A stretch of 35,238 bases of DNA from Thiohalomonas denitrificans (GTDB lineage Bacteria > Pseudomonadota > Gammaproteobacteria > Thiohalomonadales > Thiohalomonadaceae): assembly GCF_016841685.1 (NCBI RefSeq), contig NZ_JAENYR010000020.1, positions 16,873 to 52,110 of the forward strand. Direction: 5' to 3'. Numbering within the stretch: position 1 is the first letter of the stretch; every line of letters starts with the position of its first letter. This document shows positions 1-35,238 of the stretch, piece by piece. Below the pieces are notes generated by a model that worked only from the letters and a program-made list of their open reading frames with translations, was not told where the DNA came from and did no database searches. Both the position numbers and the translations under genes were made by a program.

Positions 1-225
1 GGCGCGACAGATTCAATGAAAATCGCCGCGAGGGCGCGCCTCCTACCGGGAATATATCCCACCCCGAAGGGTAGGAGGGCCGCCCCCGGCGCGACAGATT
101 CAATGAAAATCGCCGCGAGGGCGCGCCTCCTACCGGGAATATTTCCCACCCCGAGGGTAGGAGGGCCGCCCTCGGCGCGATGCCATTCATGACGAAAATC
201 GCCGCGGGGGCGCGCCTCCGACCAT
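1..225. repeat. Tandem array of GC-rich palindromic (REP-like) units
   Basis: Two nearly identical units of about 87 bp (1-87 and 88-173) and a diverged half unit (174 to about 222) lie head to tail. Each unit contains an imperfect inverted repeat built from GGGCGCGCCTCCTACC on one arm and GGTAGGAGGGCCGCCC on the other, so a transcript could form long hairpins. The array runs off the left window edge. Related degenerate copies lie near 30526-30600 and 33265-33347, so this is a dispersed intergenic family, not a CRISPR: the units are adjacent, with no unique spacers. Confidence 0.85.
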
Positions 226-404
226 GCGGAAAGCGATTGCTGCCTTCCCATCCGGTCCGATAGCTCCTCTGTATTGCAGGCCGAACCTTTGCGAAGACGG
301 GCCGCCGTCCAATTCTCCAGCCTTTTAGACGGGGCAGCGCATACTGATGTCGCTCGCCGGCCCTGCGGGTCGGGGCACAGCACCAAACCCCGTCCCTCAT
401 CGGG

Positions 405-410
405 TATAAT
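405..410 (+). promoter_or_regulatory. Possible -10 box of valS
   Basis: A perfect TATAAT lies 75 nt before the valS start, downstream of the repeat array. No convincing TTGACA-like box is seen 17 nt upstream, so this is only a candidate. The remainder of 226-485 shows no ORF with coding character. Confidence 0.3.
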
Positions 411-485
411 TCGCTTCAATTTCCCCGACCGGCGCCTGTAAGCCCGGTCGCGTTTTTCAAAAAAGAGCCGAATTCGACGCACGCC

Positions 486-3437
486 ATGGAAAAAGCCTAC
501 AACCCGCACGCTATCGAACAGCGCTGGTACCAGTTCTGGGAAGACAATGGCCACTTCGCCCCCTCGGGCGAGGGCAACCCCTACTGCATCATGATCCCGC
601 CGCCCAACGTGACGGGTACGCTGCACATGGGACACGCCTTCCAGGACACCATCATGGATGCACTGACCCGATTTCACCGCATGAAGGGTGACAACACCCT
701 CTGGCAGGCGGGCTCGGACCATGCGGGGATTGCCACCCAGATGGTGGTCGAGAGGCAACTCGCCGTTGAGGGCAAGTCGCGCCACGACCTGGGCCGTGAA
801 GATTTCATTGAGCGCGTGTGGGAGTGGAAGGAGCAATCCGGCGGCCACATCACCCGTCAGCTGCGCCGCATGGGCGCCTCCCTGGACTGGTCGCGCGAGC
901 GTTTCACCATGGATGAAGGCCTCTCTGCCGCAGTGAAGGAGGTCTTTGTCCGCCTCCATGAAGAGGGGCTCATCTACCGCGGAAAGCGTCTCGTCAACTG
1001 GGACCCGGTACTGCATACCGCGGTCTCCGACCTGGAGGTGGTCTCCGGCGAGGAGCAGGGCCACCTCTGGCACATGCGCTATCCGCTCTCCGACGGCTCC
1101 GGCCATCTGGTGGTCGCCACCACCCGCCCCGAGACCATGCTGGGTGATACCGCCGTGGCAGTACATCCGGAGGACGAGCGCTACCAGCACTTGATCGGCA
1201 AGACGATCACCCTGCCCCTGGTCGGCCGCGAGATCCCCATCATCGCCGATGACTACGTCGACCCGGAGTTCGGTACCGGCTGCGTGAAGATCACCCCCGC
1301 CCACGACTTCAACGACTATGGCATGGGTCAGCGGCACAATCTGCCGATGATCAACGTCCTCACGGTGGATGCGCGGATCAACGACAACGCACCGGAAAAG
1401 TACCGCGGCAGGGACCGCTACGAGGCGCGTGACGAGATCATCCACGACCTCAAGGAAATGGAGTTGCTGGAGAAGATCGACGACCACAAGCTGATGGTCC
1501 CCCGCGGTGATCGCTCCGGCACCGTCATCGAGCCCTACCTCACCGACCAGTGGTTCGTGGATCTGACCCGCGACAAGCAGGAGGACGGCCGTACCGGCGG
1601 CAGGGCCGCGATCACCGACCCGGCCATCGAGGCGGTGCGCTCGGGCAGGATTAAATTCGTCCCGGGCAACTGGGACAACACCTATTACCACTGGCTGGAG
1701 AACATCCAGGACTGGTGCATTAGCCGCCAGATCTGGTGGGGGCACCGCATTCCCGCCTGGTACGACGAGACGGGCAACGTCTACGTCGGCCGCAGCGAGG
1801 CGGAGGTGCGCGACAAGCACGGCCTCGGCTTCGACGTGAAGCTGGCACAGGATGAGGATGTGCTCGACACGTGGTTCTCCTCCGCCCTCTGGCCCTTCTC
1901 CACCCTGGGCTGGCCGGAGCAGACCGCCGAACTGAAGACGTTCTATCCCACTTCGGTGTTGGTCACCGGCTTCGATATCATCTTCTTCTGGGTGGCCCGC
2001 ATGATCATGATGGGCCTGAAGTTCATGGATGACGTGCCCTTTCACGAGGTCTACATCCACGGCCTGGTGCGTGATTCCCACGGCCAGAAGATGTCGAAGT
2101 CCAAGGGCAATGTGCTCGACCCCATCGACCTGATCGACGGCATCGAACTCGAAGCGCTGGTGGAGAAGCGCACCTCCGGTCTCATGCAGCCGGAGAAGGC
2201 CAAGCAGATCGAAAAGGCCACCCGCAAGGAGTTTGCCGACGGCATTCCCGCCTACGGCACCGACGCCCTGCGCTTCACCTTCGCAGCCCTGGCCTCTACC
2301 GGCCGTGACATCAACTTCGACCTGGGCCGCATCGAAGGCTACCGCAACTTCTGCAACAAGCTGTGGAACGCGGCCCGGTACGTCTTGATGAATACGGAAG
2401 GTCAAGATTGTGGTGAATCGGGGGGGGCCCTGGAATACTCCCTCGCCGATCGCTGGATCCGCTCGCGCTTCCAGAAGGCGGTCAAAGAGGTGAACGAGTC
2501 CGTCGCCACCTACCGCCTCGATCGCGCAGCCCAGGCGATTTACGAGTTCACCTGGGACGAGTATTGCGACTGGTATCTGGAACTCTCCAAGCCGATCCTG
2601 ACGGGCGACGCACAGGGACGTGCTAGTGTCGCGGGAGGCAGGATGCCGGGAGCGACCGAAGCGAGTGAGGCGGCCAAGCGCGGAACCCGCCAGACCCTGG
2701 TTCAGGTGCTCGAAGCCCTGCTGCGCCTCGCCCACCCCATTATGCCCTTCATCACCGAAGAGATCTGGCAGCGAGCAGCCCCGCTGGCCGGGAAGCTCCC
2801 CTCTCCCTCAGGGAGAGGGGCTGGGGGCGACGCACAGGGAAGTGCTAGTGTCGCGGGAGGCAGGATGCCGGGAGCGACTGAGGGGGATCAGTCAGTCGTG
2901 GCTACATTGATGCGCCAGCCCTTCCCGGAACTCGACGAAGGGGATATCGCTCCCGATGCCGAAGCGGAAATGCACTGGGTCATGGACTTCATCATCGGCG
3001 TGCGCAAAATCCGCTCGGGTATGAATATCGCCCCGGGCAAGGCACTACCGGTCATTCTCGATGGCTACAGCGACGAGGACCAGGCCCGCATGGAGCGCAA
3101 CACCGCCTTCATCGAACGCCTCGCCCGCACCGAATCCGTCACATGGCTGGCCAAAGGTGAAGAGGCCCCCGAGGCCGCCACCGCCCTGGTCGGCAACATG
3201 AAGCTGCTGGTGCCCATGGCCGGGCTCATCGACAAGGATGCGGAACTGGCCCGCCTCACCAAGGAGTTCGACAAGCTCGGAAAGGAGCTGGAGCGCGGCA
3301 AAAAGAAACTGGAAAACGAAAGTTTTATCGCCAAGGCGCCCGAAGCGGTGGTTCAGAAGGAGAAGGACAAGGTAGCCGACATGGAAAACTCACTCAGAAG
3401 CCTTGAGGAACAGTTGGAGAAGATTCGGCGGATTTAA
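486..3437 (+). CDS. valS: Valyl-tRNA synthetase with in-frame repeat insertions
   Basis: Class I aminoacyl-tRNA synthetase that charges tRNA-Val in the cytoplasm and edits mischarged threonine. The HIGH motif appears as HMGH at residues 47-50 and KMSKS at 535-539. The CP1 editing region lies between them, the anticodon-binding helical domain follows, and a C-terminal coiled-coil arm (about 915-980) is rich in Lys and Glu. At 983 aa it is longer than the usual roughly 920-960. The excess comes partly from two copies of a [17 protein letters not shown] peptide (about residues 707-724 and 781-797), the second preceded by a palindromic-repeat peptide ([10 protein letters not shown]). Sequence on either side of both insertions matches normal ValS, so the ORF survived. 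No strong Shine-Dalgarno precedes the ATG, but the [11 protein letters not shown] start is typical of the family. Confidence 0.97.
2603..2656 (+). repeat. 54-bp repeat inside valS, copy 1
   Basis: This 54-bp segment matches 2825-2878 at 53 of 54 positions (one C/A difference at 2619). Both copies are in the same codon phase and encode GDAQG(R/S)[11 protein letters not shown]. It sits in the anticodon-binding domain, between the conserved LELSKPIL stretch and the [15 protein letters not shown] helix, where normal ValS has only a short linker. Confidence 0.9.
2798..2820 (+). repeat. Palindromic repeat inside valS
   Basis: A perfect inverted repeat with 11-bp arms (CCCCTCTCCCT / AGGGAGAGGGG) and a 1-nt centre. 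It resembles the CTCTCCCTCAGGGAGAG intergenic palindromes common in proteobacteria. Here it is translated as part of [10 protein letters not shown] and directly precedes the second 54-bp repeat. A diverged relative lies just after the gene at about 3450-3490. Confidence 0.85.
2825..2878 (+). repeat. 54-bp repeat inside valS, copy 2
   Basis: Second copy of the 54-bp element, 222 bp (74 codons) after the first and in the same reading phase. With the adjacent palindrome it forms a composite insertion between the ITEEIWQ...APLAG segment and the MRQPFPE segment of ValS. Confidence 0.9.
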
Positions 3438-3502
3438 CCGACGACCAACCCCTTCCCTTCTCCCCCAGGGAGAAGGCCAGGATTAGGGGAGTTGATTCCA
3501 AG

Positions 3503-3530
3503 AAAGGCGCCTTCGGGTGCCTTTTTCTTT
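3503..3530 (+). terminator. Rho-independent terminator of valS
   Basis: A 9-bp stem AAAGGCGCC / GGTGCCTTT closes a TTCG tetraloop and is followed by TTCTTT. It sits 65 nt after the valS stop. The next 250 nt (3531-3780) hold no gene that can be supported. Confidence 0.9.
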
Positions 3531-3782
3531 GGCTGATGGTCCGTATTCCTTGTAGGAATTTGCCTACAGACATCCTGGGATAAGTTCGGCAGACTTAAGG
3601 GACTTTCAGCTGTTTCCGTATAGCATCGGAAACACGGAATCTTTCTAACGCCTCTATTGGAATTCGATTTTATCTGATTTCTTGCCGGAAAAACGGAAGG
3701 TTAGCGTTGAATCCTGGGCCGGAGACGCAGTGTTATGAAGAATCCACATATTACGAAAAAGGCCGATTCGGCCTAGTCAACT

Positions 3783-3789
3783 GTTAGGC
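3783..3789 (+). other. Integron core site (GTTAGGC), left edge of cassette block
   Basis: GTTAGGC matches the GTTRRRY right core of integron attI/attC sites and lies 18 nt before the first cassette gene. Just upstream is a small hairpin (AGGCCGA / TCGGCCT, 3760-3774). No clear left RYYYAAC partner was found within the expected distance, so this may be an eroded attC or an attI-like end. It is supported mainly by the better sites downstream. Confidence 0.4.
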
Positions 3790-3807
3790 ATAGAAAAGGA
3801 GCGAAAC

Positions 3808-4383
3808 ATGGGTGGAATATCAATCTGGCAAATTTTGATAATTCTAATCTTCGTAGGAGCGATTTACGGAATTTACCGTTTTGCCAAGAATCCCCCGCCA
3901 GCGCAAACCAGTTCGGAAGGGCCAGCAGGAGTTGCTGGTTGGCTGTTATTGCTAGTGGTGGGGTTAATGTTCTTAGGCCCTTTAATGGGCGCTGGGCGCA
4001 TAAACACGGACATAATGTTGGCAGAATCTCAATATCCTAATTTAAAAGATGTTGAGTCATGGCAGCTATATAAGTCAGCTACATGGTGGTCATTTCTAGT
4101 ATTGGTGTGCTTAAGTATCTATGCGGGTTTTGGCCTTGCAAAAGGCAGAAAGCCAACCGTAGTAAAAAGAGCACAAATATTGCTTTGGGTTACTGGCCCA
4201 GCAGCATCAATGGTCTTGGGTATTTTTCTTCCTCTTTTCATTTTCGGTGAACTCGAATCTGATCCTCAAGTTTTCGGTGCGCTAATTGGCTCTATTCTGG
4301 CGGCGGCAATATGGACGGCTTATCTTTCTAAGTCGCGCAGGGTCAAAGCAACATATTTTCCGGTTGTGAATGAAAATGCCTAA
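3808..4383 (+). CDS. DUF2569-like multi-pass membrane protein (cassette gene)
   Basis: A 191-aa inner-membrane protein with about five hydrophobic segments (roughly 7-24, 41-61, 92-111, 124-149, 155-172). The GVAGWLLLLVVGL stretch and the C-terminal YLSKSRRVKATYFP resemble DUF2569-type proteins, whose function is unknown. A good AAGGAG ribosome site precedes the ATG. The TAA stop lies inside the GCCTAAC left core of an attC site, the usual arrangement in an integron cassette. Base composition is much richer in A+T than valS, which supports acquisition by transfer. The family call is from memory of sequence character and is moderately secure. Confidence 0.75.
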   Translation: MGGISIWQILIILIFVGAIYGIYRFAKNPPPAQTSSEGPAGVAGWLLLLVVGLMFLGPLMGAGRINTDIMLAESQYPNLKDVESWQLYKSATWWSFLVLVCLSIYAGFGLAKGRKPTVVKRAQILLWVTGPAASMVLGIFLPLFIFGELESDPQVFGALIGSILAAAIWTAYLSKSRRVKATYFPVVNENA

Positions 4384-4460
4384 CATTGCCATAAACTCGG
4401 ACCACAAAAAGCTGCGCTGCGCTCCGCTTTTTGTGTCTGGCTATGGCTGGCGTGTTCTCT
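4378..4460 (+). other. attC recombination site (right core degenerate)
   Basis: The left core is GCCTAAC (4378-4384). The inner arms are strongly self-complementary: GCCATA (4388-4393) pairs with TATGGC (4442-4447), and CACAAAAAGC (4403-4412) pairs with GCTTTTTGTG (4426-4435). The right core position reads GTTCTCT (4454-4460) instead of GTTRRRY, so recombination here may be weakened, or the junction may have been remodelled. Confidence 0.65.
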
Positions 4461-4472
4461 AGGTAGAACGCG

Positions 4473-5384
4473 ATGGGAATCGAGTCATTAATCCCGTTCG
4501 GCCTTGACGCTGAAAGCGGGCAATTAGTCGATGTTGGGAGTGTGAAACGGGGTAATGCTTGCGGGTGCATTTGTCCGTCTTGCCAAACACCGCTGGTCGC
4601 AAGACACGGTGATGAAAAGGAATGGCATTTTGCTCATCGTAGTCAAAATGTACACACTGAGACCCGGAAGGAATGTAAATATTCGTTCGCCGTATCCGTC
4701 CGCTTAATGATTCGGCAGCTTTCGAACGACGGTCTGAAGTTCAGAACACCGCGACTCGAACGCTCGCTGCCAGCATTCAGTGAAGACTCCTATGAGTCAG
4801 CGGATTTTGGTTATTTTGTAACCGAAGAATCTCTTTTAACACTAGAAGAAGTTCAGGTGGGAGCTAATTTCAGTGGGGTGACTGTAGATGTGCTAGGGCT
4901 CGTTGCAGGCGTACCATTCGTAGTGTTCGTCACCTATAAGGACAGAACCCTCCCTTCAGAGCTAAAAAACCCTTCAATAACCAAATGCGGTGTAGTTGAG
5001 CTCAATGTCAACGATGTGCCGGGGTTGTTCAAACAGGAAGAGAAAGGGCAGTACAAAGAGGTTCTTCGTAGGTATATAGAGGAAGAATCCAATGGAAAAG
5101 CGTGGGCTTATCATCCGCGCGAGCAGAGGCTAAGAGAAGTAGCGACGGCAAACCGTAAGTCGTGGTTGCTGCGGCAAAAAACCGAAGCAAAGGCTTATAC
5201 TAGCAATAGGCGCCATTGCCAAAACCAAGTTGTGTCGATGGTGGCTAGCTCCTCGAAAGAGAGTTATGGGTCGGTAGAACGTAGCATTGGGAATTACATT
5301 TGTGTGATGTGCAAGAGTACGTGGACAGGAACATCTAGGATATGCAAGAAATGCAATACCCATTTATATGCTACCGAAAACTAG
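4473..5384 (+). CDS. CoiA-like zinc-finger protein with degenerate nuclease motif (cassette gene)
   Basis: A 303-aa protein. Its N-terminal half carries the CoiA-family metal-binding pattern: C34-PS-C37, then a G-x-x-K/R-x-W-HFAH segment with H52 and H55. Next comes a beta-rich region (about 130-165) where CoiA-like proteins have a restriction-endonuclease-like core. Here it reads VDVLG...VVFVTYKDR, and the usual acidic residue before the T/K position is missing. The C-terminus (277-294) is a four-cysteine zinc ribbon, CVMC...CKKC. CoiA proteins act in natural competence, and related domains are carried on mobile elements; the role here is unknown. The ATG start lies just after attC 4378-4460, and a second attC follows the stop. 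Catalytic activity is doubtful. Confidence 0.65.
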   Translation: MGIESLIPFGLDAESGQLVDVGSVKRGNACGCICPSCQTPLVARHGDEKEWHFAHRSQNVHTETRKECKYSFAVSVRLMIRQLSNDGLKFRTPRLERSLPAFSEDSYESADFGYFVTEESLLTLEEVQVGANFSGVTVDVLGLVAGVPFVVFVTYKDRTLPSELKNPSITKCGVVELNVNDVPGLFKQEEKGQYKEVLRRYIEEESNGKAWAYHPREQRLREVATANRKSWLLRQKTEAKAYTSNRRHCQNQVVSMVASSSKESYGSVERSIGNYICVMCKSTWTGTSRICKKCNTHLYATEN

Positions 5385-5399
5385 TAGGCGCTGGCTAAA

Positions 5400-5468
5400 A
5401 CATAACACGTCGCTCCAGCGGAAGTCAGGCCGCGACGCGGCCTTCCTCGGCTGAGCTTGGCGTTAGGC
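5400..5468 (+). other. Complete attC recombination site
   Basis: A 69-bp site with left core ACATAAC (5400-5406, one mismatch to RYYYAAC) and perfect right core GTTAGGC (5462-5468). Between them the arms pair with small bulges: GCTCCAGC with GCTGAGC, GGAAG with CTTCC, and GGCCGC-GAC-GCGGCC as the apical hairpin. Bulged bases and poor sequence but good structural symmetry are hallmarks of attC sites. Confidence 0.75.
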
Positions 5469-5497
5469 TTCCCGCAGGAAAAACAAACATAATTGCT

Positions 5498-6097
5498 ATG
5501 AATGAATTTCTGAAAATCGAATACGAGCAGTGTCTTAGCTTGATTAAGTACTACGATGAGAGGCATCAATCCCTAGTCAAATTCTGTGCTGGTTTGTCGA
5601 GTGCCGTACCGTCGCTGTTGCTCACGATTTTCCAACTAGGTGACCAGGCAGCAACCCATTTCTGGGAGTTTACAGCGCTAATCTCGGGAGTCACGACTCT
5701 TGGTCTCCTGTCAGTTTATACGGTTCTTGTTCAAACAAGGCTGTATTTCATTTACCCAGTAAGACAAGTTAATGCAATCAGGCGCGTAGGGCTAGATTCG
5801 CAAACAGAATTTACGAACAATCAGATGTATCTGAATACCACTTTTAGTGCATTCAAGTGGTCAAGTTCTCACACGTTACTCAATGGTTTCGTAGCACTAC
5901 AGATCGGTGCGTTTTCCTCGCTATCAACATACTCCTTGTATGCTGATTCTACAAAGCCGGATTGTGCCGTCATTACAGCCGCGGGTATTGGTCTATTTTT
6001 ATCGCTCTTAGTTTTTGGGATTTCTGCTTGGTATCTTCACGCTAAAAGCAAGCAAAGTCCGGACAAGAGCATTCACGGAAGAGGGAAAGAAGAATGA
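5498..6097 (+). CDS. Four-TM membrane protein coupled to MBL hydrolase (cassette gene)
   Basis: A 199-aa protein with no recognised family. A short soluble N-terminus (1-25) precedes two hydrophobic segments (about 26-47 and 55-80). A roughly 45-residue polar loop rich in Asn and Thr follows, then two more segments (about 126-148 and 155-180) and a charged tail. The layout recalls small multi-TM partners of defence modules such as SLATT-type proteins, but that is only an architectural analogy. It begins 29 nt after the GTTAGGC of an attC, so it is the first gene of a cassette. Its TGA overlaps the ATG of the next gene (ATGA), which predicts translational coupling and joint function. Confidence 0.75.
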   Translation: MNEFLKIEYEQCLSLIKYYDERHQSLVKFCAGLSSAVPSLLLTIFQLGDQAATHFWEFTALISGVTTLGLLSVYTVLVQTRLYFIYPVRQVNAIRRVGLDSQTEFTNNQMYLNTTFSAFKWSSSHTLLNGFVALQIGAFSSLSTYSLYADSTKPDCAVITAAGIGLFLSLLVFGISAWYLHAKSKQSPDKSIHGRGKEE

Positions 6098-6936
6098 CTT
6101 TACGTGTCTTAATACACGACGTAGGCCATGGTCAAGCTGTGCATGCATTTACACCTGCAGGGCAGACGGTAGTCATTGACTTAGGGTGCTCTTCTGCGTT
6201 CTCTCCACTAGAATGGTTAAGTGGAATAACAAAGATAATTGATAGTTTGAAAATCACACACCCACATGGCGATCATATCGACGAGTTTTTGTTGCTAAAG
6301 AATATGGGGTTCAAGGTGCGCCAATTATGGCGACCAAGCTGGCTACCGAAAGAAGAAGTATACAAGCAAAACCAATCATCCTATTCGGGCAAGCTCGAGG
6401 CTTATTTCGAAATGTCCGACCGCTATACAGGGACAATTGCTGATGGAGAATTGGTCGGTGATCCCGCAGTCAGCGGGGGTGTTGCTATCACGCAATTTAA
6501 CTCGAAAAACTGCGGCGTATCTAATATCAATAATCATAGCGGCGTAATTGTATTCGATTATCTTGGTGTAAGCATAGTAATACCTGGTGACAATGAGCCG
6601 GCGTCATGGCGTGAGCTCATGAAACAACCAAAGTTTGTCTCAGCGATGAATAGTGCAAATGTTTTTATGGCTAGCCACCATGGAAGAGAGTCCGGTTATT
6701 GTGCGGACATATTTGAACGAAAGCCAAATCTATGTGTAGTAAGCGACGGACGAGCACAAGATACCGATGCACGTCAGAGATATTCGTATCACGCTAGGGG
6801 ATGGAATGTTAAGAAAAGAAATAGCTTGCCATCGGAAGAGCGATATTGTGTAACTACAAGGCGTGATGGATATATCGATATTAAGGTTGGGAAGAATACC
6901 AATGGCAAGGCCTATCTGTCAGTGGAAATCGGGTAA
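6094..6936 (+). CDS. Metallo-beta-lactamase-fold hydrolase, ComEC-C-terminal-like (cassette gene)
   Basis: A 280-aa soluble protein with the MBL metal-binding set. DVGHGQ (9-14) opens the fold, the HxHxDH motif is H56-P-H58-G-D60-H61, a later metal ligand lies in IPGDNEP (D166), and ASHHGRESGY (H195, H196) closes the site. The motif style (GDHID, SGVIVFDY...PGD, SHHG) is closest to the C-terminal hydrolase domain of ComEC/Rec2 and its stand-alone relatives. These are often phosphodiesterases or nucleases on nucleic acids; the substrate here is unknown. It overlaps the upstream membrane gene by 4 nt, and its stop is followed by the left half of an attC, so both genes form one cassette. The pairing suggests a membrane-linked effector module, which is inference. 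Confidence 0.85.
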   Translation: MTLRVLIHDVGHGQAVHAFTPAGQTVVIDLGCSSAFSPLEWLSGITKIIDSLKITHPHGDHIDEFLLLKNMGFKVRQLWRPSWLPKEEVYKQNQSSYSGKLEAYFEMSDRYTGTIADGELVGDPAVSGGVAITQFNSKNCGVSNINNHSGVIVFDYLGVSIVIPGDNEPASWRELMKQPKFVSAMNSANVFMASHHGRESGYCADIFERKPNLCVVSDGRAQDTDARQRYSYHARGWNVKKRNSLPSEERYCVTTRRDGYIDIKVGKNTNGKAYLSVEIG

Positions 6937-6951
6937 ATGCCCAGATTCAGA

Positions 6952-6985
6952 GCCTAACAATCGCATCCACTCGGACAGCAATAGT
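6952..6985 (+). other. Truncated attC (left half only)
   Basis: GCCTAAC (6952-6958) followed by AATCGCATCCACTCGGACA looks like the left arm of a typical attC after a cassette gene. No complementary right arm or GTTRRRY core appears before the next gene at 7004. A deletion or insertion has probably removed the right half. Confidence 0.55.
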
Positions 6986-7003
6986 TTGTCAACAGGTGCT
7001 CCC

Positions 7004-8487
7004 ATGCTGCTTTCGAATACTATCCGTGAAGAATGCTACCGGCAGTTGGCAGTACTCGAAAGTATGTTTGCCGATGTTGGGCTCGCGAACTTGGCCGAGA
7101 ACAGTCCTCATCATCCTGCTGTTCAACAATATCATCGACTCAATGATTTTGTCCGTTCCGGGGTGACATACCCGGATGAAGTAGAGGTTCTTCGCGAGAT
7201 TACAAGTGCTCTCCTCGACCGATCGGTGTGGGCAGTTGTACCTAGCGGTGCGGACTACTGGGCCTTTATTCCGAATGTGAACGCGCGGAAACGGGTCCGG
7301 GAGAATATTCTTGATCCTGACCAGTTCAACGATACCGTCGCGGAGGTTTTCTTCTGGAGTTGGTTGCACGAACAGACACAAGCCGCAGAACTGCTGGAAG
7401 AAACGGGGCTCCCGGACATAGTGATCGCTCCGGGCACTCACACCGAAGTGTGGGCTGAAGTGAAACGTGTCCGTCTGGGAAAGAGCCCGATGCGGATAGC
7501 TGAGGTAATCGGCAAGGCCAACCGTCAAATCAAGAATGCACAGCCGAGAAAGCAGGTGTTGTATTCCTCAGTATTGAACGTGCTGTCCAGCGGGTTGCTC
7601 TCGATGATGAAGTCCCAAACGACATTCTCCCGTACATAGCGGAGGTGGAACGTAGACTGGGGAGTGACTTCAATCGAAGCGCTGGCCGCGTCATTATTTC
7701 ATGGGATGACTTTGTCATCGACACCGAACCCGGTCAGGGGATCACCTACGCATTCCGGCGACGTTCGGTAACTCGTGAGCATCGGCAACCACGCGCTGAA
7801 GTGTGCCTCCCTCCGAACGTTACGCAGGTTGAGAGGACTATTAGTATTTCCATTGATTGGCCAGAAGAAGCTGAAGAAAAGCGTACGGGGCATGGCCCGA
7901 GACTTGGGCTCGGCAGCGCCGTTGTCGGTCCAAGTTTTCGCGAGTTCAACGCATCATGGGATGGAATTCGCCCACAGCATGCTCTTGAGGCGTTCCACAA
8001 ACCTGATGCCGTATACCGCTATCAATTCCGCTTCGGAGACGGTGAGCAGCTTTTGATTACCCGCCGCGTGAAAGTCACGCGTCAACAGTTCACGATGCTG
8101 CTAGTCGCTCATCCGCTCGCTGATGGCCGCCATGAAATTAGCGATGCATACCGCCTATATGATGATGAGGATTCACATGGAGAGCTTCACCATCACCCAA
8201 TGGCCGCTTTCGAGGTGCTGGTCTCACGGTATGGTGTACCGTTCTCCTTTCCCAGCCCATCAGGGCTAGTCATGATCAAATTCCTGAGGGCGGCCAGGTT
8301 AGCACTATCAACCGCATCACCAAACGCATTGTTTCGCCTGCTTGGGCTTCCGGAGGGGGTGGACGCGCTCAGCAGTGCGGCACGAATCCATACGGTACAA
8401 GCGGCGACACCGACGTGCGAGATCGAGTGGCTGTGGTTCCTCGATGAAAAGCGATACCGAGCGGATATTCGCAAGTATCTTCGCTAA
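7004..8487 (+). pseudogene. PD-(D/E)xK nuclease-like gene broken by a -1 frameshift
   Basis: Two ORFs read as one protein. The first (7004-7639, ATG after AGGTG) has the restriction-like motif P137-D138...E152-V-K154 (LPDIVI...WAEVKRV) and then ANRQIKNA. The second frame is open from 7504 to 8487 and continues the fold smoothly as AGVVFLSIERAV. The natural switch point is the AAA run at about 7549-7552, and one missing base restores a 494-aa ORF (span 1484 nt). The second ORF alone would need a GTG at 7645 with no proper ribosome site. The C-terminal 300 residues are not recognised. Sequencing error, real inactivation or programmed slippage are all possible; a simple deletion in the A-run is most likely. 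GC is higher than in the preceding cassettes, so its origin may differ. Confidence 0.6.
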
Positions 8488-8498
8488 TCTGATCCAGC

Positions 8499-8553
8499 AT
8501 CTAACAAGTGCAGGCACGGCGACGCCCTTTACATTTCGCCTCACAGGTTAAGG
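8499..8553 (+). other. Degenerate attC-like remnant at end of accessory block
   Basis: ATCTAAC (8499-8505) fits RYYYAAC and lies 12 nt after the stop of the nuclease-like gene. GTTAAGG (8547-8553) matches GTTRRRY except for its last base. The arms between them pair only weakly, so this is a remnant at best. Confidence 0.35.
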
Positions 8554-8598
8554 GCCAGGTCTTTCATCGTGCATACAGAACAAAAAATACCTGCCCCT
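8551..8598. repeat. Short inverted repeat, REP/MITE-like
   Basis: AGGGCCAGGT (8551-8560) and ACCTGCCCCT (8589-8598) are inverted with 9 of 10 positions pairing around a 28-nt AT-rich centre. It lies exactly at the border between the accessory block and the chromosome-like sequence. It may be the end of a small non-autonomous element or a decayed terminator. Confidence 0.5.
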
Positions 8599-8641
8599 GA
8601 TAGTTGCGTAGCGCTGCAGCCGACCGTGACCCTCCCCCGCT

Positions 8642-10504
8642 TTAGCGGTTAGCATCGTTGCGCTCCTCCGCCTGGCTAATCGCCCAGGCCGCGTTGATTA
8701 GCCCGATATGGCTGAACGCCTGCGGGAAGTTTCCCAGCAGTTCTCCCGTTCTTGAATCGAACTCTTCCGAGAGCAGACCCACATCGTTGGCGCAGGCGGC
8801 TGCGCGTTCGAAGACGACTTTCGCCTGCTCCACCTGCCCCGCCAAAGCGCGGGCATGGGCGAGCCAGAATGTGCATAGCAGGAAAGCGCTCTCGTCCGCC
8901 GGCTCACCGTCGATCTCGCGATAGCGGTAAACCAGTCCCCGTTTGTCGGTCAGCCGCTCCTCAATCGCATCGATCGTAGCCAGCATGCGGGGATCCGTGG
9001 CTGGCAGAAAGCCGCTCAGCGCCATCACCAGTACCGATGCATCCAGCACATCGCTATCGAAAACCTGCACGTAGGCGCCTGCCCGTTCACTCCAGCCGCG
9101 TGTCAGAATTGCCTCACGAATCTCGTCCCGCGCTGCCAACCATTGGTCAACCCTCTCTTCACCACCAATCAGGTCGGTCAGGCGAATTGCACTGTCGAGG
9201 GCGACCCAGCACATCAGTTTGGAGTGCAGAAAGTGGCGAGGCTTCCCCCGGATTTCCCACATGCCCTGGTCCGGCTCCTTCCACCGGTTCGCCGCCACAT
9301 CGGCAACCTCAGCCAGAAAGCTGCGGGTCAATGGGTCGATATGTTCGGCAAGTTGGTGCCGTAGCCGTTCGGCCGCCGCCAGCAGTTCCCCGTAGACGTC
9401 AAACTGCCGCTGGTTCCAGGCACCGTTACCGACCCGTACCGGCGCACTCCCCCGCCACCCGGGGAGATGCACAAGCTGCCGTTCGGTCAGGTCATGTTCA
9501 CCGCCGATGCCGAACATGATCTGTGCGTCACGCCCCAGTCGGATCTGGGCCAGGGAGGCATCGGCGATGAAATCGAAGAACTTGTAGGCTTCATCGGGGC
9601 AGGCGGCCACCCAGAGTGCATCCAGGGTCATACTGGCATCCCGCACCCATGAGTAGCGGTAATCCCAATTGAGTCCGCCACCCATCCGTTCCGGGAGGGA
9701 CGTGGTCGCCGCCGCAACGAAAGCTCCGGTGGGATAGTAAGTCAGGGCCTGGAGCAGCCGGCCACCGAAATGGACCTGTTCCCTCCAGGGACCCTGATAG
9801 GCCTGGTGCATTGCCGACCAGTCTTGCCAGTTCGTGATGGTATCTTCGAGATATTCCTGGATGGCTTCGACCGACCAGGGGCCGGGGCTCGGTTCGGCGC
9901 TACTGCGAAATTCCAGGGCAAAAGCCGCACGCTGCCCCTTTTCCAGGCGAAAGCGCGCATGTGCGGTGGAGGTATCCGTCTTCAGGGGAATGGAAGCGGA
10001 GAGACGCAGGACGGATGCCCCGCCGCGGGCCAGCACGCCGCCCGCCACCGGGCGCAGGATCGGCACGATCAAGCCGTACTCCGGACGTGGAGCGTAGTTT
10101 GTCGTCAACTCCATTGACCCGCGCGTGCATACGGCCTCCCGTATAACGGCATGGGGCGAATCCTTGCCGATGGCATGGGCCCCCTGATGCAGGCCGATGG
10201 CGAGTGCATCACGGATGACCACCTCGCCCTCCTGCGAGCGGAAAGTGGTGTTCACCACCATGGAGCCCTCGATGTAGCCGCGTTGACCCTGAATATCGTC
10301 TACCGGCCCAAGCTTCCAGTAGCCACCCTCGCCCCCGAGCAGGCGGGCGCACAGGGCCGGAGAATCAAACCGGGGGAGCGCGAGCCAATCAATGGAGCCG
10401 TCGCGATGGACGAGCGCTGCTCCCTGACAGTCCGACAGGAGCGCATATTCGGCAATGGGGCGTCCGTGCATCAGAGCATCTCCAGGCGCTTCCGCTTCAA
10501 TCAA
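8642..10504 (-). CDS. Glycoside hydrolase family 15 (glucoamylase/trehalase-like)
   Basis: A 620-aa cytoplasmic enzyme with no signal peptide. The N-terminal beta-sandwich domain opens with IAEYALLSDCQGAALV and GSIDWLALPRFDSPA. The (alpha/alpha)6 catalytic domain contains NWDYRYSWVRDAS (about 279-291), a probable general acid in MWEIRGKPRHF (E417), and the second catalytic glutamate in LLSEEFD (E580/E581). Members hydrolyse alpha-glucosidic bonds of maltooligosaccharides or trehalose; the substrate cannot be told from sequence. It is a single-gene unit, divergent from yejK with about 70 nt between starts. M12 is an alternative start. Confidence 0.9.
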   Translation of the reverse strand: MIEAEAPGDALMHGRPIAEYALLSDCQGAALVHRDGSIDWLALPRFDSPALCARLLGGEGGYWKLGPVDDIQGQRGYIEGSMVVNTTFRSQEGEVVIRDALAIGLHQGAHAIGKDSPHAVIREAVCTRGSMELTTNYAPRPEYGLIVPILRPVAGGVLARGGASVLRLSASIPLKTDTSTAHARFRLEKGQRAAFALEFRSSAEPSPGPWSVEAIQEYLEDTITNWQDWSAMHQAYQGPWREQVHFGGRLLQALTYYPTGAFVAAATTSLPERMGGGLNWDYRYSWVRDASMTLDALWVAACPDEAYKFFDFIADASLAQIRLGRDAQIMFGIGGEHDLTERQLVHLPGWRGSAPVRVGNGAWNQRQFDVYGELLAAAERLRHQLAEHIDPLTRSFLAEVADVAANRWKEPDQGMWEIRGKPRHFLHSKLMCWVALDSAIRLTDLIGGEERVDQWLAARDEIREAILTRGWSERAGAYVQVFDSDVLDASVLVMALSGFLPATDPRMLATIDAIEERLTDKRGLVYRYREIDGEPADESAFLLCTFWLAHARALAGQVEQAKVVFERAAACANDVGLLSEEFDSRTGELLGNFPQAFSHIGLINAAWAISQAEERNDANR

Positions 10505-10574
10505 AAACTAGCACCGTTGGCCGCAGCCTCTGCTGAGAGTAGAATTGCCACCTCGCTCCAAGGCCTTCGAATCC

Positions 10575-11576
10575 ATGTCCATCACGCACGCCACCGTCCA
10601 TCGTATCCGCCGTAGTACCGATTCCGAGGCCGAAATGTCTCTCCGCCAGCAGGAACTCGCCGCCGAAGAGTCCTGCGAAGCGCTGCTGGATGGCTTGAAA
10701 AGCGCATTTCTCGGAAGGATTAGCCGCGAACACGGCAGTTTTTCCACGGAAGAGGGTTCGGCTTCCCTGCCTCGGCAACTGACGGATTTTGTCAAAGATG
10801 AGCGTGCCTTCGGAGAATTGACGGCAACCCTGATGGAGGATTTGCGACGGCACCTCGACAGCGGCAAGGTCGAACTAAATGCGCACTGCCTCTTCTTCGT
10901 GGAGAAGACACCGATCCGCCACCTCTTCTACTGGTTTATAGCGAGCCAGAAGGAGGCGCTCTCCATCGGCGACGACCTCAAGGTCAAGCCCAGCTACTCC
11001 CTCGACACCGGTCCCTCGCTGTTCGGCATCAAGGTGGACCTGGCGGAGTGGAAGGTACGACAGCATTACTCCTATCTGACCCTGCTGCCGCCTCGCGGTA
11101 ATCCGGGCCTCACCGACGCCTTCTACGCACTAACGGGGTTTGCCAATGGCCTCGACAAGGCCGGAGCCACGCTCGCGTTTCTCGAAGGGGTGGAGGCCTA
11201 TTCGGAAAAGCTTCCGGAAGAGCAGGTCGGCGAATATCGCAACCAAGTGGTCGAATACTGCCTGGAACGGGATCAACAGGATGCGCCGGTCGACCTGAAA
11301 GAACTGGCACAGACGCTCGACGGTGTTGATCACGACGAGTTTGTTCAGGTGGTAGAGCGTCGCGCTCCGGAAGGCGAACAGGAGTTGATGATGGACCGCC
11401 GCAGCCTGCGCCGCTACGTCAAATTTGCTGGTCGGGAGAAAGACCTGGCGATCAGCTTCGGCTCCTATCAGCTCAACCAGCGGGTCCACTACGACAGCGA
11501 CACCGATACCCTCAGCATCAACGGCCTGCCCAGTGCCCTCAGAAAACAGCTTCTGGAGCATCTGCAGCGGGATTAG
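10575..11576 (+). CDS. yejK: Nucleoid-associated protein YejK/NdpA
   Basis: A 333-aa protein of the 37-kDa nucleoid-associated family (NA37), which associates with the bacterial chromosome. Family features include the N-terminal ITHATVHRI segment, the LSIGDDLKV and LDTGPSLFGIKVDL region, and the C-terminal LRRYVKFAGREKDLAISF block. ATG 10575 was preferred over the upstream TTG at 10545 because family members begin at about this point and have this length; AAGG lies about 11 nt upstream. The following flavin-protein gene starts 42 nt after the stop and may be co-transcribed. Confidence 0.9.
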   Translation: MSITHATVHRIRRSTDSEAEMSLRQQELAAEESCEALLDGLKSAFLGRISREHGSFSTEEGSASLPRQLTDFVKDERAFGELTATLMEDLRRHLDSGKVELNAHCLFFVEKTPIRHLFYWFIASQKEALSIGDDLKVKPSYSLDTGPSLFGIKVDLAEWKVRQHYSYLTLLPPRGNPGLTDAFYALTGFANGLDKAGATLAFLEGVEAYSEKLPEEQVGEYRNQVVEYCLERDQQDAPVDLKELAQTLDGVDHDEFVQVVERRAPEGEQELMMDRRSLRRYVKFAGREKDLAISFGSYQLNQRVHYDSDTDTLSINGLPSALRKQLLEHLQRD

Positions 11577-11618
11577 TGCACTAGTAGCCCAGGGCATGGG
11601 CCCGCTATCCTTGCCGGT

Positions 11619-12206
11619 ATGGACACCGACAGCTTCGACACCATACTGGAAAACACCTGGCGCCAACTGCGCCGGGCAACCGCAGATGAAAGCTCCGCCC
11701 TGCACCGCCCGGTATTGGCTACTGTTGACCGAAACAATGGACCGGATGCCCGCACCGTCGTACTTCGCGAGGTCCGACGGGAGTCGCGGCAGTTTTTCGT
11801 AAATACCGATCGCCGTTCACCAAAAGGCGACGAACTGGTGGAACGTCCGCGGGGCGTCTTTGTGTTTTTCGATCCGGAAAGCGCCGTGCAGCTCCGGATA
11901 CTGACGGAGATCCGAATTCACGTTGGCGATGAGATCACGGCCGAAGCATGGCGAAAGCTGCCGGCCAAGGGACGGCGGCGCTATCTTACCGCCGCTGCAT
12001 CAGGCAGCCCCGCGCCGGCTCCGGGCGCCGGGGTGCCGGGTCCGGACGAACCGGTGGATGATGCCGCCGGTTACCGGCACTTTGCCACCCTGGAGGCCGT
12101 CGCCACCCACCTGGACTGGCTCCACTATGCCCCCGAAGGACCGGTGCGGGCGGAGTTCGACTGGGATGAAGAGGGAAAGGTCTCGGCGCGCTGGCTCCAT
12201 CCTTAA
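11619..12206 (+). CDS. Pyridoxamine 5'-phosphate oxidase-like FMN-binding protein
   Basis: A 195-aa protein with the PNPOx-like split-barrel start: ALHRPVLATVDRNNGPDARTVVLREV, then FFVNTDRRSPKGDEL and a VFVFFDPESAVQLRI strand. This resembles the Alr4036-type PNPOx branch more than PdxH, since the PdxH C-terminal substrate segment is absent. It probably binds FMN and carries out a redox reaction on an unidentified substrate. A Pro/Ala/Gly-rich loop (about 128-143) looks like a linker. It follows yejK closely on the same strand. Confidence 0.8.
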   Translation: MDTDSFDTILENTWRQLRRATADESSALHRPVLATVDRNNGPDARTVVLREVRRESRQFFVNTDRRSPKGDELVERPRGVFVFFDPESAVQLRILTEIRIHVGDEITAEAWRKLPAKGRRRYLTAAASGSPAPAPGAGVPGPDEPVDDAAGYRHFATLEAVATHLDWLHYAPEGPVRAEFDWDEEGKVSARWLHP

Positions 12207-12379
12207 CCCGTGCACTTCACCAAATGCCGATTCGTAACAGGTCTTCTCTTCGGCAGGCCCTCGGCGGAGGCCATCTGCCATGGTGTCCTCATGTTCCGGG
12301 AAAATGGCACAGTCGGCGGAATACCTCTCGCTTAGCCGGTAGAATATGCTGCATTCTCAACTCGCCCCGGATCTTCCCA

Positions 12380-12853
12380 ATGAGAGCACTTTACCTGTTT
12401 CTGGTTGTACTTCTTGCCCTCACGGCAGTATTTGCGTTCATGGGGGCTTCCGCGAATGTCTTCGAATGGTATGAGGCGCGACAGGAACAGAATCCATTGG
12501 AAGGTAACGAACGGGTCACTGCCCGCATCATCGACAAGCGGGTGGTCCGGCAGGAGCATGCCATGCCTTCGGGGCTACCCCTCATCGATGAACAGCACCG
12601 ACTCTACATCGAGATACAGGAAGGGATGCGTGCCGGTGAGGTAGTGTCGAAGGCAGCGCCCCCGCCGCAGTATGATCGCCTGGCGGTCGGGAACGAGATC
12701 GACGTACTGGTGGGTAGCGATAACGTGCGTATCGTCGAGCTCGACTATCGTGTGGAAACACCCACCTGGGCTTTCCTGGGCATCGCCATTTTCGCTGCAC
12801 TGGGTTGCGCGGGGCTGGTGTATCGCATCCGCCGGATGCCCCTCCGTAGCTGA
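12380..12853 (+). CDS. Small membrane protein with two TM segments
   Basis: A 157-aa protein not assigned to a family with certainty. An N-terminal hydrophobic helix (about 4-24) and a second near the C-terminus (about 129-149) flank a roughly 100-residue hydrophilic domain. That domain has a beta-like ARIIDKRVVRQEH...LYIEIQE pattern and ends with the basic tail YRIRRMPLRS. The arrangement resembles DUF3592-type membrane proteins, a weak analogy. ATG 12380 gives a proper membrane N-terminus; the longer ORF start at 12224 does not. It converges on ydbL with only 7 nt between stops and no visible terminator. Confidence 0.7.
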   Translation: MRALYLFLVVLLALTAVFAFMGASANVFEWYEARQEQNPLEGNERVTARIIDKRVVRQEHAMPSGLPLIDEQHRLYIEIQEGMRAGEVVSKAAPPPQYDRLAVGNEIDVLVGSDNVRIVELDYRVETPTWAFLGIAIFAALGCAGLVYRIRRMPLRS

Positions 12854-12860
12854 TTGCGTA

Positions 12861-13208
12861 TTATTTCCGAATCCAGGTGCCCTCGGGAACCTGGACGAAC
12901 ATCCCGCCTGGCGTCTTTTCGATCGCCTTTTTCCCTGCGAGTTGTTGTACGACAGTCACCGAGGTGTCATTGCGGGCGGCGATCTCTTCATATTTCTCCC
13001 GCCGCTTCCGGTTAATCTCCCGCACCAGATCCGAGACGTCCGGCGGGGGGTTATCGATAACGACACCCAGATAGCCATCCGGGCGTTCACCGACCAATCC
13101 ACGGGTCTTGGCCTCCTCAAGCTCCAAAGCCGATGCCACGGACCATCCCGCGAGCGCTGCCAGCAGGACTATCAAACTGAAAATCCGTGCCGTAACTGTT
13201 CTGGTCAT
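12861..13208 (-). CDS. ydbL: YdbL family periplasmic protein
   Basis: A 115-aa protein with a signal peptide (basic MTRTVTAR, hydrophobic 9-24, cleavage after the VASA region). The mature domain starts LELEEAKTRGLVGERPDGYLG and continues to VREINRKRREKYEEIAARN, the pattern of YdbL/DUF1318. It is the last gene of the ydbH-ynbE-ydbL operon, whose products act on outer-membrane lipid homeostasis in E. coli, YdbL being an accessory. The start at 13208 is chosen because it yields the signal peptide directly; the longer upstream reading adds an unlikely polar extension. Confidence 0.88.
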   Translation of the reverse strand: MTRTVTARIFSLIVLLAALAGWSVASALELEEAKTRGLVGERPDGYLGVVIDNPPPDVSDLVREINRKRREKYEEIAARNDTSVTVVQQLAGKKAIEKTPGGMFVQVPEGTWIRK

Positions 13209-13294
13209 TCTTTCATCCCCAGGCCTGTTATCCGCCGAGGCGCCTGCCAATGAATCAAAGCGCCCCGATACTGCTTGGCGTAGCGGTGTCTTGG

Positions 13295-13504
13295 TTAAAA
13301 CAGCGGACTCTCTTCGCTGAACACTTCATCCAGCTCTTTGTCGACCCTGACGCGGATATCGTGCTGTACCTTCACGTTAAGGTTGATGGTAATGGGTTCT
13401 TTCGGCGGGGCGAGTTGCACGGTGGGTGTGCAGCCGATAGCCGATACTGCCAGCAGGCTCACAGCCCACAGCCCCCGCCAGAGGGAATTCACTGGCATCC
13501 GCAT
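13295..13504 (-). CDS. ynbE: YnbE-like outer-membrane lipoprotein
   Basis: A 69-aa precursor lipoprotein. The first of two in-frame ATGs (13504) lies 6 nt after GGAGG; the second is two codons later. A hydrophobic signal (LLAVSAIG) ends at the lipobox cysteine in IGCTP, followed by a short beta-prone region VQLAPPKEPITINLNVKVQHDIRVRVD typical of YnbE, whose strands are thought to cap the YdbH groove. It lies 56 nt after ydbH and 86 nt before ydbL on the same strand, so all three are probably one transcript. Confidence 0.88.
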   Translation of the reverse strand: MRMPVNSLWRGLWAVSLLAVSAIGCTPTVQLAPPKEPITINLNVKVQHDIRVRVDKELDEVFSEESPLF

Positions 13505-13560
13505 CTTTTCCTCCAGGGTGCACATACATCCATCGTACCTCCTTCCATGGTCGGATTCCC

Positions 13561-16161
13561 CTATTGCTTTCGATTTTGTCGCCGACGGTAGAAGTCCTGT
13601 ACCCATTGATCGATCTGCCCCTCGAGCTCCTGGCCCGCCCGCAGGCTCCGCAGCAAGTCAGGTATATTCTCCTCGAGGTTGATGTTGAATTGAACACTCC
13701 TTCCCTGAAAGAGGTCGGGATTGTTACCCAGCAGCCGTATCTCGAGCTCCAGCTGTCCGCTAGGTGAGTAATCGGCATCGGCCTTGAGTGATTCGTAGTG
13801 AAAGTCACGCAATGCCGCAATAGCCAACTGCATATTCTGACCACTTTTTTCCAGTGCCTGGCCCTCCTCCCCCGGACGGTAACGAATCACCCCCGATTCG
13901 ATGGCGGCCACCTGGCCACCCTGCATGGCGAGCCCTTGTTCACTCAACTGGAGGGGAAGCATTCCACTGACCCGGCCAAAACCCTCTATCGGAGCGTGTT
14001 CGAGATCCAGTAGTTGATCCAGGGCGATCCGCTCGAGTTCGACCGCGAACCGGTTTACCGGCTGCGCCAGATCCAGTTCAATGATGTCGCTCCGGACCCG
14101 GCCTCCAAGCAGTTCAACAGAGGGGTGTTCCAGTCGCAGCTGCAGCGGCAACTGCGGACCGATGCGCAGCGCGGCCCGCGTTTGGAAATTGCGTCCCGGA
14201 AAACCGGCAGTCATGCGTTCGATGGTCAGGGGTGCAGGCTGACGAGTCTGGAGTATGCCGTCGGGCTCCAGCGCAAGCCAGGCGTCGAGTTCGGCCCCGG
14301 AGAACAGCAGCTCTTTGTAATACCCGCCGAGTTTTTCACCCTTCAGATCGAATTCGCCCGATAAGCTCGTGCTCTCCCCCGTCTGCCACTGGAATTGTCC
14401 CCCGGCATGGATGGTGCCCTTGCCGACATCAAAGGGATACGGCCACGGCTGGTAAAAGCTTGCAAGGGAGAGCCCCTCCGGTCTCAGGAGTACCGGTTCG
14501 AGCTGCCAGCGGGCCGCACCGGTCTGTGCTTCGAGGTGATGCGTGACCGAAATCCTGGCCGACAGAACGGGACCCGTTGCAGCCGCGGAGATAACGACCT
14601 GTTCGGGACCGGCCGTAAAACGGCCCTTCGCCGACATCGGGGGCAATTCACCCGCACCGACCCTACCCTGCAGCGAGCGGACGGAAAATGTGCCCGATGC
14701 CTCCCAGTGCTCGCCCGCTCCGCTCACCTCCTGCACCTCCAGGTACATCCCGTCCACCGCGGTCTGTGCGGTTTCGATCCCCCAGTCGGGAGCATCCACC
14801 CTCCAGCGTGCAGGACTTACCGTCCATCCCCCCTTCCGTTTCCAGGCGATCTCCGCCTCGTTGAGAAGGCTGAGCTCAAGGGGCGATTCCGAAGGTCCCG
14901 CATACGGTTTCGAAATGGCGATGCTCGCATCAGGTTGCACCCTCCACTGCAGGGCGTCCGGGGTCCAATGCAGCGGCCCGCCAGCCGCCAACCGGATCGG
15001 CGGTTTGCCATCCCGGCGCGCGGTCCCTGCCGCCTGGACCAGGGTGCGGATTTCAGGGACTTCGCCGAGATCCACTCTCGGGTCGGTAAGACGGGCAGTT
15101 GCGTCCAGGCGCTCAGTGATTGAGTCCGCCGTCACGACGATTTCACCGCGGCCGGCAAACACGGGAGAGCCCACGTTGCGAAACCGACTCTCGGCCCGAA
15201 AGGAGTCATGGAAGGCAATACCGAGCCGTTGCGATCCCGGCCCGCGGCCATCCACCCGGCCGCCATCTGAAACCGTCAGGACCAAACGTTCCGAATCGAG
15301 TTGAACGTTCCCATCCAGCTCCGCCTGCCAGGCGGTCAGCCCCTGAAGGGAAGCATCGAGACGGTACTCTCCTTCGAAGCCGTTCTCTCGAACCACGCCG
15401 TCCAGCAGGGTCCGGCCGCGTCCCTGCCACTGTTCCGGCATATTCCACCAAGGGGCCAAGGCGTTCCGTAAGGAGGCTGCCGAACCCTCCAGTGCGGCCT
15501 CGGCCTTCAGCCCGACGACCGCCCTGCTCAGGCGCAGTCGAACCTGGGGGTTGGAAAATTCCGGAGGGACAAAGAGCTTCAGCTCCAGTATTTCCTCCCG
15601 CCATTCGGTAGTCACGATCGCCCTCTCGGCACCGCCGCCGGCGAGCACCATCCGACCATTCAGGTGATCGGCGCTGTAAATCCAGTTTCCTGCCAAAGTC
15701 GCCGCAGGTTTCTCCGGCACTTCGATCGTCAGCGCTTCAATGTCCAAGGTCTCAAAGGGCAGGAGGGGAAGGCGTGGCAATCGACTCGGAAACTGTCCGA
15801 CGCCGGCAGCGCCTTCATGCGACGGAACAGCGATGTTTCCTCTCTCCAGGTAAATGCTTTCGACCCGCCCCTCAAGCACTCCGGCCAGTCCGTAGGTCAC
15901 CTCCATCGGTCCGAGGGATACCGGCACCCCGTTCCAGGTGAATCGAAGGCTCTCGATACGCAACCGATCCGGGCCGACATGAGTGACCTTCACATGGGGG
16001 TGTGCCAGGCCGTGGTTTTTTAGCAGATGCTGCGCCAGCCATCCGGTGGCTACCGGCAGCGAAAGGTAGAGCAGCACCGCGAGCACCACCAACGCGGGCA
16101 GGAGTCTTCCCAGGATCCTCGCCAGCCGGGTCAACACGATACCCTGGTTAGACTTCTGCAA
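13561..16161 (-). CDS. ydbH: YdbH family intermembrane bridge protein (AsmA-like)
   Basis: An 866-aa protein with one N-terminal membrane anchor (about 17-37, LLPALVVLAVLLYLSLPVA) and a very long, beta-rich periplasmic body ending in a domain found in YdbH (often mislabelled dicarboxylate transport). The body resembles other AsmA-like lipid bridges, which form a hydrophobic groove from inner to outer membrane. In E. coli YdbH works with the lipoprotein YnbE to move phospholipid across the periplasm, redundantly with TamB and YhdP. The conserved C-terminal part includes SGMLPLQLSEQGLAMQGG and ESGVIRYRP. It is the first gene of the operon with ynbE and ydbL. Confidence 0.9.
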   Translation of the reverse strand: MQKSNQGIVLTRLARILGRLLPALVVLAVLLYLSLPVATGWLAQHLLKNHGLAHPHVKVTHVGPDRLRIESLRFTWNGVPVSLGPMEVTYGLAGVLEGRVESIYLERGNIAVPSHEGAAGVGQFPSRLPRLPLLPFETLDIEALTIEVPEKPAATLAGNWIYSADHLNGRMVLAGGGAERAIVTTEWREEILELKLFVPPEFSNPQVRLRLSRAVVGLKAEAALEGSAASLRNALAPWWNMPEQWQGRGRTLLDGVVRENGFEGEYRLDASLQGLTAWQAELDGNVQLDSERLVLTVSDGGRVDGRGPGSQRLGIAFHDSFRAESRFRNVGSPVFAGRGEIVVTADSITERLDATARLTDPRVDLGEVPEIRTLVQAAGTARRDGKPPIRLAAGGPLHWTPDALQWRVQPDASIAISKPYAGPSESPLELSLLNEAEIAWKRKGGWTVSPARWRVDAPDWGIETAQTAVDGMYLEVQEVSGAGEHWEASGTFSVRSLQGRVGAGELPPMSAKGRFTAGPEQVVISAAATGPVLSARISVTHHLEAQTGAARWQLEPVLLRPEGLSLASFYQPWPYPFDVGKGTIHAGGQFQWQTGESTSLSGEFDLKGEKLGGYYKELLFSGAELDAWLALEPDGILQTRQPAPLTIERMTAGFPGRNFQTRAALRIGPQLPLQLRLEHPSVELLGGRVRSDIIELDLAQPVNRFAVELERIALDQLLDLEHAPIEGFGRVSGMLPLQLSEQGLAMQGGQVAAIESGVIRYRPGEEGQALEKSGQNMQLAIAALRDFHYESLKADADYSPSGQLELEIRLLGNNPDLFQGRSVQFNINLEENIPDLLRSLRAGQELEGQIDQWVQDFYRRRQNRKQ

Positions 16162-16259
16162 ACGCCAGCTTCGTTGTTGTGCAGCAATGTCGTCTCCTTA
16201 TCGACTCCTGTTGACCACCCGGTGCAAAGGCCATACAGCCCTCGTACGTACCAAAAAGG

Positions 16260-16289
16260 CCATTCCACGACACTCCTGCCGTGGAATGG
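16260..16289 (-). terminator. Hairpin with U-tract facing leftward
   Basis: Perfect 10-bp inverted repeat CCATTCCACG / CGTGGAATGG with a 10-nt loop. Read on the - strand it is followed by CCTTTTTGG, like a rho-independent terminator. It lies just upstream of the ydbH promoter region and could insulate ydbH from antisense transcripts of the 16.4-17.2 kb region. No - strand gene lies immediately upstream of it. Confidence 0.5.
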
Positions 16290-16316
16290 TTCACCTACCC
16301 GTAAAAATACCCGGTC

Positions 16317-16420
16317 CTACAGAGTTTGCCGCCCGAAAGCGGGGTTAATACCCCATCTCCTTCGGTAGCTGCATGGCCTAGATTACAGTTAGAGCCGTAG
16401 CACAGGGATGACACGGCTCT
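16317..16420 (+). promoter_or_regulatory. Structured leader upstream of PEP-CTERM gene
   Basis: Several nested inverted repeats lie in the 170 nt before the PEP-CTERM start. CTAC..GAG (16317-16324) pairs with CTC..GTAG (16357-16368). CCGC/GCGG (16329-16342) and GGGGT/ACCCC (16341-16354) overlap and so would be mutually exclusive. AGAGCCGT/ACGGCTCT (16391-16420) forms a separate 8-bp stem. No known riboswitch consensus was recognised; the conserved core of the cyclic-di-GMP-I motif is absent. Confidence 0.4.
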
Positions 16421-16461
16421 GGAAAGGCATCTATCGCCAAGACCACAAAGGGAGAAAACCA

Positions 16462-17070
16462 ATGACTGCAAAACGTGCCCTGTTGGGTACAACACTCATC
16501 GCGGGAGGCTTCATGCTCTCCGGAGCGAATGCCGCGACAATTAGCTGTCCGGCCTCCATCGAAGGGAATGTAACCAACACAGCAGCTTGCGAATACAGCG
16601 ATACCGCCAACCAGGATTTCCTGAATACCGATCCAATCACCGTCAACCAGGAGGCGTTTTTCGGTTTCACCGATTGGGAATACGCAGACAAGGCGGATAT
16701 CAATGGCAGCATCAGCTATGACACCACCCATGATATCGGTTTCACCATAACCGGTGATACTCAATCCGGCAGCTGGGCCATCGACGGGACGGCCTGGAAC
16801 GACTGGGACGATATCATGATGGTGCTCAAGAGCGGCGCCAATACGACTTTGGTCGGCTACCTTCTGGCAGAGAGCGCCACCGGGGGTACCTGGTCCAGTC
16901 CGTTCGAAGATGATCCCTTCGGAGTGGGAAATACCAGGGATGTCTCTCACATCAGCGCCTATGTCAGGGGCGATGGTGGGGTCACCGTGCCGGAGCCGGG
17001 TCCTCTGGCACTCATGATCGGCGGTCTGGTCGGGCTCGGCATGACCCGGCGGATTCGTTCCCGCAGCTAA
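16462..17070 (+). CDS. PEP-CTERM sorting-domain secreted protein
   Basis: A 202-aa exported protein. An N-terminal signal peptide (MTAKRALLGTTL..., cleavage near ANA at about 25) precedes a small Asp/Thr/Ser-rich mature domain. The C-terminal sorting signal is VPEPGPLALMIGGLVGLG followed by the basic tail TRRIRSRS. PEP-CTERM proteins are cut and processed by an exosortase, usually in organisms that make exopolysaccharide; no exosortase gene is in the window. ATG 16462 sits 8 nt after GGGAGA; an upstream start at 16408 would add a polar leader. The mature domain was not matched to a known fold. Confidence 0.88.
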   Translation: MTAKRALLGTTLIAGGFMLSGANAATISCPASIEGNVTNTAACEYSDTANQDFLNTDPITVNQEAFFGFTDWEYADKADINGSISYDTTHDIGFTITGDTQSGSWAIDGTAWNDWDDIMMVLKSGANTTLVGYLLAESATGGTWSSPFEDDPFGVGNTRDVSHISAYVRGDGGVTVPEPGPLALMIGGLVGLGMTRRIRSRS

Positions 17071-17078
17071 GCCGAGGC

Positions 17079-17105
17079 GGGCGCCGCAGGTCGGCGCCCT
17101 CCGTT
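17079..17105 (+). terminator. Terminator-like hairpin after PEP-CTERM gene
   Basis: Perfect 7-bp stem GGGCGCC / GGCGCCC (17079-17085 and 17093-17099) starting 9 nt after the stop. The following tract (TCCGTTCC) is weak in T, so termination may be partial. Confidence 0.6.
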
Positions 17106-17204
17106 CCAATTCCAATCCGGTCTGCGTCCCAGTGTACTGCCACGGATGGCGGCAGCGGAGAGTGTCTGGAACCTATTATCGATGCCCGAGCCGAGTAGGC
17201 CAGT

Positions 17205-17220
17205 CTATTCTCGGACAGGC
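17205..17220 (-). repeat. 16-bp tag shared with 27067-27082
   Basis: CTATTCTCGGACAGGC is the exact reverse complement of 27067-27082. Read in gene direction, both copies (GCCTGTCCGAGAATAG) come directly after a stop codon: the MFS gene here, yadH there. This suggests a small dispersed element inserted at gene ends. Confidence 0.7.
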
Positions 17221-17221
17221 T

Positions 17222-18490
<1,269 letters not shown>

Positions 18491-18524
18491 GGCACGAACG
18501 TGAGGTAACGCCGTGCTGAGCTCA

Positions 18525-19241
18525 TCAACTTGTAACGAGTCGCTGGATAACAGTGCCGGCCAGGGTCAAGCCGAACAAGGCCGGGAGATAGCTGATCGTG
18601 CCGTTCACCGCCCTGTCACGCCCGGATTGAGTAGGTTCCGGGGGCAACGGGGCGCAGGAAGGCTCGTTGGACCAAACGGCGCCGATCCCCCTCCCCACTC
18701 CCCGACGCCTCAGGCGTTTACGGATAAGGCGCGCCAGCGGACAGTTATCGGTGTCCATCACGTCCCCCACCACGATACGGCTCGGATCGAGTTTTCCTCC
18801 CGCCCCCATGCTAGAAATCACCGGGATTGTGCGCTCGTGGGCAGCAATCAACAACGACACTTTACAGTTCAGACTGTCGATCGCATCGATAACGAAGTCA
18901 TAAGACCCGGTAATCAATTCATCGACATCATCACTGCGAATAAAACGTTTAATCAACTGCACGTCGCAATGGGGGTTGATGTCGGCAACCCGCTCGGCCA
19001 TAACGTCCGTCTTCAATCGTCCCACCGTCGAACGAAGTGCCGGAAGTTGTCGGTTCAAATTAGAACCGGCAACAATATCGTGGTCGACCAACGTAAGCCG
19101 CCCGACACCGGCGCGGGCCAATGCCTCGACTGCATATGACCCGACGCCGCCCAGCCCGGCAACAAAGACATGAGCACTGCGCAACCGAAAAATGCCAGCT
19201 TCGCCGAGAATAATGGCGGTACGTTGAAACAGGGGATCCAT
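18525..19241 (-). CDS. tcdA: tRNA threonylcarbamoyladenosine dehydratase
   Basis: A 238-aa E1-like/ThiF-fold enzyme (TcdA/CsdL) that uses ATP to cyclise the t6A of tRNAs (position 37) to ct6A. The nucleotide-binding loop GLGGVGS (29-35), acidic residues of LVDHDIV (D53, D55) and the NLNRQ motif (61-65) are intact, followed by FVIDAIDSL. The C-terminus carries the hydrophobic region seen in bacterial TcdA that peripherally associates with membrane. At 238 aa it is slightly shorter than the E. coli protein. It lies between the YjjV-like gene (61 nt upstream) and the MFS gene. Confidence 0.93.
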   Translation of the reverse strand: MDPLFQRTAIILGEAGIFRLRSAHVFVAGLGGVGSYAVEALARAGVGRLTLVDHDIVAGSNLNRQLPALRSTVGRLKTDVMAERVADINPHCDVQLIKRFIRSDDVDELITGSYDFVIDAIDSLNCKVSLLIAAHERTIPVISSMGAGGKLDPSRIVVGDVMDTDNCPLARLIRKRLRRRGVGRGIGAVWSNEPSCAPLPPEPTQSGRDRAVNGTISYLPALFGLTLAGTVIQRLVTS

Positions 19242-19302
19242 GAAATATCAGTCTGTACGTTTAGGTTGCAGTGCGAAAGGATGCACGCCTTTTGCCCTAC
19301 CA

Positions 19303-20070
19303 TCAAGCAAGCGCGGGCATCAACTCGATGGCGTTAATCGTGGTTTTCTCGGCGATCACTTCCGGTGCTTCGTCCCGCAATTTTGAAAGCGTGACGAGGA
19401 TCTCAGGAAGGTAGGCCGGACTGTTGCGCTCTCCCCGGTGTGACACTGGCGGCAGATCCGGCGCATCCGTTTCAAGCACTATCGCACTGAGCGGCAGGTC
19501 CGCCGCCAGGCGACGGATTTTACCCGAGCGTTCATAGGACACCACACCGCCGAACCCCAGCTTGAAACCCAGTGCCAAAAACTGCTCCGCCTGCTGATGA
19601 CTACCGTTGAAGGCATGCGCGATGCCGCCGTTGGAAAACCGCATGCGCCGCAACATGGCCAGGACATGGTCGTGAGCCTTGCGAATATGCAGCAATACCG
19701 GCAAACCCGCGTCGCGGGCAAGTAGTAACTGGGCTTCGAGAAGTCTCTTTTGCCCCGCCACATCGGGGGAGTCGATAAAGTAATCGAGGCCAATCTCACC
19801 GATCGCCACCGGCGCGGACTCCGCCACCCGGCGCTCCACCTTCTTGAGATCATCGGGGACATGCCGATCCAGATAAACCGGATGCAATCCGAAAGCCGGG
19901 TACAACAGCGGATCTCTACAGATCTCTTCGAGACTGTCAAAACGTTCGGCAATGATCCCCGGGACGATGATAGCGTCGATATTCTGCCGTCGCGATTCGG
20001 CGATGACACGATCACGGTCGTCGGCAAATTCATCGACGTCGATATGGCAGTGGGTGTCAATCAGTCGCAT
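19303..20070 (-). CDS. TatD family metal-dependent hydrolase (YjjV-like)
   Basis: A 255-aa TIM-barrel metallohydrolase. The metal site begins with DTHCH (H7, H9), continues with AIGEIGLDYF and LHIRKAHD, and ends with the catalytic LETDAPDLPP. Overall it is closest to E. coli YjjV rather than TatD itself. TatD-type enzymes are 3'-5' exonucleases or general phosphodiesterases; the precise substrate of the YjjV branch is not settled. ATG 20070 gives the standard MRLIDTHCH start; the longer open frame to 20331 is not coding-like and includes intergenic repeat sequence. Confidence 0.9.
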   Translation of the reverse strand: MRLIDTHCHIDVDEFADDRDRVIAESRRQNIDAIIVPGIIAERFDSLEEICRDPLLYPAFGLHPVYLDRHVPDDLKKVERRVAESAPVAIGEIGLDYFIDSPDVAGQKRLLEAQLLLARDAGLPVLLHIRKAHDHVLAMLRRMRFSNGGIAHAFNGSHQQAEQFLALGFKLGFGGVVSYERSGKIRRLAADLPLSAIVLETDAPDLPPVSHRGERNSPAYLPEILVTLSKLRDEAPEVIAEKTTINAIELMPALA

Positions 20071-20112
20071 ATCGACAGTATACAAAGTCGAATCACGCCA
20101 TACCCGAGAAAA

Positions 20113-20150
20113 ATTCACCGCAGAGGCGCAAAGTTCACGGAGAACAGTGC
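20113..20150. repeat. Degenerate CACAGAGGCGCAAAG-type dispersed repeat
   Basis: ACCGCAGAGGCGCAAAG followed by TTCACGGAGAAC belongs to a family of short periodic intergenic repeats also seen at 25283-25360, 29107-29130, 30419-30450, 32301-32408 and 33177-33210. Confidence 0.6.
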
Positions 20151-20261
20151 AATAAGGACTCAGCCTCCCGGAAACCACCGGCCCCGGGTCTCCGGAACCC
20201 TCAACGCCCTTGCGGTGCAATGACAAGGGGCCCCGTCCAGGAAGCCCCTCCTGCAATGAGA

Positions 20262-20684
20262 TTATGCGAGGGTATAAGTTGCGCGCTCGGGAGCGGCAAT
20301 TCGTCCATTGCGCTTCAGGTAGGCCAGGCACTGGCCCAGGTTCGAAGTGTCGACTCCCGACTGCTCCAACGAGGAGCGAATCTCTTTGGTAGTGGCCTTG
20401 CCGGACTGACTGAGTACATCCAGTACCGCCTGAGAGATGTTGCCTGAGGAACGGCTGCCACGCACACTACTACCGATGCTGCGTTTCAGGGTAAGAATTT
20501 CCTTGTCAACGGCACCGACCGCTTTTTTGTTTTGCGCTATCAGTTCGCGGCGCTGGGCACGTAGAGCCTCAACTTGAGCTTTTACCTCTTCACGCTCCTT
20601 TTCGAGTTCCTCCTGTTCGCGCCGTTTTGCCAATTCGTACAGTTCCTGGGCACTCAGGGCTTCGATATTCTTACGTTTTGCCAC
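20262..20684 (-). CDS. Coiled-coil plus winged-helix-like protein, unknown function
   Basis: A 140-aa protein with GTG start and a good GAGGAG site 8 nt before it. Residues 10-60 are highly charged (Glu/Lys/Arg) and predicted coiled coil. A Ser/Gly-rich linker (70-82) leads to a compact C-terminal domain (about 83-140) that looks like a winged helix: ISQAVLDVLSQSGKATTKEIRSSL, then LAYLKRNGRI. This suggests a small DNA-binding, possibly dimeric, regulator or chromatin protein. It was not matched to a named family. It stands alone between intergenic repeats and the atpC terminator. Confidence 0.75.
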   Translation of the reverse strand: MAKRKNIEALSAQELYELAKRREQEELEKEREEVKAQVEALRAQRRELIAQNKKAVGAVDKEILTLKRSIGSSVRGSRSSGNISQAVLDVLSQSGKATTKEIRSSLEQSGVDTSNLGQCLAYLKRNGRIAAPERATYTLA

Positions 20685-20833
20685 TTACTATCTCCTCGAA
20701 AAAGCTTCGTCTGAGAAACAGATATCTACATCACTGGAAGCATTATATACAAATCGATAAATTAGTAAATTTCTCTTGTTATCACAACCTCTTTGATTGC
20801 AATTCATCCGGTTTCTTTCAAAAACAACGAAAA

Positions 20834-20855
20834 ACGCCGCTTGGAAAAGCGGCGT
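20834..20855 (-). terminator. Terminator of the atpC-kinase operon
   Basis: 7-bp stem ACGCCGC / GCGGCGT with an 8-nt loop; on the - strand it is followed by TTTTCGTTGTTTTT. It lies 25 nt after the atpC-like stop. Confidence 0.85.
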
Positions 20856-20880
20856 CACCCTCGATCATGACAAAAAACCT

Positions 20881-21324
20881 TTAACGTTTTCGCTTCCACT
20901 GACTGTCTCTTAACGTTCGTAGCTGGGCCAATGCTTTCATCATTTCAACCCGTGCGTGATCACGATCGGTATACAGGACACTGGTGCGAATAAGCGCTTC
21001 GGCCCGACGTTTGGCCTCCAGGGCAGCCTGCTTATCGATCTGTTCTCCGCGCAGGACAGTATCTGCAAGAATCGTTACCTCATGGGGCTGGACTTCCATC
21101 ATTCCACCGGACACGTAAATGTATTCGTATTCGTCATTGGGCAACTTCAGACGTGCTTCGCCCGGATTCAACAGCGTCATCAATGGGGTATGGCGTGGCA
21201 GAATACCCAGCTCCCCTTGAACCGATGCAACCGATACCATGCTGACTTCACCGGAGAAGACCTGCTCATGGGCGCTGACAATATGCAATACCAGCGTCGG
21301 AGCACTATTAACGGGAGAGCTCAT
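20881..21324 (-). CDS. Orphan F-type ATP synthase epsilon subunit (AtpC-like)
   Basis: A 147-aa protein with the N-terminal beta-sandwich of ATP synthase epsilon (LVLHIVSAHEQVFSGEVSMVSV, GELGILPRHTPLMTLLNPGEARL, YIYVSGGMMEVQPHEVTILADT) and a C-terminal helical pair (about 95-145). In the usual operon this subunit follows atpD. Here no other ATP synthase gene is present. It follows a cytidylate-kinase-like gene, the AAGGGG ribosome site overlapping that gene's stop. It may be a second epsilon paralogue or a displaced single copy. Epsilon normally couples rotation and inhibits ATP hydrolysis when ATP is low. Confidence 0.88.
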   Translation of the reverse strand: MSSPVNSAPTLVLHIVSAHEQVFSGEVSMVSVASVQGELGILPRHTPLMTLLNPGEARLKLPNDEYEYIYVSGGMMEVQPHEVTILADTVLRGEQIDKQAALEAKRRAEALIRTSVLYTDRDHARVEMMKALAQLRTLRDSQWKRKR

Positions 21325-21333
21325 GATCGCCCC

Positions 21334-22047
21334 TTATCGATACTCGCGTTTATCAAAAACGAGTCCGATAGCATTAAGGACCAGCTCTGTAATCTCATCC
21401 CAGCGGTCATCGAAATGATCGGTATTGACAATAAGGTCGAAGCACTCCGGTTCATTCAAATGATGCCCAAATGCTTTCCAGAGGAACTGCTCCCTCTCTT
21501 TATTCACCCGCATAACCTCTGCAAGCGACGCATCAAAATCCATCTCCTGGCGAACCGATACCCGCCGGGCAGAGAGTTCGGGGCTTCCAACCACTCGCAA
21601 GCGAAATACCGGCCGATTGGCCAGAATCACGTGGCTTCCGCGTCCGACAATAATTCCACCGCGTTGCGCCAGCGCCAGCACCACATTTACCAAATGGTAA
21701 CGATAAGAGGCTAAAAAGGCTTTTTGACCTGTCAGGAAGTTGTAAATCCAGGTAGCTTTACCCGTTTTTACCTTATCATCAAGCTTAGCCATTAACTCCG
21801 GCGAGGATTTTGCACTTTCAGCGACAGCATCAAGAATTGCCCGATCCCAGACCTCAACACCCAAAGCCGCGGATAACCGTCGGGCTATCTGCTCGCCGCC
21901 AGCACCATACCCCCGGGAAATGGTCACAACCCGCTTCTCCGGTCCGTGCTTGGGTTCCCGTTGGCCGTGAAAATGCTCAGACCGGATTAAATTCTGGATT
22001 AGCTCTTGAACGTCGGTGGGCATGGTCTCACTCGTTGCCAGCTTCAC
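21334..22047 (-). CDS. Cytidylate-kinase-like protein (Cytidylate_kin2 type)
   Basis: A 237-aa P-loop kinase-like protein. After a 38-residue variable N-terminus comes VVTISRGYGAGGEQIARRLSA, the nucleotide-binding loop of the Cytidylate_kin2 family (SR-x-GxGGxxIA). Further on are GGIIVGRGSHVIL and a lid-like, Arg-rich RVVGSPELSARRVSVRQ, then FDLIVNTDHF near the end. True Cmk has a CMP-binding insert that is not apparent, so the substrate is uncertain. The GTG at 22047 and the ATG at 22023 are both possible starts; neither has a strong ribosome site. It is co-transcribed with the AtpC-like gene (9 nt apart). Confidence 0.8.
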   Translation of the reverse strand: MKLATSETMPTDVQELIQNLIRSEHFHGQREPKHGPEKRVVTISRGYGAGGEQIARRLSAALGVEVWDRAILDAVAESAKSSPELMAKLDDKVKTGKATWIYNFLTGQKAFLASYRYHLVNVVLALAQRGGIIVGRGSHVILANRPVFRLRVVGSPELSARRVSVRQEMDFDASLAEVMRVNKEREQFLWKAFGHHLNEPECFDLIVNTDHFDDRWDEITELVLNAIGLVFDKREYR

Positions 22048-22336
22048 AAGGTTACTTTCTCGACTTCCGATGGAGCGCGGCTCCTCGGATATCGCTCTCT
22101 CCGGCCAATGTAGGCGATCACACAGGACAGAAGCGCCCGGAAGAACGACTTTCGGACTTTCACATCGTATTTATATCGTATCAGCGGCTCGCTGTGGAGA
22201 TGTTATCATCCCCGTTCGACAGGATTACTGAAAAGTGACGGTTGTATACGGTGGCTGGTATCCCCACCTACTACCACACTAGACTTATTACGGATCTCTG
22301 ATCCGACCCATCCGAAATGGAAGGAACGAGCAGCCT

Positions 22337-25276
22337 ATGAGTGACTCGGCGAGCCGACCGCAAACCGATCCCGCCTTTGAATGGATCCGCAATACCCCGG
22401 TGGTCTCGATGAACGTGGAGGTCCAGGAGTATCGTCACAAGGCGACCGGTGCTCCGCACTACCACATTGCCGCCAATGACGACCAGAACACCTTTCTGGT
22501 GGCATTCCGTACGGTGCCCCGGGATTCCAGCGGCGTTGCCCATATTCTCGAGCACACAGCCCTCTGCGGGAGCCGCCGCTATCCGGTCCGGGACCCCTTC
22601 TTCATGATGACCCGGCGCTCGTTGAATACCTTTATGAACGCCTTCACGGCCAGTGACTGGACCGCTTACCCGTTCGCAAGCCGGAACCGGAAGGATTACG
22701 ACAACCTTCTATCGGTATATCTGGACGCGGCGTTTCATCCCACTCTCGATCCGCTGGATTTCGCCCAGGAAGGTCACCGGGTGGAGTTTGCCGAGCCGGA
22801 CAATGCCGAGAGTGAACTGGTCTTCAAGGGGGTGGTCTTCAACGAAATGAAGGGCGCCATGAGCTCGCCCGTGTCGACGCTCTACCAGACGCTTACCGAG
22901 CACCTGTTTCCGACGATAACCTATCACTACAACAGCGGTGGCGATCCGGCCCATATCCCGGACCTGACCCATGAACAGCTGAAGGCGTTCCACGCCAGAC
23001 ATTATCATCCGTCGAATGCGATCTTTCTGACCTACGGGGAGATCCCGGCCCACGAACTCCAGGCGCGCTTTCAGGAACAGGCGCTCGCCGAGTTCGAACC
23101 TCTGGAATATGAAATCCGCGTCCCTGATGAAAAGCGCTATGACGCTCCCGTTGCAGCATCAGGCCACTACGCCCTCGATGGCGAGACGGATACTCATGAC
23201 CGTACCCACATCGTCATCGGCTGGCTGCTTGGTCGCAGTGCCGATCCGAAAGAGGTGCTAAAGGCCCATCTTCTCGCGGGTGTCCTGCTCGACAACGGCG
23301 CTTCTCCTCTGCGCAAGGCCCTGGAAACCACTGAACTGGGCAGCGCCCCCTCTCCCCTCTGCGGGCTGCAGGACTCCCCCCGGGAAATGATCTTTTCGGC
23401 AGGGGTCGAAGGTTCCAATCCGGAGCATGCGGAAGCGGTGGAGCAATTGGTTCTCGATACGCTGAAAGATGTGGCTGAGAAAGGCGTCGACCCGGCCATG
23501 GTTGAGGCCGTTTTGCATCAGATCGAGCTGCAACAACGCGAGATCAGTGGCGATGGCTTCCCTTACGGTCTCCAGCTCATAGTGCACGCCCTCACCCCGG
23601 CGATCCATGGTGGCGATCCGGCTGAGGCCCTGAATATCGACGATGTGCTGCTGGAACTCAGGGAAGCCATTCAGGATCCCGAATTCATTCGCTCACTGGC
23701 TCGTGAACAACTGATCGACAACCGCCACCGTGTTCGTCTGGTGATGGAGCCGGACCCGGAGCTTTCCAACAAACGCGCGCAGGCCGAAGCCGCACGGCTG
23801 GCCGAGATCAAAGCGCGGATGTCGGAACGGGAAAAGCGTGAGGTCATCGAACTGGCCGAGGCCCTCAATCGCCGCCAGTCCCAGCAGGATGATCCCGACG
23901 GACTCCCGAAAGTGGGCCTCGAAGACATCCCGGCCGATCTGCCGATCCCGGAGGGCGAAACCGGAGCGATTGAAGGGGTGCCGGCGACCTGGTTCGCACG
24001 AGGCACCAATGGGCTGTTCTATCAGGAGGTGGTGGTGGAGCTTCCCGAACTGGATCGGGAGCTATCAGACCTCTTGCCGCTGTTTTGCGATGCCCTCGCC
24101 GAGGTGGGCAGCGGGGGTCGCGACTATCTGGAGACCCAGGCGCTGCAGGCCGCGGTCACCGGCGGGATCGGCGCCCGCGCCACGGTCCGTGGTGCGGTGG
24201 ACAACCTTAATGCAACCCGTGGCGTGTTCGTGGTGGGCGGCAAATCGTTGACCCGCAATCACGATCACCTTGCGGGTCTGTTGCAGGAAACCTTCCGTAG
24301 CGCCCGCTTTGACGAGTTGTCACGCCTGCGCGAACTGGTGGCTCAGGAGCGCCTGCACCAGGAGCAGAGCGTCACCGGCAGTGGGCATGCATTGGCGATG
24401 GTCGCGGCCTCCAGCAGACTGAGCCCCGCCGCGGCCCTGGCCCACAACTGGAACGGCCTGGCGGGGATCAAACGGCTCAAGGCCCTCGATGACAGCCTCG
24501 ACGACCGTGCTGCCCTGGAAGGTTATGCAAAGCGACTGTCGCAGTTGCGGGATACGCTTGTTCAGGCCCCGCGCGAGTTCCTGCTAATCGGTGAGGGGGA
24601 TACCCGCCAGGCGATCGAGACGGCCGTTGGCCAGCATTGGGGCGGACTGCCGGCCAGTGGCGGCAATACACCGTTCACGCCACCATCCTCGCCAGCAGCG
24701 CCTCTGGCCCACGCCTGGACCACGTCCACCCAGGTCAATTTCTGTGCCCGGGCCTATCCGACCGTGGCGCCGGAACATCCCGATGCCGCAGCCCTGCTGG
24801 TGTTGGCGGGCTTTCTGCGCAACAACTTCCTGCACCGGGCGATCCGCGAACAGGGCGGTGCCTATGGCGGCGGTGCCAGCTTCGACCCCGATGCCGGTGC
24901 GTTCCGCTTTTTCTCCTATCGGGACCCCCGACTGGCCGAGACCCTGAACGATTTCGATCGCTGCATCGACTGGATGGTCAGTGAAACGCACGATTGGCGG
25001 CTCATCGAAGAGGCGATCCTCGGCGTCATATCGGGGATCGACAAGCCGGGATCGCCGGCCGGCGAGGCCAAAAAGGCTTTTCACGCCGCCCTGCACGGTC
25101 GCACACCGGAGCAGCGTCGACGTGTACGTGCCCGCGTCCTGGAGGTACGGGAGGCGGACCTGAAACGGGTGGCCGAGACCTACCTCAAACCCGAGCAGGC
25201 GAATACTGCCGTCATCACCAGCAGTTCCATCCTGGCCAAGGAACCGGACCTCGGGCTTGATGTCATCAATTTATAA
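22337..25276 (+). CDS. M16C family zinc metalloprotease (PreP-like)
   Basis: A 979-aa insulinase-superfamily peptidase. The inverted zinc motif HILEH (H69, E72 as catalytic base, H73) and the distal zinc ligand E170 in GVVFNEMKGAMSSP are intact. Four alpha/beta domains joined by a charged hinge (about 460-520) form the two-bowl chamber of presequence peptidases. It degrades unfolded peptides up to a few tens of residues. No signal peptide is visible, so it is probably cytoplasmic. The LFYQEVVVELPELD and NFLHRAIREQGGAYGGGASF segments belong to the third and fourth domains; the latter contains the R/Y pair that helps substrate binding. It is divergent from the atpC-kinase operon. Confidence 0.93.
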   Translation: MSDSASRPQTDPAFEWIRNTPVVSMNVEVQEYRHKATGAPHYHIAANDDQNTFLVAFRTVPRDSSGVAHILEHTALCGSRRYPVRDPFFMMTRRSLNTFMNAFTASDWTAYPFASRNRKDYDNLLSVYLDAAFHPTLDPLDFAQEGHRVEFAEPDNAESELVFKGVVFNEMKGAMSSPVSTLYQTLTEHLFPTITYHYNSGGDPAHIPDLTHEQLKAFHARHYHPSNAIFLTYGEIPAHELQARFQEQALAEFEPLEYEIRVPDEKRYDAPVAASGHYALDGETDTHDRTHIVIGWLLGRSADPKEVLKAHLLAGVLLDNGASPLRKALETTELGSAPSPLCGLQDSPREMIFSAGVEGSNPEHAEAVEQLVLDTLKDVAEKGVDPAMVEAVLHQIELQQREISGDGFPYGLQLIVHALTPAIHGGDPAEALNIDDVLLELREAIQDPEFIRSLAREQLIDNRHRVRLVMEPDPELSNKRAQAEAARLAEIKARMSEREKREVIELAEALNRRQSQQDDPDGLPKVGLEDIPADLPIPEGETGAIEGVPATWFARGTNGLFYQEVVVELPELDRELSDLLPLFCDALAEVGSGGRDYLETQALQAAVTGGIGARATVRGAVDNLNATRGVFVVGGKSLTRNHDHLAGLLQETFRSARFDELSRLRELVAQERLHQEQSVTGSGHALAMVAASSRLSPAAALAHNWNGLAGIKRLKALDDSLDDRAALEGYAKRLSQLRDTLVQAPREFLLIGEGDTRQAIETAVGQHWGGLPASGGNTPFTPPSSPAAPLAHAWTTSTQVNFCARAYPTVAPEHPDAAALLVLAGFLRNNFLHRAIREQGGAYGGGASFDPDAGAFRFFSYRDPRLAETLNDFDRCIDWMVSETHDWRLIEEAILGVISGIDKPGSPAGEAKKAFHAALHGRTPEQRRRVRARVLEVREADLKRVAETYLKPEQANTAVITSSSILAKEPDLGLDVINL

Positions 25277-25282
25277 ACCAAC

Positions 25283-25360
25283 AAATCGCAAAGACACCAA
25301 GGTTGCCAAGACGCGTGATATTTCGAGAAGCTTTGCCTCCTTTGCGCCTTTGCGGTGAAG
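25283..25360. repeat. Inverted CGCAAAG-type dispersed repeat
   Basis: TCGCAAAGACACCAAG on the left and CTTTGCGCCTTTGCGGTGA on the right form an imperfect palindrome between the protease and the ABC exporter genes. It belongs to the same family as 33177-33210. The yadG start codon lies 11 nt beyond its right arm. Confidence 0.65.
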
Positions 25361-25370
25361 ATCCCCCCTA

Positions 25371-26294
25371 ATGAAAGCACTGGAAATCGAAGGCCTCGAG
25401 AAGACTTATCGCAATGGTTTCGTCGCCCTGAAGGGCATTGACCTTTCTGTCGAGGAGGGCGATTTTTTCGCCCTCCTCGGCCCCAATGGTGCGGGCAAAT
25501 CCACCACGATCGGCATCATCACTTCACTGGTCGACAAGACCGGCGGAAGTGTCCGTGTGTTCGGTGCGGATGTGAGCAAAGATTCGATGGCGGCACGGCG
25601 TTGCATCGGACTGGTTCCGCAGGAGTTCAACTTCAACCAGTTCGAGCCGGTCGGCGAAATTATCACCAATCAGGCTGGCTACTACGGCGTGGAGCCACGG
25701 ATTGCCCGTGAAAGGAGCGAGCACTACCTGCGAAAGCTGGGGCTATGGGAGAAGCGCCATGGCTCTGCACGCAACCTCTCCGGCGGGATGAAGCGCCGCC
25801 TGATGATTGCCCGCGCACTGGCCCATGAGCCGAAGCTGTTGATCCTCGACGAGCCGACGGCCGGTGTGGACATCGAACTGCGTCGCTCGATGTGGTCCTT
25901 CCTGCGTGAAGTGAATGCCGAAGGCACCACCATTATTCTGACCACCCACTATCTGGAAGAGGCGGAAAGCCTCTGTCGGAATATCGCCATCATCGACCAG
26001 GGTGAGATCGTCGAAAACACCAGCATGCGAACGCTGCTCACACAACTCAATCGGGAGACGCTGATACTCGACCTCAAAGATCCCATCGAGTCAGCCCCAC
26101 AACTGAACGACTATTCGGTCGTCTTCATCGAACCGCATACGATCGAAGTGGAAGTTTGGCGCGAGCAGGGCCTGAATCCTCTTTTTGAGGCATTGAGCAG
26201 ACAGAATCTGGAAGTCATCAGCATGCGTAACAAGGCCAACCGCCTGGAGGAGCTGTTTCTGGCAATGGTTGAAGGCGGGGAGGCAGTCGAATGA
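25371..26294 (+). CDS. yadG: ABC transporter ATP-binding protein YadG
   Basis: A 307-aa cytoplasmic ATPase subunit of an ABC-2-type exporter. Walker A is GPNGAGKST (37-45), the Q-loop lies in LVPQEF, the signature is LSGGM (136-140), Walker B is LLILDEP (156-162), and the switch histidine lies in LTTHYLEEAE. Similarity to E. coli YadG is strong across the whole length, including the C-terminal SMRNKANRLEELFL segment. The substrate is not established. Its stop overlaps the yadH start (ATGA), so the two subunits are translationally coupled. Confidence 0.92.
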   Translation: MKALEIEGLEKTYRNGFVALKGIDLSVEEGDFFALLGPNGAGKSTTIGIITSLVDKTGGSVRVFGADVSKDSMAARRCIGLVPQEFNFNQFEPVGEIITNQAGYYGVEPRIARERSEHYLRKLGLWEKRHGSARNLSGGMKRRLMIARALAHEPKLLILDEPTAGVDIELRRSMWSFLREVNAEGTTIILTTHYLEEAESLCRNIAIIDQGEIVENTSMRTLLTQLNRETLILDLKDPIESAPQLNDYSVVFIEPHTIEVEVWREQGLNPLFEALSRQNLEVISMRNKANRLEELFLAMVEGGEAVE

Positions 26295-27064
26295 TCCGGC
26301 GCAGCGAGCTCATCGCCTTCAAGACGATTGTCGTCAAGGAAATCCGCCGTTTCCGGCGGATATGGCCCCAGACAATTCTTCCGCCAATGGTAACCACCGC
26401 CCTCTATTTCGTCATCTTCGGCGGACTCATAGGCAGCCGGATCGGCCCCATGAAGGGATTATCCTACATGGAGTACATCGTGCCGGGTGTCATCATGCTT
26501 GGCATTATCACCAATGCGTATGCCAATGTCGTTTCATCGTTTTTCGGTGCCAAATTCCAGCGCTTTATCGAAGAGCTGCTGATTGCTCCGGTACCGAATT
26601 ACATGATCGTCCTGGGCTATGTCGCCGGCGGAATGGCACGCGGGCTGACTGTTGGCCTGATGGTAACGCTGGTGGCGGTGTTCTTTGTCGACTTCGAGGT
26701 TCACAGCTGGTTTATCACCCTGAGCACGGCGCTGCTTACCGCACTGCTATTCGCCATCGGGGGCTTTATCAACGCGGTTTACGCCAAGAGCTTCGATGAC
26801 ATCGCGATCATACCCACATTCGTGCTGACTCCCCTGACCTACCTGGGCGGAATCTTTTTCACGGTGGATATGCTCCCGGGTTTCTGGCAGAACGTGGCGC
26901 TTTTCAATCCCATCCTGTACATCATAAATGCCTTCCGTTACGGGCTACTCGGGGTGTCCGATATCGATGTCGGCGTGGCCTTCAGCATCATCGGACTATT
27001 CATTATTCTGCTTTTTTCATTTGCACTCTATCTGCTGCACAAAGGCGTCGGGGTACGCGCCTAG
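26291..27064 (+). CDS. yadH: ABC-2 type permease YadH
   Basis: A 257-aa inner-membrane permease with six hydrophobic segments, typical of ABC-2 exporters. Conserved features include MKGLSYMEYIVPGVIMLGIITNAYANV and RFIEELLIAPVPNYMIVLGYVAGGM (the cytoplasmic coupling helix region), then LTPLTYLGGIFF and a closing NPILYIINAFRYGLLGVSDIDV. It is the partner of the upstream YadG. The 16-bp tag and a terminator-like palindrome follow. Confidence 0.92.
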   Translation: MIRRSELIAFKTIVVKEIRRFRRIWPQTILPPMVTTALYFVIFGGLIGSRIGPMKGLSYMEYIVPGVIMLGIITNAYANVVSSFFGAKFQRFIEELLIAPVPNYMIVLGYVAGGMARGLTVGLMVTLVAVFFVDFEVHSWFITLSTALLTALLFAIGGFINAVYAKSFDDIAIIPTFVLTPLTYLGGIFFTVDMLPGFWQNVALFNPILYIINAFRYGLLGVSDIDVGVAFSIIGLFIILLFSFALYLLHKGVGVRA

Positions 27065-27066
27065 GC

Positions 27067-27082
27067 GCCTGTCCGAGAATAG
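27067..27082 (+). repeat. 16-bp tag shared with 17205-17220
   Basis: GCCTGTCCGAGAATAG begins 2 nt after the yadH stop and is identical, in gene direction, to the sequence after the MFS gene stop. Confidence 0.7.
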
Positions 27083-27096
27083 CAATGCGCTCTAAA

Positions 27097-27169
27097 ACGC
27101 GGGTTGGCGCTGAGGAACGAAACCCAACAACATCAGCGTTGGGGTTCGTATAACTCACCCCAACCTACG
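27097..27169. repeat. Intergenic palindromic repeat (GTTGGGGTTCGT / CCCAACCTACG type)
   Basis: Alternating arms GGGTTGGCGCTGAGGAACG, AACCCAACAACATCAGCG, GTTGGGGTTCGTA and CACCCCAACCTACGA pair with each other; the best stem is GTTGGGGT (27138-27145) with ACCCCAAC (27157-27164). This resembles a widespread proteobacterial intergenic repeat built on CGTAGGTTGGG. Confidence 0.7.
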
Positions 27170-27171
27170 AG

Positions 27172-27190
27172 AGGCTCCCGGGAGCCTTTT
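27172..27190 (+). terminator. Terminator-like palindrome between yadH and prfC
   Basis: Perfect palindrome AGGCTCCC/GGGAGCCT followed by TTT in the + direction. It separates the convergent yadGH and prfC genes. Confidence 0.55.
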
Positions 27191-27221
27191 CGAGAGCAAC
27201 GGCAGTATCGGCCTGACGGCT

Positions 27222-28802
27222 TTAATGCTCCCGCGTGGAGTGGAATTGGATATCGGGCCAGCGTTCCATGGTCAGGTCCAGGTTGACTCGGGTCGGCGCC
27301 AGGTAGGCCAACATGCCGGCACCATCCTCGGCCAGGCTGTCGTTGGCCTTGCGTTTGAACTCATCGAGCATTTTCGGGTCGTCGCACTCCACCCAACGTG
27401 CCGTAGCCACATTGACCGGCTCGAAAATGCAATCCACCTTGTATTCATCCTGAAGGCGCTGAGCAACCACATCGAACTGCAGGATACCTACCGCGCCCAG
27501 GATCAAATCGTTATTGCGGAACGGTTTGAAAAGCTGTGTTGCGCCCTCCTCCGAAAGCTGTTCGAGTCCTTTTAGAAGCTGCTTCGACTTGAGCGGGTCC
27601 TTGAGCCGTGCACGGCGAAACAACTCCGGCGCAAAGTGGGGGATACCGGTGAACTGGAGGTCCTCTCCGATCGTGAAGGTATCGCCAATCTGGATAGTGC
27701 CGTGGTTGTGCAGTCCGATGATATCGCCCGGATAGCCCTCTTCCACATGCCCGCGCTCCTGCGCCAGAAAAGTGATCGCGTTGGGGATCTTTACGTCCCG
27801 GCCGAGACGCACCTGCCGCATTTTCATGCCCGGATTGAAGACCCCCGAACAGACCCGCATGAAAGCGACCCGATCACGATGCTGCGGGTCCATATTGGCC
27901 TGAATCTTGAACACGAAGCCGGTGAATTTCCCCTCGGTCGGGAGCACTTCACGACTGGCGGCCCGTCGCGGCAGCGGCGCCGGGGCGTACTCCACCAGTG
28001 CATCAAGGATCTCTCCCACGCCGAAATTGTTAATGGCAGACCCGAAGAAGACCGGCGTCTGCCGGCCGGCCCGGTAGGCCTCGAGATCGAACGCATGACT
28101 GGCGCCGCGGACCAGTTCGACCTCCTCGCGCAGCTCCTCGGCCATGCTCCCGAACAGTTCGTCCAGCCGAGGGTTGTCGAGGCCCTCGATGATCTCGCCT
28201 TCCTGAAGCTTGCCACCGTGCTGGGCGGACAACAGGTGCACACAGTTGTTGTAGAGGTCGAACACCCCCTTGAACCGCTTGCCCATCCCGATAGGCCAGG
28301 TGATGGGCGCGCACTGGATCTTCAGCACGTCCTCGACCTCGTCCAGCAAATCGATGGGATCGCGCCCCTCGCGATCGAGCTTATTGATGAAGGTGATGAT
28401 GGGCGTATCACGCAGGCGACACACCTCCATCAACTTGATGGTACGGGCCTCCACGCCCTTGGCCACATCGATCACCATCAGCGCCGAATCGACAGCGGTC
28501 AGGGTTCGGTAGGTGTCCTCGGAGAAGTCCTCATGACCCGGCGTATCGAGCAGATTGATCACGTGGTCCCGGTGCGGGAACTGCATCACCGAAGAGGTCA
28601 CTGAAATCCCGCGCTGCTGCTCCATTTTCATCCAGTCGGAGTGCGCATGACGGGCAGCCTTGCGGCCCTTGACGGTACCGGCCAACTGGATGGCACCACC
28701 GAACAGCAGCAGCTTTTCGGTCAGAGTCGTCTTGCCCGCATCGGGATGCGAGATGATGGCGAAGGTACGCCGGCGCTCGGTTTCGAACTGCAGTTTCGAC
28801 AT
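27222..28802 (-). CDS. prfC: Peptide chain release factor 3
   Basis: A 526-aa translational GTPase that removes RF1/RF2 from the ribosome after termination. G1 is HPDAGKTT (19-26), switch I contains [11 protein letters not shown]3 is DTPGHEDFS and G4 is NKLDREG. The RF3-specific stretch [23 protein letters not shown] and the C-terminal domain ([15 protein letters not shown]) are present. Length matches family norm. It is a single-gene unit; upstream lies an extended -10 promoter and a long intergenic region. Confidence 0.96.
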
Positions 28803-28834
28803 ATCAGGAAAAAAATACTCGGGAAAAGAGGCAA

Positions 28835-28843
28835 ATTATATCA
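28835..28843 (-). promoter_or_regulatory. Extended -10 promoter of prfC
   Basis: On the - strand TGATATAAT is a perfect extended -10 (TGn-TATAAT) ending 32 nt before the prfC start. The -35 region (TGCAGC at 17 nt spacing) is weak, which is usual for extended -10 promoters. Confidence 0.55.
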
Positions 28844-28902
28844 GGCCGCGGCGAACCGCTGCATGGGAATCGTTGTATAGCAGAGCAACCGCATACTTTG
28901 AA

Positions 28903-29060
28903 GCGAGCGGTGTAAGTCCTTGATAGCAGGTCGTCGGCAGCACGCCGCCAGGGATGGCGGTGTTAGACAATGCAGGAGCACACTTGTCGAGGGATGCTGC
29001 CGTCGAGCGTACACGGACCTATTCACAGCGTACCTGCTATCAAGGACTTATATCGCTCGC
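28903..29060. repeat. 158-bp palindromic element with 29-bp inverted ends
   Basis: The left end (28903-28931) and right end (29032-29060) are inverted repeats matching at 26 of 29 positions. They include a perfect 19-bp core, TAAGTCCTTGATAGCAGGT, and an outer GCGAGCG. The 100-bp interior has further pairings (GGCAGCA with TGCTGCC; CGCCGCC with GGCGG), so a transcript would fold into a long branched hairpin. There is no ORF. It resembles a MITE or REP-type unit, though no target duplication is obvious. Confidence 0.75.
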
Positions 29061-29242
29061 CACCATCAAAAATGTGAGTATGCGTTTACCCTGCGTTGTT
29101 TAGCATGTTTAACCACCGAGGAGACGGAGAACAGATCGGAACTGCGCCCGGATCTGTAAGGACTCCTGAAACAGGGATACGGGTGCCCTGGTCAACTCAC
29201 CAGAAATCCTTGTGTCACTCGGTGTTGAATTATAGAAGGACT

Positions 29243-29704
29243 CTAAAGCTGCAACGAAAGGACCAGAGCGTCTTCCCGTCCCTCATGGTCCGGGTAGTAA
29301 TTGCGGCGCCTGCTAATCTCTTGGAACCCCAAATCCTCGTAGAGTTTCATGGCCGTGCGATTGGAGGGCCGGACCTCCAGCAAGATCGCTTCAACATCGT
29401 ACCGTTCAGCCACGGTGATCAGGTGCTCCAGCATGCCGCGGCCGAGGCCGCGGCGACGCCAGTTCGGGCGGACGGCGAGGTTAAGGACGTGAGCCTCGCC
29501 GGCGCCCGTCGACATGACGCTGTATCCGATGATCTCCCCCTCTCGCTCCCATACCCAGCAGGAGTACCCCACCCGCAGGCAGTCACGAAAGATCGCCTCG
29601 GTCCACCCGAAGGGGTAGACCTCGCGCTCGATCTCCATGACCTGGACGATATCGGCGTCTAACATGGGGCGCAGACGCGGCATCGAATCCGGGGCGGCAC
29701 TCAT
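29243..29704 (-). CDS. rimI: Ribosomal protein S18 alanine N-acetyltransferase
   Basis: A 153-aa GNAT acetyltransferase. After the start MSAAPDSMPRLRPM, the acetyl-CoA loop is RRRGLG (83-88), preceded by HVLNLAVRP; the substrate-side conserved LEVRPSNRTAMKLYEDLGF follows. RimI acetylates the N-terminal alanine of S18. Its start overlaps the upstream uracil-DNA glycosylase stop by 4 nt (ATGA), so the two are translationally coupled, an arrangement common in gammaproteobacteria. Confidence 0.93.
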   Translation of the reverse strand: MSAAPDSMPRLRPMLDADIVQVMEIEREVYPFGWTEAIFRDCLRVGYSCWVWEREGEIIGYSVMSTGAGEAHVLNLAVRPNWRRRGLGRGMLEHLITVAERYDVEAILLEVRPSNRTAMKLYEDLGFQEISRRRNYYPDHEGREDALVLSLQL

Positions 29705-30402
29705 GTGATCGCCCGCCCGTATACGCGCTTGAGGAGCCGCAAGTCATCCCACACCTCGCGCTTCTCGGCCGGAGAGCACAACAGATGGGCGGGGTTATGG
29801 GTGACGATAACCGGGGTATCGGTAACGAGATAACGGTGGACATCCCCACGGAGAGGTCCGGTGGGCCGATCCGCCTCCAGGAGACTTTCAGCCGCGGTCC
29901 CCACCGCCAGAATGACCCCGGGATTCACCAGTTCGATCTGGCGTCGCAGGTACCCGACGCAAGCAGAGAGCTCATCGGGTTCGGGATCGCGGTCATCCGG
30001 CGGCCGGCATTTGACGATTGTGGCGAGATAGACGGTGCGTCTGGAAAAACCGGCGGCCCGTAGCATTTTGTCCAGCAGCTTGCCGGAATCGCCGACGAAA
30101 AGTTGGCCCTGGTGATCCTCGTCGGCGCCCGGCGCCTCGCCGATGACCATCAAGTCTGCCTTATGGCTGCCGACTCCGAATACGGTTCGGGTCCGGCTAG
30201 CCACCAGTTGCGGACAGCGCTCACAGACGCCCACACGAGCCGCCAATTCGTCCCAGTCGAGTGCCATCCGCTCGAAATCCGAGACCGGTGGGGCCTGTTC
30301 GTCGGACACGAATGCACTTTCCGGTTCGGGCGCGGACTGCCGCCGCACCCAAACCCGAATACCCATGGCATCGAGATAGGCCTGTCTACGCGCGTCCATC
30401 AT
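29701..30402 (-). CDS. Family 4 uracil-DNA glycosylase, Fe-S type
   Basis: A 233-aa DNA-repair glycosylase that removes uracil from DNA. Motif 1 is GEAPGADEDHQGQLFVGDSG (88-107) and motif 2 is THNPAHLLCSP near the C-terminus. Four cysteines C60, C63, C132 and C148 have the spacing (C-x2-C and C-x15-C) that binds the 4Fe-4S cluster in thermophile UDG4 enzymes. A roughly 40-residue proline/glutamate-rich N-terminal extension precedes the core. Two consecutive ATGs open the gene. It is co-transcribed with rimI. Confidence 0.88.
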   Translation of the reverse strand: MMDARRQAYLDAMGIRVWVRRQSAPEPESAFVSDEQAPPVSDFERMALDWDELAARVGVCERCPQLVASRTRTVFGVGSHKADLMVIGEAPGADEDHQGQLFVGDSGKLLDKMLRAAGFSRRTVYLATIVKCRPPDDRDPEPDELSACVGYLRRQIELVNPGVILAVGTAAESLLEADRPTGPLRGDVHRYLVTDTPVIVTHNPAHLLCSPAEKREVWDDLRLLKRVYGRAIT

Positions 30403-30418
30403 TGAATCGAAAAACCGT

Positions 30419-30600
30419 TAAGCCGCAAAGAACACTGAGAACACACCCAAGAGTCCATTCTATTGCAGGGGCCATTGCCTTCGTTGAGCGATGGCGGGTG
30501 TCGTCAGCACCAGGGCTCCGTAGCGGAAATCGCCGCGGGGCGCGCCTCCTACCGACGGACCGAGGCTCAGCTCCCTGGCAGGAGGGTCGACCCCGGCGCG
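30419..30600. repeat. Composite of two dispersed repeat families
   Basis: In the gene-free 300 nt between the glycosylase and leuA, a CGCAAAGAACACTGAGAACAC unit (about 30419-30455) is followed by a degenerate copy of the GGCGCGCCTCCTACC palindrome (30526-30600; compare 1-173). The rest (30601-30702) has no supported feature, apart from a further weak CACAAAG-like stretch. Confidence 0.65.
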
Positions 30601-30702
30601 AATCCGTCCAGGCAGTTGCCGTGAAACGTAAATACACAAAGCCTAAAACGTTAAAAACTCCGTGGCTAAGCCGTCTGTGCCCCTGCAGGGTAATAAACCA
30701 CA

Positions 30703-32250
30703 TTAAAGCTCCGGCCCTTGGGGATGCCCCCGCTCGGCGGCAGTCACCACCTTGTTGAGGGCGTTGATATAGGCCTTGGCCGAGGCGATGACGATATCGG
30801 TGTCCGCACCCTGACCATTGACGATCCGGCCTCCCCGCTCAAGGCGGACGGTCACCTCTCCCTGGGAATCGGTGCCCGTGGTGATATTGTTGACCGAGTA
30901 CAGCAGCAGTTCCGTCTGACTGTCAACGATGGACTCGATGGCCTTGAGGGCCGCATCGACCGGGCCGCCACCCGGGGCGCTGCCGCGCTTCTCCTCGCCG
31001 TTCACCCAGAGCGTGACATTCGCCTCAGGCGTCTCGCCTGTCTCGGAGCAGACGCGCAGGGAGACCAGCTTGATCCGTTCGTTGACCGAGTGCTCCAGGT
31101 TGGTCTCCGTAACCAGGGCCTGGATATCCTCATCATAGATTTCATGCTTCTTGTCGGCGAGCGTCTTGAAGCGCTGAAAGGCCGCATTGAGCTCCTCCTC
31201 CGAGGCGAACGCAACCCCCAAATCCTGGAGCCGGCTGCGGAAGGCATTACGGCCCGAATGCTTGCCCAGCACCATGCGGTTGGCGCTCCAGCCCACGTCC
31301 TCGGCACGCATGATTTCGTAGGTCTCACGGTGTTTGAGGACCCCGTCCTGATGGATGCCCGACTCGTGGGCAAAGGCGTTGGCGCCGACGATGGCCTTGT
31401 TCGGCTGAACCGAAAAGCCGGTGATCCCCGCCACCAGCCTCGAACTGGGGACGATGCGGGTGGCATCGATACCCGTCTCGCAGGGAAACACATCCTGCCG
31501 GGTTCGCACCGCCATGACCACCTCTTCCAGGGCGGCATTGCCCGCCCGTTCACCCAGTCCGTTGATCGTGCACTCCACCTGGCGAGCACCGTTGATCACG
31601 GCCGACAGGGAGTTGGCAACGGCGAGTCCCAGGTCATTATGGCAATGGACAGAGAACACCGCCTTGTCGGCGTTGGGGGTGCCCTCGATGGCCCGCCCCA
31701 CCATGGCACCGAACTGCTCCGGGACGTTGTAACCGACCGTATCCGGGATATTGATCGTCGTGGCCCCGGCGGCGATCACCGCCTCAAAGATGCGGCAGAG
31801 AAAATCGATTTCCGAACGCCCGGCATCCTCGGCCGAGAATTCGACATCATCGGTGTAACGGCGGGCCCGCTCGACTGCCCTTACCGCCTGCTTGACCACC
31901 TCATCCGGACTCATGCGCAGCTTGCGCTCCATATGGATGGGAGAGGTGGCGATGAAGGTGTGGATACGACCCGATGCGGCCGGCTTCAGCGCTTCGCCGG
32001 CACGGTCGATATCGGCATCGAGCGCCCGTGCCAGCCCACAGACAGTGCTCTCCTTGATCTCACGGGCCACCGCCTGCACCGATTCGAAATCGCCGCTACT
32101 GGCGATCGGAAAACCCGCTTCAATGACATCCACCCGCATGCGCTCGAGTGCCTTGGCGATGCGGACCTTCTCCTCCTTGGTCATGGAGGCACCGGGACTC
32201 TGCTCGCCGTCCCGCAGGGTGGTATCGAAGATGAAAAGTTTATCGCTCAT
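30703..32250 (-). CDS. leuA: 2-Isopropylmalate synthase
   Basis: A 515-aa enzyme that condenses acetyl-CoA with 2-oxoisovalerate, the first committed step of leucine synthesis. The catalytic TIM barrel opens with [13 protein letters not shown] (8-20) and has the metal-binding H202-C-H204 in [24 protein letters not shown] and [10 protein letters not shown] follow. The C-terminal regulatory domain (about 390-505) binds leucine for feedback inhibition. It is downstream of pssA on the same strand, separated by a repeat element. Confidence 0.96.
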
Positions 32251-32300
32251 GGATCCATGACTCCGGGATTTGCGCTCATCTTACCGGATGCGGGCGGGTA

Positions 32301-32408
32301 TTAACCACGGGGAACACGGGGTTTAATGGATAACCTCCAAGAACACGGAGGTAGCCCATCCTACCGCTCTGTGTCCTCTGTGGTTTACCCCGTGCGCCCA
32401 GTGGTTAA
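32301..32408. repeat. 108-bp inverted-repeat element between leuA and pssA
   Basis: TTAACCAC (32301-32308) and GTGGTTAA (32401-32408) are perfect inverted ends, and the match continues imperfectly inward (GGGGAACACGGGG against CCCCGTGCGCCC). The interior holds ACACGGAGG and CTCTGTGTCCTCTGTGG, i.e. the periodic CACAGAGG family. The pssA stop codon (TAA at 32405-32407) is inside the right end. Confidence 0.8.
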
Positions 32409-33160
32409 TCCTCCTTATCATCGTCCGCAGCCGATTGCCGGGCCCGGCGGCGGCGGAGGAGCATCAGGGTAGTGACCGGACCGGAGAGGGCGTAGACGAG
32501 GAAGGCACCGAACAGCACCTTGGGGGGATCAGTGGAAACCAGAACGAAGAGCAGCACGATAATCAGCAGCGCGAAGAACGGTACCTTTCCGCGTACATCC
32601 AGGTCCTTGAAGCTGTAGTACCGCACGTTGCTGACCATCAGTATCCCGCAGGCGACGGTGAGTGCGAAGGTCGCCCACTGTAACTGTTCGCCCTCAACGC
32701 CATAGTCCTGGAACACCCAGACCATCCCCGTAAGTACCCCCGCCGAAGCAGGGCTCGCCAGCCCGGTGAAGTAGCGCTTGTCGGCGACTGCCAGTTGTAC
32801 ATTAAAACGCGCCAGCCGCAGGGCGGCGCCGGCAGTATAGATAAAGGCCGCCAGCCACCCGAGCTTGCCCAGTCCGGACAGCGACCACTCATACATCACC
32901 AGGGCCGGCGCGAGCCCGAAGGAGATGAGATCGGCAAGGCTGTCATACTGCGCACCAAACTCACTCTGAGTGTTGGTCATCCGCGCCACGCGTCCATCGA
33001 GACCATCCAGAACCATGGCAACGAAGATGGCCACGGAAGCAGGCACGAACTGGTCGTTCATCGCTGCCACGATGGCATAGAAGCCGGCGAACAGTGCCGC
33101 GGTGGTAAACAGGTTCGGCAGCAGATAGATACCGCGGCGGCGGCGTTCCGGTGTATTCAT
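32405..33160 (-). CDS. pssA: CDP-diacylglycerol-serine O-phosphatidyltransferase
   Basis: A 251-aa inner-membrane enzyme that makes phosphatidylserine, the precursor of phosphatidylethanolamine. The CDP-alcohol phosphotransferase signature is complete: D55-G-R-V-A-R60, G69, D73, D77, with D52 upstream. About seven hydrophobic segments follow. This is the Gram-positive/Bacillus-type integral PssA, distinct from the ribosome-associated E. coli enzyme. Its C-terminal tail (RRRRARQSAADDDKED) is charged, and its stop is supplied by a repeat element. Linkage to ilvC and leuA is conserved in many gammaproteobacteria. Confidence 0.94.
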   Translation of the reverse strand: MNTPERRRRGIYLLPNLFTTAALFAGFYAIVAAMNDQFVPASVAIFVAMVLDGLDGRVARMTNTQSEFGAQYDSLADLISFGLAPALVMYEWSLSGLGKLGWLAAFIYTAGAALRLARFNVQLAVADKRYFTGLASPASAGVLTGMVWVFQDYGVEGEQLQWATFALTVACGILMVSNVRYYSFKDLDVRGKVPFFALLIIVLLFVLVSTDPPKVLFGAFLVYALSGPVTTLMLLRRRRARQSAADDDKED

Positions 33161-33176
33161 ATTCAGATAAACGGCC

Positions 33177-33347
33177 TAACCGCAAAGGCGCAAAGAGCGC
33201 AAAGAAAAGAAACCGCTAACGGCCACAACGGAGTGTATCTTCGTAGCCATCGCAAGGACAAGGAGGGCTCGGTCACCCGCGATTCCGCGCCGGAGGATCA
33301 GGCCACCAGAGGTAATCCCCTGTAGGAGCCCACCCTTGGGCGAATAT
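33177..33347. repeat. Degenerate dispersed repeats upstream of pssA
   Basis: AACCGCAAAGGCGCAAAGAG (33178-33197) with a third GCAAAG shows a 9-10 bp period. Beyond it, CGCGCCGGAGG (about 33286) and CTGTAGGAGCCCACCCTTGG (33319-33338) look like a decayed member of the GTAGGAGGG palindrome family. The same pair of families occurs together at 30419-30600. Confidence 0.6.
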
Positions 33348-33370
33348 CTCCGAAACTCCCAGAGCGTTAT

Positions 33371-33408
33371 AAAAAAGGCCGGGCACCCAACGACGCCCGG
33401 CCTTTTCC
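33371..33408 (-). terminator. Terminator of ilvC (bidirectional form)
   Basis: Perfect 10-bp stem AAGGCCGGGC / GCCCGGCCTT with a 10-nt loop. On the - strand it is followed by TTTT, giving six Ts with the stem end. It separates the ilvN-ilvC transcript from pssA-leuA. Confidence 0.9.
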
Positions 33409-33477
33409 ACACACGAATTCACCACCGGTGAGCGTCATCCCTTTGCTCCTGACATCTTTACCGGTGACAATCCCTAA

Positions 33478-34667
<1,190 letters not shown>

Positions 34668-34668
34668 T

Positions 34669-35163
34669 TTATACCCGCAGGCTGCTGGTGCCGCGGGAGA
34701 TGGCGGAGACGCCGGTACGAACCGTCTCCATGATATTCGTTTCGCCGAGTGCGTCGATGAAAGCATCGAGTTTGTTACCGGTGCCGGTCAGTTCGATGGT
34801 GTAACTGACGTCGGTGACGTCGATCACCCGGCCGCGGAAGAAGTCGCACAGGCGCTTGATTTCAGCGCGCTCCTCATGCCCTTTCGCCTTGGCCTTTATC
34901 ACCATCATCTCCCGCTCGATGTGGGGACCTTCTGTCAGATCCGCCAGCTTCACCACATCGATGAGCTTGTTCAACTGCTTGGTAATTTGCTCGATGATCT
35001 CATCCGAACCGCGGGTGACCAGTGTCATTCGCGACAGCGAGGCATCCTCGGTGGGCGCCACGGTGAGCGACTCGATATTGTAGCCGCGCGCGGAGAACAA
35101 CCCGGCAACCCTGGACAGGGCGCCCGCTTCGTTTTCCATCAGAATCGAGATGATGTGCCGCAT
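34669..35163 (-). CDS. ilvN: Acetolactate synthase small (regulatory) subunit
   Basis: A 164-aa regulatory subunit that activates the catalytic subunit and mediates valine feedback inhibition. The N-terminal ACT domain is MRHIISILMENEAGALSRVAG..ARGYNIESL (1-33), followed by a second ACT-like half and a C-terminal domain with TGTGNKLDAFIDAL. Length fits the IlvH/IlvN type; both names are in use. A strong GGGGGAG site lies before the ATG. The large-subunit gene is expected immediately upstream, outside the window. Confidence 0.94.
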   Translation of the reverse strand: MRHIISILMENEAGALSRVAGLFSARGYNIESLTVAPTEDASLSRMTLVTRGSDEIIEQITKQLNKLIDVVKLADLTEGPHIEREMMVIKAKAKGHEERAEIKRLCDFFRGRVIDVTDVSYTIELTGTGNKLDAFIDALGETNIMETVRTGVSAISRGTSSLRV

Positions 35164-35173
35164 GCCGCTCCCC

Positions 35174-35238
35174 CTAAACCTGGAATCCGTCGTTGAACGC
35201 GCCCGAGTGTGCCTTCGGCGTGCCGCCTGGCAAGGCGC
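35174..35238 (-). CDS. Possible 3' end of upstream gene (partial)
   Basis: On the - strand one frame is open from the window edge to a TAG at 35174-35176 and encodes ...GGTPKAHSGAFNDGFQV. By context it would be the end of the acetolactate synthase large subunit (ilvB/ilvI), but this tail is not recognisably that of the enzyme, and it may be intergenic sequence. Confidence 0.2.
   Translation of the reverse strand, partial: ALPGGTPKAHSGAFNDGFQV

Follow-up and report, generated by a model that had tools for sequence, protein, structure and literature searches.

ATP synthase is usually viewed as having one fixed epsilon subunit, the arm of which blocks wasteful hydrolysis. What role, then, is played by an epsilon gene that stands outside the atp operon and beside a gene for a kinase-like protein? 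The question is raised by a locus of Thiohalomonas denitrificans (genome size 3.79 Mb) within the 35,238-nucleotide stretch of DNA analyzed here, referred to as the window (G000:C57:16873-52110). The initial annotation described an orphan epsilon gene lying 9 nt behind a Cytidylate_kin2-type gene, with its own terminator and no other ATP synthase genes, and proposed that the two form an energy-state regulatory unit. The results presented below suggest that a second, arm-altered epsilon together with the kinase-like protein may constitute a swap-in regulator of ATP synthase. Both protein families are known; the novelty lies only in their pairing, the changed arm, and the operon contexts.

A two-gene locus encoding an additional epsilon subunit

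The accessory F1 epsilon subunit, for which the name AtpC2 is used here, is encoded on the minus strand at 20881..21324 (147 aa), and the upstream Cytidylate_kin2 (PF13189) gene at 21334..22047 on the same strand (237 aa), both identified as open reading frames with profile matches. The ATG at 22023, rather than the 22047 end of the open reading frame, is the probable start of the kinase-like gene, because in the sister genome G001 a TGA in the same frame closely precedes that codon. In the 9-nt spacer between the two genes (21325..21333, minus strand), the TAA of the kinase-like gene leads into a G-rich stretch resembling a ribosome-binding site ahead of the AtpC2 ATG, and an intrinsic terminator-like hairpin with a 10 bp stem lies 3' of AtpC2 (20833..20856, minus strand). 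The upstream neighbor of the pair is a divergent gene for a PreP-type M16 peptidase, as identified by Pfam, and the pair therefore looks like its own short operon. No match to ATP synthase alpha or beta subunits was found on the window's contig. The arrangement described in the initial annotation was thus confirmed in each of its parts. Just downstream of the pair, at 20262-20684 on the minus strand, is a gene for a 140-aa protein lacking a Pfam or NCBIfam match, which among the compared loci was matched only in G001.

AtpC2 scored above the cut-offs of both TIGR01216 (123.2 bits, cut-off 67.25) and NF001847 (155.8 bits, cut-off 135) and matched both Pfam epsilon domains, PF02823 and PF00401, but fell below that of TIGR03166, the profile for the alternate, N-type F1F0 epsilon (23.3 bits, cut-off 100.1). 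Like the F1 epsilon AtpC (PF02823/PF00401, TIGR01216), AtpC2 is a complete two-domain epsilon, with an intact beta-sandwich followed by a two-helix C-terminal arm, and its closest solved chains are the ATP synthase epsilon subunits 5t4o and 1bsh. In a structural model of the two window proteins as a read-through fusion, the AtpC2 strands are followed by helices at 98-114 and 118-146 (fusion numbering minus 241). Based on family membership from these profiles, AtpC2 is a putative subunit of F1Fo. It differs from ordinary AtpC in being encoded outside the atp operon, in being a second copy, in being co-encoded with a kinase-like protein, and in the re-specification of its inhibitory C-terminal arm.

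The normal atpC of the same genome was found on contig C38, downstream of atpD and behind the alpha, gamma, and beta genes, and the window epsilon is therefore an extra copy and not a displaced sole atpC. A second epsilon is likewise present in all seven genomes of the window's family that carry the pair. By coordinates, the other epsilon adjoins a beta-subunit match in six of these; in the seventh, G019, it lies on a 4.4 kb contig separate from the alpha and beta matches. Outside the family, 15/16 pair genomes encode at least two epsilons, the exception being a 2.4 Mb Methylococcus MAG. More than one epsilon was detected in about 42 of 369 gammaproteobacterial genomes when weaker second matches were included. 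From a list of 36 multi-epsilon genomes, the neighborhoods of 16, covering a minority of the weak second copies, were viewed, plus that of G034. At L169:4083-5360 (G321:C23), two epsilon genes in tandem follow atpD, separated by a beta-subunit-like fragment.

The kinase-epsilon pair is conserved

The pair occurs in 25 genomes spread over several families of gammaproteobacteria (23 used in the trees and 2 found later), so that it is not a peculiarity of a single genome; nor, given the normal atpC elsewhere, is its epsilon a relocated sole copy. Within the window's family, a kinase match was found in 7 of the 20 genomes searched, counting that of the window (G000), and the same seven have an orphan-type epsilon directly after the kinase; the remaining 13 had no kinase match. 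When the seven family loci were compared, only the kinase and epsilon genes were common to all genera, while the flanking genes varied. The pair is conserved, and its two genes move together.

A kinase alignment run against 84,980 named species returned 42 loci, 16 of which have an epsilon beside the kinase. These 16 comprise loci from relatives of the window, from Ectothiorhodospira and Methylococcaceae, and from a Halothiobacillaceae MAG, with four of them residing, as judged by length, on the same contigs as G002, G015, G018, and G019. No epsilon match was found within the other 26 loci. Similarly, among 369 genomes of the class, the kinase was detected in 16 at E <= 1e-10, with an epsilon adjacent in six and no adjacent epsilon in ten. 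Given these kinase loci without an epsilon (26/42 and 10/16), the kinase family must have other roles as well. Kinase loci of Rhodospirillales and Magnetococcales gave no epsilon match by tblastn, and at L061 a later search found distant atp-like genes with a weak epsilon match among them. A search of plasmids yielded four records, all below 60% identity, with 24-33% among the matches listed. In the Magnetococcales loci L081 and L082 (about 8704-10597), a Cytidylate_kin2 gene without an epsilon is found behind a polyphosphate kinase 2 gene, the latter called by domain scan in L081 and by similarity in L082.

Among the ten kinase-epsilon junctions listed, eight overlap by 1 to 13 nt, and in the other two the genes are separated by 1 and 9 nt. 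The overlap of kinase stop and epsilon start in eight of ten points to translational coupling.

Paired epsilons form a separate lineage with an altered inhibitory arm

In a tree of 68 epsilons, comprising 23 paired and 45 others, a branch with support of 99/97 parts 22/23 of the paired from 45/45 of the others. The single paired epsilon on the other side, L106, is short and long-branched. Judged by this phylogeny, the paired epsilon is a lineage separate from ordinary epsilon. The two sets share 26 positions with conservation of 85% or more, and 17 of these fall within the beta-sandwich part, no higher than position 88. In contrast, the four best-discriminating positions, window D122, R121, K130, and S115, are all in the C-terminal arm, where the codons for S115 to K130 occupy 20935..20982 (minus strand).

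Alignment to 1bsh (offset 7) places window S115, R121, D122, and K130 at E. coli S108, Y114, A115, and K123, respectively. In comparisons between the paired set (n=23, with the outlier L106 kept in) and the canonical set (n=45), at positions chosen post hoc as the most discriminating, the S108 site is S in 17/23 paired versus 3/45 canonical epsilons, and the A115 site is D in 21/23 versus 0/45. The Y114 site is R or K in 22/23 paired epsilons, compared to Y, W, or F in 39/45 canonical ones, and the K123 site is K or R in 21/23 paired versus 1/45 canonical, with E in 35/45 of the latter. In E. coli epsilon, mutations of S108 and Y114 are reported to weaken inhibition of ATP hydrolysis, and K123 to touch beta D372 (PMC5990651). 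By these residue comparisons, the inhibitory, or braking, arm is the most changed part of the paired epsilon.

The site corresponding to R92 of the Bacillus PS3 type, mapped by its spacing from a conserved Asp alone, is Ala in 20/23 paired and 35/45 canonical epsilons. With no R92 equivalent apparent at this site in 20/23 paired epsilons, ATP sensing by AtpC2 itself is not supported.

The kinase-like partner

The partner scored well above the gathering cut-off of PF13189 (120 bits, cut-off 28) and well below that of the (d)CMP-kinase equivalog TIGR02173 (28.1 bits, cut-off 102.1). An AlphaFold model displayed a CMP-kinase-like fold (pLDDT 82.8, pTM 0.78), with the best structural matches to 3HDT (Z 20.2) and 3FDI (Z 19.3), followed by CMP kinases with Z up to 17.0. 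The PDB titles of the 3HDT and 3FDI chains are 'putative kinase' and 'uncharacterized protein', and these Cytidylate_kin2 members share with the partner the same G-x-G-G P-loop without the lysine; unlike them, the partner is linked to an F1 epsilon. The Walker-A lysine was found in 0/52 aligned relatives, the site being G in 50 and A in 2, and 'kinase' is therefore the name of a fold for this protein and not a demonstrated activity. R162, R185, D204, and N208 of the partner are kept in 51-52 of the 52 relatives, and R136 in 50. From these features, it is plausible that the partner binds nucleotide. The kinase tree excludes weak or partial matches (L093-L096 and L110-L112) and duplicate loci. 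No characterized function for PF13189 (Cytidylate_kin2) was found in the open-access literature, and the linkage to AtpC2 gives the family a function to look for. At L105:365-2173 (G382), a 602-aa open frame has the Cytidylate_kin2 domain (residues 331-501) as its sole Pfam match.

The evolutionary distances of the kinase correlated more closely with those of the paired epsilon (0.81) than with those of the canonical epsilon (0.64), and the partial correlation between kinase and paired epsilon, controlling for the canonical epsilon, was 0.67, in each case across 21 genomes, with L106 excluded as the outlier and L078 because a canonical epsilon was not found there. In the fusion model, the domains fold well (pLDDT 85.5; pTM 0.63) but no confident interface was obtained, the alignment used being unpaired and imperfect, with misaligned kinase tails. 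For each of eight stand-alone epsilons of other gammaproteobacteria, the surrounding stretch that was viewed contained no kinase match.

Genomic settings of accessory epsilons

In Methylococcaceae (e.g., L069) and G154, the pair is preceded by a gene of the Ham1 family (the ITPase family) and followed by one for pyruvate phosphate dikinase (PPDK; 1255 and 1275 bits to TIGR01828). In G034 (L143:2590-11836, G034:C51), a Cytidylate_kin2 gene lies 7 kb from a second epsilon gene of ordinary appearance, within a minus-strand gene run that also includes an aldolase, a PEP-synthase-like enzyme, PFOR subunits, and an iron-sulphur/flavin protein. All five genomes of the family of G280 encode one epsilon beside atpD and one accessory epsilon, the latter behind the kinase in three, behind phosphofructokinase in one (G374:C1, L153:3697-5315), and behind PFOR genes with an iron-sulphur/flavin protein in one (G169:C9, L155:4462-9610), with the G374 and G169 copies belonging to the G280 ortholog group. 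In G189:C57 (L158:1618-5389), a stand-alone epsilon with no PF13189 gene nearby follows genes for arginine deiminase, ornithine carbamoyltransferase, and an amino-acid-kinase-family protein that we read as carbamate-kinase-like. The membrane pyrophosphatase was also considered as a link, but showed no association, being present in 7/7 pair and 12/13 non-pair genomes of the window's family and in 7/13 other pair genomes.

These settings, together with the altered arm, fit the energy-state regulatory unit proposed in the initial annotation, which is thereby partly supported; the lack of a confident arrangement in the fusion model and the missing Walker-A lysine stand on the other side. Contact between the two proteins, ATP sensing by either one, and entry of AtpC2 into F1 are what we infer beyond this. 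A broader reading, which we regard as rather doubtful, is that portable accessory epsilons are encoded with ATP/PPi/PEP pathways (arginine deiminase pathway, PFOR, PEP synthase, PPDK, phosphofructokinase) or with a nucleotide-sensing kinase-like protein, such that switching on the pathway would re-tune the sole F1Fo by an epsilon swap. Of the nine stand-alone epsilons examined outside kinase pairs, five have neighbors unrelated to this theme (a chromate transporter; DNA ligase; DNA polymerase I; a thiazole/ABC transporter setting; and one setting without a Pfam hit). If true, a pathway-encoded epsilon would add a tier of control over ATP synthase, no description of which was found in the literature searched.

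Possible roles of AtpC2

Based on the two-gene structure, its conservation, the separate sequence branch, the re-specified arm, and the normal atpC elsewhere, all directly supported, the explanation we favor, at somewhat short of even confidence, is that the two genes form an operon in which AtpC2 would serve as an exchangeable second epsilon that, in certain conditions, inhibits the housekeeping F1Fo differently, while the kinase-like protein would act as a nucleotide-sensing partner. AtpC2 would compete for the single epsilon site of the sole housekeeping F1Fo, its N-terminal domain docking on gamma and the c-ring as that of ordinary epsilon does, while its arm, which has S108- and K123-like residues but Arg in place of Tyr114 and Asp in place of Ala115, would offer other contacts. 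An F1Fo that had taken up AtpC2 would then be inhibited differently in the direction of ATP hydrolysis. The kinase-like protein, co-produced with AtpC2, would most likely bind nucleotide and most likely control AtpC2, whether by chaperoning, sequestering, or modifying it. The steps that we infer are the uptake of AtpC2 by F1, the change in inhibition, the sensing of nucleotide, and the physical partnership. A conserved second, arm-altered epsilon, linked to a nucleotide-binding fold and elsewhere to pathways producing ATP and PEP, would mean that bacteria exchange the brake of their ATP synthase to suit metabolism.

In purpose, namely extra control of F1 hydrolysis, the proposed role of AtpC2 is analogous to those of the zeta subunit and IF1. 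IF1 is described as one extended helix and zeta as a four-helix bundle (PMC9317440), and by that description AtpC2, an epsilon paralogue, has a fold unrelated to either. The open-access literature searched yielded no account of such a second or orphan epsilon, and searches there on a kinase or PPDK context of epsilon, and on PPDK operons in methanotrophs, returned nothing on the pair.

The strongest rival explanation, which we consider unlikely but well worth weighing, is that AtpC2 has left ATP synthase and serves only the kinase-like protein, as a small subunit with a regulatory or nucleotide-binding function, the kinase-like protein itself then acting in nucleotide or PPi/PEP metabolism. 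The absence of atp genes nearby, the Ham1 and PPDK neighbors in Methylococcaceae and G154, and the concentration of the greatest differences in the arm are all consistent with such a role. However, the shared conservation of 26 positions, 17 of them in the beta-sandwich, would be unexpected if F1 binding had been lost, and in G374 and G169 accessory epsilons of the same ortholog group persist with no kinase beside them.

Less probable still is that AtpC2 is a redundant copy of atpC, kept as a backup or for dosage, which came to lie behind a kinase-like gene by chance. Multiple epsilons are common enough in gammaproteobacteria to lend this some credence, but the separate branch of the paired epsilons, the conservation of the kinase linkage across several families, and the residues specific to the paired group argue against it. 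Finally, that AtpC2 belongs to a second rotary ATPase of the V/A type or alternate N-type is highly improbable, since the V/A-ATPase, present in 7/7 pair genomes of the window's family, also scores above cut-off in 3/13 non-pair members and occurs in only 1/13 pair genomes tested outside the family, a distribution that largely refutes it as a partner, and since AtpC2 falls far below the TIGR03166 cut-off for the N-type. The V/A-type ATPase of the window's genome is located at L149 (G000:C24:60000-76000).
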